Shown here: piece after piece, positions 1 through 64,000 of the stretch | How the letters are laid out: each line of letters starts with the position of its first letter | Numbering within the stretch: position 1 is the stretch's first letter | Origin: Thiotrichaceae bacterium | GTDB taxonomy: Bacteria > Pseudomonadota > Gammaproteobacteria > Thiotrichales > Thiotrichaceae | Reading direction: 5' to 3' | DNA length: 64,000 nucleotides | Assembly: GCA_023144895.1 (NCBI GenBank) | Contig: JAGLEV010000052.1 | Span: forward strand, 1-64,000 | Program-made: the position numbers and the translations under genes | The notes under the pieces: generated by a model | What the model was told of the DNA's origin: nothing | Seen by the model: the letters and a program-made list of their open reading frames with translations, nothing else | Databases searched by the model: none

Positions 1-102
1 AAGAAATGCTGCCGCTGTTGAGGCCACTGACTGCTTTCCTTTACAAGCATGAATTTCTTCACGTATTTGAGGGGTTGTCCGTGCTTGGCTGTGTATGTTC
101 AT
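1..102 (-). mobile_element. IS481-like transposase, N-terminal fragment cut by window edge
   Basis: A minus-strand reading frame starts with ATG at 102 and is open to base 1, giving 34 residues (begins MNIHSQARTTPQIREEIHA). An AGGAGAA ribosome site lies at 111-117. The short basic N-terminus followed by an HTH-like start resembles IS481-family transposases as I remember them, which open with M-N-x-H-x-x-A-R-T-T-P. The DDE catalytic part is outside the window, so whether the element is intact cannot be told. An IS481 terminal repeat starting TGT would be expected further right; see 297-311. Confidence 0.6.
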
Positions 103-218
103 ATCATCTTTTCTCCTGTCATCAGGCTATGCATTAATTGACGTGCACGATGGAGTTTATCAAATTCTGGAAGATAATGATCATATGATTCTAAACAATT
201 AACACCTAATTCAATCAT
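99..218 (-). CDS. Small ORF overlapping the transposase start (39 aa)
   Basis: ATG at 218 to TGA at 99-101 encodes 39 residues (begins MIELGVNCLESYDHYLPEF) and its stop overlaps the transposase start, as if translationally coupled. I recognise no family. No clear ribosome site precedes it, and an in-frame stop lies only five codons upstream of the ATG. It could be a leader peptide of the insertion sequence, the remnant C-terminus of a disrupted gene, or chance. Confidence that it is expressed is low. Confidence 0.25.
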   Translation of the reverse strand: MIELGVNCLESYDHYLPEFDKLHRARQLMHSLMTGEKMI

Positions 219-296
219 TATATTAATAATTTATACCCTTAATGCCCCACCATACCAATAATAATTGTTTTGTGTAAAAATACATTAAGTCTTATA

Positions 297-334
297 TGTC
301 AGGGCTTGACACTTATACAATATTTACTATTATT
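297..334 (+). promoter_or_regulatory. Palindrome overlapping a sigma70-like promoter upstream of hupE
   Basis: TGTCA (297-301) and TGACA (307-311) form a perfect inverted repeat with a 5-base spacer. The right half is part of TTGACA (306-311), a consensus -35. TATTAT at 328-333 stands 16 bases away as a -10. The promoter points toward the gene at 462, leaving a leader of about 120 bases. An operator covering the -35 is a plausible reading. Alternatively, read on the minus strand it begins TGT and could be the outer end of the IS481-like element. Confidence 0.4.
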
Positions 335-461
335 GCAATATGAATATAAAAATAATTAAAAACCAACTCAATTTTACCCTCTTATTATTCAATAATTATT
401 CCCTGTATTCACCACAAAGCTCCTAAATAAATATAGAATAGATAAATTTAAGGAGATATTT

Positions 462-1232
462 ATGCTATCTGTTATAAAACAATCGCAATGGCTACTTGTT
501 GCCTTTATTGCACTTTTTGCTAGCTTAGCCTCTGGGCATGGTATGTCTGATACCGAAAAGCAAATTATTATGGCAGGGGGAAACCTACGCTATATATGGA
601 TTGGTGCGACCCACATGCTATCGGGCTATGATCATTTGGCCTTTGTGTTTGGTATTGTTTTTTTCTTAACAAAATTTAAAGACATCATTAAATACATCAC
701 TGCATTTACTATTGGGCACAGTATCACACTGATTATTGCCACTTTTAATACAATTCAGGTTAATTATTTTTTAATTGATGCGGTGATTGCTTTAAGTGTT
801 TGTTATATTGCTTTTCATAATATTAATGGCTTTAAAAAATATCTAAAGATTAAAGCACCCAATATGCTGGCAATGATATTTAGCTTAGGGCTGATTCATG
901 GTCTTGGGTTATCAACACGCTTACAACAACTACCACTAGACCCAGACCAACTATTAATAAATATTATTTCATTTAATGTGGGTATAGAATTGGGTCAAAT
1001 TTTTGCTTTAACTCTAATGTTATTACTCATTGCCATCTTTCGAAAAAGCTACTTTTTTCCTACTTTTAGTAAAATATCAAACTATTTTTTGATTTTTACA
1101 GGTGCATTTCTTTTTCTTATGCAGATGCACGGCTATGAACACTCTACCAATACCGATGAATTGACAGTGACGACAGAACAGAAAATAAAGCAAAAAACAC
1201 CGATTAAAACGACACATGACACCATTGATTAA
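462..1232 (+). CDS. HupE/UreJ family membrane protein (probable metal permease)
   Basis: The 256-residue protein belongs to the HupE/UreJ_2 type, which is linked to nickel or cobalt uptake. A hydrophobic leader (about 9-25) ends just before H26. The family signature G-A-T-H-x4-G-Y-D-H-L lies at 48-59 (H51, H58). Further membrane-embedded histidines are H86 and H146 (L-I-H-G-L-G), and the late F-N-V-G-I-E-L-G-Q motif is at 171-179. About seven hydrophobic segments are visible. An AAGGAGAT site precedes the ATG. It is followed after 12 bases by a His-rich lipoprotein gene, so the two are probably co-transcribed. The substrate metal is not determined by sequence. The tail after residue 225 is polar and poorly conserved. 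Confidence 0.85.
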   Translation: MLSVIKQSQWLLVAFIALFASLASGHGMSDTEKQIIMAGGNLRYIWIGATHMLSGYDHLAFVFGIVFFLTKFKDIIKYITAFTIGHSITLIIATFNTIQVNYFLIDAVIALSVCYIAFHNINGFKKYLKIKAPNMLAMIFSLGLIHGLGLSTRLQQLPLDPDQLLINIISFNVGIELGQIFALTLMLLLIAIFRKSYFFPTFSKISNYFLIFTGAFLFLMQMHGYEHSTNTDELTVTTEQKIKQKTPIKTTHDTID

Positions 1233-1244
1233 CAGGAGAATTTT

Positions 1245-2039
1245 ATGCCCTACACAAAATTATTACTACTTGGATTTTTTACTTTTATAATAGCGAGCTG
1301 CTCTGATAATGATGCTCATACCCATAATTCTAATGATGGTGATCACAGTCATGCCACAGAAGACACGGTAAAGTCTGATGATAAAACGTTAGAAGCGACT
1401 GATAATACAGAAGTCACTAGCCCATCAGAAACAGAAGCAAAGGTTAACGTTGAACAGCAAGATCAGAAGCAAACTAACGAAAAGGATACGATTACCATCA
1501 CTATTCCCGCCAAAGGTGATAAGGAATATAAATTATACCTTAACAAAGGTGCCAGTTTTGACTACACATGGAAAACAGATAAAGAAGAATTATTTTTTGA
1601 TTTTCATGCTGAACCTGAAGGCGACACAACAGGTTATTTCAAGAGTTTTGAAAAAGACACTAAATCGAGTGTCAGTGGTTCGTTAACAACAGAATTTGCA
1701 GGAACACATGGCTGGTATTGGGAAAATAAAAGTACTTCCCCTGTTGTTATTACCTTAAGTGTCAGTGGTGAGTACCAACGTTTAGATAAGCCTGTCAGTC
1801 AGGAAGTCGCAGAGAAAAATGCAAAAAAGGCGATTAATTTATTAATTAAAGAAGGCAAAGTGGATAAGAGCTGGGCATCGATAAAAGTAAACACTGTTGA
1901 TAAAAAAGTAGCAGATGATCGCTCTGAGTGGGTTATCACTTATATCAATAAAGCAATTCCTGACACAGAAAAACAAACACTTTATGTCTTTCTAACATTG
2001 AGCGGTCAATCCATTGCGGTAAATTATACAGGGAAATAA
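1245..2039 (+). CDS. His-rich lipoprotein: 'transmembrane anchor'-type domain fused to DUF6488-like domain
   Basis: The 264-residue protein has a lipoprotein signal with lipobox I-A-S-C (C19), then a histidine-containing stretch at 25-37 (H-T-H, H-S-H) that could bind metal, then an acidic low-complexity linker to about residue 80. Residues about 82-180, with G-T-H-G-W-Y-W-E at 153-160, resemble the proteins called 'transmembrane anchor protein' beside HupE genes. Residues about 183-264, with S-E-W-V-I-T, Q-T-L-Y-V-F-L and a terminal N-Y-T-G-K, resemble DUF6488 proteins. In the relatives I remember these are separate genes, so this looks like a fusion. Both family calls are from memory. AGGAG at 1233-1237 supports the ATG. 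It probably presents or senses metal at the outer membrane face. Confidence 0.65.
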   Translation: MPYTKLLLLGFFTFIIASCSDNDAHTHNSNDGDHSHATEDTVKSDDKTLEATDNTEVTSPSETEAKVNVEQQDQKQTNEKDTITITIPAKGDKEYKLYLNKGASFDYTWKTDKEELFFDFHAEPEGDTTGYFKSFEKDTKSSVSGSLTTEFAGTHGWYWENKSTSPVVITLSVSGEYQRLDKPVSQEVAEKNAKKAINLLIKEGKVDKSWASIKVNTVDKKVADDRSEWVITYINKAIPDTEKQTLYVFLTLSGQSIAVNYTGK

Positions 2040-2065
2040 ACCCTATAGAGATAATAAATCGGGTA

Positions 2066-2090
2066 AGAGTGGAGGTTTTTCTTCCGCTCT
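2066..2090 (+). terminator. Hairpin after the lipoprotein gene (weak terminator candidate)
   Basis: AGAGTGGA (2066-2073) pairs with TCCGCTCT (2083-2090) over 8 bp with one G-U wobble, which forms only in plus-strand RNA. It begins 27 bases after the lipoprotein stop. No T run follows, so intrinsic termination is uncertain; it may instead protect the 3' end. Confidence 0.3.
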
Positions 2091-2165
2091 CCCCACACTA
2101 GCCCTCATGCGGTGGTTCACTCACTCCCTATCACATCAATATAAGCAATATTCTGGTAAATATCT

Positions 2166-4636
<2,471 letters not shown>

Positions 4637-4650
4637 AGTATAAAGCTTAC

Positions 4651-4676
4651 AGGATACCACTAAAAAAGGGTATCCT
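4651..4676 (-). other. Perfect 8-bp inverted repeat upstream of rnt
   Basis: AGGATACC (4651-4658) and GGTATCCT (4669-4676) are exact inverted repeats around a 10-base spacer, between the chalcone-isomerase-like gene and rnt. There is no T run on the minus-strand side, so it is not a clear terminator. It could be an RNA processing site or a translation-controlling leader hairpin for rnt, since the alternative GTG start of rnt lies within it. Confidence 0.4.
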
Positions 4677-4686
4677 TATATGGGTG

Positions 4687-5247
4687 CTATATCCCCAACA
4701 TTTGTCGCTTTAAACTCTGTTGTACTGGTTTCTTAGATAACCAAATACTAAATAAAGCTTTTTTAAATGCTAAAGAGCGAATAATAGTCACTCGCTTTTT
4801 ATTACGCAAAACATGAATGCCATTTTCAGGAATATGAATCAGCTCATAAACATCACCTTCACTCACTCCCCCTTCAAATGTTGCCACTAAAGCATCAATA
4901 TGCTCTTGAATTTCCATCATATTAACCCCTGATTTTTTCAAACCATTCACGGTGGCTTCTTCCATTTTCTTAGCCGTTATTAAAGATGATTTAATGTACA
5001 AACGAATTGCCATCGGTTGATCAGATTCAATAATAGCTTCACCATCAATGCTTTTTTCCATTAAATACAAGCTTCCAACATAAAGGCTAAGAAAAAATTC
5101 TTTACGCAAGCCTGCACCATTTAATAACAAGGTCTTATTACCGTATTTTAAACTATCAGGGCTTACTTTATTGGGTGCGTTTTGGGCATAACTACTGGGC
5201 ATAATCAATACCCATAAAAAAATACTCACTATCATCTTTTTTATCAT
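4687..5247 (-). CDS. Secreted chalcone-isomerase-like protein
   Basis: From the ATG at 5247 (preceded by AAAGGAGAG) the protein has 186 residues. A signal peptide covers about residues 1-21, ending after S-S-Y-A. The mature part follows the bacterial chalcone_3 pattern: a lead-in ending L-L-L-N-G-A-G-L-R, then a strand with L-Y-V-G-S-L-Y-L, a helix with M-E-E-A, and V-Y-E-L and I-H-V strands. This fold is shared with plant chalcone isomerase, but bacterial periplasmic members are thought to be non-catalytic and may bind lipid or fatty acids. The true role is unknown. The frame is open to 5334, but that extension would spoil the signal peptide. Confidence 0.8.
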   Translation of the reverse strand: MIKKMIVSIFLWVLIMPSSYAQNAPNKVSPDSLKYGNKTLLLNGAGLRKEFFLSLYVGSLYLMEKSIDGEAIIESDQPMAIRLYIKSSLITAKKMEEATVNGLKKSGVNMMEIQEHIDALVATFEGGVSEGDVYELIHIPENGIHVLRNKKRVTIIRSLAFKKALFSIWLSKKPVQQSLKRQMLGI

Positions 5248-5463
5248 AGTACTCTCCTTTGGTGGCGAGGTATCTTGCAGACACAAAAATCCACAAAATA
5301 GCCTCATTAAAACCTTAGCTCTTGAGCTACTCACAATAAAATTATTACGAATAAAATGCTTAGTAGCTAACGACTTGAAACTCCATTTTATAGTGACACT
5401 TTCAATGGTTTGATGTGGTTGAGTGTATTATTATTAGATTTTTGTAATAGCGGTTCTTATACC

Positions 5464-6006
5464 TTATGGAATCGGTATAAATTGCTTGATTGGCTTTGCT
5501 GTCTCATGGAGAGAATAGGCAATACGCCCTGTTGATTGATTGAGCTTGTTAATGGATGATTCCATTTGCGCGGAGGATTGATTGAGTGACACAGAATCTT
5601 TTGATAAGTGCTGTATTTGTACTGAAATTTTTCCTAAATAAAGATCGATAGTCTTCGTTCGATCAGCAATTTGGCTGATACTATTACTCATATAAAGGAT
5701 CTGTTCTACATCTCCCCCCATCTCAGTGATTGTCTCAGAGACATTTCCCACTGATTTTCTGAATATAACCACTTGCTTTTCCATTGTTTCCATGCTTTTT
5801 ATGGAATGATTAATAGCTCCCGATAGCTGATAGAACGTATAGAAGGCAAACACCATAATAACAAAACCAAGCAAGGTGAATATATAGATAACACGATTGG
5901 TTCCTACAATATTTTTTTTAGTCGCACTCTCTTGGTCAAGAGTATAAGATCCAAGATCCTGCATATGAGTATAAAGCTGCTCTAACTGTGTTCTAGTAAG
6001 CTTCAT
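5464..6006 (-). CDS. One-TM coiled-coil protein, paralogue of the next upstream gene
   Basis: The 180-residue protein starts at ATG 6006 with AAAGG upstream; an in-frame TTG at 6012 is less likely. One membrane segment lies at about residues 40-60 after a charged N-terminal region. It is followed by about 100 polar residues rich in S, Q, N, M, I and L heptads that look like a coiled coil. The tail L-N-Q-x2-G-R-I-x4-H-x3-K-P-I-x2-F is shared with the protein at 6053-6619, so the two arose by duplication. It lies 46 bases from that gene and is presumably co-transcribed. It resembles a signalling or scaffold helix without catalytic residues. I do not recognise a named family. Confidence 0.8.
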   Translation of the reverse strand: MKLTRTQLEQLYTHMQDLGSYTLDQESATKKNIVGTNRVIYIFTLLGFVIMVFAFYTFYQLSGAINHSIKSMETMEKQVVIFRKSVGNVSETITEMGGDVEQILYMSNSISQIADRTKTIDLYLGKISVQIQHLSKDSVSLNQSSAQMESSINKLNQSTGRIAYSLHETAKPIKQFIPIP

Positions 6007-6052
6007 TGACAATAACCTTTTGACAAAAATTTACTTTCATACAAAAGGTCTC

Positions 6053-6619
6053 TTAGTTAAAAAAATTAAATGGATTCATATCATTAAACCGCTGAATTGG
6101 CTTAGATGCTTGATGAACATCATCATCAATTCTACCCATGGTTTGGTTAAGATGTTGCATCGCATTAGAGACTCCCTGAAGATGTAAACTCATTTTACTG
6201 ACATCACCAGTAACGCCTTCCATGCTAGAGGTCAATAATTTCATTTTTGGTAACATTTGATATAAATTCGTATCCATATCATCAACAGCTTTTTTCATAT
6301 CAGGTAAATAACTCATTTGTGCTTGAAATTTCGTTAGCACAACATCAATTTTGTTCATATCCTTTTGTAAAAGCGCACCTTGAAAGGTTATTTTATCTAA
6401 TTTATTACTCAGAGCGTTCACTTCTTTTGTTAGGATATAAGCAAGATAGGAAGTAAATAGTAATGATGTAACAATAGCAACCATAATGGATCGTATGAGC
6501 ACTTTTACTCGTCGTGATACCGATCTTTGCACATGGCTTTGCCGAATAAAAGCTTGCTTTAGTAAGACAATAGATTCTTCAAACAACATTTCATCTGTCA
6601 TTTTTTTATCTATTTCCAT
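6053..6619 (-). CDS. One-TM coiled-coil protein, paralogue of the next downstream gene
   Basis: The 188-residue protein starts at ATG 6619 with AAGGG about 7 bases upstream. A basic stretch (R-R-V-K-V-L-I-R) precedes one membrane helix at about 44-63. The rest is a long predicted coiled coil with regular L, M and V spacing, ending in S-K-P-I-Q-R-F-N and a short F-rich tail. The C-terminal motif matches the neighbour at 5464-6006. The gene begins 39 bases after zapD ends. The architecture (short cytoplasmic head, TM, periplasmic or cytoplasmic coil) recalls envelope or division scaffolds, but this is inference from layout only. Function unknown. Confidence 0.8.
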   Translation of the reverse strand: MEIDKKMTDEMLFEESIVLLKQAFIRQSHVQRSVSRRVKVLIRSIMVAIVTSLLFTSYLAYILTKEVNALSNKLDKITFQGALLQKDMNKIDVVLTKFQAQMSYLPDMKKAVDDMDTNLYQMLPKMKLLTSSMEGVTGDVSKMSLHLQGVSNAMQHLNQTMGRIDDDVHQASKPIQRFNDMNPFNFFN

Positions 6620-6658
6620 TGAATAACCCTTCTCAACTTTACGAGTGTCTGAAATACC

Positions 6659-7420
6659 TTAAAAGCCACAAATGCTCAAAGAGAAATTCACATCTTCACG
6701 TACTTGTCGCCCTCTTTCTGCCAAGTCATCAATACTAACAAAGCGTATAGAAAATCTTTGCTTGCCTGCACTTACCTCAGGGTAAAAAGAATAACTATGA
6801 GGAATATGGACACGTAATAGCTGGTGATGCTCCTTATGACTATCGCGCAAGGTTGCTTGATAAAAACCATCAGATGCAACACATTCTGTCTGTTGTCCAC
6901 TTTCTCTAATGAGCTTCATCACTAGCTTAATCGCCTCTTGAGATTTACTAAAAGGCTCCACCCATTTAGTCAGTTGCTCACGACGTATATCGATAGATTG
7001 ATTCGTCCATAGACTAAATACAGGAGCTTCAAAACAGTTCAATCCACCACTAATACTCAAGCGTTGCTTCACAAAGTTAAGAAAATTGTGATGTTTCATA
7101 TACTGGCCAAATTGACCATGAAAATTATAAAGCTGATCACTTGTTTCTGCTAAAGCATCTAAAATATGTCTTGTATCTTCATTATTTTCTGTATTTGCTG
7201 TATCTCTTAGTGCCATTGTTTGATGATCAATCAGCTTTAAAATAGCACTCTTTATATCAATTCTGGATGACATATCATGCAAATCCAATAGTAACTCTAA
7301 TGCAGATTGGCTACTTTGCTTGGAATCTTTTTCAATAAAATAATTAAAACGATCAAACATATGCTCAAGACGCATAAATAATCGAATTTTTTCATTAAGA
7401 GGTTGTTCGTATATAACCAT
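6659..7420 (-). CDS. zapD: Cell division protein ZapD
   Basis: ZapD (YacF) bundles FtsZ protofilaments at the division ring. The 253-residue protein opens with Y-E-Q-P-L-N-E-K-I-R-L-F-M-R-L-E-H-M-F, the most conserved stretch of the family. The helical first two thirds and the beta-rich end, with the R-V-H-I-P and I-R-F-V strands, match its known fold. In many gammaproteobacteria zapD lies next to coaE, as here (196 bases apart). The two coiled-coil genes downstream are a lineage-specific addition. Confidence 0.93.
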   Translation of the reverse strand: MVIYEQPLNEKIRLFMRLEHMFDRFNYFIEKDSKQSSQSALELLLDLHDMSSRIDIKSAILKLIDHQTMALRDTANTENNEDTRHILDALAETSDQLYNFHGQFGQYMKHHNFLNFVKQRLSISGGLNCFEAPVFSLWTNQSIDIRREQLTKWVEPFSKSQEAIKLVMKLIRESGQQTECVASDGFYQATLRDSHKEHHQLLRVHIPHSYSFYPEVSAGKQRFSIRFVSIDDLAERGRQVREDVNFSLSICGF

Positions 7421-7616
7421 TAAACCGTATCTTCCCTTGGTTCACTCTAGACAAGTTGAATTGACTACTAATTTATTAAGCGAGCTGATCAAGCATCAAT
7501 CAGAAATACTTAAAATAAAGGTATATTATATACCTAACTCACCCATATGTTTTATCTAAACGTCAATTTTTACGTTAAGATAAAATATATTCTATCGGTT
7601 CTTAAATATGAAAGCA

Positions 7617-8210
7617 CTAATTTCCTACAAACTGATGGTGCAGTAATTCAACTTGCTCCTGTAGGCTTTCGAGAGAACCTTGATTGACAATAACATAATT
7701 TGCATACTTTTTACGCACAGCAAGACTCATTTGCTGGCTAATAATAGCTTTCACTTGTGAGTAACTCTTAGCGTCTCGCTTCATAACACGTTCATATTGT
7801 TGGTTAATATTACAATCCACTACAACAATACTATCAAATAATGACTGATAAGATTTTTCAAATAACAAAGGAATATCAACAATAACATAAGGATCTTGTG
7901 AATCAACAGCATCCATCAGTGCTAAAATCCGAGCATTAATTGCAGGATGAGTTATCGCCTCTAGCTCTCGTAAATACTGAGAATTAGAAAAGACCTTCTC
8001 ACCTAGTTTTTTTCGATCCAACTCGCCATTACTTAGCTGATAATCCATGCCAAAGTGCCTAATAACTTGTTTAAGAGTTGCCTGACCTACATTCATTAAT
8101 GCTCTCGATTCCTTGTCTGCATCAATAGTACTCGCACCATAGTGCTGAAATAGCTTTAGAACCGTGCTTTTACCGCAGCCAATACCTCCCGTTAATCCTA
8201 TTCGTAACAT
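7617..8210 (-). CDS. coaE: Dephospho-CoA kinase
   Basis: CoaE phosphorylates dephospho-CoA, the last step of coenzyme A synthesis. The 197-residue protein has the P-loop G-G-I-G-C-G-K-S-T at 8-16, D-A-D in the early substrate region, the D-I-P-L-L-F-E motif and the R-D-A-K lid. Length is typical. It starts 6 bases after the PiuC-type gene stops, so it may be read through from that gene's iron-regulated promoter. coaX for an earlier CoA step is elsewhere in the window (30169). Confidence 0.96.
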   Translation of the reverse strand: MLRIGLTGGIGCGKSTVLKLFQHYGASTIDADKESRALMNVGQATLKQVIRHFGMDYQLSNGELDRKKLGEKVFSNSQYLRELEAITHPAINARILALMDAVDSQDPYVIVDIPLLFEKSYQSLFDSIVVVDCNINQQYERVMKRDAKSYSQVKAIISQQMSLAVRKKYANYVIVNQGSLESLQEQVELLHHQFVGN

Positions 8211-8216
8211 GAGCCC

Positions 8217-8891
8217 TTACACCTCACCCCACATTCTCACCAAATTAGCACGAATATTACTTAAACTATCACTCAAATCAGCTCTAGTAGCACCCGCATT
8301 CAAATCATCGTTACTTGATGACAGTTGATATAATAAGGCGCGCTGTTCTGCACTTTTAACGACACTTTGTGTCCAAATAACCGCCGCAACACGTTGTCCA
8401 CTCGTGACCTCTCGCACTTGGTGCAAGCTACTTGAAGGGTAAACCACAGCATCACCAGCATCCAACTTCACTAACTGCTCACCAAAAGGTGTTTCTATAT
8501 GTAATTCGCCCCCTTCATAAGCCTCCTGATCATTTAAGAAAATAGTCGTCGATATATCACTACGATATTGCTGACCTAACGGCCCCATCACAGGGTTATC
8601 AACATGCAAACCGTAGTTCATACCCTTGGTATATCGCACATAAAAAGGGGTTGCTACTCGTAATGGTAAGGCTATATCATTAAATTGTTTATTCTGCATT
8701 AAGCTATTCATAACCACGTTGTTAAGTTGGTTATGTAAGGGGCTATTTCGATCTAATTCAAGGTTGTTTTTTACTTCCTTTGCTTGCTGACCTGCTGATA
8801 ATTTACCATCAACAAACTGTGCATCTTTCAATAGTTTATTAATAATTACAAGCTGTTGTGAATTAAGCACATCCTTAATAATATACAACAT
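8217..8891 (-). CDS. Fe(II)/2-oxoglutarate dioxygenase, PiuC/YbiX type
   Basis: The 224-residue protein matches the PiuC/YbiX PKHD-type hydroxylases, usually found with TonB-dependent iron receptors. The iron ligands are visible: H-V-D (in G-L-H-V-D-N) and the later H in S-S-L-H-Q-V-R, with the 2-oxoglutarate arginine in S-G-Q-R-V-A. Y-E-G-G-E-L-H-I is also typical. The substrate is unknown for the family. A Fur-box-like palindrome at 8915-8935 overlaps the likely promoter, consistent with iron repression. No siderophore receptor is nearby, which is unusual. Start ATG has AGGTG upstream. Confidence 0.9.
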   Translation of the reverse strand: MLYIIKDVLNSQQLVIINKLLKDAQFVDGKLSAGQQAKEVKNNLELDRNSPLHNQLNNVVMNSLMQNKQFNDIALPLRVATPFYVRYTKGMNYGLHVDNPVMGPLGQQYRSDISTTIFLNDQEAYEGGELHIETPFGEQLVKLDAGDAVVYPSSSLHQVREVTSGQRVAAVIWTQSVVKSAEQRALLYQLSSSNDDLNAGATRADLSDSLSNIRANLVRMWGEV

Positions 8892-8914
8892 ATTGACACC
8901 TCAGATTACTAGTT

Positions 8915-8935
8915 AGAATGAATAATATTCATTCT
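8915..8935 (-). promoter_or_regulatory. Fur-box-like palindrome upstream of the PiuC-type gene
   Basis: AGAATGAATA and TATTCATTCT are perfect 10-base arms around a single A. The pattern of repeated GAAT/ATTC units fits Fur operators (compare GATAATGATAATCATTATC). It lies 24 bases upstream of the dioxygenase start and about 60 bases before the divergent gene at 8996, so it could affect both. The operator call is inference from pattern and from the iron-linked family of the gene. Confidence 0.6.
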
Positions 8936-8995
8936 TATATTAAAGAATACAAAATATGACTATACTTGCTAGCCTATTTTTAGGAAAATCTTAAC

Positions 8996-9319
8996 ATGAT
9001 ATTAAAAATATTTGTTGATGAACATGAACAGGACATCAAGGTACCTGATCAAATAGTCACCGATGCTGAAGATTATTTTGCCATGCTAGATAAAGATATG
9101 GACAGTGGTTTTCAGATGAGCCGAACATGGGTTGAGAAACCTGATTTGACTCAGCGTTGCCAAATTGTTTCTGATCGTATTCTAACGGCATTAGAACAGG
9201 ATAATAAAGAAACAGCGACATTAATGGCGGCTTATATTCTTTGTCGTGTACCCAATGCCTATGCTATGCACCTGAATTTAGAAGGCGATATGACGCTATA
9301 TGATTTGGAAACACGTTAG
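8996..9319 (+). CDS. Small acidic protein of unknown function (107 aa)
   Basis: ATG with TAGGAAAA upstream begins a 107-residue, acidic, soluble protein with no signal peptide or membrane helix. Its start (I-L-K-I-F-V-D-E-H) looks like a beta strand and the rest like helices, with the conserved-looking segment A-Y-I-L-C-R-V-P-N-A. I do not recognise the family. It stands alone, divergent from the PiuC-type gene and convergent with truA. Codon use looks like its neighbours, so it is probably a genuine gene. Confidence 0.75.
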   Translation: MILKIFVDEHEQDIKVPDQIVTDAEDYFAMLDKDMDSGFQMSRTWVEKPDLTQRCQIVSDRILTALEQDNKETATLMAAYILCRVPNAYAMHLNLEGDMTLYDLETR

Positions 9320-9368
9320 CCTTTCGCTTAATCAGCCGATGTAGGTAGTATCTGTTCAACGTTAAAAA

Positions 9369-10148
9369 CTAATATTGTGGTAACTGATAATCACTAGGCA
9401 AACCGAGAGACTCAGGGTAACCCACATGTACAAAATACAAACCCTGTGCAGCGGCGGTCATGCCTGCCTTGGTTCTATCCCTAAGTAATAAAATCTCCGC
9501 CATTTTAGCAATAGGCCACTTTCCCACTCCTACTTGCAATAATGAACCCACAATATTACGCACCATATGATGCAAAAAGGCATTAGCAACAATATCAACA
9601 TAGATAAAGTCTTTATCTCGCGATACTTCAATGGAATGAAGGTTACGTCGTGCATGACCCGCTTGACAGGCTGATGCACGAAAGCTACTAAAGTCTTGCT
9701 CACCGACTAAGCATTGTGCTGCTGTGTGCATATCCTTCTCATTAAGTGGTTCAAAAATCCACGTTACTTTAGTCGCTAAAATAGCGCTACGTGCTTTACG
9801 ATTATGAATAACATAGCGATAACGCCGATATCGTGCTGAGAAGCGAGCACTAAACTCCACATCACTAGCGACCTGCACCCAAAGTATGGAAATATCACTT
9901 GGTAGATAACGATTAGTCCCCATTTGCCAAGCGTCAAGTGTACGTTTTTCATCACTTTCAAAGTGAATGACCTGACCATAAGCATGCACTCCACTATCAG
10001 TACGCCCTGCACAAATCACTTCCACAGAATGATTCGCTACCTTAGAGATTGCTTCTTCTACTGTTTGTTGAACTGAAGGTCCTTCAGCCAAGCGTTGCCA
10101 GCCGTAATAAGCCGAACCATCATATTCAATACATGCGATATATTTCAT
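9369..10148 (-). CDS. truA: tRNA pseudouridine(38-40) synthase
   Basis: TruA isomerises uridines 38-40 in the anticodon stem of many tRNAs. From ATG 10148 it has 259 residues. The catalytic aspartate is D51 in C-A-G-R-T-D-S-G-V-H-A. Other family segments are Y-D-G-S-A-Y-Y-G-W-Q near the start, F-S-A-R-F-S-A and the late F-L-H-H-M-V-R-N-I-V-G-S-L. A GTG at 10166 would add six residues (start given by some gene finders), but the family starts at M-K-Y-I-A. It follows the fimV terminator, so it needs its own promoter or read-through. Confidence 0.95.
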   Translation of the reverse strand: MKYIACIEYDGSAYYGWQRLAEGPSVQQTVEEAISKVANHSVEVICAGRTDSGVHAYGQVIHFESDEKRTLDAWQMGTNRYLPSDISILWVQVASDVEFSARFSARYRRYRYVIHNRKARSAILATKVTWIFEPLNEKDMHTAAQCLVGEQDFSSFRASACQAGHARRNLHSIEVSRDKDFIYVDIVANAFLHHMVRNIVGSLLQVGVGKWPIAKMAEILLLRDRTKAGMTAAAQGLYFVHVGYPESLGLPSDYQLPQY

Positions 10149-10186
10149 AGATGGGATTATACCCACTTTCTCTTTATTTCATGCAC

Positions 10187-10218
10187 AAAAAAAGCCAAGT
10201 TTTTACACTCGGCTTTTT
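10187..10218 (-). terminator. Intrinsic terminator of fimV
   Basis: In minus-strand RNA, AAAAAGCCGAGT pairs with ACTTGGCTTTTT over 12 bp with one wobble (10189-10200 with 10207-10218). A run of seven U follows. It lies about 30 bases after the fimV stop. Confidence 0.85.
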
Positions 10219-10246
10219 AATCTTACTTCAAGCGACAAAGTTAAAA

Positions 10247-13198
10247 CTAGCCAGTTTCTTGAAGCAAAGTCTCTGCTTGACGTTTTTGATCATCATTACC
10301 TTCGATCACCACTTCTTCCAATGTGTTTCTAGCTCCCTCAATATCACCCATATCTAAATAGGCTCGAGCCAAATCAAGCTTGGTACTAATATTTTCCTGA
10401 CTATCATCAATATCCTCAGATAGATCAAGGAAAGAAAGTGCATCATCAATACTATCCTCTGCACTCACAGCATTATTAGTATTGTCAGTCACTGGTTGCT
10501 TTGATAGATCAAGGTTATTATTACTGAATAAATCACTTTCAGACTTCTCAAAGTTTAAGATATTTTTTGTATCATCAGCCTTTGTCTTTACATCCTTCAA
10601 CGGGTCATCCATTCCCAAAGTCAAATCACCCAGATCAAACATTTCATCAACCTTTTTATCTGCAATCTTTGGTTTATTATCCAAAGTAGTCTCTAACTTA
10701 CTATCCAAGTCAAAATCTAAATCATCATCAAGGTCAAGACTAAAGTCATCAGTATTTACTGTTTCACCTACCGCCTTAGGATCAAAAACCAATGTTTCAT
10801 CAATATCAGCATCTAGACCATAGGGCTCAGTATCTTTTAACTCAGTACCAAAATCTTCTTGTTTTTCTGTGGAAAAAGCTTCCTTTGCCAATACCGTAGC
10901 AGCTCCAGCTCCAACGCCGCCACCTAAAGCGAGCATGGCAGCTTTTGCCGTTGAATGACCAAACATCTTTTCATCAGGAGCAAGCTTACTGCCCCATTGA
11001 GCAATACTTTCCCAGTATTTATCTTTATTCTCACCTTTGGCTTCAAGAAATTCTTGTGCCGTCGTAATAAATGCATCTTTATTGCCAGAAACTTTATAGG
11101 TTTCTAGTAATTTATGATGATAAGCCATTTTTTCAGGATTTGCTTTAATGGCTTTTCTTAGCTCATCTTCTGCCTGATCATATAAACCATAAACAATATA
11201 AACATCAGCCTCTTGAACAATATCATCATCATCTTGATTGTCTTGATTATCTTCACTTGCTAATAATTTATCAAAGCCTTCTTCTGATTCATCGCCAGCA
11301 GACAGATCACCAAAGTCATCATCGATCGATTGATCACTAGCAGTCACTGGATCACTATCAATTCCCTCATCGATATATTCATCCACTGGATCAACAGCAT
11401 TTTCATCGAAATCATCATCAAAGAAATCATCATCCTGAAGTGCATTATTTTTAGATCGGCGCATTAACAACCAGCCCATTAGCAATGCGAGCAATGACCC
11501 ACCACCAATGGCACCAACCAATGGTGATGATAATAAGCTTAAAATACCATCATCAGACTTTTCTTTAGCATCATTCCTAAACGGACTATCTTCAGCTTTC
11601 TCGACAGGCAATGCACTGGGTGCTTTTTCTTGAGCAGATGCAATATCATCGACAAGATTCCCTGTTTCCTCTGTGCGAATAATTTTGTTCTCTTTTTGGT
11701 CTGCAGCATTAGCCATTTGATTCACTAAATCTTTTGGCTTAGTGACTCTTGTTGCTCCTGAAAGCTGTGCCTCAAGCTTTGCTAGACGCTCATTTTTCAA
11801 GTTAATTAAGCGATCTTTCTTACGAATAATAGATTCTAACTTATTAACCCTTAAACCTAGTTCAGCGGCTTCACTACGACTACTTGCCAATGCTTCTCGG
11901 GCTAAAAGTACTTGCTGTTGTAACTCAACTCTCTCTCGAGAACCTGATGCAGTAGAGGATTTATCACCACCTTGACCTCCCGCAACCTTTAAATTTGCCT
12001 GATCATTAGCTGCTGGAGTATTCACCTTTGGAGCCTTCACTTCAGCAGGTCTCTGTGTCACTGTCGGTGTGGGTTCTGTTTTAGGTTGAGCCACCATGGT
12101 ATTTTTTTGTGCAACCGTATTGTTCGCCAAACCTGAGCGTAGCTTTTTCCACTGTGACACATGCTGTGTTACTAGCTTTCTAGATTTTTTCTGTGATAGA
12201 TTTCCTAAAATTTCCCGAGAAGGTCGAGAAAGTAGTACGCCCGCTTTTAAATTATTAACATTGCCATTAGTAAAAGCGTGAGGATTTGCTCGAAATAAAG
12301 CAACAATCATCTGGCTATTACTAACGCCACGATGTTTCATTTTTGATGCCACCTTAGACATCGTATCACCACGGCGAACGCGATATTTACTACGACTCGT
12401 ACGACGAACTGCAGGTTTTTTCTTTGCTACAGCAGGTTTTGCTGTATTCACTTTAGCGACATTAGTTCTTGTGGGTGGTGTATTTTTATTTAAGATAGCT
12501 TTTCTTGCTACTGGCTCCTCTTTCAAAGCAGCCATCGCTTGTGATTCAAAACGAGATTGTTGCTCTCTCTGAATGCGTTGCTTCTCATTGAGAGTCGCTT
12601 GTTCACGTTGCCGTTGTTGGCGAAGAACATTCTGCTTTCGTTGTTGTTCTAACTGACGCTGTTGTTGCTGTTGTCTTTGGTTCTGTTCTTGCTGACGACG
12701 CTGTTCTGCTAGTCGTCTCTGGTTTTGTACGGGTGTTGCTGGACGCGGTTCTGCTCGAACACTAGCAGAATTATCAACGGTTTGATTGCCAGACTGCAAT
12801 AAAACAGGAGGGTCAAGGAGTACCGTATACTCTTTAAGTAGCTGCCCTTGCGGCCAACTCACTTCTAATAAGAAGTTTAAAAAGGGTTCTGATATGGGTA
12901 CACGTGAAGTCACCCGTATCACTGGCTTACCTCTAATGACGGTTGGAGTAAATTGCAAGCTACTCAAATACGCAGGGCGATCTATCCCTACACGTCTAAA
13001 GACATCAGCAGAGGCTAATCGTACTTTTAACTGCCTCGCTTGAGCTGCACTTGTTGAAAGCAAGTCAATGCTAGCCCTCAAAGGCTGATTAAGCTGAGAG
13101 CTTGAATGCAACTCACCTAAACCTAGTGCTGATAAGACGGTCGGAAACGATGCTATCATTAATAAGGTAGCTAAACTAAGTGCTATACGATTTTTCAC
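10247..13198 (-). CDS. fimV: FimV-like peptidoglycan-binding hub protein
   Basis: The 983-residue protein has the FimV plan. A signal peptide covers about 1-24. The N-terminal FimV/HubP domain (25-135, starting L-G-L-G-E-L-H-S-S-S-Q) comes next, then a very glutamine-rich stretch at 158-220. A LysM domain spans about 272-326, a coiled coil 421-480 and one TM helix about 560-580. A long acidic D/E-rich cytoplasmic part includes a TPR-like unit near 655-715, and the C-terminal FimV repeat covers about 937-983 (L-D-L-A-R-A-Y-L-D-M-G-D). FimV organises the cell pole and supports type IV pili or chemoreceptors. truA follows it, as in Pseudomonas-like genomes. Confidence 0.93.
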   Translation of the reverse strand: MKNRIALSLATLLMIASFPTVLSALGLGELHSSSQLNQPLRASIDLLSTSAAQARQLKVRLASADVFRRVGIDRPAYLSSLQFTPTVIRGKPVIRVTSRVPISEPFLNFLLEVSWPQGQLLKEYTVLLDPPVLLQSGNQTVDNSASVRAEPRPATPVQNQRRLAEQRRQQEQNQRQQQQQRQLEQQRKQNVLRQQRQREQATLNEKQRIQREQQSRFESQAMAALKEEPVARKAILNKNTPPTRTNVAKVNTAKPAVAKKKPAVRRTSRSKYRVRRGDTMSKVASKMKHRGVSNSQMIVALFRANPHAFTNGNVNNLKAGVLLSRPSREILGNLSQKKSRKLVTQHVSQWKKLRSGLANNTVAQKNTMVAQPKTEPTPTVTQRPAEVKAPKVNTPAANDQANLKVAGGQGGDKSSTASGSRERVELQQQVLLAREALASSRSEAAELGLRVNKLESIIRKKDRLINLKNERLAKLEAQLSGATRVTKPKDLVNQMANAADQKENKIIRTEETGNLVDDIASAQEKAPSALPVEKAEDSPFRNDAKEKSDDGILSLLSSPLVGAIGGGSLLALLMGWLLMRRSKNNALQDDDFFDDDFDENAVDPVDEYIDEGIDSDPVTASDQSIDDDFGDLSAGDESEEGFDKLLASEDNQDNQDDDDIVQEADVYIVYGLYDQAEDELRKAIKANPEKMAYHHKLLETYKVSGNKDAFITTAQEFLEAKGENKDKYWESIAQWGSKLAPDEKMFGHSTAKAAMLALGGGVGAGAATVLAKEAFSTEKQEDFGTELKDTEPYGLDADIDETLVFDPKAVGETVNTDDFSLDLDDDLDFDLDSKLETTLDNKPKIADKKVDEMFDLGDLTLGMDDPLKDVKTKADDTKNILNFEKSESDLFSNNNLDLSKQPVTDNTNNAVSAEDSIDDALSFLDLSEDIDDSQENISTKLDLARAYLDMGDIEGARNTLEEVVIEGNDDQKRQAETLLQETG

Positions 13199-13702
13199 AA
13201 ACAGTCCCCTTTCTTATATTTAAGCCATGCAGAACAAGGGCGATCAAGATTTTATCGACCCAAACAAACATAAAAAGCATCAGCTTAAATTAGAAGTTAT
13301 TATTATCCAATATGAGGTTGAATCACTCAAACTATATACTACAAGTGGATGATTAGCAAAAGATAACAAGCCCTGATATCGCTTCACTATAGTCGAGATT
13401 CATATAAATTATGCCCTATTAAATCAAGGTTCTGATGAATAGATACTGAATTATATATAAATGGTCATCATTCTTGTTACATTTATTGCTTTTAACAACA
13501 ACTTAAAAACGCCCAATAACAATATGCCCCTGTAACAAAGCTCACTATAACAGCTTTTTAAAGAGAACCACTAGTCCTGACTAACAAGTGGTTCCCAAAA
13601 GACTTTTAAAATAATCTTTTATGATAAAAAATTTAACTTATTTAAAGGGATGCTACACTCTTTCCCCAAATAACAAATTAAAAGCCCACTGTCTTTTCAT
13701 TC
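13199..13702. other. 504-base intergenic region, fimV leader and 3' region of the Cys-rich gene
   Basis: No credible coding frame is seen. It should hold the fimV promoter and the end of the transcript from 13703-14146. One clear structure is present, a hairpin at 13565-13594, listed separately. The rest is AT-rich with no other repeat that I could support. Confidence 0.6.
13565..13594 (-). terminator. Nested hairpin downstream of the Cys-rich gene
   Basis: GAACCACT (13565-13572) and AGTGGTTC (13587-13594) are perfect arms, and within the loop AGTC-CT-GACT (13573-13582) can form a second small stem. It lies about 110 bases after the stop of the minus-strand gene. Only a short, interrupted T stretch follows, so terminator function is tentative. 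Confidence 0.4.
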
Positions 13703-14146
13703 TCATTGATACCGCTTGATAACACCTCTAGATTTATCTTCTACAGCATCAGGATTTGTTTCAATAATATCAGCATCAATTCCTCTATTGCTCTCTAGGG
13801 TCTTGGTTCTTTTAGCAGGAGAATTACAATCACACTCACAAACAGTCCCCTTTTTTAGCTTACTCATGACATCAGGAGCCACTCCTTCCTTTACTTGTAC
13901 AACGGGCACTGCCACTTTAGTGTTTTTAACAAGCTTTGGACACTTTAGTGGCTTTTCTACCTTGACTGTTAAAGGTTTATTACAATTAACACAAGCATCT
14001 TGCCAGCCTTTCCATGAACCAGAATATTCCTTAATCACCTTAACAACAGGCTTCTCCATATTTGCCTCATCACTCGCCTTCCATGCATATGAGGGTAAAA
14101 TAATCCCCACAACCATGCCCATTAAAAATATTATTATTTTACTCAT
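13703..14146 (-). CDS. Secreted or membrane-anchored Cys-containing protein, unknown family
   Basis: From ATG 14146 (AAGGTGA upstream) the protein has 147 residues. A hydrophobic N-terminus of about 20 residues ends in S-Y-A and looks like a signal peptide or anchor. The mature part is basic and has a C-V-N-C pair, a lone Cys in K-C-P-K, and a C-E-C-D-C cluster. Such clusters can bind metal or form disulfides. The C-terminus is polar. I recognise no family. A GTG at 14155 is in frame but overlaps the ribosome site. The opposite strand is also open over most of this length, but that frame lacks a sensible protein pattern. It is divergent from ubiE. Confidence 0.65.
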   Translation of the reverse strand: MSKIIIFLMGMVVGIILPSYAWKASDEANMEKPVVKVIKEYSGSWKGWQDACVNCNKPLTVKVEKPLKCPKLVKNTKVAVPVVQVKEGVAPDVMSKLKKGTVCECDCNSPAKRTKTLESNRGIDADIIETNPDAVEDKSRGVIKRYQ

Positions 14147-14250
14147 TTCAATCACCTTTTAAGTCCTGATGCTAAGTAAACACTCTCTATAACTACCCAC
14201 AAATATTTTATTAACCTTCTCAGATACTGTTACAATAGGGCATCAAAAAT

Positions 14251-15018
14251 ATGAGTTTCATTAAGATGTCTACAAAAGAAAATACAACTCACTTCGGATA
14301 TCAGGAAGTTCCCGTAGAAGATAAGAGTAATAAAGTCGCTGAAGTTTTTCATTCAGTAGCCGATAAATACGATGTAATGAACGACCTAATGTCAGCAGGT
14401 GTGCATCGCTTATGGAAAAAGCACACAATTCATCGTTCAGGAGCTAAGCTGGGTGATACCATCCTCGACCTTGCGGGTGGCACAGGGGATTTAGCGGCTA
14501 AATTTGCGCGTATTGTAGGGCGTGATGGTGAAGTTATTCTTTCTGATATTAATGCATCAATGCTCAATAATGGTAAGCAACGCCTAACCAATATGGGGAT
14601 CGCGGGTAACATTGATTATGTCTTAGCAGATGCTCAAGACTTACCTTTCGAAGATAATTATTTCAACCTCGTGACGATGGCATTTGGTTTGCGTAATGTG
14701 ACTGATAAGGATGCGGCTTTACGCTCTATTTTTCGCACCTTAAAACCTGGTGGAAAATTAATGGTCTTAGAGTTTTCCAAACCTGTTTTACCTGGTTTGG
14801 GCACAATTTACGACCAGTATTCATTCAAACTATTGCCACTGATGGGGAAGCTTATTGCCAACGATGCTGAAAGTTATCAGTATCTTGCTGAATCCATTCG
14901 TATGCACCCTGATCAAGAAACACTGAAAGGTATGATGGATACAGCAGGCTTTGAACGGACTTCCTATGAAAACTTAACAGGCGGTATTGTTGCACTACAT
15001 ATCGGCTATAAGCTTTAA
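14251..15018 (+). CDS. ubiE: Ubiquinone/menaquinone C-methyltransferase
   Basis: UbiE transfers a methyl group from SAM to the C2 position of the benzoquinol ring (and to demethylmenaquinone where made). The 255-residue protein has the opening T-H-F-G-Y-Q-E-V and V-A[15 protein letters not shown], the SAM-binding [10 protein letters not shown], and [10 protein letters not shown] second ATG at 14266 is possible and would match E. coli more closely. It leads the ubiE-ubiJ-ubiB cluster, typical for gammaproteobacteria, with a 3-base gap to ubiJ. Confidence 0.96.
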
Positions 15019-15021
15019 ATC

Positions 15022-15642
15022 ATGCTACAACTTGCTCTCATTCTCTCTACGATTGAAGTGGCTATTAATCGTTATTTCAAATTAGATAAAAAAGCGTTAG
15101 TACGATTAAAAGATCTTGATAATAACGTCATTTGTTTGCATATCACTGGTTTGGATATTAGGCTCTATTTTTTACCTGATCAACATGGCATACAGGTACT
15201 TGGCGAATATGCTAGTGATCCTGATGTGACTATTCATGGCTCACCAATGGCATTAATTCGCTTAGGAGCTAGCAAAAATAAAAGTAAAACATTGCTTGAT
15301 ACCGATGCTTATATTGAGGGTGATATGGGTGTTGCCAATCACTTTACCAATATTCTAAAAAGTGTTGATCTTGATTGGCAAGAACATCTTTCACACTTAG
15401 TGGGTGATATTATTACCCATCAAACGGCTTCAGTTATTGATCAATCTAAAGGTTGGTTGGATGATACACATCATGCAATGATCAATAATGCGACTGAATA
15501 TATGAGTGAAGAATCAAAAGTGCTAGTTACCGAAGCAGAACTCAGTCATTACCTTGACGATGTGGACACACTTCATGCTGATATGGATCGTATCGAAGCC
15601 CGTGTTAACCGCCTCAAACAATCACAAAAGAATCAGGATTAG
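15022..15642 (+). CDS. ubiJ: Ubiquinone biosynthesis accessory factor UbiJ (SCP2-like)
   Basis: UbiJ binds ubiquinone intermediates in the soluble Ubi complex through an SCP2-type lipid-binding domain. The 206-residue protein has an SCP2-like N-terminal half (about 1-115) with V-T-I-H-G-S-P-M-A-L-I-R-L-G, then the G-D-M-G-V-A segment. The C-terminal helical part (about 170-200, E-A-E-L-S-H-Y-L-D-D-V) ends in a basic coil. Its place between ubiE and ubiB with 3-base gaps is diagnostic. Sequence is less conserved than the flanking genes, as usual for UbiJ. Confidence 0.92.
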   Translation: MLQLALILSTIEVAINRYFKLDKKALVRLKDLDNNVICLHITGLDIRLYFLPDQHGIQVLGEYASDPDVTIHGSPMALIRLGASKNKSKTLLDTDAYIEGDMGVANHFTNILKSVDLDWQEHLSHLVGDIITHQTASVIDQSKGWLDDTHHAMINNATEYMSEESKVLVTEAELSHYLDDVDTLHADMDRIEARVNRLKQSQKNQD

Positions 15643-15645
15643 TCA

Positions 15646-17298
15646 ATGCGCCTTTCGAGTTTACGACGTTTGATTACGATTAACCGTGTGCTTATTAAAC
15701 ATGGTTTAGACGAAGTACTTCTACATATTCCCATCTTCCGTGCTTTACGTGTTTTTTATTATATTGCACCATGGAATTATAAGAAAAAGAATAATAAAGC
15801 ACCTGTTGAAATTCGTATTCGCCTTGCACTAGAAGACCTTGGTCCTGTTTTTATCAAATTTGGGCAAATGCTCTCAACACGTAATGACTTGCTACCTCCA
15901 CATATTAATAAAGAACTCAGCAAGCTACAGGATAAAGTTCCACCCTTCTCATCCAGCGAATCTGTTGCACTCATTGAAAAAGCTTTAGGTAAGCCTGTCA
16001 GTGAGATTTTTAAAACTTTTGAAGCAACGCCTCTTGCATCGGCTTCTATTGCACAAGTACACAGTGCCACACTGGATGATGGTAAAGAGGTAGTTGTTAA
16101 GGTCTTGCGCCCTAATATTCGCCCTATTATTCAACAAGATGTCGGCTTGCTCTTTTTAATCGCTAAATTAGCCCAGCGTTATTGGAAAGAAGCTCAACGT
16201 TTACGCCCTATTGATGTCGTTTCAGAATATGAAACCACCATTATTGATGAGCTGGATTTAATTCGAGAAGCGGCTAATGGCAGTCAATTAAGACGTAATT
16301 TTCAAGGCTCTAATGAGCTTTATATTCCTGAAATTTATTGGGATTATTGTCGTGATAATGTCTTGGTTATGGAGCGTGTTTATGGCATTCCTGTGGCTCA
16401 AATGGACACCCTAAGAGAGCAGAATGTTAATATGAAACGCTTGGGTGAATTAGGTGTTGAAGTCTTCTTTACCCAAGTGTTTAAGCATAACTTTTTTCAT
16501 GCTGATATGCACCCTGGTAATATTTTTGTTGATGCAAAAAATCCACAAAAACCGCATTATATTGCCATAGATTTTGGTATTGTGGGCACACTCACACCTG
16601 ATGATCAACGCTATCTTGCTGAAAACCTTCATGCCTTTTTTAATCGTGATTATAAGCGAGTGGCTGAATTACATGTTGAATCTGGCTGGGTGCCTTCTCA
16701 TACTCGGGTTAATGATTTTGAATCCGCTATTCGTACAGTGTGTGAGCCAATCTTTAACCGCCCATTGAAAGAAATCTCCTTTGGTTTCTTCTTATTACGC
16801 TTATTCCAAACCGCACGACGTTTTGATATGGAAGTACAGCCACAACTGGTTTTATTACAAAAAACGTTATTGAATATTGAAGGCTTAGGTCGTCAGCTCT
16901 ATCCTGATTTAGACTTATGGAATACTGCTAAGCCTTTCTTACAGCGCTGGATGGATGAACAAGTCGGTGTACGTTCATTGTTTAATGGTGTTAAAGATAA
17001 TCTTCCCAAGTTTCTTGAACAAATGCCACAAATGCCGACAATGGTGAATGATGTCATTAAGCAAGTGCATGACCAAAATAAGCAAAAAGCCGATTTTTAT
17101 CAGCGCCAAGATAAGCAATTAGAGCAATCTAAGCTCAATACTCAAAAGACGATTTTTGCTGTATTAGCTGGCTCTTGTTTGATTAGTGCTAGCTTGATGA
17201 TTAGCCTTAATTCGACTGCTAGCACTTCGGTGTCAATAGCGAGCATTGGACTGGCTATTCTGAGTGGGATTTTTGGGCTGCGTGCTTATTTTAAGTAA
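15646..17298 (+). CDS. ubiB: Ubiquinone biosynthesis protein kinase-like UbiB
   Basis: UbiB is a membrane-bound atypical kinase/ATPase of the ADCK/COQ8 group needed for ubiquinone synthesis. The 550-residue protein has the KxGQ-type motif K-F-G-Q-M-L-S-T-R, the alanine-rich A-S-A-S-I-A-Q-V-H loop, catalytic H-A-D-M-H-P-G-N and the metal-binding D-F-G. Two hydrophobic segments at the C-terminus (about 500-545) anchor it. It is last in the ubiEJB cluster and is followed by a hairpin at 17440-17469. Confidence 0.96.
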
Positions 17299-17380
17299 CC
17301 TAAAATTCCCCTCAAAATTACCCATCCATTCCGACACGTTGCTCTAATAAAAAAATTCATTTGATTTAAAATAAAAACAC

Positions 17381-17473
17381 TATAATTTAGATACAACTCT
17401 CCCCTCGGTTGCTAGTGCTTGACGCTTTCCCCTTGGGGCGATAAAACCACCTTTTTAGGTGGTTTTATCAATT
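17381..17473 (+). ncRNA. Putative small RNA between ubiB and the TIGR02647 gene
   Basis: A perfect -10 TATAAT at 17381-17386 is followed by a GC-richer stretch, unlike its AT-rich surroundings. From a predicted start near 17393 it contains C-C-C-C-T-T-G-G-G-G (17429-17438) and ends in the 12-bp hairpin at 17440-17469. No ORF with a ribosome site is present. A -35 is weak (TTGATT-like at 17361). A transcript of about 75-80 nt is possible, but this could equally be only the terminator region of ubiB. Confidence 0.35.
17440..17469. terminator. Strong bidirectional hairpin after ubiB
   Basis: GATAAAACCACC (17440-17451) and GGTGGTTTTATC (17458-17469) are exact 12-bp arms around a 6-base loop. The A/T runs in the arms flank a GC core, so it can act as an intrinsic terminator for ubiB (plus) and, in the opposite sense, for the gene ending at 17592. 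Confidence 0.85.
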
Positions 17474-17591
17474 CTGGATACCCTGAAGACCATATTCAAT
17501 GAAAACCTGTGTCTATATTGACGAATTCAACCAATGATAAATTGAAGTATAGCCTACCGATTTATTATTTTATCTAAAAAAACAGGTTTAG

Positions 17592-17822
17592 TTATCTTAA
17601 AATAGTATTCAAGTCCTGAGTATGTTCAGCAGCTTTACGACCTAAATCTGTTAAATAGCCACCATCATTCTGAGTAATTAAACCTTTATCATGCAAGCGT
17701 TTAGCCGCTGAAATAGTTTCAGTTTTTGCTTCATTGTGGATTTTAATACCATCTTGCTCATTCATTAAATTAAATTGCATGAGTAGATTAAGTTCGTCGG
17801 TAAGTTTTGTATTGAAAGGCAT
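17592..17822 (-). CDS. TIGR02647 family small protein (putative DNA-binding)
   Basis: The 76-residue soluble protein matches the TIGR02647 family found in many gammaproteobacteria: M-P-F-N near the start, F-N-L in the first helix, A-A-K-R-L-H-D-K-G-L-I-T-Q and G-G-Y-L-T-D-L-G, then A-A-E-H. The segment from L-H-D-K-G-L-I through G-G-Y-L looks like a winged-helix wing, hence the 'DNA-binding' label, but no target is known. AAGGAATA precedes the ATG. It lies alone between the ubiB and fba terminators. Confidence 0.85.
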   Translation of the reverse strand: MPFNTKLTDELNLLMQFNLMNEQDGIKIHNEAKTETISAAKRLHDKGLITQNDGGYLTDLGRKAAEHTQDLNTILR

Positions 17823-17935
17823 AAGTATTCCTTGTTTCCTTAATAATTAGGGCTAATCTATGGATCATTTTAACACCTATTTCATCCAATAGAGCGGATA
17901 AAAACATTTAATAGCACTGAATTTAATAAGCAAAA

Positions 17936-17962
17936 AAAAGGGATGCCAATAGCATCCCTTTT
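17936..17962 (-). terminator. Intrinsic terminator of fba and the carbon cluster
   Basis: AAAAGGGATGC and GCATCCCTTTT (17936-17946 with 17952-17962) form an 11-bp stem with a 5-base loop. In minus-strand RNA it is followed by a U run, 33 bases after the fba stop. It would end the tkt-to-fba transcript. Confidence 0.9.
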
Positions 17963-17994
17963 ATTCATCTTATTTTAAATAAACACTATTAAAA

Positions 17995-19062
17995 TTAAGA
18001 GATTTTTTGATCTAGCTCACCAGATACATACTTTTGAGACATTTCATCTAAAGAGTAAATCTTACCAATCTTGCTAGCATTACCCGCAGCATTAAATGCT
18101 TCATAACGTGCTTTACAAATATCTTTCATCGCGTTAGTTGCTTCTTTCAAGAATTTACGAGGATCGAAGTTTGATGGATTGTCTTGTAAATGTCTACGAA
18201 CCGAACCTGTAGAAGCCATACGCAAGTCAGTATCAATATTAACTTTAGTTACACCGCTCTTAAGACCTTGTACAATTTCTTCAACAGGTACACCATAAGT
18301 CTGTCCCATATCTCCACCATAGTTATTGATGATTTTTAACCATTCTTGTGGAACAGAAGATGAACCATGCATAACAAGGTGAGTATTAGGAAGACGTGCA
18401 TGAATTTCTGCAATACGATCAATACGCAAGATCTCACCTGTTGGTTCTTGAGTAAATTTGTAAGCACCATGTGATGTACCAATTGCAATAGCAAGTGCAT
18501 CAACATTCGTTGCTTTAACAAAATCAGCCGCTTCTTCAACAGAAGTCAATAGCATATCAAGATCTAATTTACCTTCTGCTCCATGCCCATCTTCTTCACC
18601 CATTTCACCTGTTTCTAGTGAACCAAGACAACCTAATTCTCCTTCTACCGAAACACCACCAGCATGAGCTAACTTAACCACTTCTTTTGTTACAGCAACA
18701 TTGTATTCAAATGAAGCAGGTGTTTTACAGTCAGCTTCTAATGAACCATCCATCATCACTGATGTGAAACCAGACTGGATAGAACGTAAACAAACCGCTG
18801 GCTCTGAGCCGTGATCCTGATGCATAACAACAGGAATATGTGGATACATTTCAGTAGCAGCAATGATTAGGTGACGTAAAAACGGCTCGCCTGCGTAACC
18901 ACGTGCTCCAGCAGAACCCTGCATGATAACAGGAGAGTCAGCTTCATCAGCAGCCTGCATAATTGCGTGAACTTGCTCCATATTGTTTACATTAAATGCT
19001 GGCAATCCGTAGCCATTTTCTGCAGCATGATCCAGTAGCTGTCTCATTGAAATTAGGGCCAT
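17995..19062 (-). CDS. fba: Class II fructose-bisphosphate aldolase (CbbA-like)
   Basis: The enzyme cleaves or forms fructose-1,6-bisphosphate (and sedoheptulose bisphosphate in Calvin-cycle types). The 355-residue protein has H-Q-D-H-G (81-85), the E-L-G-x-L-G-S-L-E-T-G loop, zinc histidines in G-T-S-H-G and M-H-G-S-S-S, and K-V-N-I-D-T-D-L-R. Length and the loop place it in the group with Calvin-cycle CbbA enzymes. AGGAGG lies 5 bases before the ATG. It is last of five clustered carbon genes and ends at a strong terminator. Confidence 0.95.
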
Positions 19063-19132
19063 GAGGTCCTCCTAGGTAGGGTTTAAAATATTATCTGACA
19101 TTGCTATCAATGCCAGACTAAAGAATAAAAAT

Positions 19133-20575
19133 TTAATAAATTTCGTGATCACCAACACGAATCATCTTGAACATATTAGTACCGCCATTAATACCCATTA
19201 AATCACCTTTAGTAACAATCACCATGTCACCATTTTGAACAATTTTCTGATTTAATAATTGCTCTACAGCAATACGATTAGCCTGCATTGGGCTAGGTAT
19301 TTTATGGGGTAAAAACACAGGATAAACACCACGATATAAATTAACATATCGACAAGTTTTTTCAGACGGCGTTAAAGCATAGATTGCAATTTCAGAACTA
19401 ATACGCGACATCCATTTAGCCGTTGCACCTGATTCAGTTAATGCTGCAATAGCTTTAATATCATAATGATTAGCAACATACATTGCCGCCATTGCAATAC
19501 TTTCATCGACCCGCTCAAAGCGTAAATCCATTCGATGATTTGAATTACGAGCAGCCGTAGTATGTTCTGCTTCCTCACAAATACTACTCATTGCTCGAAT
19601 AACTTTAGCAGGATGGGCACCTGTTGCTGTTTCACCTGAAAGCATCACTGCATCCGTGCCATCCATGACAGCATTCGCTACATCAAAAACCTCAGCCCGT
19701 GTTGGGATGGGATTTTCAATCATACTTTCCATCATTTGAGTTGCGGTAATAACCACGGTATTAAGCTCACGAGAACGCTTAATCAGCATTTTCTGTGTTT
19801 CGGGTAAACGAGCATCCCCAATTTCAACACCTAAATCACCACGAGCAACCATAATGACATCAGAGACACGGATAATTTCATCCAGTGCAGGTTGTACAAC
19901 TGCCTCAGCACGCTCAATTTTGGCAACTATTTTAGCCGCACCACCCGCTAATTTTAACAACTCACGGGTATATTCAATATCACCCGCCGAACGAGGAAAA
20001 GAAACGGCGAGAAAATCAACATCAATCTCAGCCGCTAGTTTAATATCAGCCTTATCTTTCTCCGTTAACGCTTCAGCAGATAATCCACCATTACGACGAT
20101 TAATGCCTTTATTGTTGGATAGCTTACCACCCACTTCAACACGAGTAATAATACGTTGACCTTCAACGTATTCAACAACTAAAACTAAACGACCATCATC
20201 AAGTAATAACTCATCACCTGTAACAACTTCACTAGGTAGTGCTTTATAAGTAAGACCGACTGACTCTACCGTACCAGATTCTTTATCCAGTTCAGCATCC
20301 AATACAAAGCGATCACCTTTAACAATCTCTACTACGCCACCAATAAAACGATCAATACGAATCTTAGGGCCTTGAAGATCACCTAAGATACTGACGATTT
20401 TACCCGTTTTTATTGATGCATCACGGACTAGCTTTGCACGTGCTTTATGATCTTCTGGACTACCATGAGAAAAATTCATCCTCACTACATCGACACCAGC
20501 TAATAGCATCTCTTCAACAACTTTTGCTGATTCCGTTGCGGGGCCTAATGTTGCTACTATTTTTGTTCTTCTCAT
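19133..20575 (-). CDS. pyk: Pyruvate kinase
   Basis: Pyruvate kinase makes pyruvate and ATP from phosphoenolpyruvate. The 480-residue protein begins R-R-T-K-I-V-A-T-L-G-P-A. It has N-F-S-H-G, the I-V-A-K-I-E-R-A-E catalytic lysine and metal glutamate segment, M-V-A-R-G-D-L-G-V-E, T-A-T-Q-M-M-E-S-M and M-L-S-G-E-T-A-T-G. The C-terminal regulatory domain is present. It lies 70 bases from fba and 83 from pgk in one direction. Whether it is PykF- or PykA-like is not decided here. Confidence 0.96.
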   Translation of the reverse strand: MRRTKIVATLGPATESAKVVEEMLLAGVDVVRMNFSHGSPEDHKARAKLVRDASIKTGKIVSILGDLQGPKIRIDRFIGGVVEIVKGDRFVLDAELDKESGTVESVGLTYKALPSEVVTGDELLLDDGRLVLVVEYVEGQRIITRVEVGGKLSNNKGINRRNGGLSAEALTEKDKADIKLAAEIDVDFLAVSFPRSAGDIEYTRELLKLAGGAAKIVAKIERAEAVVQPALDEIIRVSDVIMVARGDLGVEIGDARLPETQKMLIKRSRELNTVVITATQMMESMIENPIPTRAEVFDVANAVMDGTDAVMLSGETATGAHPAKVIRAMSSICEEAEHTTAARNSNHRMDLRFERVDESIAMAAMYVANHYDIKAIAALTESGATAKWMSRISSEIAIYALTPSEKTCRYVNLYRGVYPVFLPHKIPSPMQANRIAVEQLLNQKIVQNGDMVIVTKGDLMGINGGTNMFKMIRVGDHEIY

Positions 20576-20658
20576 ATTTGGATAAAACTATCTATTGTTT
20601 AAACGTAAAGGGCTTTATAAATAAAGCCCAATGTAAAATATATCATGTACTAAAACAA

Positions 20659-21840
20659 TTAAGCTTTAGCGCGCTCTTCTAACATAGCAACAACAGGAAG
20701 CTTTTTGCCTTCTAGGAATTCAAGGAATGAACCACCACCTGTTGAAATATAAGAAACTTTATCAGAAATATCGTACTTATCAACAGCGGCTAAAGTATCA
20801 CCACCACCTGCAACAGAGAAACCATCGGATTCAGCAATTGCCATTGCAATTGCTTTAGTCCCTTCACCAAACTGATCAAACTCAAAGACGCCAACAGGAC
20901 CATTCCATACGATAGTGCCTGCTTTTTTGATCACTTCACAAAGTGCCGCAACGGACTCAGGGCCAATATCGAAAATCATATCATCATCTGCAGTATCTGT
21001 GACTGACTTCGTTGTTGCTTCTGCTGTTTCTGAGAATTCTTTTCCACAAACAACATCAGTAGGTACTGGAATATCACCACCATTAGCAATCGCCGCCGCT
21101 TTTAGCTCTTTCGCTGTAGCAACAAGGTCTTTTTCATATAATGATTTACCAACATTGTGACCTTCTGCCGCAATAAAAGTATTCGCAATACCACCACCGA
21201 CAATTAACTGATCAACCACGGTAGATAATGACTCAAGTACTGTTAACTTAGTTGAAACCTTAGAACCACCAACTAAAGCAACCATTGGGCGTGCTGGGTT
21301 ATCCAGTGCTTTTCCTAGTGCTTCTAATTCACCTGATAGTAACGGCCCTGCTGCGGCTGTTGGAGCAAACTGACCTGCACCATGTGTTGAAGCCTGTGCA
21401 CGATGTGCTGTACCAAAAGCATCCATGACATACACATCACATAATGAAGCGTATTGCTTAGAAAGTGTTTCATCATTGGCTTTTTCACCGCTATTGAAAC
21501 GAACATTCTCTAATAAAACGACATCACCATTTGCTAGCTGAGGAGCGTTATCAAGATAATCAGCAATAAGGTTAACGTCTTTGCCTAATAAACCACTCAT
21601 GTGATTAGCCACTGGCGCTAAAGAAAATTGCGCTTCTGGAGATCCTTCTGTTGGACGACCAAGATGTGACATCACCATGACTTGAGCACCAGCAGCAACT
21701 AATGCTTCAATAGAAGGCATAGAAGCACGAATACGCTTATCAGAAGTAACTTTTCCATCTTTAATCGGTACGTTTAAGTCTTGACGAATTAATACACGTT
21801 TTCCTGCAAGATCTAGATCAGTCATCTTAATGATGGACAT
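20659..21840 (-). CDS. pgk: Phosphoglycerate kinase
   Basis: Pgk interconverts 1,3-bisphosphoglycerate and 3-phosphoglycerate with ADP/ATP in glycolysis and, reversed, in the Calvin cycle. The 393-residue protein shows [28 protein letters not shown], the G-G-S-K-V-S-T-K-L loop, W-N-G-P-V-G-V-F-E and G-G-G-D-T. AAGGAG precedes the ATG. A 293-base gap separates it from gap, so a second promoter there is possible. Confidence 0.97.
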
Positions 21841-22133
21841 AGTGGCTCCTTAAAATAAAATTTAAATCGATTAAATAAGTCATTCTAATAAATGCTTATT
21901 TAAGCAATCTAATCAAAGATAAAACAATCGATTGAGCTTAAAAAGTCCGACCAATTAGCTCAAATGTAGTTCAGACTTTAGCCTAATAAAGCACAGTGGC
22001 ATTGATAAACTAAAGTCCAAACAACAAAAAGCAACCTGAATGATTCAAAATAGACTAAACCGTTCAGATTGCTCCTAGCAGATTCCAATTCAAAGTAGAA
22101 ATGGGAGCTACTAGAAGAGTAAGCTGAGTCTAT
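21841..22133. other. 293-base gap between gap and pgk
   Basis: No coding frame is apparent. A 9-bp inverted repeat (TTAAATAAG with CTTATTTAA, about 21875-21910) may form a leader hairpin. The region is otherwise AT-rich. It may hold an internal promoter for pgk-pyk-fba or a processing site within a long tkt-to-fba transcript. Confidence 0.35.
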
Positions 22134-23129
22134 TTAAGCAACATGCTCAACGAGACGAAGCATGTTACATGTATAACCGTATTCATTGTCATACCATGAA
22201 ACAACTTTAACAAATGTATCGTCAAGTGCAATACCAGCGCCCGCATCAAAGATAGATGAAGCAGAGATTCCACGGAAGTCAGATGATACAACTTTCTCAT
22301 CAGTATACTGAAGAGTGCCTTTCATTTCGCCTTCTGAAGCTTCTTTGATTGCTGAACAAATTTCATCGTAAGATGCTGGCTTATCTAGCTCACACGTTAG
22401 GTCAACAACAGATACGTCAACGGAAGGAATACGGAAAGCCATTCCTGTTAATTTGCCGTTAAGTTCTGGAAGTACCACACCAACCGCTTTAGCAGCACCT
22501 GTTGAAGAAGGAATGATGTTCTCAAAGACAGAACGTCCACCACGCCAATCTTTCATTGAAGGACCATCAACTGTCTTCTGTGTTGCTGTAGAAGCATGAA
22601 CTGTTGTCATAAGACCACGCTTAAGACCCCAATTATCATTGATAACTTTAGCAATAGGCGCTAAACAATTCGTTGTACAAGATGCCGCTGAAACAATCGA
22701 CTGACCATCATATTCATTATGGTTAACACCATAAACGAACATTGGACCACCATCTTTACAAGGTGCTGATTGAACAACTTTCTTAGCACCCGCATCAATG
22801 TGAGCCTGACAGCTTTCTTGATCTAGGAAGAAGCCAGTACAATCAATAGCGATATCTACATTGATGTCGCCCCATTTAAGATCGGCAGGATTACGCTCAG
22901 CAGAAAGACGGATTTTCTTACCATCAACTACGAAATAATCACCATCAACTGCAACTTCACCGTCAAAACGACCGTGAGCAGTATCATATTTAAGCATGTA
23001 AGCAAGATATTCATTATCAAGAAGGTCATTGATTCCAACAACTTCTAGATTAGGGAAATCTTTTTTAATTGCACGAAAAACCATGCGCCCAATACGACCA
23101 AATCCATTAATTCCGACTTTTACAGTCAT
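22134..23129 (-). CDS. gap: Glyceraldehyde-3-phosphate dehydrogenase
   Basis: The enzyme interconverts glyceraldehyde-3-phosphate and 1,3-bisphosphoglycerate. From ATG 23129 (GGAG about 9 bases upstream) it has 331 residues. It has the Rossmann motif [10 protein letters not shown] at 6-15 and the catalytic C151 in [11 protein letters not shown]. It also has H-A-S-T-A-T-Q-K and W-Y-D-N-E-Y-G-Y near the end. A TTG at 23144 would add five residues but overlaps the ribosome site. It lies 69 bases downstream of tkt. Confidence 0.96.
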
Positions 23130-23198
23130 AATATTTATCTCCAAGGTTAAATAAAATAATGATAAAAGCGCCCTCTATAGAGGACACTTTGTATTTCC

Positions 23199-25208
23199 TT
23201 ATGCGACTTCGTTAATCGCTTCGCTGACAGCCGCTGTTGTAATACCGAAGTACTCAAATAGCTCTGGTGCTGGTGCTGACTCACCGAAAGTTGTCATACC
23301 AATGACCTTTCCGTTCATGCCAACATACTTCCACCAACCGTCCATAATGGCTGCTTCAACCGCAACACGTGCAGTCACTGCCGCAGGCAATACAGACTCT
23401 TTGTAAGCATCGTCTTGCATTTCAAATACTTCAACAGAAGGCATTGAAACAACACGTACTTTTTTGTCTGATGCTTCAGCCGCTTCCATAGCAAGATGCA
23501 CTTCAGAACCCGTTGCCATAACAATAACATCAGGTGTTCCATCAGTATCTTTAAGGATATATCCGCCCTTAGCCACATTAGCGATAGTTGCATCATCACG
23601 TGTTTGGAAAGGTAGGTTTTGACGAGAGAAGATTAATGTTGATGGACGCTTATCATTTTGAATCGCATCTTTCCATGCCACAACGGTTTCAATCGTGTCA
23701 CAAGGTCTCCACACTGCCATATTAGGAATCATACGCAATGTTGGAATTTGCTCAACACACTGATGTGTTGGACCATCTTCACCAAGACCAATAGAGTCAT
23801 GTGTGTAAACGAAGATAGTACGAATCTTCATTAACGCAGCCATACGTAAAGAATTACGTGCGTACTCAGAGAACATCAAGAAGGTCGCACCATAAGGCAT
23901 CAAACCGCCATGCAATGTTACGCCGTTCATGATTGCTGACATACCAAACTCACGAACACCGTAAGAGATATAGTTGCCTGCAAAATTCATCGCCTTAGAA
24001 CCATGATCGTCATTGATACGAACTGACTTATCGTTAAAGGTATTGTTTGATGGAGAAAGATCAGCAGAACCGCCTAAGAACTCAGGAAGCAATGGAGCAA
24101 AACCATTTAGAGCGCCTTTAGAGGCAACACGTGTTGCTGGAGACTCTGCTGCTTCGTTAGTTGCGGCAATAACTTTTTGTGCATTCGCTTCGAAATCTTC
24201 AGGAAGATCACCCGCCATACGACGTGTGAATTCTGCTGCTTTTTCTGGGAATGCTTTTGCATACGCTGCAAATTTTTCATTCCATGCAGATTCTGCTGTT
24301 TGACCTGCTTCTTTAGCATCCCAACCAGCATAAACATTTTCAGGAATTTCAAATGGTGCGTGATCCCAGCCCATGTTTTTACGCGCATCAGCAAGTGCTG
24401 TTGCACCTAGTGCTTCACCATGGATATTGTGCCCACCTTCTTTCTTATCACCAGCAACACCGATACCTTTACCAATCACTGTCTTACAACAAATTAATGA
24501 AGGCTTTTTAGATTTTTTAGCTTTTTTGATCGCTTTTTTGATCGCTTTAGCATTATGACCATCAATCGACTGAACCTGCCAGTTAGAGGCTTTAAAACGC
24601 TTAGGTGTGTCATCAACAAACCAGCCATCAACATTACCATCAATAGAGATATTGTTGTCATCATAGAAACAAATTAATTTGCCTAATCCGAAAGATCCTG
24701 CCAAAGAAATCGCTTCCTGAGAGATACCTTCCATTAAACAACCATCGCCTAAAAAGACATAGGTGTTGTGATCTACAATTTTGTGTCCATCTTCATTGAA
24801 CTGAGCTGCCATGACTTTTTCAGCCAACGCAAAACCAACAGCATTAGTAACGCCTTGACCTAGTGGACCAGTCGTCGTCTCAATACCTGGAGCATAACCA
24901 TACTCTGGATGACCAGGAGTTTTAGAGTGTAATTTACGGAACGATTTAAGGTCATCAATTGAAAGGTCGTAACCTGTCAAATGAAGCACTGAATAAGGTA
25001 ACATTGAACCATGTCCATTTGACATGATAAAACGATCACGATCCGACCAATCAGGATTTGTTGGATTGTGCTTCATGAAATCGTTATAAAGAACTTCGGC
25101 TATATCAGCCATTCCCATAGGTGCGCCGGGATGTCCCGAGTTAGGAATTTGTACTGCATCCATTGTCAGTACGCGAATGGCATTAGCCAATTCAGTGCGA
25201 TTGGGCAT
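23199..25208 (-). CDS. tkt: Transketolase
   Basis: Transketolase moves two-carbon units between sugar phosphates in the pentose phosphate and Calvin pathways, using thiamine diphosphate. The 669-residue protein shows [10 protein letters not shown], the G-P-L-G-Q-G segment, the cofactor motif G-D-G-C-L-M-E-G beginning the TPP fold, [15 protein letters not shown] and a complete C-terminal domain. AGGAG precedes the ATG. It is first of the five-gene carbon cluster, and a palindrome lies 132 bases upstream (25340-25357). Confidence 0.97.
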
Positions 25209-25604
25209 CGATAATTCTCCTGTTGTGTTTGATAACAGCTATACTAATATTTAAGATCATAAATTAAGATCTAAAAACCAGAACTGAAGTAATGTAAGAC
25301 ATCTATAGGTTCTTATCGACAGATGGTAGAAACAAGAAATACAGTAGATTTACTGTAACCTGATAATACTAATCAACAAATATTCAAAAAAAGCCCATAG
25401 ATGTTTCACATTAAAACCTAGCTCCCTTGCATGTGCTTACCGCTCATATAGCACGGTGGTTCAGCTTATCTGAAATCTCCCCTATTGTGTAGGAGTTATT
25501 ACAATACAACAACACCCATTTAGATATAGGTTTCGACAATAAGCTATTAAAAGTAATAGGAAGCTATTACTCAGACTGTTTTTTCGAGTAAAAAAATAAT
25601 TTGA
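25209..25604. other. 396-base intergenic region upstream of tkt
   Basis: No coding frame is seen. It should carry the tkt promoter and the end of the transcript from the DUF4340 gene. It holds a perfect 7-bp palindrome at 25340-25357 (listed separately) and short repeats around 25545-25575. No known riboswitch pattern was recognised. Confidence 0.55.
25340..25357 (-). promoter_or_regulatory. Perfect palindrome upstream of tkt, candidate operator
   Basis: TACAGTA (25340-25346) and TACTGTA (25351-25357) are exact inverted arms with a 4-base spacer. The site is in the only promoter region before the tkt-gap-pgk-pyk-fba cluster. It could bind a dimeric regulator. A LysR-type CbbR site is one possibility, since it contains a T-N-A dyad, but the match is not specific. 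Confidence 0.4.
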
Positions 25605-26384
25605 CTATTTTGGTAAGCTCAAGCGATAACTAATATCCAAGTCTTTGCGATAAAGTAAAAGTGTTGGCTCAACAGACAAAACTTCATAATGATAGCGCGC
25701 TGTCTCTGCAATTAAAGTAAGATCACCCAAACTAGCCTCCTTACTTTGACGACCTTCAGTAATATGATTAGCAACCAATGATTGCCATGTTGCTAGACTA
25801 ATATGCTCAAGCTGAGTTGGTGCTTTCACTTCAGTGAGTGAATGATTATCAGCGATTAGGCGGTGAGCTAACAACTGTGGTAAAGCCGAACCGATCACAC
25901 CATAAACAATCTCATTCATTGTATGCACTTGCCCATCTTTTAATAAATAACGGTTCAAGCTTATTGGGTTGGTTTTGCCAAATTCGAGTAATTCACCATT
26001 AATAGTTAAACGCCCTTTCGGTTTATCCAAGCCAAAACTTGCCAAATCAGCACCCTTTTTAGGATAAGATGCAACAATAGGTTCCTGCATAATCGTTAGT
26101 AATAACTTGATTCTTTTGTGTTCTATGTTGGCTTTCGCTGGCTGGGTCAGTTGCCATTGATTATTAATTTTCTGCACGCGAAGGTCTGGCTTACCCTGAT
26201 ACTCAATGAGAATATCCTCTGCTTCATAGGCTGCCATTGAAAATAATGATGCGCCCATTGCGCTTGAGGGTTTAAATATCTGCTGTGGCTTATAAATGAT
26301 AAAATAAACCAAAACCAACAATGCAATGAATAATAAAATATTCACAATAGTACGTTTTGACAAGCCCTTGGATACGGTTGTCAC
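25605..26384 (-). CDS. DUF4340 domain protein of a Gld-type ABC locus
   Basis: The 259-residue protein has one N-terminal membrane helix (about 12-30) and an extracytoplasmic part with the DUF4340 pattern: W-Q-L-T-Q-P-A-K-A, then F-G-L-D-K-P-K-G-R-L-T-I, then F-G-K-T-N-P. It starts at GTG, overlapping the stop of the upstream gene by one base, with AAGGAGAG upstream. DUF4340 proteins commonly end ABC-2 cassettes with GldG-like proteins. Role unknown, possibly a periplasmic partner of the exporter. Confidence 0.85.
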   Translation of the reverse strand: MTTVSKGLSKRTIVNILLFIALLVLVYFIIYKPQQIFKPSSAMGASLFSMAAYEAEDILIEYQGKPDLRVQKINNQWQLTQPAKANIEHKRIKLLLTIMQEPIVASYPKKGADLASFGLDKPKGRLTINGELLEFGKTNPISLNRYLLKDGQVHTMNEIVYGVIGSALPQLLAHRLIADNHSLTEVKAPTQLEHISLATWQSLVANHITEGRQSKEASLGDLTLIAETARYHYEVLSVEPTLLLYRKDLDISYRLSLPK

Positions 26385-27763
26385 TAACGTACTCTCCTTA
26401 TTCGCCAGATTAGAATTCCGATTAAAATCAAACTGAAAGGGAATATAATTAAGAAGAAAATAGCGGCACTGTACAAGACCGTGGGTTTAAAGTTTAACCG
26501 TGTATCAGCAGCAGTATACGTCTTAATATTGATCAACTGATCATCACCTACTAGCCAATTAAAAATAGCCAAAGACAAATCCATATTCGCCACATGCCCT
26601 ACAAAGGCATTCAACATAAAATCACTATCGCCCACAACAACAATACGTTGCATTTTAGGCGTGTCACCACCAAAGGTTTTTAACTGACGTTGTATTGACA
26701 TGCCTACGGTTAATGGCCCTCGCTTATCACCACTGTCGCTATTGAACGCAACACTATCCACTAATTCATCCACTTCAAGCCAAGAAGTCATACTACTTTG
26801 CAAGAATGACTCATATCGCCAACGACTATCACCCGATTCATCACGTTCAATCGAAGTTGCTAGCGGAAATAATGTGTGGGTCGTTATTTTGCCACTGATC
26901 GCTGAATGATTATAATCAATCACGGGAATAACCGCTGGATGTTGAATCCCTAAGACTTCACGTAGTGACACATTAGCATCAACAATTGTGCCTTCATCAA
27001 TCACCAAACCGAGTTGTGCCTCTAAGGCATTCAGCCCTTGCAAGCCACCAGGCTCATGTAACCATAATAAATTACCCCCCTGCTCTACATACTGAGTAAT
27101 AATATCTAACTCACCATCAGTATACGCTTGCTGTGGGGAAGCAATAACCAATAAACGCGTATCCTTAGGGATGCTCTGGGTACGAATAAGATTATGTGGT
27201 TGTAAACTAAAACCTCGTGACTGCAACACTCCACCAAGCTGAGACATACCCGAGGAATTATTGCTTAATGGCGAGCGTTCCTTATGCCCTTCAAGAAAAA
27301 TCACCTTCTGTTGATGTTGTCGCGATAATCGCTGGAGTGTTGTGGCAATATTCGCCTCCGATAAGGATTTCAAAATAGCATGACGCTCACCAATACGCAC
27401 ACTGACTTGACCCTGCGCATCAACCCCATCTTCTTTCGCTTTTTTTATCTCTAGCTCAGGATTCACAAAGCGCAATACAATATCAGGTTTCATACGAATA
27501 TATTTTTTAAATCGCTGCTTTATTTTATTATGTAATAGTGGTTCATCAGGTACATAGGCTGTAAATTTAATAGGTTGCTTGATCTGCGCTAACACCTGCT
27601 GACTTGTCTCGCTCAAGGTGTTGCGCTGTGCTGAAGTCCAATCAATTTCCCATATATTTTGCTTAGAGAGATAAGCAATAAGACCTAGTACAATACTAAA
27701 TAATAGATAAAAAATGATATTCGATAAATGCGTTAATAAGGTTGTTTTTATTGTTTTAGTCAT
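26384..27763 (-). CDS. GldG-like ABC-type auxiliary membrane protein
   Basis: The 459-residue protein has a TM helix near the N-terminus (about 15-33), a large extracytoplasmic part with an ABC_transp_aux pattern (F-T-A-Y-V-P-D-E-P, V-I-F-L-E-G-H-K-E-R-S, L-W-L-H-E-P-G-G-L) and a TM helix at the end followed by a basic tail. It lies 3 bases from the permease gene and overlaps the DUF4340 gene by one base. In Bacteroidetes GldFG serves gliding. In proteobacteria such cassettes are of unknown substrate, often thought to handle envelope or matrix components. Confidence 0.88.
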   Translation of the reverse strand: MTKTIKTTLLTHLSNIIFYLLFSIVLGLIAYLSKQNIWEIDWTSAQRNTLSETSQQVLAQIKQPIKFTAYVPDEPLLHNKIKQRFKKYIRMKPDIVLRFVNPELEIKKAKEDGVDAQGQVSVRIGERHAILKSLSEANIATTLQRLSRQHQQKVIFLEGHKERSPLSNNSSGMSQLGGVLQSRGFSLQPHNLIRTQSIPKDTRLLVIASPQQAYTDGELDIITQYVEQGGNLLWLHEPGGLQGLNALEAQLGLVIDEGTIVDANVSLREVLGIQHPAVIPVIDYNHSAISGKITTHTLFPLATSIERDESGDSRWRYESFLQSSMTSWLEVDELVDSVAFNSDSGDKRGPLTVGMSIQRQLKTFGGDTPKMQRIVVVGDSDFMLNAFVGHVANMDLSLAIFNWLVGDDQLINIKTYTAADTRLNFKPTVLYSAAIFFLIIFPFSLILIGILIWRIRRVR

Positions 27764-27766
27764 TGC

Positions 27767-28525
27767 TCACCCCAAGCGCTCATTATCAAGCTTGCGAATC
27801 GTTAATACTAAAAAACCGATGATAAACAAACAATAATAAATCAAATCAGCACTATCAAAGATACCTTTCAAAAATGAAAGAAAGTGCCCAAAATGAGATA
27901 AATAAACAAAAAGTTCACTACCTTCTGTTTGTGATTTCCCTGCGATATATAATACTAAGAGAAAAAACAGAAAACCAAAGCTCGCTAAGGCGGCAATAGT
28001 AGGCTGGGGACTGATAGCCGAAATAAATAGACCCGCTGCGGCAAAGGAACTCAGTAATAAAAATAAGCCTAAAGCGGCAATAAGGCTATGCCCAAAGTCT
28101 AAAGAAGTGCCTAGTGCCAAAGAGAGTGGCATCAGTGAAATCATACCCACCAGTATCAGAATAAAACCAATCAAAGCAAGAAACTTACCCAAAACGATAT
28201 CTGTCGTACTCAAGGGTGAACTACGCAATAAAACAAAAGTTTTATTCGCACGCTCCTCAGCAATTGAACGCATCGTTAATAAGGGCATCACTGCGAGCAA
28301 GATCATACCCGCCCATAAATAAACGGCAACAACCAAGGTTTCTGTCACACCTGGAGCATTATCTAAACCTGCGGCTTTCGGCTGAATAGTATAAATAAAC
28401 TCATCTACTAGTTTGAAAAAAATGAGTGCCAAAATAAATTGTATAATCCCTAGGATGCTCCACGCAAGTGGTGAACGAAAAAGGCGCTTTAGTTCTGTTG
28501 TCGCTATAGTTACCATCGCGGTCAT
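27767..28525 (-). CDS. ABC-2 type permease (GldF-like)
   Basis: From ATG 28525 it has 252 residues with about six membrane segments and the usual ABC-2 start, T-T-E-L-K-R-L-F-R-S-P-L-A-W. M-R-S-I-A-E-E-R-A-N-K-T and the P-L-S-T-T-D-I-V-L-G-K-F motif are typical of the family. The start overlaps the ATPase stop by one base (TGATG), with GGAGG 6 bases upstream, showing translational coupling. A TTG at 28528 is less likely. Confidence 0.92.
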   Translation of the reverse strand: MTAMVTIATTELKRLFRSPLAWSILGIIQFILALIFFKLVDEFIYTIQPKAAGLDNAPGVTETLVVAVYLWAGMILLAVMPLLTMRSIAEERANKTFVLLRSSPLSTTDIVLGKFLALIGFILILVGMISLMPLSLALGTSLDFGHSLIAALGLFLLLSSFAAAGLFISAISPQPTIAALASFGFLFFLLVLYIAGKSQTEGSELFVYLSHFGHFLSFLKGIFDSADLIYYCLFIIGFLVLTIRKLDNERLG

Positions 28526-29457
28526 CAATTTCCTCCTGAATCTTTATGGACAAGATTAAGAAAAATAGACTCTAAACTTTTTTTCAGTGGACTTATCTCA
28601 GCAACTTTCCAGCCTTTTTCTACTGAAGTCTGACAAAGCTGATCAATGAGTGCTTGTAAATCTGATTTTGCTGTAAGGATATAAGATTGATCATCTTGTG
28701 CAACATCCTCCACTTCAGTTAAAGCCCTGATATTATCCAATGAAACCTTATTAGCAAAGCTCACTATGACTTGTGATACATTGTTTTCAAGGGCTTGCAA
28801 TGAATCCTTAAAGACCGTTGTACCTGCATCGATAATCTGTACCTTGTCACAAATCATTTTCACTTCAGGTAAACGATGGGTCGAGAGTATAACACTATGA
28901 TCATCTCCCAATTCACGGATTAATATACGAATTTTCTTTATTTGTATAGGATCAAGACCAGAGGTTGGCTCATCTAAGATAATAACGGAAGGCTCATGCA
29001 AAATAGCTTGGGCGATGCCCACACGTTGCTTATAACCCTTTGATAGGTTAGCAATCAAACGCTTACGAACATCTTCTAAGTGACAACGTTGAATTGCTGT
29101 ATCGATTTGGGCTTTGCGCTTATTTCGAGCAACGCCACGAAGCTTGGCACAATAAAGCAATGTCTCATAGACCGTCATGTCTTGATAAAGTGGAGGGTTT
29201 TCTGGCAAATAGCCAATATGTTGTTTTGCTTCCTTAGGGCTATCGAGCAAATCGATATCAGCAATCAAGATTTTTCCTTGCGTCGGTGCTAGATTCCCCG
29301 TCAACATTTGCATTGTTGTTGATTTCCCTGCACCATTAGGTCCTAGCAAACCAAGGACTTCACCTTGATGTAAGGTAATGGATAAGTCATTTACTACGGT
29401 GTTGGCACCGAAACGACGTTGCAGATTGGTCGCCTGAACTAAAACCTGTTGAGTCAA
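28525..29457 (-). CDS. ABC transporter ATPase (GldA-like)
   Basis: The 310-residue protein has Walker A G-P-N-G-A-G-K-S-T, signature L-S-K-G-Y-K-Q-R-V (for LSGGQ), Walker B V-I-I-L-D-E-P-T-S-G-L-D-P and the switch histidine in L-S-T-H-R. The C-terminal extension of about 90 residues is usual for GldA/YadG-type exporters. Initiation appears to use TTG, with GGGGGAG just upstream; no ATG is nearby. It energises the permease encoded immediately downstream. Confidence 0.93.
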   Translation of the reverse strand: MTQQVLVQATNLQRRFGANTVVNDLSITLHQGEVLGLLGPNGAGKSTTMQMLTGNLAPTQGKILIADIDLLDSPKEAKQHIGYLPENPPLYQDMTVYETLLYCAKLRGVARNKRKAQIDTAIQRCHLEDVRKRLIANLSKGYKQRVGIAQAILHEPSVIILDEPTSGLDPIQIKKIRILIRELGDDHSVILSTHRLPEVKMICDKVQIIDAGTTVFKDSLQALENNVSQVIVSFANKVSLDNIRALTEVEDVAQDDQSYILTAKSDLQALIDQLCQTSVEKGWKVAEISPLKKSLESIFLNLVHKDSGGN

Positions 29458-29484
29458 AACTCCCCCTACTCCTTTGATAAAAAC

Positions 29485-30162
29485 CTAGTAACTAGCAAAG
29501 GCTCCGCCTTCCCCATACCAAGCTTGTTGGTCACAATTCCGTGGAATCACTTGCACGGCTGAGTTCTTATTTAAAGAACGACTCCATTGTAAAGCAGGAG
29601 TTGCGGCTCCTACAGGCTCATCATAATCAACCCAAAAAACCTGACGTTGAACCTTTTGACCACTAAATTTAGCATCATAACCAAGATAACGAATATATTC
29701 TGCTTTACGTTTAGCCTTATCTAAATTCTCAAAAAAACCAAAGGTTATCGTATTTTTATAAGGTCCTTCTTCAATAATACTATAGCCATTAACATTCTGT
29801 TTAACTAAGTCAACACTAATCTTTTTAGCCTGTTCTAATGAAGAGATATCAGCAATATAGACAAGATAGTTCTTTATTTTTTTACTACTAAGGCTACGAA
29901 TAATCACATCCATACCATAGGTACGAATATTACCTGCAACTAATTGTGCTGCTTTTTCACTACTATACGGACCAACAGTATAACAGCTACTGACACCCGT
30001 TGCTTTATTTGCAGAATAGCCTCCACCTGGCGTTTCTGGCAAGACAACAAGTAAAGGAACGCCCTGCTCCATTTCAGGAATCTTATTCTGAGCATTCACA
30101 AAGAGATTACCCAGCAGTAGTATCACATTAAAAAACACCAATAAGACGATAAAATTTCTCAT
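29485..30162 (-). CDS. Signal-anchored protein with SPOR-like region
   Basis: The 225-residue protein has a hydrophobic N-terminal segment (about 3-24) and a region from about 58 to 175 with the alternating pattern of SPOR domains. That region opens C-Y-T-V-G-P-Y-S-S-E-K-A-A, continues with Y-L-V-Y-I-A-D-I-S-S and then T-I-T-F-G-F-F-E-N-L-D-K-A. SPOR domains bind denuded peptidoglycan at septa. It sits 6 bases after coaX and 27 before the ABC ATPase. The domain call is from pattern and not certain. Confidence 0.7.
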   Translation of the reverse strand: MRNFIVLLVFFNVILLLGNLFVNAQNKIPEMEQGVPLLVVLPETPGGGYSANKATGVSSCYTVGPYSSEKAAQLVAGNIRTYGMDVIIRSLSSKKIKNYLVYIADISSLEQAKKISVDLVKQNVNGYSIIEEGPYKNTITFGFFENLDKAKRKAEYIRYLGYDAKFSGQKVQRQVFWVDYDEPVGAATPALQWSRSLNKNSAVQVIPRNCDQQAWYGEGGAFASY

Positions 30163-30168
30163 TTTTAG

Positions 30169-30900
30169 TTATTTACTCAAAGAAAAGTGCCGCAAGCCCT
30201 GTAGTACAAGGTGAGGCCTTAATATTGTTTGCGGATCTAAATAATCCAACAGAACGGTGCTATCCCCACCACAAATTATTCTTTTACATGGTGTCGAGCA
30301 CTGAGCCTCCATCTGTGTTGCGATAGATTCAATCGCTGCCGACAAACCATTGATACAACCCCAGCTAACCCCATCCGCTGTATTGGTTGCTAATACCTGT
30401 TTTGAGTAACCACCCAACTGGTTTAACTCTTGTGTATTGTTCAGTAAAGATTTTAACCATAACCGAACCCCTGGCAGAATAATACCACCTAAGTGATTCC
30501 CATCAGCATCAACTAAATCGATGGTAATCGCAGTCCCACAGTCGATAACAATACAAGCCTGTGCAACAAATTCACTGACCGCTCCCTCTAATGCAACAAA
30601 ACGATCAGATCCCAGCTGATTAGACTGCTCATAACCATTACTGATTAGTAAGGATTTAGTATTTGCCGTAATTAATCGTAAATCGATCTGCAAATCAACA
30701 CAAAGCGATATAAGGTCATTATTAAAATCGTTTCCTAGCACATGAACTAAAAATAACCTTGATGGATGTTTTAGCTTCAAATGCTGACGTAGTGTCTTTA
30801 TTGCATCTTGCCAGCCTTGATGATTCAGTGCGTATTGATTCAGCTCAGATCGCCAAGACCATTTAATACGACTATTACCCACATCGACTAACATTACCAT
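30169..30900 (-). CDS. coaX: Type III pantothenate kinase
   Basis: CoaX phosphorylates pantothenate, the first step of coenzyme A synthesis, and has an acetate/sugar kinase-like fold. The 243-residue protein has D-V-G-N-S-R-I-K-W, L-G-S-D-R-F-V-A-L, D-C-G-T-A-I-T-I-D and G-G-I-I-L-P-G. It overlaps birA by 7 bases; an ATG at 30894 would form TAATG with the birA stop and is an equally good start. birA-coaX pairing is common. Confidence 0.95.
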   Translation of the reverse strand: MVMLVDVGNSRIKWSWRSELNQYALNHQGWQDAIKTLRQHLKLKHPSRLFLVHVLGNDFNNDLISLCVDLQIDLRLITANTKSLLISNGYEQSNQLGSDRFVALEGAVSEFVAQACIVIDCGTAITIDLVDADGNHLGGIILPGVRLWLKSLLNNTQELNQLGGYSKQVLATNTADGVSWGCINGLSAAIESIATQMEAQCSTPCKRIICGGDSTVLLDYLDPQTILRPHLVLQGLRHFSLSK

Positions 30901-31679
30901 CGAACACTCACTTCAGCGGCATTAACCGATAGGGTATCACCATTTTCTAGTAATAGTTGTAGCTCACCTTGCGCATTAATCCCTGTTGCTAAGCCTCTTA
31001 ATATTTTCTCTTCTACTTGCCGATAAACGTTAACTTCCTTTCCTTTTAGCAAGTCCCAATGTTCCCAATGACTCAGTACATCATGATAACTTAACTGAGG
31101 AAATCTCAATAAATGCTTAAATAAACGCTGTATGATCATTGCAATAAATACATTTCTATCCACAGGTTCTGGTAATTCTAGAGCTAAACTAGTGGCATTC
31201 AAACTGGAATCAAAGGACTCTTGCCCCACATTGATACCAATACCAATGACTAGGCGTTGCCTATTATTCGTTGTTTCAATCAAGATACCCGCTAATTTAC
31301 GACCCTTGACTAAAATATCATTGGGCCACTTTAGACCATGTGAGTTCAAACCAAAATCTGCCATTAAAGCACAAAGCTCTAATCCCACGGACAAACTAAG
31401 CAAAGGTAATTTATCCTGTATTTTTTCTAAGGTTGATTCACTAATACACCAACTCATAGAAAAATAGATATTACCCTTATCATCAGACTGCCAAAAACGA
31501 CCACGACGACCTCGACCTGAACTCTGCTGCTCTGCAACACACACAGCACAACACTCATTACTATCCATTAGCCACTGATTTGTTGAGCCTATTTGGTTAA
31601 AAACCCATAGTTTGCCTAACTGTGATCGTATATGATCATCCAAACAGGAAAGTATGGTGTATTTATCTAGCATTAACAT
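30894..31679 (-). CDS. birA: Biotin-[acetyl-CoA-carboxylase] ligase
   Basis: BirA attaches biotin to the carboxyl carrier protein. The 261-residue protein has I-G-S-T-N-Q-W-L, G-R-G-R-R-G-R-F-W (the reactive loop) and L-K-W-P-N-D-I, followed by the C-terminal domain. No N-terminal helix-turn-helix is visible, so it is probably the monofunctional enzyme that does not act as repressor. It is the first gene of the minus-strand run 31679-25605 and is divergent from the exonuclease gene. Confidence 0.94.
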   Translation of the reverse strand: MLMLDKYTILSCLDDHIRSQLGKLWVFNQIGSTNQWLMDSNECCAVCVAEQQSSGRGRRGRFWQSDDKGNIYFSMSWCISESTLEKIQDKLPLLSLSVGLELCALMADFGLNSHGLKWPNDILVKGRKLAGILIETTNNRQRLVIGIGINVGQESFDSSLNATSLALELPEPVDRNVFIAMIIQRLFKHLLRFPQLSYHDVLSHWEHWDLLKGKEVNVYRQVEEKILRGLATGINAQGELQLLLENGDTLSVNAAEVSVRW

Positions 31680-31729
31680 GAGTAAACTTTATCATGATTT
31701 GATAAGGTATTGACAAAAAGGTATAAAGA

Positions 31730-32536
31730 ATGAGTACACAGAATACCAATGAAATAAAGAGAGTCAATCGACCTAAAGCATTATGGTTGATTGATTCTAG
31801 TATTTATATCTATCGAGCTTGGTATACAGGTGATGAATCTCAGCTTGATAATAAAGGTCATGCTATTCATGCCTATAAAGGCTTTGTTGCTTTTGTTGAT
31901 GATTTGTTAACACATGAAAATCCTGAAAATATTGCCTTTGCATTTGACCAAGCTCAGACTCAATCCTATCGTCAAGAAATTTATCCTGATTATAAAAAAA
32001 ATCGCAAAACAACACCTGATAACCTACGATACCAAATGACTTTATGTCAGCAATATATTGATAAGCTAGGGATTACTTATTCTTCAAGCAACCGTTATGA
32101 GGCGGATGATATTATTGCATCATGGGCAAACACAAGTACTGAAGTGGTGATTGTTACTGCTGATAAGGATCTCACGCAATTAATTTGTCCCTCTGATTTA
32201 TGGTGTGATTATGGTAGAAACCACCTTAACTATCAGCAGATTCAAAAAAAGTTTGGTGTGAAACCTGAGCAGATTGCTGACCTTTTAGCATTAGCAGGTG
32301 ATCCAGCGGATAATATTCCAGGAGTTCCCATGATTGGTATAGCAACAGCGGCTAAACTATTACGGCACTTTGGTAGCTTATCGACTTTATTGGATTCTAT
32401 AGATAAAATTTCTAAGATGAAGTTTCGTGGCGCACACCTTGTGAAAAATGCGATTGAGAGACACCAAGAAGAAGTCATTATTTATCGTCAGCTAACAGGG
32501 CTAAAAACTAACTTCGCCTTAAAATCTATACAATAA
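31730..32536 (+). CDS. Stand-alone 5'-3' exonuclease / flap nuclease (Xni/PolA-N type)
   Basis: The 268-residue protein has the PIN-like 5'-nuclease domain of DNA polymerase I: L-I-D-S-S-I-Y-I-Y-R-A-W-Y near residue 20, the E-A-D-D-I-I-A-S-W acidic cluster, V-T-A-D-K-D-L-T-Q-L and the H3TH region G-D-P-A-D-N-I-P-G-V-P-M-I-G-I. It has no polymerase domain. E. coli Xni is the nearest named type, but Xni proper lacks part of the metal site, whereas this protein keeps many acidic residues. It may process flaps. AAAGG lies before the ATG. Confidence 0.88.
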   Translation: MSTQNTNEIKRVNRPKALWLIDSSIYIYRAWYTGDESQLDNKGHAIHAYKGFVAFVDDLLTHENPENIAFAFDQAQTQSYRQEIYPDYKKNRKTTPDNLRYQMTLCQQYIDKLGITYSSSNRYEADDIIASWANTSTEVVIVTADKDLTQLICPSDLWCDYGRNHLNYQQIQKKFGVKPEQIADLLALAGDPADNIPGVPMIGIATAAKLLRHFGSLSTLLDSIDKISKMKFRGAHLVKNAIERHQEEVIIYRQLTGLKTNFALKSIQ

Positions 32537-32561
32537 AAAAGGCACCCGAAGATGCCTTTTT
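32536..32561. terminator. Bidirectional terminator between the exonuclease gene and atpC
   Basis: AAAAAGGCA and TGCCTTTTT (32536-32544 with 32553-32561) form a 9-bp stem with an 8-base loop and A/T runs on both sides. It overlaps the exonuclease stop codon region and is 18 bases after the atpC stop, so it can end both convergent transcripts. Confidence 0.9.
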
Positions 32562-32579
32562 AAATAAACACCTTATTAA

Positions 32580-33005
32580 CTAGCTGTGAATATTTTTACC
32601 GACTTTATGAATCATCTGCATTTGCATTTTTGCTACTTCTAATTCAATACGAACCGTTTCATAATTAATATCTTCAGGATCAACACCTTCCATAGCATCT
32701 TCAGCACGTTTTATAGCACTTTCAGCTGCTTCTTTATCAAGGTCTTTAGCACGAATTGCCGTATCTGCAAGGATAGTCACAACCTTAGGTTGTACTTCCA
32801 TAATCCCACCAGATACAAACAATGAAGATTCAACACCATTTGCTATATAACGAAGTTCACCAGGCTTTAGAGTCGTAATTAGTTGAGCATGACGAGGAGT
32901 AATACCTAAATCCCCCATTTCACCCGCAACAAAAATTTCTTCCACCTCTCCGGAGAATAAGGACTCTTGAGTACTTACTACATCTAATCGCATTGTTTTA
33001 GCCAT
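32580..33005 (-). CDS. atpC: ATP synthase epsilon subunit
   Basis: Epsilon sits on the central stalk and damps ATP hydrolysis. The 141-residue protein has the beta-sandwich start (M-R-L-D-V-V-S-T-Q-E-S-L-F-S-G) and G-D-L-G-I-T-P-R-H-A-Q-L. F-V-S-G-G-I-M-E-V and the two-helix C-terminal part follow. Last gene of the atpIBEFHAGDC operon, 18 bases after atpD, followed by a terminator. Confidence 0.97.
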   Translation of the reverse strand: MAKTMRLDVVSTQESLFSGEVEEIFVAGEMGDLGITPRHAQLITTLKPGELRYIANGVESSLFVSGGIMEVQPKVVTILADTAIRAKDLDKEAAESAIKRAEDAMEGVDPEDINYETVRIELEVAKMQMQMIHKVGKNIHS

Positions 33006-33023
33006 CAGTTGTCTCCTTGGCGA

Positions 33024-34427
<1,404 letters not shown>

Positions 34428-34432
34428 CTAAA

Positions 34433-35287
34433 TTATTCTACTGCTGCCGCGCCCGAAACAATTTCGGAAATTTCTTGTGTTATCGCTGCTTGACGTGCCT
34501 TGTTATAAACCAATTTCAAACGATCAATCATGTCACCTGCATTATCGGTAGCACTTTTCATCGCAATCATTCTCGCTGACATTTCACAGGCAATATTCTC
34601 AACAACACCTTGATAGAGTAATGATTCAATATATCGTTGCATAAGAAGATCAATAACAACTTTTGAGTCAGGTTCGTAGAGATAGTCCCACTGATAATCT
34701 AAATCATCAGTTTGCTCAGACACAATCGGTACTAACTGTGTACCACGAGCTTTCTGGGTCATGTTATTTACAAATTCGTTTTCGAACATGGTAATGCGAT
34801 CAATCTTTCCTTCAGCAAATGCGTCTAGCATTACTTTAATAGGACCGATTAAGTCAGTCATTTCAGGGCGATCACCTATTTGCACCTCCTGAGCAACAAG
34901 ACCAAAACGCTTGTATGCATTCATCGCTTTGCCACCATAAACAGCGACATCGACTTCAACACCCTTCTCTTTCCATGATGCAATATCTATATTAACGCGT
35001 TTAAACAAGTTAACATTTAAGCCACCACATAAACCACGGTCAGTTGAGATAACAATGATGCCGACACGCTTAACTTCACGCTCTAAAGTATAAGGATGCT
35101 TATACTCTAGCTGACCATTAGCCATGTGACTAACAACCTGCCGCATTTTTGTCGCATAAGGGCGTGAGGCACGCATTTGATCAGCAGCCCGACGCATTTT
35201 AGATGCCGCTACCATTTCCATGGCTTTGGTTATCTTTTTGGTGCTTTGGATACTTTTGATCTGTGATCGTATTTCTTTAAGACCCAC
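34433..35287 (-). CDS. atpG: ATP synthase gamma subunit
   Basis: Central rotor shaft. The 284-residue protein begins with the conserved helix [28 protein letters not shown] (shown here as motif letters, residues 5-32) and has the [11 protein letters not shown] segment and the terminal [16 protein letters not shown]. It lies 26 bases from atpD and 18 from atpA. Confidence 0.97.
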
Positions 35288-35305
35288 GGGATCTACCTCC
35301 TCCGA

Positions 35306-36847
35306 TTACCAAGAATGATTTGTTTTGAAATCGTCCAAGGCGCTACGCATTTGCCCAGCGATATCGTCGTTATAATCACCTGTTTCATTAATATTATCTA
35401 ACAACTCTGTACATGCTTCGCGAACATAGCTGAGCATTGCTGCTTCAAAATCATTAATTTTGTTAACAGGGATATCATCAAGATAGCCTTCATTAGCAGA
35501 AAATAGTGAGAATGCTAATTCAGCTGTCTTCAAGGGTGAATATTGACCTTGCTTCATTAGCTGAGTCACACGCTCACCACGCTCTAATTGAGCACGAGTC
35601 GATTCATCAAGATCGGATGCAAACTGCGAGAATGCAGCTAGCTCACGATACTGAGCTAAATCTAAACGAATACCACCACCCAGTTTCTTGATGATTGTCG
35701 TCTGTGCAGAACCACCCACTCGTGATACTGAAAGACCCGCATCAATCGCAGGGCGTGTCCCTGAGTTGAATAAATCTGTATCAAGAAAGATTTGACCATC
35801 AGTGATTGAAATAACGTTAGTCGGTACAAAAGCCGAAACATCACCTTCTTGAGTTTCAATGATAGGGTAAGCTGTCAAAGAACCTGTTTTTCCTTTGACT
35901 TTGCCTTTAGTCATTTTCTCAACAAACTCAACATTAACACGTGCAGCACGCTCTAATAAGCGAGAATGTAGGAAGAATACATCACCAGGATAAGCTTCAC
36001 GACCAGGAGGACGACGTAATAATAGTGACACTTGGCGATAAGCCCATGCTTGCTTAGTCAGATCATCATAAATAATTAATGCATCTTCACCACGATCACG
36101 GAAATACTCACCCATTGCACAGCCTGCATAAGGTGCTAGGAATTGCATTGATGCAGGGTCAGAAGCATTGGCAGCAACAACAATGGTATATTCCATTGCG
36201 CCATGCTCTTCTAGCTTGTGTACGACACCCGCAACAGAAGAGGCTTTTTGACCAACAGCAACATAGATACAAGGAACGCCTTTGCCTTTTTGGTTGATAA
36301 TTGCATCAATACCAACAGCTGTTTTACCTGTTTGACGATCACCAATAATCAATTCACGTTGACCACGCCCAACAGGAACCATTGCATCTAATGCTTTGAT
36401 ACCTGTTTCCATCGGTTGATTAACCGATTGACGCTCGATAACACCTGGAGCTTGACGTTCGATAGCAGCAAAGCCATCACTTTCAATCTCACCTTGACCA
36501 TCAATTGGCTGACCCAAAGAATCAACAACGCGCCCCATTAAATTAGGGCCTACAGGCACTTCTAAGATACGACCAGTACACTTTGCTGTATCACCTTCTT
36601 TCAGGCTTTTAAAGTCACCAAGAACAACCGCACCGACAGAGTCACGCTCTAAGTTAAGTGCTAAACCAAAAGCACCATTGGAAAATTCAATCATTTCGCC
36701 TGACATTACATCGCCAAGCCCATGAATACGCACGATACCATCAGAGACAGAAACAATCGTACCTTCAGTACGTGCCTCTGCTTCAACTTTGAAGTTATCG
36801 ATACGCTTCTTTATAATTTCACTAATTTCAGTTGGATTTAACTGCAT
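35306..36847 (-). CDS. atpA: ATP synthase alpha subunit
   Basis: Non-catalytic nucleotide-binding subunit of F1. The 513-residue protein begins M-Q-L-N-P-T-E-I-S. Walker A is G-D-R-Q-T-G-K-T at 169-176. The arginine finger region (V-S-R-V-G-G-S-A-Q) and [12 protein letters not shown] are present. Full length with no visible oddity. 12 bases separate it from atpH. Confidence 0.98.
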
Positions 36848-36859
36848 TTAATCATCCTC

Positions 36860-37396
36860 TTATCCGACCAGAGCTTGCGTAATATTATGCATACGCCCCT
36901 GAATCGAACCATCTATAACTAAGTCACCTGCTCGAATAATAACACCGCCAAGAATTGATTTATCAATTGTTGTTTTGACCTTAATCTCCGCATCCAAGCG
37001 TTTTTTAAGTGCGGCACTGATCGATTGAATTTCTTCATCTTTCAGCTCCTGAGCAGAGGTAATCGTAACCTCAACAACGCCTTCAGCCTCATCCTTCATT
37101 ACTTCAAATAAAGCAACAATTTCAGGAAGAGCTTCTAAGCGACCATATTCTGCTAACTGCTTCACAAGATTTTCAGCCTTGCTATCCAACTGACCATCAG
37201 CTAGCTCAATAACAATCTGAGCTACTTCTTGCTTGGTTAAGGAAGGATTATCAAGCACGGCATGAACACTATCATCACTAACAATCGCACCAAGAAAAGT
37301 AAGTGTCTCTGACCACTGAGCCAAAGCCTCTCCTTCACTAGCTAGTTCAAATACTGCCCTTGCATAGGGGCGAGCTGTAGTTATTAATTCAGACAT
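36860..37396 (-). CDS. atpH: ATP synthase delta subunit
   Basis: Delta links the peripheral stalk to the top of F1. The 178-residue protein has A-R-P-Y-A-R-A-V-F-E-L-A near the start and the late G-G-V-I-I-R-A-G-D-L-V-I-D-G-S-I segment. Helical N-terminal domain and length are typical. It lies 11 bases from atpF. Confidence 0.97.
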   Translation of the reverse strand: MSELITTARPYARAVFELASEGEALAQWSETLTFLGAIVSDDSVHAVLDNPSLTKQEVAQIVIELADGQLDSKAENLVKQLAEYGRLEALPEIVALFEVMKDEAEGVVEVTITSAQELKDEEIQSISAALKKRLDAEIKVKTTIDKSILGGVIIRAGDLVIDGSIQGRMHNITQALVG

Positions 37397-37407
37397 CTAA
37401 TAACTAC

Positions 37408-37878
37408 CTAAATCTTTGAAACAAGATCATCTAACACGTCTTTATGTGTGCTAGCATCGATTTCTTTGCCTAGGATTTTCTCTGCCCCAGCAATGGCTAA
37501 TTCGGATACCTGAGTGCGCAGGCCATCTTTAGCTCGATTAATTTCTTGTAGAAGTTCTGCATCAGCGGCTACTTTAATTTGCTCTGCTTCAGCGCTTGCC
37601 TTCTGCTTTGCTTCTTCAACAATCTGTGTTTCACGGGTTTTACCCTGAGAAACAATTTCAGCTGCTTCTGATTTTGCACGACTAATAAGTTTTGCGGCTT
37701 CTTCTTCGGCAGCAACAGCATCTGCTGCGCCTTTTTCTGAAGCGGCAAGTCCATCAGCAATACGTGCTTTACGAGCTTCCATGTTATCTAACACAGGCTC
37801 CCATAAATAACGCTTTACAAACAAAATTAGGATAGTAAATACAATCAACTGTCCAAATAAGGTTAGCGTAATATTCAT
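37408..37878 (-). CDS. atpF: ATP synthase b subunit
   Basis: Peripheral stalk subunit. The 156-residue protein starts M-N-I-T-L-T-L-F-G-Q-L-I-V-F with one N-terminal TM helix (about 5-25), then a long charged Ala-rich helix (30-125) that dimerises. Only one b gene is present, as in most gammaproteobacteria. It lies between atpE and atpH. Confidence 0.97.
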   Translation of the reverse strand: MNITLTLFGQLIVFTILILFVKRYLWEPVLDNMEARKARIADGLAASEKGAADAVAAEEEAAKLISRAKSEAAEIVSQGKTRETQIVEEAKQKASAEAEQIKVAADAELLQEINRAKDGLRTQVSELAIAGAEKILGKEIDASTHKDVLDDLVSKI

Positions 37879-37926
37879 AATGTCCTCCGAATGTTAATCA
37901 GATATAAAACAAACACTTCGGATTAA

Positions 37927-38211
37927 CTAACCGCCGATTGCTGATTTTGCCGCAGTAAGGAATGGGTTAGCGAAAATAAACCACATTGAGATACCAAGTA
38001 CGATCATAGGGAATGCTTCCATAAGACCACCAGTGAATAGCATCTGACCGGTAAGCTGAGCACGCATTTCAGGTTGTCTTGCGATACCTTCAATAAATTT
38101 CGAACAGATCATCCCCCAACCTAGTGCAGAACCTAGTCCAGCAGCCGCTAAGATAATACCAACGCCAATAGCCGTTGATGACATGATTTGAGATACCACT
38201 GAAGCATCCAT
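37927..38211 (-). CDS. atpE: ATP synthase c subunit
   Basis: The proton-carrying ring subunit. The 94-residue hairpin has two TM helices, the R-Q-P loop (45-47) and the carboxylate E65 in G-L-M-E-A-F-P-M-I. The residue after E65 is alanine and the sodium-type glutamine in helix 1 is missing, so proton coupling is expected. AGGAG precedes the ATG. Confidence 0.97.
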   Translation of the reverse strand: MDASVVSQIMSSTAIGVGIILAAAGLGSALGWGMICSKFIEGIARQPEMRAQLTGQMLFTGGLMEAFPMIVLGISMWFIFANPFLTAAKSAIGG

Positions 38212-38326
38212 AGTTAATCTCCTAAAGGAAAAAATAAAAAATAAAAAATAAAAACTAAACTTTCTAAGCCCGTTACAAGCTTATCAATATTTTCTTGTAG
38301 CGCACATGATTCAACGCTAAGCAATC

Positions 38327-39193
38327 TTAATGTTCGTCAGTTCCCTGACTCGCTAAACTTAGGTAAACAATCGTTAACAACATGAAGATAAAGGCTTGTA
38401 ATGGAATAACCAGAAGATGGAATACTGACCATAAGAAGCCAAGTAATATTTCACCTGGTACAGCCCAACCAAACCCTAGTAATGCAATAAGTAAAAATAA
38501 TAATTCACCCGCAAACATGTTACCAAAGAGTCGTAGACCAAGACTGACTGGCTTTGCAACTTCTTCAATCGCCGTCATTAAGATATTGACTGGCATGGCA
38601 AACTTGCCAAAAGGGTGGAATAAAAACATTTTAATATAGCCAACAAGACCTTTGTGCTTAATATTGTAAAAAATAATTAATCCAAAGACGAGTAATGCTA
38701 GTGCAAAAGTAGTATCCAAGTTAGTTGTGGGTACTGCTTTAAAGTAAATATGATGTGGGTCAGCACCAAAGAAGGTGCTTGCAATTCCTGACACTAAGCC
38801 TGGAAGTAAATCAACAGGGATAATATCCATCAAGTTCATCAAGAATACAATGGTAAATATGGTTAATGCTAATGGCCCTACTAGTCGATCTGCCTTAGGA
38901 AAGATGTCTGTCACTTGCTGGTTAACAAACTCTACAATCGTTTCTAGGAAGTTTTGTGCTCCACTAGGAGTATCTGCCGATAGATTTTTACCAACACGCC
39001 ATGCAAAAAGACCGATAATAAAGGAAAGCACAATGGTAACAAAAAGAGTATCTAAAAATAAGATGTTAAAATCAAGAATACTTCCAGGATCAACATTAAA
39101 TTTACCCGTACTTACATTGTAAGTCGCGTTATGTAAATGGTGATTTATATAACTACCTTGATCCGCAATTGCTGGTGCGTTAGTTTCGCTCAC
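38327..39193 (-). CDS. atpB: ATP synthase a subunit
   Basis: Stator half-channel subunit next to the c ring. About 288 residues if it begins at GTG 39193, which has TAGG 7 bases upstream; a TTG two codons earlier (39199) is also open. It has Y-I-N-H-H-L-H-N-A-T, several TM helices, the essential arginine in L-G-L-R-L-F-G-N-M-F-A-G-E and the late Q-A-F-I-F-M-L-L-T-I-V-Y-L. A 115-base gap separates it from atpE. Confidence 0.95.
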   Translation of the reverse strand: MSETNAPAIADQGSYINHHLHNATYNVSTGKFNVDPGSILDFNILFLDTLFVTIVLSFIIGLFAWRVGKNLSADTPSGAQNFLETIVEFVNQQVTDIFPKADRLVGPLALTIFTIVFLMNLMDIIPVDLLPGLVSGIASTFFGADPHHIYFKAVPTTNLDTTFALALLVFGLIIFYNIKHKGLVGYIKMFLFHPFGKFAMPVNILMTAIEEVAKPVSLGLRLFGNMFAGELLFLLIALLGFGWAVPGEILLGFLWSVFHLLVIPLQAFIFMLLTIVYLSLASQGTDEH

Positions 39194-39272
39194 AAACAAC
39201 CTACCTGTTTAAATAAATTAAAAATATTTGACACTAATGCTTATTATCTAAAGCACTACTGTTCGGAAACTC

Positions 39273-39626
39273 TTATTTCACTTGCATTGATCCAAAAACC
39301 AAGTATGCAACCTGTACTAAAGCAAAAACGCCAAGCATTGCATGTGGTATAAACTTAAAAACAGTTAAACCGAGTACAAACATAATGACAACAAAGAAGA
39401 ATCGCTGGATAACACCGAGATAGAGTGTTAATACCCCTCCATCTGGATTCTCTTCTGCCATTGCGGCGGCATTTTCTAATCTTCTAGCCAGTAAGTAACT
39501 ATTAGCAATAGCAACAGCGCCACCAAATAGCGATGCCCAAACTGCCCCCAAGGAATCTAAATATAAGTAGAATCCTAGTGTTCCCGCTAAAACTAATCCG
39601 ATCTGTAATATAAGCAAGCTTCGCAA
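39273..39626 (-). CDS. atpI: ATP synthase accessory protein I
   Basis: AtpI is a small membrane protein that helps c-ring assembly. The 117-residue protein has four hydrophobic segments and the paired G-G-A-V-A-I-A-N-S-Y segment typical of the family. Initiation appears to use TTG at 39626, with AAGGA about 6 bases upstream; no in-frame ATG occurs before the second TM helix. It is first in the atp operon. Confidence 0.9.
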   Translation of the reverse strand: MRSLLILQIGLVLAGTLGFYLYLDSLGAVWASLFGGAVAIANSYLLARRLENAAAMAEENPDGGVLTLYLGVIQRFFFVVIMFVLGLTVFKFIPHAMLGVFALVQVAYLVFGSMQVK

Positions 39627-40083
39627 AATGTATCCTTAAGATCGAACGATAAAATTAAACACTTACAACATGCTTAAATAGTGACTGATTTCAGGGTTGT
39701 GAATTCTAACATTAACCCTTGCTCTGAACAAGCGAGCACGCGAATATTAGCAAACGCTAAATTTAAATCAAGCTATTTAATTGTTTAATCGTATTTACAT
39801 TAACTAAGAAGATGTTTTACTGTGCAAAAATAACAACACACTCGAGGCATCTGCAAGCAAATCTAATAACTTAAAGGTAAGCATATTCAATCAATAAACC
39901 CTATCCAAGCAAAAATAATAGCTGCCCCACCCCTGCCAATTTTCTTTAGTTGCTAATTCTAACAGCAATGCAAAACACATGAATATAAAAAAATGTTGAA
40001 ATTTATCACTGATAATTGCTACATGTAAATCAACCACATTCATGCTACATTCATCACAAGTTGCTTCTCCAAAAGGAAAATCT
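39627..40083. other. 457-base divergent intergenic region atpI / uvrD
   Basis: No convincing gene, tRNA or strong hairpin is present. It should hold the promoter of the atp operon (minus) and of uvrD (plus). I could not support specific -35/-10 boxes, and no LexA-type CTG-N10-CAG was found in front of uvrD. Confidence 0.5.
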
Positions 40084-42246
40084 ATGGATGTCTCCCATAT
40101 ACTCGATGAACTTAACGAAAACCAACGTGAAGCCGTTACTGCATCATCAAAATATGTTCTCGTTTTAGCGGGTGCTGGTAGTGGTAAAACACGTGTATTA
40201 GTACACCGTATTGCATGGCTTGTTGATGTTGAACAAGTTGCCAGTTATGGGATTATGGCGGTGACTTTTACCAATAAGGCAGCGGCAGAAATGCGTAGCC
40301 GTATTGAAGCGCTCTTAGGACGACCAGCAGGAGGAATGTGGGTGAGCACCTTCCACTCATTAGCCCACCGCATGTTACGTCGCTACTATGAAGAAGCTAA
40401 GCTTGATAAAAACTTTCAAATTATTGATTCTGATGATCAATTGCGCTTAGTCAAACGGATTATGAAAAGCCTTGAGCTAGACCCAAAGCAATGGCCCCCA
40501 CGACAGGCAGTCTGGTTTATTAATGAACAAAAGGATGCAGGCTTACGCTCTCAACATATTGATGATTCTAATAACTACCAAACTCAAATACTCAATAAGG
40601 TTTATGCAGAATATGAGGTTATTTGCCAGCGCTCTGCTGTGGTTGACTTTGCTGAATTATTACTTCGATCTTTAGAGTTAATACGAGACAATCCATCAAT
40701 ACAAGATCACTACCAGCAACGCTTTAAATATATTTTAGTTGATGAATTTCAAGATACCAATGAATTACAATATGCTTGGTTACGCCTATTGACTGGCAAG
40801 CAGACTACACTCTTTGCTGTTGGTGATGATGATCAATCTATCTATGGTTGGCGTGGTGCAAAGATAGAAAACATTCAAGATTTTAGTCGTGACTTTCCAA
40901 ACTCACAATTAGTTAAACTACAACAAAACTATCGCTCTACAGGCAATATCCTTAAAGCCGCTAACGCTCTCATTGAACAGAATCAGTCTCGCTTAGGCAA
41001 AGAGCTTTGGACAAAAGATGATGATGGTGAGTTGATTAAATTATTTACTGCCTTTAATGAAGTTGATGAGGCTGATTTTGTCATTTCTCATATTCAGAAA
41101 TGGGTCAAGAATAAGGGTAAATATAGTGATGCTACCATTTTATATCGCTCAAATGCACAGTCTCGTGTTTTTGAATCAAACTGCATTGAACAAAACATTC
41201 CCTATCGGGTTTATGGCGGCTTACGATTTTATGAACGGGCAGAAATTAAAGATGCGCTTTGTTATATTCGGCTAACAGCAAATCCTAATGATGACTCTTC
41301 TCTAGAACGAGTCATCAACCACCCTCCTCGTGGTCTTGGACAGAAAACGGTATCAGTCATTCGTGAGTATGCCCGTGATAACGAAATATCAATGTGGCAT
41401 GCTTGCCAACAGTTTATTAAAGGTAAAGTGTTAAATAATAGAGCAACAGGTTTACTTGCTCATTTTATTGCACTGATAGAAGCAATGGCAATAAGCAGAG
41501 AAGATCGCTTACAGGATCATTTTGCCAATGCTATTAAGCGATCTGGACTAAAAGCACATTACACTAAGAAGGAAGGCAGAGATAAAGGTCAGGGACGTAG
41601 TGAAAATCTTGATGAATTAGTTAATGCCGCGAGTGAATTTAATTATCAACCCGAAAGTGAACATCGAAATTTTAATGAATTAACGGCATTCCTTTCCACA
41701 ACAGCGCTTGATGCAGGCAATACGAATAAAACCAATGATTGTGTGCAAATGATGAGCATACATTCTGCTAAGGGCTTAGAATTCCCTCTTGTGTTCATCA
41801 CGGGCTTAGAACAAGGCTTATTCCCTCATCAAAATTCAATCGCTGAGGGGAATTTAGAAGAAGAGAGGCGCTTATGCTACGTTGCTATTACTCGTGCTTG
41901 TCAACAGCTCTGTATAAGCTATGCAGAACAACGGCAGTTATTTGGACAAACTAAACCCACCATCCCTTCAATCTTTCTTAATGAAATACCCAGTGAGCTT
42001 ATTGATGATATGCGCGGACATCGTCAACGATGGAATGTTACCCCACCAGGAATGAAACAAAAAAGCCGTGTTGATACGAATGCAACGGTATTTGCCATTG
42101 GTCAACTAGTGACTCACAATAAATTTGGTGAGGGTGTTGTGATCAATACCGAAGGCTCTGGAAAATCTGCTCGTATCAATGTGAATTTTTATCAATCAGG
42201 CTATAAATGGCTAATTATTCATTATGCTAATTTAAGAGCACTATAA
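40084..42246 (+). CDS. uvrD: DNA helicase II (UvrD)
   Basis: SF1 3'-5' helicase for mismatch and excision repair. From ATG 40084 (AAAGGAAAA upstream) it has 720 residues, as in E. coli. It has Walker A G-A-G-S-G-K-T (about 30-36), the F-T-N-K-A-A-A-E-M motif, V-D-E-F-Q-D-T-N, V-G-D-D-D-Q-S-I-Y-G-W-R-G-A, the G-L-E-F-P-L-V-F motif and a C-terminal Tudor-like end (F-G-E-G-V-V), which separates UvrD from Rep. An ATG at 40042 is in frame but less likely. Confidence 0.95.
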   Translation: MDVSHILDELNENQREAVTASSKYVLVLAGAGSGKTRVLVHRIAWLVDVEQVASYGIMAVTFTNKAAAEMRSRIEALLGRPAGGMWVSTFHSLAHRMLRRYYEEAKLDKNFQIIDSDDQLRLVKRIMKSLELDPKQWPPRQAVWFINEQKDAGLRSQHIDDSNNYQTQILNKVYAEYEVICQRSAVVDFAELLLRSLELIRDNPSIQDHYQQRFKYILVDEFQDTNELQYAWLRLLTGKQTTLFAVGDDDQSIYGWRGAKIENIQDFSRDFPNSQLVKLQQNYRSTGNILKAANALIEQNQSRLGKELWTKDDDGELIKLFTAFNEVDEADFVISHIQKWVKNKGKYSDATILYRSNAQSRVFESNCIEQNIPYRVYGGLRFYERAEIKDALCYIRLTANPNDDSSLERVINHPPRGLGQKTVSVIREYARDNEISMWHACQQFIKGKVLNNRATGLLAHFIALIEAMAISREDRLQDHFANAIKRSGLKAHYTKKEGRDKGQGRSENLDELVNAASEFNYQPESEHRNFNELTAFLSTTALDAGNTNKTNDCVQMMSIHSAKGLEFPLVFITGLEQGLFPHQNSIAEGNLEEERRLCYVAITRACQQLCISYAEQRQLFGQTKPTIPSIFLNEIPSELIDDMRGHRQRWNVTPPGMKQKSRVDTNATVFAIGQLVTHNKFGEGVVINTEGSGKSARINVNFYQSGYKWLIIHYANLRAL

Positions 42247-42266
42247 AAAACTTAAAATCCAGAATG

Positions 42267-42301
42267 AAAAAAGGCTCATGCAATAACATGAGCCTTTTTA
42301 G
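42267..42301. terminator. Bidirectional terminator uvrD / repeat protein
   Basis: AAAAAAGGCTCATG (42267-42280) pairs perfectly with CATGAGCCTTTTT (42287-42299) around a 6-base loop, 20 bases after uvrD and 38 after the stop of the convergent gene. A/T runs flank it on both sides. Confidence 0.9.
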
Positions 42302-42339
42302 TATTAACAGCTAAATCAATCGATAACTGTCAATAAATC

Positions 42340-43734
42340 TTACATGATATCTAGCTTCTCAAGTACCTTGATAGTCAAGCCACCACGAGGAAGATCATTC
42401 TCAACCTGATATTTATTAACAGAGTTCAATGTGCCACGACCAATACTTCCATCAACAGGACCATTGTAGAATCCTGCTTCTTTTAGTGCTGATTGAATTT
42501 TCTTATTTAATTCTTTAGTCATGTTTGTCTTACAAAGCACTTGTCTCCACTCAAGACGCTCACTAGTAGTCTTCTTGCGCTTCTCAACAGTCTTTGTTGT
42601 TGCCGCAATTGAACTACGTGAAACTTCAGCAGCCGTTGCAAGCTTCTCTACTTTAATCGACTTAGACTTAGCTTCAACTTTAACTTCTTCAACACTTGCT
42701 GGCTCGTCTAATACTTTTTTCACAACAGTTTGAGTACGTGCAGCGATTTCTTTCAAACACACCTGATTACCTGTGTAAGTGCCTTCACCTTTATCGGTAC
42801 TCACTGTCCATGAGAATTGTGCATCTTCAGTCTTGGTACGCACTTGAACATTAGTGAATTCAGCTTCAACTTCAACGGTTTCTTGTGTCGCATCGCTTAC
42901 AAGCTTCTGTACACGGTGAGGCTTAGTGACTTCAGAAACTTCTGTTTCTTCAATTTGAGCCTTGCTCTTTAAGACACTTTTAACAAAGGTATCGTACTTA
43001 GCAGGAACTTGAACCAAACACATGATCTCGCCTGTTGAGTTATCGAGTCTCTCAACTAAGCCAGAACCTTTTTTCCATACCGCTTTAGCAGGCTCGATTT
43101 CAACTTTTTCTTCAACTCTTTCATAAATTGCATCGGTTAGCTTTTTAACGGTATGTGCTTCACGAGTAACGATACTCTCTTCAACAGATTCAAACTCAGC
43201 CTGTTTGATAACAATTTTTTCAGATTCTTCTTTAACCTTGATTTGCTTGTCTTTCATTTCAAACTTAGCAGGAGTGTAATACTCACGGAAACATTGACCA
43301 GGCTCAGCATCATCAATATCAATTCCACTCGTTTTAGCAGCCACTAGCTGTGTTGGACTCGTAGGAATACCACGACGACCTAAGGAGCTTACCCACTCAG
43401 TACGTGCTGCTTCAACTTCAATGACTTCTTTTTCATTTTTAAACTTAGCTGGAACAGCCTTAAGCACAGTAAAAGCTGGCTTAGTTTCGATTTCTTTTTC
43501 TGCTTTATCAAAAGCTGCTGGAATAATTTCTACAGTTTCTTTCTCAGGGTTAACAATAACTTCTTCCGAAAGTATTTCAAAAACGGCAGGAACAATAACT
43601 TTAGCGAAACATTGACCTGGCTTAGCATCAGGTAGAGTATTAGTTGCATCAACTGGCGAGCCTTCAGCATAAGATTGCATTGCCGTAGAGACTGCGATTG
43701 TTAATATTGCCACTGAGGCTAGACTTCTTTTCAT
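42340..43734 (-). CDS. Secreted four-repeat protein with C-terminal peptidoglycan-binding domain
   Basis: The 464-residue protein has a signal peptide (about 1-23, ending S-Y-A). It has four consecutive repeats, each opening with a Cys and closing with a Trp: C42-W114, C148-W220, C239-W309 and C326-W396 (72, 72, 70 and 70 residues apart). Each shows V/T-P-A-K/V-F/Y or a similar strand, a K/E/V-rich middle, and an E-V/I-E-A type end before the Trp. Another Cys is at 401. The tail (about 405-464) matches a PG_binding_1 domain: I-Q-S-A-L-K-E-A-G-F-Y-N-G-P-V-D-G-S-I-G. The repeats are not a family I know. It probably coats or bridges the cell wall. AGGATAAAG precedes the ATG. Confidence 0.85.
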   Translation of the reverse strand: MKRSLASVAILTIAVSTAMQSYAEGSPVDATNTLPDAKPGQCFAKVIVPAVFEILSEEVIVNPEKETVEIIPAAFDKAEKEIETKPAFTVLKAVPAKFKNEKEVIEVEAARTEWVSSLGRRGIPTSPTQLVAAKTSGIDIDDAEPGQCFREYYTPAKFEMKDKQIKVKEESEKIVIKQAEFESVEESIVTREAHTVKKLTDAIYERVEEKVEIEPAKAVWKKGSGLVERLDNSTGEIMCLVQVPAKYDTFVKSVLKSKAQIEETEVSEVTKPHRVQKLVSDATQETVEVEAEFTNVQVRTKTEDAQFSWTVSTDKGEGTYTGNQVCLKEIAARTQTVVKKVLDEPASVEEVKVEAKSKSIKVEKLATAAEVSRSSIAATTKTVEKRKKTTSERLEWRQVLCKTNMTKELNKKIQSALKEAGFYNGPVDGSIGRGTLNSVNKYQVENDLPRGGLTIKVLEKLDIM

Positions 43735-44236
43735 ATTCTTTATCCTAAATAACTTTCTATAGTTAGTTTTAAAAGGGTGGGAGTTTCTTCCTCTATCTGC
43801 CTAGACAGAGACGCTATGATGAAACTCCAATCATTTCCGACAATGAAATTCCCCGTTTTGATTTAATGGAGTGAGTTACTATTAGTTGCTATTAATTTTC
43901 TAGTGTAAAATAGTAATCTCTTTTTCTAAAGGTTCACCCGATGTAAGACGTAATAAGGGCTCTATAAGACACTCAACACTCTAACTCTATTAGAGTCTAA
44001 CTTAGCCCAACGAGCATGGAGTTGATCTAAATAAGAAAAGTAACAATAACTAAAAACACAACATCAATAGTACAATTGAGTGGAGATTTCAATTTATATA
44101 CTTTATTGGCAACTATTGAGGTTTGCCAATAAAATATTCATCGTATTTGTGTGATATTATAAATACTTATTTCTAGTTAACAAGCTTTGTCTGCAGATAG
44201 TATAAACATCAGACAGTTTTGCTAATGAAACCCCAC
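43735..44236. other. 502-base intergenic region with structured leader
   Basis: No coding frame is seen. It contains the two-tier hairpin at 43780-43828 and a small inverted repeat ACTCT-ATT-AGAGT at 43984-43996. The nuoN transcript should end in it, but no clear terminator was found near its stop. Confidence 0.5.
43780..43828 (-). ncRNA. Two-tier hairpin in the leader of the repeat-protein gene
   Basis: In minus-strand RNA, GGAGTTTC (43828-43821) pairs with GAAACTCC (43787-43780), and inside it CTCTGTCT (43810-43803) pairs with AGATAGAG (43798-43791) around a 4-base loop. One inner pair is G-U only in the minus-strand RNA, which favours that strand as the transcribed one. It lies about 45 bases upstream of the start codon. 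It may be a 5' UTR control element or the terminator of the nuo operon, since CCCACCCTTTT follows. Confidence 0.4.
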
Positions 44237-45667
44237 CTAAATACTTTGTTTGATCGCTATTAAGCACAATGCCATCAAGCTAGGAGTCAACCCCAAAGCC
44301 ACAACTAGCAAACCATTAACCGATAACAGTGCATTAAAGCTAATACTCATGCTAATCGACCGCTCATCAATAGGTTTATCAAAGTACATCAATTTAATCG
44401 CACGTAAGTAGTAAAATGCACCCACTACTGACATAAGTACTGCGATGACGGCTAACCATACAAATCCTGCACTAACGACAGCTTGTAATATGTAAAGCTT
44501 TGCAAAGAAGCCAACGAGAGGTGGCACACCTGCCATTGAGAATAAAAACAGCATCATCATAAAGGCATACCAAGGATGACGACGGCTTAAGCCCCGCAGA
44601 TCATCCAGCTCTTCAGCATCACCATCTTCATGACTTAGAGCAATTAATATTGCAAATCCACCTAGCGCTGTGATTGCGTAAGTAATCGCATAATACATTG
44701 CCGCAGAATATCCACCTTCAGATGCACTAACAAAACCCAATAGAACAAAGCCCATGTGTGAAATCGTTGAATAAGCCAACATGCGCTTAAGGTTAGTTTG
44801 TGCAATCGCAGCAATATTACCAATCACCATCGACATAACAATTAAAGGTATTAGCATTTGCTGCCAACCCTCTGAGCCAAACTCCATCCCCCCCACTAAA
44901 AGACGCATTGTCATTGCAAAAACAGCAATTTTAGGCGCAGAAGCTAACATCATGGTAACAGGTGTTGGTGCTCCTTGATAAACATCAGGAACCCACATAT
45001 GAAAAGGTGCTACACCAAACTTAAAGCCTAAGCCCACAATAATAAAGGTCAAAGCAAAGAGTAATGCCACACTACTCATAATCTTTTGATTAGCAACATA
45101 CTCAGCAATACTACTAAGCTCAATAGAGCCACTAAGACCATAAAGTAATGACATGCCATATAACAGCATGCCTGAAGCAATGGCACCAAGAACAAAGTAC
45201 TTCATTGCTGCCTCAGTACAGCGACCATTATCACGATTGAAGGCAACCAGTGCATACATTGATAATGACAGTAGTTCCAGCCCCATATACAACATAAGCA
45301 AGGTATTCGCTGAAATCATCACCATCATACCGAGTGTGGCAAATAAGCTAATACTATAAAACTCACCTTTGAATATTTTGCGATCAATCAAATAAGGCTT
45401 AGAGTAAACAAAGATAGCGGTAACAATCGATAATACTGCCATCTTCAAGACAACTGAAAGCGTGTCATGGACAAACATTCCGTTAAAAGCAAGTGCCTTC
45501 GCTTCTGTCCAGCTTTGGTATGTTAAAACCAGTGTGACACCAAGAGCTAATAAAGAAGCCCAATAACCTATAGAACGAAATTTATCTTTGAGAAAAACAT
45601 CCAACAATAGAATAAAACAAGTTGCCGAAAGTAAGAATATCTCTGGAGTAGCAAGGCTAAATGACAT
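44237..45667 (-). CDS. nuoN: NADH-quinone oxidoreductase subunit N
   Basis: Proton-pumping, antiporter-like membrane subunit. The 476-residue protein has about 14 TM helices, with the E-L-L-S-L-S-M-Y-A-L segment, V-A-P-F-H-M-W-V-P-D-V-Y-Q-G-A-P-T-P and the lysines in L-K-R-M-L-A-Y-S-T-I-S-H-M-G-F. Its ATG overlaps the nuoM stop (TAATG). Last gene of the nuo operon. Confidence 0.97.
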   Translation of the reverse strand: MSFSLATPEIFLLSATCFILLLDVFLKDKFRSIGYWASLLALGVTLVLTYQSWTEAKALAFNGMFVHDTLSVVLKMAVLSIVTAIFVYSKPYLIDRKIFKGEFYSISLFATLGMMVMISANTLLMLYMGLELLSLSMYALVAFNRDNGRCTEAAMKYFVLGAIASGMLLYGMSLLYGLSGSIELSSIAEYVANQKIMSSVALLFALTFIIVGLGFKFGVAPFHMWVPDVYQGAPTPVTMMLASAPKIAVFAMTMRLLVGGMEFGSEGWQQMLIPLIVMSMVIGNIAAIAQTNLKRMLAYSTISHMGFVLLGFVSASEGGYSAAMYYAITYAITALGGFAILIALSHEDGDAEELDDLRGLSRRHPWYAFMMMLFLFSMAGVPPLVGFFAKLYILQAVVSAGFVWLAVIAVLMSVVGAFYYLRAIKLMYFDKPIDERSISMSISFNALLSVNGLLVVALGLTPSLMALCLIAIKQSI

Positions 45668-47187
45668 TAGTTTGCTCCTGGTATTTTAGTTTGTACGGCC
45701 AATTCAACAACATGGGCGAGTGATACTTCCATAACATGTGTTAGTGGTTCTGGCCATAGACCCAGTAATAAGACGGCAAATGCCAGTACTGACAAAATAA
45801 CAAATTCACGCTTATTTAAATCAATCAAGTTCGCTACTTGCTCATTAGCAACACCACCAAAGAGCACACGTTTAACTAGCCAAAGAGTATAAGCCGCACC
45901 AACGATCAATGTTGTTGCCGCTAGGAAGGCATACCAGAAGTTTGCCTTAAAGCTGGCGAGAATAATCCAAAACTCACCCACAAAGCCAGAGGTTCCTGGC
46001 AAGCCTGTATTTGCCATCGCAAAGAGGACAAAAAAGCCAGCAAAGATAGGCATAGTGTTTGCAACACCACCATAGGCTGAAATTTCACGAGTATGCATAC
46101 GATCATATAGCACACCAATGGATAAGAACATCGCACCAGAAATAAAGCCATGCGATATCATTTGCACCATGCCACCTTGCATTGCAAGCATGGAGCCACT
46201 AGTACTCCCTGTATTTGCCTGTATTGCGTAAACAAGGAAGAAAGCCAGTGTGACAAAGCCCATGTGTGCAATGGATGAATAAGCGACTAGCTTTTTCATG
46301 TCTTTTTGCACGAGTGCAATAAAGCCAATATAGACCACAGCAGTTAGTGACATAAAGATCACTAGCCAAGTCAACTCACGTGCACCATCGGGAACAATCG
46401 GTAAGGCAAACCGTAAAAAGCCATAACCACCAATTTTCAACATGATTGCGGCAAGAACGACTGAACCCCCTGTTGGTGCCTCAACATGTGCATCAGGCAA
46501 CCAAGTATGTACTGGCCACATCGGTACTTTCACACCAAAGGCAATTAAGAATGACAGGAAGATTAATATCTGTGGTGTCATTCCCATCTCAAGCTTAACT
46601 AAGTCGGCAATGGCAAAGCTACCACTCATGTTATACATGTATAACAGGCTAACCAGCATAAATACTGAGCCAAAGAAGGTGTATAGGAAGAATTTTACGG
46701 TTGCATAAACACGGTTCACGCCTCCCCAAATACCAATCACAATAAACATCGGTATCAGCATGGCTTCAAAGAAGACATAGAACAACATCGCATCTTGAGC
46801 AGCAAACACACCATTAATGATGCCTTCCATAATCAAGAATGCTGCCATATATTGTGCGGGACGTTTTTTAATCACCTCCCAAGCAGCCAAAACAATTAAT
46901 ATGGTAATAAAGGTATTCAGCAAAATCAATGGCATGGAAATGCCATCCACACCTAGCGAATAATTTATCTTAAATGCTTCTATCCACACATGATGCTCAA
47001 CAAACTGCATCTCAAATGTGCTTGCATCAAAGCCAGTATAAAGTGGCAGACTTAATGCAAAGGTTATAAGAGTAAATACTAGTGCAGTAATCCGTGATAA
47101 TTTATCACCTGCAACCAGAACAATGAGACCACCTAATATAGGTAACCAAATAAGAAGACTTAGCAATGACCATCCATCCAAAAGCAT
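45667..47187 (-). CDS. nuoM: NADH-quinone oxidoreductase subunit M
   Basis: Antiporter-like membrane subunit. From ATG 47187 it has 506 residues and begins M-L-L-D-G-W-S-L-L-S-L-L-I-W-L-P, the family start. The frame is open to 47313, but that would overlap nuoL by 121 bases. It has V-P-M-W-P-V-H-T-W-L-P-D-A-H-V-E-A-P-T and L-V-A-Y-S-S-I-A-H-M-G. The gap to nuoL is 5 bases. Confidence 0.97.
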   Translation of the reverse strand: MLLDGWSLLSLLIWLPILGGLIVLVAGDKLSRITALVFTLITFALSLPLYTGFDASTFEMQFVEHHVWIEAFKINYSLGVDGISMPLILLNTFITILIVLAAWEVIKKRPAQYMAAFLIMEGIINGVFAAQDAMLFYVFFEAMLIPMFIVIGIWGGVNRVYATVKFFLYTFFGSVFMLVSLLYMYNMSGSFAIADLVKLEMGMTPQILIFLSFLIAFGVKVPMWPVHTWLPDAHVEAPTGGSVVLAAIMLKIGGYGFLRFALPIVPDGARELTWLVIFMSLTAVVYIGFIALVQKDMKKLVAYSSIAHMGFVTLAFFLVYAIQANTGSTSGSMLAMQGGMVQMISHGFISGAMFLSIGVLYDRMHTREISAYGGVANTMPIFAGFFVLFAMANTGLPGTSGFVGEFWIILASFKANFWYAFLAATTLIVGAAYTLWLVKRVLFGGVANEQVANLIDLNKREFVILSVLAFAVLLLGLWPEPLTHVMEVSLAHVVELAVQTKIPGAN

Positions 47188-47192
47188 ACTAT

Positions 47193-49202
47193 TTATCCCG
47201 AAATCCCTAACACGTTCGTCTTGTAAATAACCCATGAAATTAAGCCTAGTAGCCCAATGATCATTGAGAATGCGTAGTGATACATAAACCCAGTTTGTAA
47301 ATATCGTGACCAAGCTGAAAACTTTTTAACGATCCAAGCTGAGCCATTGACCATACAGCCATCAATCAAGCAACGATCACCTGCTGCCCATAACCCTTTA
47401 CCTAAAGCAATAGCACCACCTGCAAAGACGCGTTGATTAAAGGCATCCAGATAATACTTATTGTCTAATAGGGTATGTAACCAACGGAAGTGCTTATAGA
47501 ACCAGCTTGCAATCTCTGGTTTACGCATATAGATAAACCAAGCAGAACCCACTCCTGAAATAGCTAACCAGAATGGCAATGACATTAAGCCATGAGCAAT
47601 AAATGCAAAGATACCGTGATAATGATCTTTCATCTCTGTCGCTAAAGAGCCTTCAGTACCAACACCTGCAATAACATTTTTAAAGAAGTCGCCCACAACC
47701 ATTGGATACAATAAGTAACCTGAAATAACCGCAGGTATAGCCAGTGCAATAAGTGGCACTGTAACGACCCAAGGTGATTCATGAAGATGTTCACGAGTAT
47801 GATCATCCATACGTTCTTTGCCGTGGAAGACGAGGAAGAACATACGGAAACTATAGAATGCTGTCACAAAGACACCGATTAACACCATCCAATAGGCAAT
47901 TTGTGCGTGAGGGGTACTAGAAGCATGAACCGCTTCGATAATAAGATCTTTTGAGAAAAAGCCTGAGAAGCCAGGGAAACCAATCAAGGCTAAAGAACCG
48001 ACTAAAGAAGTCCAATAGGTTATTGGCATATATTTCTTCAAGCCACCCATCTTGCGCATGTCTTGCTCATGATGCATGGCGATAATAACCGAACCTGCCG
48101 CCAAGAAGAGTAAGGCTTTAAAGAAGGCATGAGTCATTAAGTGGAAAACAGCTGCACCATAGGCTGAAGCACCTAATGCAACCGTCATGTAACCTAATTG
48201 TGACAACGTTGAATACGCAACGACCCGCTTAATATCATGCTGAATGATACCAATAAAGCCCATAAATAAGGCAGTTACTGCACCAACAAGCAACACAACG
48301 CTCAATGCGGTTGTACTTAACTCAAACAGTGGTGACATCCGTGCCACCATGAAGATACCTGCTGTTACCATTGTTGCAGCATGAATCAATGCCGATATTG
48401 GTGTAGGACCTTCCATTGAATCAGGCAACCAAACATGTAGTGGGACTTGAGCTGATTTACCCATTGCTCCCACAAAGAGCAATAAACAAGCAACCGTAAT
48501 GACTGACCATTCTTCAGCACCAAAGATAGACATCGTTACGCCTTCGACTTCAGGTGCTTTTGCAAAGACTTCAGCATAGTCCATTGAGCCAAAGTACATT
48601 AATACCGTAGCAATACCCAATAAGAATCCAAAGTCACCGACACGGTTAACTAAGAATGCTTTCATATTGGCAAAAATCGCAGTCTCACGTGTTGACCAAA
48701 AACCAATGAGTAAATAAGAGACTAAACCAACCGCTTCCCAACCAAAGAATAACTGCATAAAGTTATTCGACATAACCAAAATCAGCATCGAAAAGGTAAA
48801 GAGTGAAATATAACTAAAGAAACGCTGATAACTATGGCGACCGACTAAACTACCTTTCGGCCAATTATCCTCATCATGCTCCATGTAACCAATGGTATAA
48901 ATATGCACCATTAACGAGACAAAAGTGACAACGACCATCATCATGGCCGTTAGATTATCAATCAAGAAGCCAACATTAAATGCCAAGCCATCAATTGCCG
49001 CCCATGTATAGACATTACCATTAAAGGCGTTGCCATCAAATGCAATATGTTTTAGTACATAAAAAGACAGCAAACAAGCAATACCAACACCCAATATGGT
49101 GACAATATGTGCGCCTTTACGACCAATTTTACTACCAAATAAGCCCGCTATAATGGCACCCAATAAAGGTGCTAGAGGAATTGCTAAATAGATACTTTCC
49201 AT
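47193..49202 (-). CDS. nuoL: NADH-quinone oxidoreductase subunit L
   Basis: The distal antiporter-like pump with a long lateral helix. The 669-residue protein has A-Q-V-P-L-H-V-W-L-P-D-S-M-E-G-P-T-P and K-R-V-V-A-Y-S-T-L-S-Q-L-G. The C-terminal part carries the lateral amphipathic helix and a final TM segment. 3 bases separate it from nuoK. Confidence 0.97.
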   Translation of the reverse strand: MESIYLAIPLAPLLGAIIAGLFGSKIGRKGAHIVTILGVGIACLLSFYVLKHIAFDGNAFNGNVYTWAAIDGLAFNVGFLIDNLTAMMMVVVTFVSLMVHIYTIGYMEHDEDNWPKGSLVGRHSYQRFFSYISLFTFSMLILVMSNNFMQLFFGWEAVGLVSYLLIGFWSTRETAIFANMKAFLVNRVGDFGFLLGIATVLMYFGSMDYAEVFAKAPEVEGVTMSIFGAEEWSVITVACLLLFVGAMGKSAQVPLHVWLPDSMEGPTPISALIHAATMVTAGIFMVARMSPLFELSTTALSVVLLVGAVTALFMGFIGIIQHDIKRVVAYSTLSQLGYMTVALGASAYGAAVFHLMTHAFFKALLFLAAGSVIIAMHHEQDMRKMGGLKKYMPITYWTSLVGSLALIGFPGFSGFFSKDLIIEAVHASSTPHAQIAYWMVLIGVFVTAFYSFRMFFLVFHGKERMDDHTREHLHESPWVVTVPLIALAIPAVISGYLLYPMVVGDFFKNVIAGVGTEGSLATEMKDHYHGIFAFIAHGLMSLPFWLAISGVGSAWFIYMRKPEIASWFYKHFRWLHTLLDNKYYLDAFNQRVFAGGAIALGKGLWAAGDRCLIDGCMVNGSAWIVKKFSAWSRYLQTGFMYHYAFSMIIGLLGLISWVIYKTNVLGISG

Positions 49203-49205
49203 TGC

Positions 49206-49511
49206 TTACCCCTTCATCTCGTCAATTTCTTGAACATTAATCGTGCCACGATTTCTAAACAACACCATAAGAATTGCCAAGCCAATAGCCGCTTCTGCTG
49301 CTGCTACGGTAAGTATAAAGAAGACAAATACCTGCCCTGCCATATCGCCTGAGAAATGAGAAAAGGCAATAAAGTTAATATTAACTGCCAATAACATCAA
49401 TTCAATCGACATTAATATGATGATCATATTTTTACGATTAAGGAAGATACCTGCAATACTGATAGCAAATAATAAGGCACTCACAACTAAAAAGTCTGAT
49501 AACTGAACCAT
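49206..49511 (-). CDS. nuoK: NADH-quinone oxidoreductase subunit K
   Basis: Small three-TM subunit. From ATG 49511 it has 101 residues, the canonical length, starting M-V-Q-L-S-D-F. The conserved glutamates in [10 protein letters not shown] and A-A-E-A-A-I-G-L are present. An upstream in-frame start at 49538 would overlap nuoJ and is rejected; only one base separates the nuoJ stop from this ATG. Confidence 0.96.
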
Positions 49512-49512
49512 C

Positions 49513-50118
49513 TTATGAACCCGCCCTCTTCTCTGCATCCATCTTAATAATCCTCAAACGATCAGAACTTTTTACTCTGACCTGTTCACCTGGTTTTTGT
49601 GATTTTGTATTGATTGGACGTTTACGATGCGCCAATACAATGGCAGCAACAATCGCTACTAATAAAATAACCGCTGCTATCTCAAAAGGATAAACATACT
49701 GGGTATACAATACTTCACCTAAAGCCTCCGTGTTGCTGTGATTTGCAGGTAGTGGAGCAGGAATTGGTTTATCAAATACCTTGGACATCATCACCAGTAT
49801 CATCTCCGCCGCAATCACGACAGCAATGAGCAAGCCTATGGGTAAATAACGCATAAAACCTTCACGCAATAAATCCGTATTGATATCAAGCATCATGATA
49901 ACAAAGAGGAACAGCACCATCACCGCTCCCACATAAACCAAGACAAGGACAACGCCAAGAAACTCTGCTTCCAGCATAATCCAAATAGCAGAACTACTAA
50001 AAAAAGCAGCAATAAGAAACAATGCGGCAAGCACAGGGTTGCGCACCGTCACGACACTCACAGCAGACATTATTAATGCCGTAGCAAATAAATAAAAGAT
50101 GATCTGTTCAAATCCCAT
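49513..50118 (-). CDS. nuoJ: NADH-quinone oxidoreductase subunit J
   Basis: Membrane subunit with five TM helices and the pi-bulge helix ([12 protein letters not shown]). The 201-residue protein has the family start [12 protein letters not shown]. The C-terminus from about 170 is a basic soluble tail. It lies 31 bases after nuoI. Confidence 0.96.
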
Positions 50119-50149
50119 AAACGTAACGCTCTAACTCCATGAATACAAT

Positions 50150-50638
50150 TTAGCGGTAAGGTGCATCAGCAACTCTATCAAGGGCAATGGATTCTTCATA
50201 CTTATCACCAAAAGCCAATAGCTTTTCCTTTGTCATAATATTTTCACCCTGTTTTTCAAAATGATATTCAAAAATACGGGTTTCAACAATGGCATCTACT
50301 GGACAAGCTTCTTCGCAAAAACCACAATAAATGCACTTAAACATATCAATGTCATATTGTGTTGTACGACGAGAACCATCATCACGCTCTTCAAGCTCAA
50401 TAGTAATTGCCAATGCAGGACAAGCTGCCTCACAAAGCTTACAAGCAATACAACGCTCTTCCCCATTCGGATAGCGGCGCAAAGCATGATGACCACGAAA
50501 GCGTGGTGATATTGGTGTTTTTTCCTCAGGGTACTGAATGGTAACTTTTGGACTAAACAACCGTCTTCCAGTAATACTTAAACCCTTCAATAATTCAAAT
50601 AGGGTGAATGACTTGATTAAGTGCCCAATATAACTCAT
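50150..50638 (-). CDS. nuoI: NADH-quinone oxidoreductase subunit I
   Basis: Carries two [4Fe-4S] clusters (N6a, N6b). From ATG 50638 it has 162 residues, with [12 protein letters not shown] and [12 protein letters not shown]. An upstream in-frame start at 50677 would overlap nuoH by 43 bases; the chosen ATG overlaps the nuoH stop by 4 (ATGA). Confidence 0.97.
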
Positions 50639-51717
50639 GTTAAGCCTCCGCCATGACTTGCCTGCCACATCTTCCAACCAATATAGATACCTTCAGCAAA
50701 GATATAAACTAGTGTGACAGGAATTAATACTTTCCACCCCAAACGCATAATCTGATCATAACGATAACGTGGGAAAGTTGCTCTAAACCATAGGTACAAG
50801 AAGATAAAGAAAGCTGTTTTAAGTAATAACCAATGTACACCATGACCAAAGAGCACACCAACATAAGGCAAGTTAATCAGCCAGTCAACGCCTTCAAAGG
50901 GGGACAACCAACCACCACAGAATAAGATAGCCGCAATAACGGACACCATCAGCATATTGGCATATTCACCTAAGAAGAATAAGGCAAATGCCATGCCTGA
51001 ATATTCAACATGGAAACCCGCAACAATCTCAGACTCACCTTCGGCAACATCAAAGGGGGCACGGTTTGTTTCAGCGACACCTGCAATAAAGAAAACAACC
51101 AATAAACCAAAAAGAGGCCAAGCAAACCACTGAGTAATTCCACCCGATTGAGCCTTAACAATCTCATTAAGATTCAAACTACCTGCAAACATTAAGACAC
51201 CAACTAATGCAAAGCCCATCGCAATTTCATACGAAACCACTTGTGCACCAGCACGCATTGCACTCAATATTGCATATTTTGAATTGGATGCCCAGCCCGC
51301 AAGAATAATTCCAAAAACATCAAGAGAGGTAATTGCCAAGATAAATAATAAACCGACATTAATATCAGCAAGAATCATTGTATTGGAGAAAGGAATCACC
51401 GACCATGCAACAAAAGCAGGAGCTAAAGCAATAACGGGAGCTAATAAGAAAACAAAGCGGTTCGCTTGTGAAGGAACAATCACTTCCTTAAACATTAACT
51501 TAACCACATCGGCTATTGGCTGTAACCAACCCTTGGGTCCAACACGATTTGGCCCTAAGCGAACCTGCATATAACCAATCACTTTACGCTCAGCATAAGT
51601 GGTATAAGCAACCGCTAAAATGAGTGGTAAAAGAATCGCAACAATTTTTAACAGGATAATAATGAATGTCTGTAAAAACTCAGGAACACTGCCCCATATT
51701 GCTGTTAATGTATCCAT
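50635..51717 (-). CDS. nuoH: NADH-quinone oxidoreductase subunit H
   Basis: Membrane subunit that forms the quinone entry chamber. The 360-residue protein has about eight TM helices, [37 protein letters not shown] and the C-terminal [11 protein letters not shown]. Its ATG overlaps the nuoG stop (TAATG). Confidence 0.98.
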
Positions 51718-54065
51718 TAATGTTCACCCTGAAGTTCAACTGCACCAAAGGCAGCGCCTAACATGGCTGATTTACTTGTCCCTACTAGCATTTGCACACA
51801 GCCGATAGGGACATCCTCATCTAAAACCAAGGTCATAATCGTTCGTGCATCACCTTGTTTAATAGTAATCGACTCTAATCCAGAAAAACCATGTTGCTTT
51901 ATATCTTGAGGATTTAGAGCAATACTATTTCGCTGTTTTGTATATGTCTTTTGCAAAGCATTGGCACGTCGAACTAAAGCATCGGCACTGTAAGCATGAA
52001 CCCGACTCACTCGCTGCATCTGAGTTATTTTCTCAGCGACTGCAAACTCACTATTTTCAATGCTATAAGTGTTATCTTTATTAATAGTGACGGTGTCATT
52101 AAACTCTGCCAACACATCACCACTACTCATATAGTCAAAACCATCAAGCTCTAGTTTATTACCCAGTACACGTAATATTCGCCAACCTGGCTTTGCATCT
52201 TTTGGTGCCGCAGAAACTCCTCGGAACGATTGTGGTCTACCCTCTCCACTAATAAAGGTTCCAGACATTTCGGCATAACAAGAAATAGGTAAGACAATAT
52301 CCGCAATTTCTAATAATTTTTCACTCGCAAAAGCCGTAAAGGCAATCACCTTAGCATCACTCGCCGCCGCCAGTGCAAGCTGCGGGTCAGCGCAATCATA
52401 AGCAGGATCAACATCATAAAGAACAAGCGTTTTTAAACCCTTATTCATCATGTCAAAACTATTCAGCCCTTCACGTGCCGCCTTATCACCACCAGCAACC
52501 CGATGAGGTACAACCCCAGCCAACCAAGCACCAACAGTATTTGCAGATTCTGCAAGATAACCTAATTTTGCTTCAGTATTATTAGCAATACTCGCCACTA
52601 AAGCACGTATTGTGCCATAGCTTGGTTGTTGTACTGCTAAGTTGCCTAATAAGAGAGTCACCTTGTCGCCTTCTGCCAGCACATCAGCAATAGCATCAGT
52701 CACATCACTTGACGACTGTTCTATATTAGCTAACTCACTGGGTAAGCTACCTGTTTTAGCCAAAATCGCTGCTAATGACTTTAGTAAGTCTTGTGGATTT
52801 GCCACTATTTCATGATTAACAGGATAATTTAATTCTGTTTTCAACGGGTTGATAACAACGACTTTAGCCCCATTCAATACAGCACGTCGAATACGATGAT
52901 TTGCCATGGGTTGCTCATGACGAACATCAGAACCGATTAAAACAATAACATCTTGCTGATCGAGTTCATTAAGTGATAAACCCAACCAAGGAAACTGTGG
53001 TGCATTTTCTTGATGACTAAAGTCTGTTTGTCTTAAACGATGATCAATATTACTAATACCTTTAGCTCGCATTAGCTTTTGTAATAAAAATAACTCTTCA
53101 GTTGTTGCACGATCTGAAGCCAGCACACCAATATCATTAGCATCAACGGTATTTAAGATAGAGGTGACTTCGTTTAATACTTCATCCCAATCACTATCAA
53201 CCCACTCACCATCAACCTTGGTACGTGGTTGCTCTAAGCGATCATCAGCATATAAACCTTGATAGCTAAAGCGATCACGATCTGATAACCAACACTGATT
53301 AATCTCATCACATTCTAGTGGTACAGTACGAATCACTTTATTGCGGAAAGTATGAAGGAAAATATTAGAGCCAATAGAGTCATGTGAAGCAATCGATGGG
53401 GCTTGTGCTATTTCCCATGATCTTGCGGTATAACGTGATGGTTTTGCGGTTAATGCTCCAACAGGACAGAGATCAATAATATTTCCAGAAAGCTCTGACT
53501 CTAAGTGTTTGTCAATATAAGTACCAACAGATAAGCGCTCTCCACGACCCGTGCCACCCATTTCACGCATACCTGCAATTTCTTCACCAAAGCGAACACA
53601 GCGCATACACTGGATACAGCGTGTCATTTCAGTAGAAATCAATGGGCCAATATCTTTATCAACAACCACTCGCTTCAATTCTTTATAATTAGAAGCACTG
53701 CCACCATGAGCAACTGATAAATCTTGTAGCTCACATTCACCACCCTGATCACAAATAGGACAGTCCAAAGGGTGATTAATCAGCAAGAATTCCATCGTGT
53801 CTTTCTGTGCTGTTGATGCCAAGGTGGAGTGAGTAAAAACTTTCATCCCATTATTAACGGGTGTTGCACAAGCAGGCATTGGCTTAGGTGCTTTCTCAAC
53901 TTCAACTAAACACATACGGCAATTAGCAGAAATTGTTAATTCTTTATGGTAGCAAAAGCGGGGTATATGAATACCTTCCTTGTCTGCCACCTCAATTAGC
54001 ATAGTGCCAGACTCAGCAGAATAATCCTTACCATTAATTGTTACTGTGACCATTGAATCACTCAT
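51717..54065 (-). CDS. nuoG: NADH-quinone oxidoreductase subunit G
   Basis: Iron-sulfur subunit. The 782-residue protein has the N-terminal [2Fe-2S] (C-Y-H-K, then C-R-M-C), the [10 protein letters not shown] and C-I-Q-C-M-R-C motifs, and a molybdopterin-oxidoreductase-like remainder. It is shorter than E. coli NuoG and lacks the extra CxxC-type N7 ligands: the region after residue 210 reads [11 protein letters not shown], without them. So N7 is probably absent. Start overlaps the nuoF stop. Confidence 0.97.
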
Positions 54066-55345
54066 TAGTTTGCCCCCACCATGCTATGACCATGTTTCAC
54101 GTAGTATTCAAACTCAGGACGATAATGTTTAATAAAGCTCCAGACAGGCATTGCGGCAGCTTCACCCAAGGCACAAATTGTGCGCCCTTCGATCTTATGG
54201 GCCACATCATCAAGGCGGTCAATATCTTCCATCGTTCCTTGACCATTAACCATTCGTGTTAGCATACGGTAAAGCCACCCTGTACCTTCGCGACACGGTG
54301 TACACTGACCACAGGATTCTGAATAATAAAACCGTGAAATACGCTGTAAAAGCTTCACCATATCGGTTTGATCATCAATCACCATCACCGCACCCGATCC
54401 AAGATAAGACCCAGCTTTTTGGATAGCATCATAATCCATGGTGAGTTCCATCATTTGCTCACCAGGAACAACGGGAACTGAGGATCCACCAGGAATAACG
54501 GCTTTAATCTTGCGTCCTTTCCAAACACCACCTGCCATATCGAGTAATTCAGAAAAAGGCATTCCCATAGGAACTTCAAAATTACCGGGATTTTCTAAAT
54601 GACCTGACATTGAAAAGAGTTTTTCACCACCCGAGCCTTCAACGCCCAGCTTTGAAAACCACTCACCACCCTGACGCATAATAACGGGGATTGATGATAG
54701 TGTTTCTGTATTATTAATCGTTGTTGGACGACCATATAAACCAAAGCTTGCAGGGAATGGGGGTTTAAATCGTGGCTGACCTTTTTTACCTTCTAAAGAT
54801 TCAAGCAATGCCGTTTCTTCGCCACAAACATAAGCTCCAGCGCCTAATGAGCCATACAAATCAAAGTCAACCCCTGCCCCTTTAATATCCTTACCAAGAT
54901 AACCCGCTTCGTAGGCATCTTTAACCGCTTTTTCAAAGTGAATGAATGGCTCATCCATAAACTCGCCACGCATATAGTTGTAACCCACCGTTGCACCAAT
55001 GGTGTAACCCGCAATTGCCATGCCTTCTACTAGTGCATGAGGGTTAAAGCGCAAGATATCGCGATCTTTACAAGTACCAGGCTCAGACTCATCTGAGTTA
55101 CAGACAATATACTTTTGCCCTGGCATATCCTTGGGCATAAAGCTCCACTTCAAACCCGTTGGAAATCCTGCACCGCCACGTCCACGCAAACCAGAAGCTT
55201 TAACTTCTTCAATGACATCTTCAGGTGACATCTTGTCATCGAGAATTTTTTGCCATGCTTGGTAACCACCCACTTTAAGGTAGCTCTCGAGGGTGTGCGC
55301 TTGATCACCGAACGATTTGGTTATAAAACATACTTGATCAACCAT
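54065..55345 (-). CDS. nuoF: NADH-quinone oxidoreductase subunit F
   Basis: NADH- and FMN-binding subunit with cluster N3. The 426-residue protein has the glycine-rich [24 protein letters not shown], and [13 protein letters not shown] for the [4Fe-4S] cluster. It lies 2 bases after nuoE. Confidence 0.98.
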
Positions 55346-55347
55346 GT

Positions 55348-55854
55348 CTACTCCAAACCATCCAAAATTTCATCGACTTTCTCCGTCGTAAGATCAGTGT
55401 GATACACATGATTTACCTGCATCATTGGTGCGCCAGAACAAGCAGCCAAACATTCCTCTTCTACTTTGATGAAGAATTTACCATCTGCTGTTGTTTCGCC
55501 CGTTTTAACACCGAGTTTTGTTTCAATATGTTTAACAATCTCCCCTGACCCACGTAAGTGACAGGAAACATTGGTACAAACAGAAATACTATAACGACCT
55601 GCTGACTTCTCATCTAATTCATACATAGAGTAGAAGCTAGCCACTTCATAAACGGCAATCTCATCGAGACCCAGATAATCTGCAACAGCATCCATTTTAG
55701 GAATTGAAACATAATGGTCTTCATGCATCACTGCACGTAATGCGGCTAGCAATGCGGATTGCTTTTGATCTTTAGGGTAGCGCTCTAACCAACGATCAAT
55801 TTCTTCACGTTCATATGCAGAAAGCAAGTCTGCCTTTCTTGATAATTCGGTCAT
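55348..55854 (-). CDS. nuoE: NADH-quinone oxidoreductase subunit E
   Basis: Carries [2Fe-2S] cluster N1a. The 168-residue protein has V-C-T-N-V-S-C-H (C-x4-C) and E-C-L-A-A-C (C-x3-C). Its ATG overlaps the nuoD stop (TAATG). Length typical. Confidence 0.97.
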
Positions 55855-57107
55855 TAGCGATCAACCTCCCCGAATACAATATCTTGTGTGCCAATAATAG
55901 TCACCACATCGGACAACATGTGACCTCGTACCATCATATCCATGGCTGACAAATGAACAAAACCAGGGGCTCTAATTTTCATTCTAAACGGCTTATTACT
56001 ACCATCGGAAACAAGGTAAATACCAAATTCTCCTTTGGGATGTTCTACCGCAGAGTACACCTGCCCCTCAGGCAATACATACCCTTCTGTTGATGACTTA
56101 AAGTGCTTAATCAGGGCTTCCATTCCGCCTTTCATATCAGCACGCTTCATCGAACCCACAGGGCTATCATGCAACATGACATCACCAGGATTTTTACGAA
56201 GCCAGTCAATACATTGCTTCATAATACGATTACTTTCCCGCATCTCTTGCACTCGGACTAAGTAACGGTCATAAGAGTCACCATTCGTACCAATGGGAAT
56301 ATCAAAATCTACTTTATCATAGGCTGCATAAGGTTGTTTTTTACGCAAATCCCAAGCGACCCCAGAGCCTCGTAACATTGCCCCTGTAAAGCCATATTGT
56401 TTTGCCTTATCTGCCGAAACAATACCAATATCAACCAAACGTTGTTTCCAAATACGGTTATCTGTTAACAAGGTTTCATACTCATCAACACAGTGAGGGA
56501 AACGGTTTGTAAAGTCTTCAAGGAAATCAAGCAAACTTCCTGAGCGACTTTCATTTAAATCTTTTACTTTGCCTGCACTTTTCCAGCGACTTTCCTCATA
56601 CTGTGGCATCGTATCAGGTAGGTCACGATAGACACCACCAGGACGATAGTATGTTGCATGCATTCTGGCACCTGAGACTGCCTCATAGGCATCCATCAAG
56701 TCTTCGCGTTCACGGAAGGCATACAAGAACATGGTCATTGCCCCGACATCAAGCCCGTGAGCACCAATCCACATAAGGTGGTTTAGAATACGTGTCACTT
56801 CATCAAATAAGGTACGAATATACTGTGCTCTTATGGGGGCTTCAATCCCCATTAATTGCTCAATAGAACGAACATAGGCATGTTCATTACACATCATTGA
56901 CACATAGTCGAGGCGATCCATATAACCAATATTTTGATTATAAATTTTAGATTCGGCGAGCTTCTCTGTGCCTCTGTGTAGTAAGCCAATATGCGGATCT
57001 GCACGTTCTATGACTTCACCATCCATCTCTAGGACTAAACGCAATACACCATGTGCTGCGGGATGAGCAGGGCCAAAGTTAAGCGTAAAATTACGAATAT
57101 CAGCCAT
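55854..57107 (-). CDS. nuoD: NADH-quinone oxidoreductase subunit D
   Basis: Quinone-site subunit. The 417-residue protein begins [11 protein letters not shown]-type sequence (here [11 protein letters not shown]) and has [11 protein letters not shown] and [10 protein letters not shown]. It is not fused to nuoC, unlike E. coli. Start overlaps the nuoC stop. Confidence 0.98.
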
Positions 57108-57790
57108 TAATCTTCACCCTTAATAGTCGGTTGCTGTTCACGTATAACACGGGGTACCAGTACTCGTGGTTCAACCGTAACAGGTTCGTAAAGTACACGT
57201 TGTTTGTCCTCGTCATAACGCATTTCAACATGCCCAACTAAAGGAAAATCTTTTCTAAAGGGATGACCAACAAAGCCATAATCTGTCAAGATACGACGTA
57301 AATCAGGATGACCTTGGAACATAATACCATAGAGATCAAACGCCTCTCTTTCAAACCAGTTCGCTGAAGGCCAAATATCAACCACAGAATTAATAACAGG
57401 AAAGTCATTATCCTCACAAGCCACAATCATCCGTAAGCGTTGGTTGTTATCGAGTGACAAAAAGTGATAAACAGCGGCAAATCGTGAACCATCATAATGA
57501 TTATCAGCGATAGGTTGGTCAAAAGTGAAATGCTCTGCACCACGTGCCTGTACACCGCGGCTAAAACCAGTGCCACCCGTTTCCCACTCAGCCACACCGT
57601 AGTTGAGATAGTCGATACCACAAACATCAATTAATAGATCAAAAGCTAATGCATCATCACTCACTAAAATACAAGCAACATCCAGTAAGTGTTTGGGCTT
57701 AACATGAATCGTTAACTCGCCATACTCAATAGCAGAATCAACTAACTTATCTTCAAGTTTATCTTTTAATAGGGCGTATAATTGTTCCAA
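57107..57790 (-). CDS. nuoC: NADH-quinone oxidoreductase subunit C (TTG start proposed)
   Basis: Peripheral-arm subunit. Chosen start TTG at 57790 gives about 228 residues, with GGAG 9 bases upstream, inside the last codons of nuoB's stop region. The frame is also open to an ATG at 57883, which would overlap nuoB by 88 bases. Visible motifs are D-V-C-G-I-D-Y-L, then [21 protein letters not shown] and [22 protein letters not shown], all diagnostic of NuoC. If initiation is at TTG, translation would be coupled to nuoB. Confidence 0.93.
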
Positions 57791-57795
57791 GGGGA

Positions 57796-58275
57796 TCAAC
57801 TCCGTGCGATTGTATTCGTTTGACGAATTTTGTTCTGTAATTGAATAATGCCATACATCAAGGCTTCTGCCGTTGGTGGACAACCTGGCACATAGATATC
57901 AACAGGAACAACTCGGTCACAGCCACGTACAACGGCATAAGAATAATGGTAATAACCACCGCCATTAGCACAAGAACCCATAGAAATAACCCAACGTGGC
58001 TCTGCCATTTGGTCATACACTTTACGCAAAGCGGGAGCCATTTTATTGGTTAAAGTGCCTGCAACAATCATGACATCAGATTGTCTAGGGCTTGGGCGAA
58101 AGACAATACCAAAGCGGTCTAAGTCATAACGCGATGCTCCTGCTTGCATCATTTCTACCGCACAACAAGCCAGCCCAAAAGTCACGGGCCATAAGGAACC
58201 TGTTCTTGCCCAGTTGATTAATTTATCAGCTGAGGTAGTAACAAAGCCTTCTTTCAATACGCCTTCTATTCCCAT
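57796..58275 (-). CDS. nuoB: NADH-quinone oxidoreductase subunit B
   Basis: Carries [4Fe-4S] cluster N2, the last before quinone. From ATG 58275 it has 159 residues, with [10 protein letters not shown] and later G-S-C-A and G-C-P-P ligands. ATG 58296 is open too but is inside nuoA; the chosen start overlaps nuoA by 10 bases and has GGGGG upstream. Confidence 0.97.
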
Positions 58276-58622
58276 TCTAATGCCCCCTGCTTCCATTCAT
58301 AGATGAAGCCTACAATAAGAATTAATAAGAAGATGCCCATTGAAAACAAGCCAAACAAACCAATTTTGTCAAGCACTACAGCCCAAGGAAAGAGGAATGC
58401 AATTTCTAAATCGAAAATAATAAAGAGGATAGCAACAAGATAGTAACGAATATCAAATTTGATACGCGCATCTTCAAAAGCAGCAAAGCCACATTCAAAA
58501 GGAGAGTCTTTTTCCTCATCAGGATGACGAGGCCCCAGCAACATACCCAAGCCCAATAAGACTATTGACAACCCGACGGCAACTCCAAGAAATATTAGAA
58601 TTGGTAAATAACCTTCAACCAT
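58266..58622 (-). CDS. nuoA: NADH-quinone oxidoreductase subunit A
   Basis: Small three-TM subunit, first gene of the nuo operon. The 118-residue protein has [30 protein letters not shown], the family signature. An inverted repeat lies 28 bases upstream (58650-58674). secG or tRNA-Leu, usual neighbours in some relatives, are absent here. Confidence 0.98.
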
Positions 58623-58935
58623 AGATCCCTGACCTCTACTCCTAAATGGTAGATTTAGTAAACGCCTAAATCTATCGTGTGAAACAATCGCAGACAGAGT
58701 CTACCGTTTCATAACTTCTAAAGGAATATACACAAGGGATGTAAACGGCTCAAGGTAATCACGAAAAATAAATAAATTGACATTGATCAGAATTTTCTAT
58801 TAGCCACCACAAAGCCACTCCTATGACGTATGAGTTATTTTATACACACCTTATAAGTCTATATAAAATAATGGCTTAATAAATAGGGGGAAATAGTCTT
58901 TAAAAATACAACCACATGACACTATGATTAATTTA
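58623..58935. other. 313-base intergenic region upstream of nuoA
   Basis: No coding frame seen. It contains the hairpin/palindrome at 58650-58674 and must hold the nuo promoter and the end of the gene at 58936-60267. No clear -35/-10 or terminator could be fixed. Confidence 0.5.
58650..58674 (-). promoter_or_regulatory. Palindrome/hairpin in the nuo operon leader
   Basis: TAGATTTAG (58650-58658) and CTAAATCTA (58666-58674) are exact arms with a 7-base spacer, 28 bases before the nuoA ATG. It may be an operator or a leader hairpin affecting nuoA translation. No terminator-like U run follows. Confidence 0.4.
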
Positions 58936-60267
58936 TTATGGGTGAATTGACCTCGTCAATTCTTTAGCAATTATTTGTCGCTCGGATAACATTTTTTTCA
59001 CATTAGGGGGGCTGAATCGGGTTAACGTAATTCCCACAAGCGTCACCGTGGCTAAAACGGGCAACCATAAAACCCAGTTGACTGATTGATACGTTGAGGG
59101 CAAAAGCAGATCAGCAATATAAACAAAAATCGTTGATAATACGAGAATAATAGCAGCATAAACAAACTTATGACCGACCTTATTAACCCATGTGTAGGTA
59201 TGACGTTTTTCTGCAATTTTATTCTTTAATATCTCATCCAGACTTTGACAAACTCCCTTTGCCTTGCCACTGAGATTTTTTAAGATCTTATTTTTTATCT
59301 GATCAGAATGGTAAAGCACGACATAGGGCTGATAAGCCAGTAATTCCATATACTGAGAAAACACAGCTTCTAAACTCCCTTCGGTCTTATCCGTCACTAA
59401 TGTTTTCAATATTTCAGGTTGTTCTGTGCTCCACTGTTGCCATGTGAGGTCGCTAATTTCCTCTAGTTTTGCTTGATGAAAATGTGCCAATATATGACTC
59501 ACATCAGGTATTTCATTAATATAGGAATTGCTCTGACAAAGCAGGTAATTAAAAGTGTTCTCCTTAATAAAACTTCTTATTTGTATTTGAGCCTGCTGAA
59601 GATATTGCTCATTATAAAAAGCATATTGTGCTAATTCATAATCAAACTGCTGACTGACTGAACGGCTTAATTGAATCGCATAATACTGAGCAGAATAGGA
59701 TTCCAAATTTCGCCCCAGCATCGCTAATGAACGTGCATGATAGCGCAAGGCTAATATGGCAAAATAAGGGCTATCATCTTCTACTCGTGTACTCACTAGC
59801 TCAAAATTAGCACAAGCCACAGCATATTCATTAAGATAATGGAAATTTAGCCATGCTAAAAGAAAGCGTGCAAGACAATCACTTTTACTCTGCACTAAAC
59901 GCTCTTTAAGGCTAGTCACTAAATGATTCACCTGCTCCCGACTCAACAACGCTTTACTGCTCACTAAATGACGTAGCTTATACACAATAGATAAAGTATT
60001 TTCATCCGCACCCTCATATAAATCAGTCGTCATTAACTGCACTAGCCCCTCAACTTCTACCCCATCATCCGCTAAGTCTGACTGTGTATAGCGCAATAAT
60101 TTTGGATCAAATTTTGAGAGTGTTAGGTTGCTTGATACACCCTGAGAATAGTATTGGTTAATTTGCCATAGGTCTAAGCCTAATAAGCAACTACAAGACT
60201 CAAGATAGAGTCGATGAAACTGCCCTTTTTTGTCATATAAATAATGCTGTATCTCGTCGTTAGCCAT
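58936..60267 (-). CDS. Orphan C-terminally anchored helical protein (443 aa)
   Basis: The protein is mostly soluble and helical with TPR-like spacing (L-A-W-L-N-F-H-Y, A-L-R-Y-H-A-R-S-L-A-M-L-G-R-N-L-E-S-Y-S-A), then two TM helices at about 368-389 and 398-415, and a short basic tail. It has no signal peptide. I do not recognise the family. It lies between nuoA and the Bat locus, in the same direction as both but with gaps of 313 and 153 bases. It may be a tail-anchored scaffold. Confidence 0.7.
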   Translation of the reverse strand: MANDEIQHYLYDKKGQFHRLYLESCSCLLGLDLWQINQYYSQGVSSNLTLSKFDPKLLRYTQSDLADDGVEVEGLVQLMTTDLYEGADENTLSIVYKLRHLVSSKALLSREQVNHLVTSLKERLVQSKSDCLARFLLAWLNFHYLNEYAVACANFELVSTRVEDDSPYFAILALRYHARSLAMLGRNLESYSAQYYAIQLSRSVSQQFDYELAQYAFYNEQYLQQAQIQIRSFIKENTFNYLLCQSNSYINEIPDVSHILAHFHQAKLEEISDLTWQQWSTEQPEILKTLVTDKTEGSLEAVFSQYMELLAYQPYVVLYHSDQIKNKILKNLSGKAKGVCQSLDEILKNKIAEKRHTYTWVNKVGHKFVYAAIILVLSTIFVYIADLLLPSTYQSVNWVLWLPVLATVTLVGITLTRFSPPNVKKMLSERQIIAKELTRSIHP

Positions 60268-60420
60268 GTCTTGAGTACCTAATATTTTTATAATTATCGC
60301 TTCATCTTACAAAAAAATTTATTCTTCTGTCATCGCGTGCTTAGATTATTTAGCCTAAAAATACGACAAAGGGATAATCTATGAGAGAATAATCAATAAA
60401 ATCTAGGTATATTTTATTGG

Positions 60421-61506
60421 TTATTTGACAGGATATAAGCGCTGTGAACGAGTAAACTCACTTTCTAAAAAACCACAGACCTTTTCTGCTAATGCCTCAT
60501 TAACACCATACTCATAGTGATATCTGTTTAAGCACTCCGACAAGGTTAAATTATGTGACCATCCTTTTACTCTGGCTAATTTTACAAACGCAATACGCAG
60601 GCGCTGATAATTATTGGCACTAGAAATAAGGGCTAATGCTTCTTGATGATGAAAATAGTGAGTCAATATTTTTTTAGTCATGCGTATGAGCCAATACAAA
60701 GCCAACACTGTAAAAATTAAGAGACAAATAGCGATAAACCCTTGTGAAAATTGACTTAATACCATAGCCCAAGGAGGCTCTAATCTTGCAAATTGCAACT
60801 TACCCTCTTTTGGATTAAAAAATTGCACATGTAACGTCGGTAGGTTTAAAAAGCCATGCTCTAATGCTTTCATTGGGATGATGCTGATTTGCCGATGAAC
60901 TAAACCGCCTTCTTCATCATAAGCGGTTGACAGTTCAATTTTTGCAGGAAAAACCTCACTATATTCATCAGAATGTATTTGCCTAGAAAGCTTGGGCAGG
61001 CTTTGTTCCGCCACACCATGACCCAGTACAACAACAGGCCAGTGAAACAAGTGATTAGCAGTCACCAGTCGACCTTCCTGCCAAGAATGAGATAATGTTA
61101 TCTTTCCCACTGGCATGGTTGCAGGGACATAAAGTGGCAATTTTTTAATATCAATCATCGGATTGCTAAGAGACAAAGTTTTTAAGGAGCCACGATTAGG
61201 ATGGTAGCGAATACGAGGTAAATATAATGTTTTTTTACCATCAACAAAAGGGAAAACAACCCATTTTGCTATGAGTGTATTCGCTGTTTTAGTTACCAAT
61301 ACAGGGCTAATCACAAAGCCCTCTTGCTTGAAATCATCAACTCGCAACTTAGCAAATTCATCATCACTTGGAACAAAAACACGAATAATTAATTGCTCTC
61401 GTTGCCAAACTTGCTCTGTAGATAATTTCACACTAGCAAGAGGTGTATCAGCAGCCCAAGCTACCGTACAAAATAGCCAAAAAATACAAATTAAGCCTTT
61501 TACCAT
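60421..61506 (-). CDS. BatD-like protein
   Basis: The 361-residue protein has a signal peptide (about 1-18), a beta-rich periplasmic part with V-W-Q-R-E-Q-L-I-I-R-V-F-V-P and P-L-Y-V-P-A-T-M-P-V-G-K-I-T-L typical of BatD/oxygen-tolerance proteins, one TM helix near 265, and a cytoplasmic tail. It overlaps the BatB/C stop by 7 bases. Bat proteins support envelope stress or oxygen tolerance; exact role is not known. Confidence 0.85.
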   Translation of the reverse strand: MVKGLICIFWLFCTVAWAADTPLASVKLSTEQVWQREQLIIRVFVPSDDEFAKLRVDDFKQEGFVISPVLVTKTANTLIAKWVVFPFVDGKKTLYLPRIRYHPNRGSLKTLSLSNPMIDIKKLPLYVPATMPVGKITLSHSWQEGRLVTANHLFHWPVVVLGHGVAEQSLPKLSRQIHSDEYSEVFPAKIELSTAYDEEGGLVHRQISIIPMKALEHGFLNLPTLHVQFFNPKEGKLQFARLEPPWAMVLSQFSQGFIAICLLIFTVLALYWLIRMTKKILTHYFHHQEALALISSANNYQRLRIAFVKLARVKGWSHNLTLSECLNRYHYEYGVNEALAEKVCGFLESEFTRSQRLYPVK

Positions 61507-63221
61507 GGCTGTACCTCAGGGATTTTTACTGGCTGTTCTAACTTTGCAGGAAAACCTTCTTCTATTTCAAATAAACGCTTCCACAGTGGCAATGCATTTT
61601 TTACTTCAAGGTTCATTAATAGAATTCTTGCCTGTACTAAATCATATTTTTGTTGCTGTAAAACAGATTTTTCAGCCTCTCCTTCTGTTAAATGTAGATG
61701 CTCCAAGCCTTTATCCAACAAAATACGCCACTGACCGAGTGGCATTTTAGGCAAAGTTGCCTTAGCCTTACCCTGCATTGTACTAGGAATGGTAAAAGCC
61801 AATGTTTCAGGCAGATCAAGCAAGAGGCTTTCTCCGGTGGGCGCTTGATATGAGCCATTATTAGACTTGGCACGACGCTTTGCTAACACTATATTTAGTA
61901 TCATGCTTAAGCGCAAATTCTGCTGACTGGCTCTTTGCTTAGGAGCATAACGTAGCGCATCAGTGAAACTCTGTTCAGCATTAGAATAATCACCTATTTT
62001 AAATAGGGTATTACCTAGATTATGTAATGCCAAAGCACGCTGTTGATCATCTTGAGCACTCAACACCGCTTGAATAAAAGCTTGTTTTGCAATGATAAAT
62101 CTCTGTATTTTATAAGCTTCAATACCTTTTACTATTGCCACTGGATAACTTTTTTCTCTCTCACTTTTAGCATAAGCAGGATCAATAGTCATACTGAACA
62201 CGATGCAAAATAGTAGTAATAAAGAGGTTGATCTCTTAATATTTTTGATTAGCACAGTATAAGAAAATGGCATCAAGGCAATGATTAATAAAAAGATAGC
62301 AGGCAATAGCAATATACCGTAAAACTCTTGCCAATGCTTGGCATCCTCATTTTTTATTTTTGGTAAATTCGATAGAATCCCTTTTTGATAAAGGTGATTC
62401 CAGTCAGCATCTGAATCACTAATAAAGCTAAACGCTCCCTCTCCCAGTTGACTTAATGACTGCAAAAGATCCACATTCATTTGCGATACAACGCCCTGCC
62501 CTTTTGATTCAATCCAGCCACCATTTAATGCAGGAATAGCACTACCTTCAACCGTTCCCACACCCAGAATGGAGGTCGTTATTTTCTGACTTAATAGATG
62601 TTTTATTGTTGCCTTCAATGCATTGACTTGGCTTAATTCAATATCACCATCACTGATCCAAACCACAGCTTGTTTTCGTTGTTGTTGCAAAGCTAGTAAA
62701 GACTGCCCTGCCAAGTTAAGCGCGGCGACTGCATCACCACCTTGTGTAGGCAATTGCAAACTATCCAAGCTCTGTAAATAAAACTTCAAGGCATGGTGAT
62801 CATTCGTTAGAGGTGCTAATACATGAGGTCTAGCGGCATATACAATCACCCCAATATTGGCATTTTTTGCTTTGCTCAGAAATTCGTAAACCTCTAATGA
62901 GGCACGCTGTAGACGACTAGGTTTAATATCGCGAGCATTCATAGAAGCCGATAAGTCAATCACTAACATCACATCAACAATCGATGCTTCTTTATTATTG
63001 GTATCAGCAACTCTTGGCCCTGCCAAAGCCAGCACTAATAATAGCCACGCCAAACTATAAGCCATATTCCGTGACAATAACACTTGCCATCGGCTTTTTT
63101 GCTGGCGTACTTGAATCCAAGGCAATAAATGAGGGTCAGCAAATTGCTGTTGTTTGCGTTGCTGTAACCAGTGGAGAGCTAACCATAGTAAAACAGGCTG
63201 GAAAGCTAGTAATAAAAACAA
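61500..63221 (-). CDS. BatB-BatC fusion: VWA domain plus TPR
   Basis: From a TTG at 63221 the protein has 573 residues. N-terminal TM segments (about 3-18 and 53-68) precede a VWA domain whose MIDAS motif is D-L-S-A-S (89-93). TM helices follow near 285-310 and 325-345, then a TPR part with A-L-A-L-H-N-L-G-N-T-L and A-E-Q-S-F-T-D-A-L-R-Y-A-P. BatB and BatC are separate in some genomes. The typical BatB start (I-E-W-x-x-P) lies upstream of the TTG in frame, and AAGGAG sits before an ATC/ATA, so the real start may be non-AUG near 63239-63242; see findings. Confidence 0.88.
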   Translation of the reverse strand: MFLLLAFQPVLLWLALHWLQQRKQQQFADPHLLPWIQVRQQKSRWQVLLSRNMAYSLAWLLLVLALAGPRVADTNNKEASIVDVMLVIDLSASMNARDIKPSRLQRASLEVYEFLSKAKNANIGVIVYAARPHVLAPLTNDHHALKFYLQSLDSLQLPTQGGDAVAALNLAGQSLLALQQQRKQAVVWISDGDIELSQVNALKATIKHLLSQKITTSILGVGTVEGSAIPALNGGWIESKGQGVVSQMNVDLLQSLSQLGEGAFSFISDSDADWNHLYQKGILSNLPKIKNEDAKHWQEFYGILLLPAIFLLIIALMPFSYTVLIKNIKRSTSLLLLFCIVFSMTIDPAYAKSEREKSYPVAIVKGIEAYKIQRFIIAKQAFIQAVLSAQDDQQRALALHNLGNTLFKIGDYSNAEQSFTDALRYAPKQRASQQNLRLSMILNIVLAKRRAKSNNGSYQAPTGESLLLDLPETLAFTIPSTMQGKAKATLPKMPLGQWRILLDKGLEHLHLTEGEAEKSVLQQQKYDLVQARILLMNLEVKNALPLWKRLFEIEEGFPAKLEQPVKIPEVQPW

Positions 63222-63469
63222 AGGTTGTCGCCACTCTATGATTGTATGCTCCTTATTTAATATTCAGTAGTGGGGTGAAAGATATTGATTAAGCATAAGT
63301 ATCAAGAGCAAATTCAACTTTGTTTATCATTAAAGCAATGATATCATACATAATTTTACTCTTTGAAAAGCAAGCACTCTATTTGTTACATGATTACACA
63401 TACCATAATTTATTTCATGAATGACAAGTGCCGATGTACATTATAAAACAGTCTGGCAATACACCCAGT
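63222..63469. other. 248-base gap between the two VWA genes
   Basis: No coding frame is seen, apart from the in-frame extension of the BatB/C gene to about 63242 and AAGGAG near 63249-63254 on the minus strand. batA and batB are usually adjacent, so the gap is larger than expected. It may hold a second promoter. Confidence 0.4.
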
Positions 63470-64000
63470 TCAAATATTAACCACACCAATCCAAAACTGC
63501 CACAACAACATCAAAAAAACACCCAATAACAAAGGATACCAATAAAGCAGCTCTTGTTCATATTGAGGCTTAGGAATAGCAGTATTCTCTCGCTGTTTTA
63601 AAATACTCTGTAAGGCTTTATCCATTGCCAGCCCATCATTTACCTGATAATTTTCACCTCCTGTGCGTTTGGCAATATCAGTAAGCAAGGTCAAGTTAAC
63701 CGATTGATAAAGACCGCCTTTAACATCTTTATCACGATCACTCGAACCGATGGCAATGGTATACACAGGTATATTTTTTTCTGCCAATAGCTCAGCACCC
63801 GCAGTGGTTGAAACTTCACCCATTGCATCATGTGCATCGGTGAACATAATGACCGTTTGATGTCGATTAGGATGAATCCTTTCTTCTTCCTTAGTAATAA
63901 ATAATGCCATTAACAAAGCATCACCTACCGCACTATAACGCCCTGCCAAACGAGTTGTGACACGACTCAACATTCCTCGAATCAAACCTTGATCATGGCT
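63470..64000 (-). CDS. BatA-like VWA protein, 5' end beyond window
   Basis: The frame stays open to base 64000, so this is the C-terminal part of a longer VWA protein. The visible 176 residues contain the rest of the metal-binding site region (G-R-Y-S-A-V-G-D-A-L, then V-I-M-F-T-D-A-H-D for the usual L-L-T-D-G), I-P-V-Y-T-I-A-I-G and a C-terminal TM helix (about Y-P-L-L-L-G-V-F-L-M-L-L-W). The VWA start and N-terminal TM helices must lie to the right. Confidence 0.88.
   Translation of the reverse strand, partial: SHDQGLIRGMLSRVTTRLAGRYSAVGDALLMALFITKEEERIHPNRHQTVIMFTDAHDAMGEVSTTAGAELLAEKNIPVYTIAIGSSDRDKDVKGGLYQSVNLTLLTDIAKRTGGENYQVNDGLAMDKALQSILKQRENTAIPKPQYEQELLYWYPLLLGVFLMLLWQFWIGVVNI

Follow-up and report, generated by a model that had tools for sequence, protein, structure and literature searches.

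Genomic context and domain organization

The window analysed here is a stretch of 64,000 nucleotides from a Thiotrichaceae bacterium. On its minus strand lies a standalone gene, a single open reading frame coding for a protein of 464 residues, to which we assigned the following features:

42340..43734, minus strand: whole gene, 464 amino acids, standalone, single open reading frame
43666..43734, minus strand: signal peptide, residues 1-23, signal peptidase I type by inspection (SYA before and EG after the cleavage site), without lipobox
43393..43611, minus strand: array A1, the base-side part of arm A, with the C42 cap, repeats from 49, 72 and 95, and the W114 cap
43294..43392, minus strand: joint linker of arm A, residues 115-147
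43075..43293, minus strand: array A2, the tip-side part of arm A, with the C148 cap, repeats from 155, 178 and 201, and the W220 cap
43018..43077, minus strand: putative hairpin tip loop, residues 220-239, WKKGSGLVERLDNSTGEIMC, marked by its conservation
42808..43020, minus strand: array B1, with the C239 cap, repeats from 244, 267 and 290, and the W309 cap; predicted antiparallel partner of A2
42760..42807, minus strand: joint linker of arm B, residues 310-325
42547..42759, minus strand: array B2, with the C326 cap, repeats from 331, 354 and 377, and the W396 cap; predicted antiparallel partner of A1
42532..42534, minus strand: C401, the fifth invariant Cys, at the base; putative disulfide partner of C42
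42388..42504, minus strand: PG_binding_1 core, residues 411-449, within a three-helix domain of about residues 400-463

The gene converges on a uvrD/rep-type helicase gene, and nuoN ends about 500 nt upstream. Across the neighbourhoods of 80 named relatives, no conserved gene partner was found, only taxon-specific syntenies with nuo, tgt, uvrD, and secG, and the neighbouring genes point to no pathway for the protein. The gap between nuoN and the gene (43735-44236) is unusually long (about 500 nt) and AT-rich. A short inverted-repeat-like stretch, GTTTCATCATAGCGTCTCTGTCTAGGCAGATAGAGGAAGAAAC, lies on this nuoN side, about 45-90 nt upstream of the gene start. Rfam gave nothing real around the gene, this gap included.

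Export signal and wall-binding domain

An earlier note on this locus had described the protein as exported and as ending in a peptidoglycan-binding domain, and both descriptions agree with our results. The N-terminus carries a signal peptide, MKRSLASVAILTIAVSTAMQSYA followed by EG, which is of the signal peptidase I type by inspection, and these features suggest that the protein is exported, by Sec in the mechanism proposed below. Lipoprotein status was rejected, as there is no lipobox and no Cys before residue 42. A lipobox is present in several relatives (for example, L085, L098, L100, L101, L107, and L110), and many relatives combine a lipobox with a coiled-coil-like N-terminus.

At the other end, residues 411-449 match PG_binding_1 (PF01471) with 24.7 bits against a gathering cut-off of 23 (Pfam, E 2.7e-5), and the corresponding scores in relatives range from 32 to 61 bits. 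The C-terminal helices of the AF2 model (407-419, 433-445, and 455-460) form the three-helix fold of PG_binding_1, and this domain of the model gave a VIA Z of 9.3 to SltB3 (5ao8; rmsd 1.8, 61 aligned) and of 9.1 to SleB (6tci). By homology and predicted fold, it is an ordinary wall-binding domain, predicted to bind peptidoglycan.

A 23-residue repeat unit

The region between the signal peptide and the wall-binding domain had been divided into four similar modules, C42-W114, C148-W220, C239-W309, and C326-W396, explained by tandem duplication of an undescribed domain. These positions are right, and the four module Cys were correctly listed, but a fifth invariant one, C401, was missed. The five Cys (42, 148, 239, 326, and 401) and four Trp (114, 220, 309, and 396) are essentially invariant among 54 homologues, 53 of which carry five Cys, no more and no fewer, from C42 onward.

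Autocorrelation of the family profile (54 sequences) singles out a lag of 23 as by far the best (z 6.1). Twelve copies of a 23-residue repeat start at 49, 72, and 95; 155, 178, and 201; 244, 267, and 290; and 331, 354, and 377. The consensus is PAKYKTVEERVLVKPASEKW plus three residues, or PAxYxTVxExVLVKxA... in motif form, and each Cys-to-Trp module consists of a Cys cap, three such repeats, and a Trp cap. Duplication is supported, but its unit of 23 residues, present three times per module, had escaped notice.

The self-alignment suggested in the earlier note was informative in part. With the single sequence, modules 1 and 2 score 143 (shuffles 33+/-6) and modules 3 and 4 score 104 (36+/-6), both significant, whereas the cross pairs are weak or absent (P 0.004 to 0.7). 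In profile-profile comparison, for which column-shuffled controls score 6-18, all six pairs are significant with E 1e-13 or better: 4e-31 for modules 1 and 2, 5e-33 for modules 3 and 4, and 1e-13 to 2e-15 for the cross pairs. The four modules are indeed similar, as had been claimed. The repeat was also rightly called undescribed: the repeat region has no match to a curated family in Pfam, NCBIfam, PHROGs, or PDB sequences, so that, within the libraries searched, the repeat family is undescribed and the wall-binding domain is the ordinary part of the protein.

Spacing rule and matched repeat counts

The length from Cys to Trp is 23n+3 or 23n+1 in 400 of 418 stretches from 123 proteins, with n = 2, 3, 4, 6, 8, or 10. 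The first spacing defines type A arrays, in which the first repeat begins 7 residues after the Cys, and the second defines type B arrays, in which it begins 5 residues after. Relatives have either A then B or A,A,B,B, never ABAB, and the order in the window protein is A-A-B-B. The number of repeats is nearly always equal in A and B (A2B2, A3B3, A4B4, A6B6, A7B7, A8B8, and A3A3B3B3). Orthologues with n = 3 dominate these counts, so that the other n classes carry the independent weight of the equal-count rule; for some proteins, the automatic repeat counter leaves uncertain or truncated counts. The clear exception is A10B6 in L150 (G565:C2:242200-245000). Its ten A repeats are mostly near-identical (PAVYGYRSKRVxxKRGWxETRTK), and the A10 array is perhaps a recent expansion.

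Other proteins were seen alongside these. An A4B4 protein adjoins L150. The genome of the window encodes a paralogue with about eight repeats per arm (A8B8; L003:676-2115, minus strand, contig C26:50384-51550, minus strand, of G000), in which no wall-binding domain was detected. Open reading frames of 146-194 residues (L198-L205) code for short exported proteins with CxxC pairs flanking about three 23-residue repeats, without Trp caps. They do not simply match the A/B register, and a reading of the L198-type proteins as 1.5 units per arm was dropped because the register is not kept.

Antiparallel pairing of the two arms

Covariation was computed as APC-corrected mutual information averaged along each parallel and antiparallel diagonal, on alignments of modest depth (Neff about 27-48; 78-79 orthologues and Neff 48 for the four-array set). 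In the AABB set, the six strongest diagonals are all antiparallel and connect A2 with B1 (i+j 458-460) and A1 with B2 (i+j 439-441). Counted from the Cys, both ladders share register 71-73 and together fill the top six of 1504 places, with z 7.9 and 6.6 and the next at 3.8. For a separate A4B4 set, a register of 95-96 was predicted before the run, and 96 (z 5.5) and 95 (z 4.3) came out as ranks 1 and 2. The raw A3B3 set gave no A-B ladder; once a one-residue insertion was removed, register 73 was at the top (4.8), with parallel 44 close (4.5). Shuffling the partner arms abolished the A-B signal. As shown by covariation, and not drawn from the AF2 model, the antiparallel partners are modules 1 and 4 on the one hand and modules 2 and 3 on the other, and from such pairing the equal counts and the AABB order follow.

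The charges point to the same register. In the family, the A arms are acidic (-2.7 and -3.1) and the B arms basic (+3.7 and +6.3) at matching strand positions, and charge products reach their most negative values at registers 72-74 and 95-97, in agreement with covariation. Array B1 of the window protein is itself acidic (-4), which makes charge complementarity a family trend and not a rule.

At the predicted register, 12-residue strands lie opposite 12-residue strands and 7 opposite 7, so that the Pro-Ala kinks of both arms coincide. Each of the four module Cys has a Trp of the partner arm across from it: W114 faces C326 and W220 faces C239, while C148 and W309, like C42 and W396, are no more than two or three residues from facing each other. 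All five minimal relatives with two repeats (L160 and L270-L273, two of which are near-identical) have D-G or N-G exactly at the predicted centre of the hairpin. L115, an A7B7 protein through loss of the joint caps from both arms, has two extra Cys, at 195 and 366, that come within one or two residues of lying opposite one another.

The earlier view of each module as a self-contained domain of 70-72 residues is not supported, given a unit of 23 residues, two module types ordered A,A,B,B, and covariation that crosses the arms from 1 to 4 and from 2 to 3. A related reading has four independent tandem domains, each Cys-to-Trp module being a seven-stranded beta-meander, and the domains displaying ligands or being disulfide-paired between modules. 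The full-chain AF2 model (mean pLDDT 73, pTM 0.40) has strands of 12 and 7 residues in alternation, separated by two-residue breaks, that is, short-long-short strands in each module, which together with the significant similarity of the modules would suit such meanders. However, covariation of local hairpins within an arm is not prominent (2.5 at best, where the A-B ladders reach 7.9 and 6.6), and one module modelled alone by AF2 has no secondary structure, perhaps simply because its alignment was shallow. Independent domains would also leave n_A = n_B and the AABB order unexplained, and the number of repeats per module ranges from 2 to 10. We consider this reading unlikely.

The arms could also pair between two molecules, as an antiparallel dimer or a longer fibre. 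Covariation is blind to whether contacts lie within or between molecules, and the odd number of conserved Cys leaves one for a cross-link. Against this, the conserved loop between A and B is short (19 residues from W220 to C239), its closing W and C face each other where the register would place them, and a tight D-G or N-G turn joins both units in the minimal members. Both the short loop and these turns speak for pairing inside a single chain, and a pairing between chains seems distinctly improbable.

The putative tip loop and the cysteines

No other 20-residue window of the protein is as conserved as the tip loop (220-239), at 3.67 bits per column; set against the wall-binding domain, the values are 3.59 for the tip and 2.85 for the domain. 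Its consensus, WKKGxGPIxKIDNxTGEIMC, is retained in relatives of differing stalk length and offers a conserved site for a partner search.

Losses and gains of Cys in relatives follow two patterns. In L148, L183, and L196, the tip Cys is absent and both the A Cys and the terminal Cys are retained. In L152, L153, L159, and L182, the terminal Cys is absent, and an extra Cys precedes the A Cys by 4 or 5 residues. On these patterns, our best guess is a disulfide between C42 and C401 at the base, which would join both ends of the repeat region; if these two are bonded, the tip cysteine C239 would be free. The earlier note, in which the Cys at module starts could pair between modules or carry a ligand, did not propose this bond. 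An envelope sensor or redox switch, in which oxidation or a ligand is sensed at C239 and the Cys-Trp pairs and relayed along the stalk to the wall-bound end, could draw on the five invariant Cys, an odd number, and on the tip being the most conserved stretch, but it is very unlikely with the tip Cys missing from three relatives and with neither a signalling domain nor a conserved neighbour found.

Proposed stalk model

The repeat unit, the spacing rule, the equal counts, the antiparallel pairing with its register, the conservation of the tip, the homology and predicted fold of the wall-binding domain, and the export features of the sequence are the observations from which we propose an exported, wall-anchored stalk, in which arms A and B form one giant kinked antiparallel two-stranded beta-hairpin with a conserved tip. 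We put the probability of this reading at roughly two in three; the three-dimensional shape of the hairpin is what we infer from the pairing.

After export by Sec, the C-terminal domain would anchor the protein to peptidoglycan. Arm A (42-220) and arm B (239-396) would then zip antiparallel, unit by unit, into the two-stranded hairpin, with both ends of every paired segment marked by a Cys on one arm across from a Trp on the other. The base would be formed by C42 beside C401, probably disulfide-bonded and adjoining the peptidoglycan-binding domain, and the far end by the conserved tip loop. By simple arithmetic (72 residues at about 3.3 angstrom), a fully extended segment could reach about 24 nm. 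Such a stalk may keep the wall and a partner-binding tip a fixed distance apart, and, where a relative has a lipobox and a coiled-coil-like N-terminus, it may tether the outer membrane to the wall. As the arms must match, stalk length would evolve one unit at a time, on both arms together.

If this is correct, the protein represents an unannotated repeat family in which two arrays of one chain keep equal counts through mutual pairing, and an example of a spacer with its length set by paired repeats. The covariation register could serve as a starting model for a region that is weak in AF2. The family may, with about even balance in our judgement, constitute an undescribed fold class: a length-tunable 'protein duplex' of acidic A and basic B 23-residue arrays zipped antiparallel in one chain, with facing Cys-Trp caps, wall-anchored, with a conserved binding tip, and widespread in Pseudomonadota.

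Relation to known systems

Foldseek gave no match with E <= 0.001 for the repeat region; since the AF2 model is weak there, this absence is no evidence of a new fold. Literature searches on the motif, on a 23-residue repeat with peptidoglycan, and on the stalk gave nothing on the repeat family. The sole match for '23-residue repeat' concerns leucine-rich repeats and was set aside.

Several known systems share one feature or another with the proposed stalk. SasG/Aap G5-E rods of staphylococci are wall-anchored and consist of beta repeats whose number sets their length, but they are one chain of single-layer domains and not two paired arms, and they are Gram-positive and sortase anchored. The pore stems of aerolysin, lysenin, and anthrax PA are very long two-stranded hairpins and were among the top, non-significant Foldseek matches (E 0.03-0.1). 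The likeness is one of shape only, with no sequence similarity, no Cys/Trp-capped repeat, and no sign of pore formation in the window protein. PG_binding_1 proteins (the SleB N-terminal domain, SltB2/SltB3, and phiKZ gp144) have the three-helix wall-binding domain in common with it; in contrast to them, the window protein joins this domain to no catalytic domain, and its remainder is the 23-residue repeat hairpin. The His-Xaa-Ser repeat protein HxsA (TIGR03979) resembles it over the base and the peptidoglycan-binding domain (residues 366-461, 38.7 bits). This match spans only the C-terminal half of the model and leaves the His-Xaa-Ser part unmatched, and HxsA membership was rejected against the NCBIfam cut-off of 121.65. 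Pal, Lpp, and OmpA-family lipoproteins (P. aeruginosa PG-binding anchor, PMC7947798) are likewise envelope proteins with a peptidoglycan-binding end. However, these tethers have another peptidoglycan-binding domain and another spacer, whereas the window protein is of the signal peptidase I type and has no lipobox.

Distribution

No relative was found in viral contigs, and collections of plasmids and phages gave matches to the wall-binding domain only; as far as those collections show, the gene is not mobile-element cargo. Of the 274 genomes sampled from the host's class, 43 have family matches, a count that includes matches to the peptidoglycan-binding domain only, and the family also reaches further classes in the phylum. 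By its named relatives, Leucothrix and Cocleimonas, the genome falls close to Thiotrichaceae. Three close relatives (L045, L069, and L089) are filed under Aquificaceae, Campylobacterales, and Desulfobacula MAGs. The 56% identity of L045 to the Thiotrichaceae protein suggests misbinned contigs.
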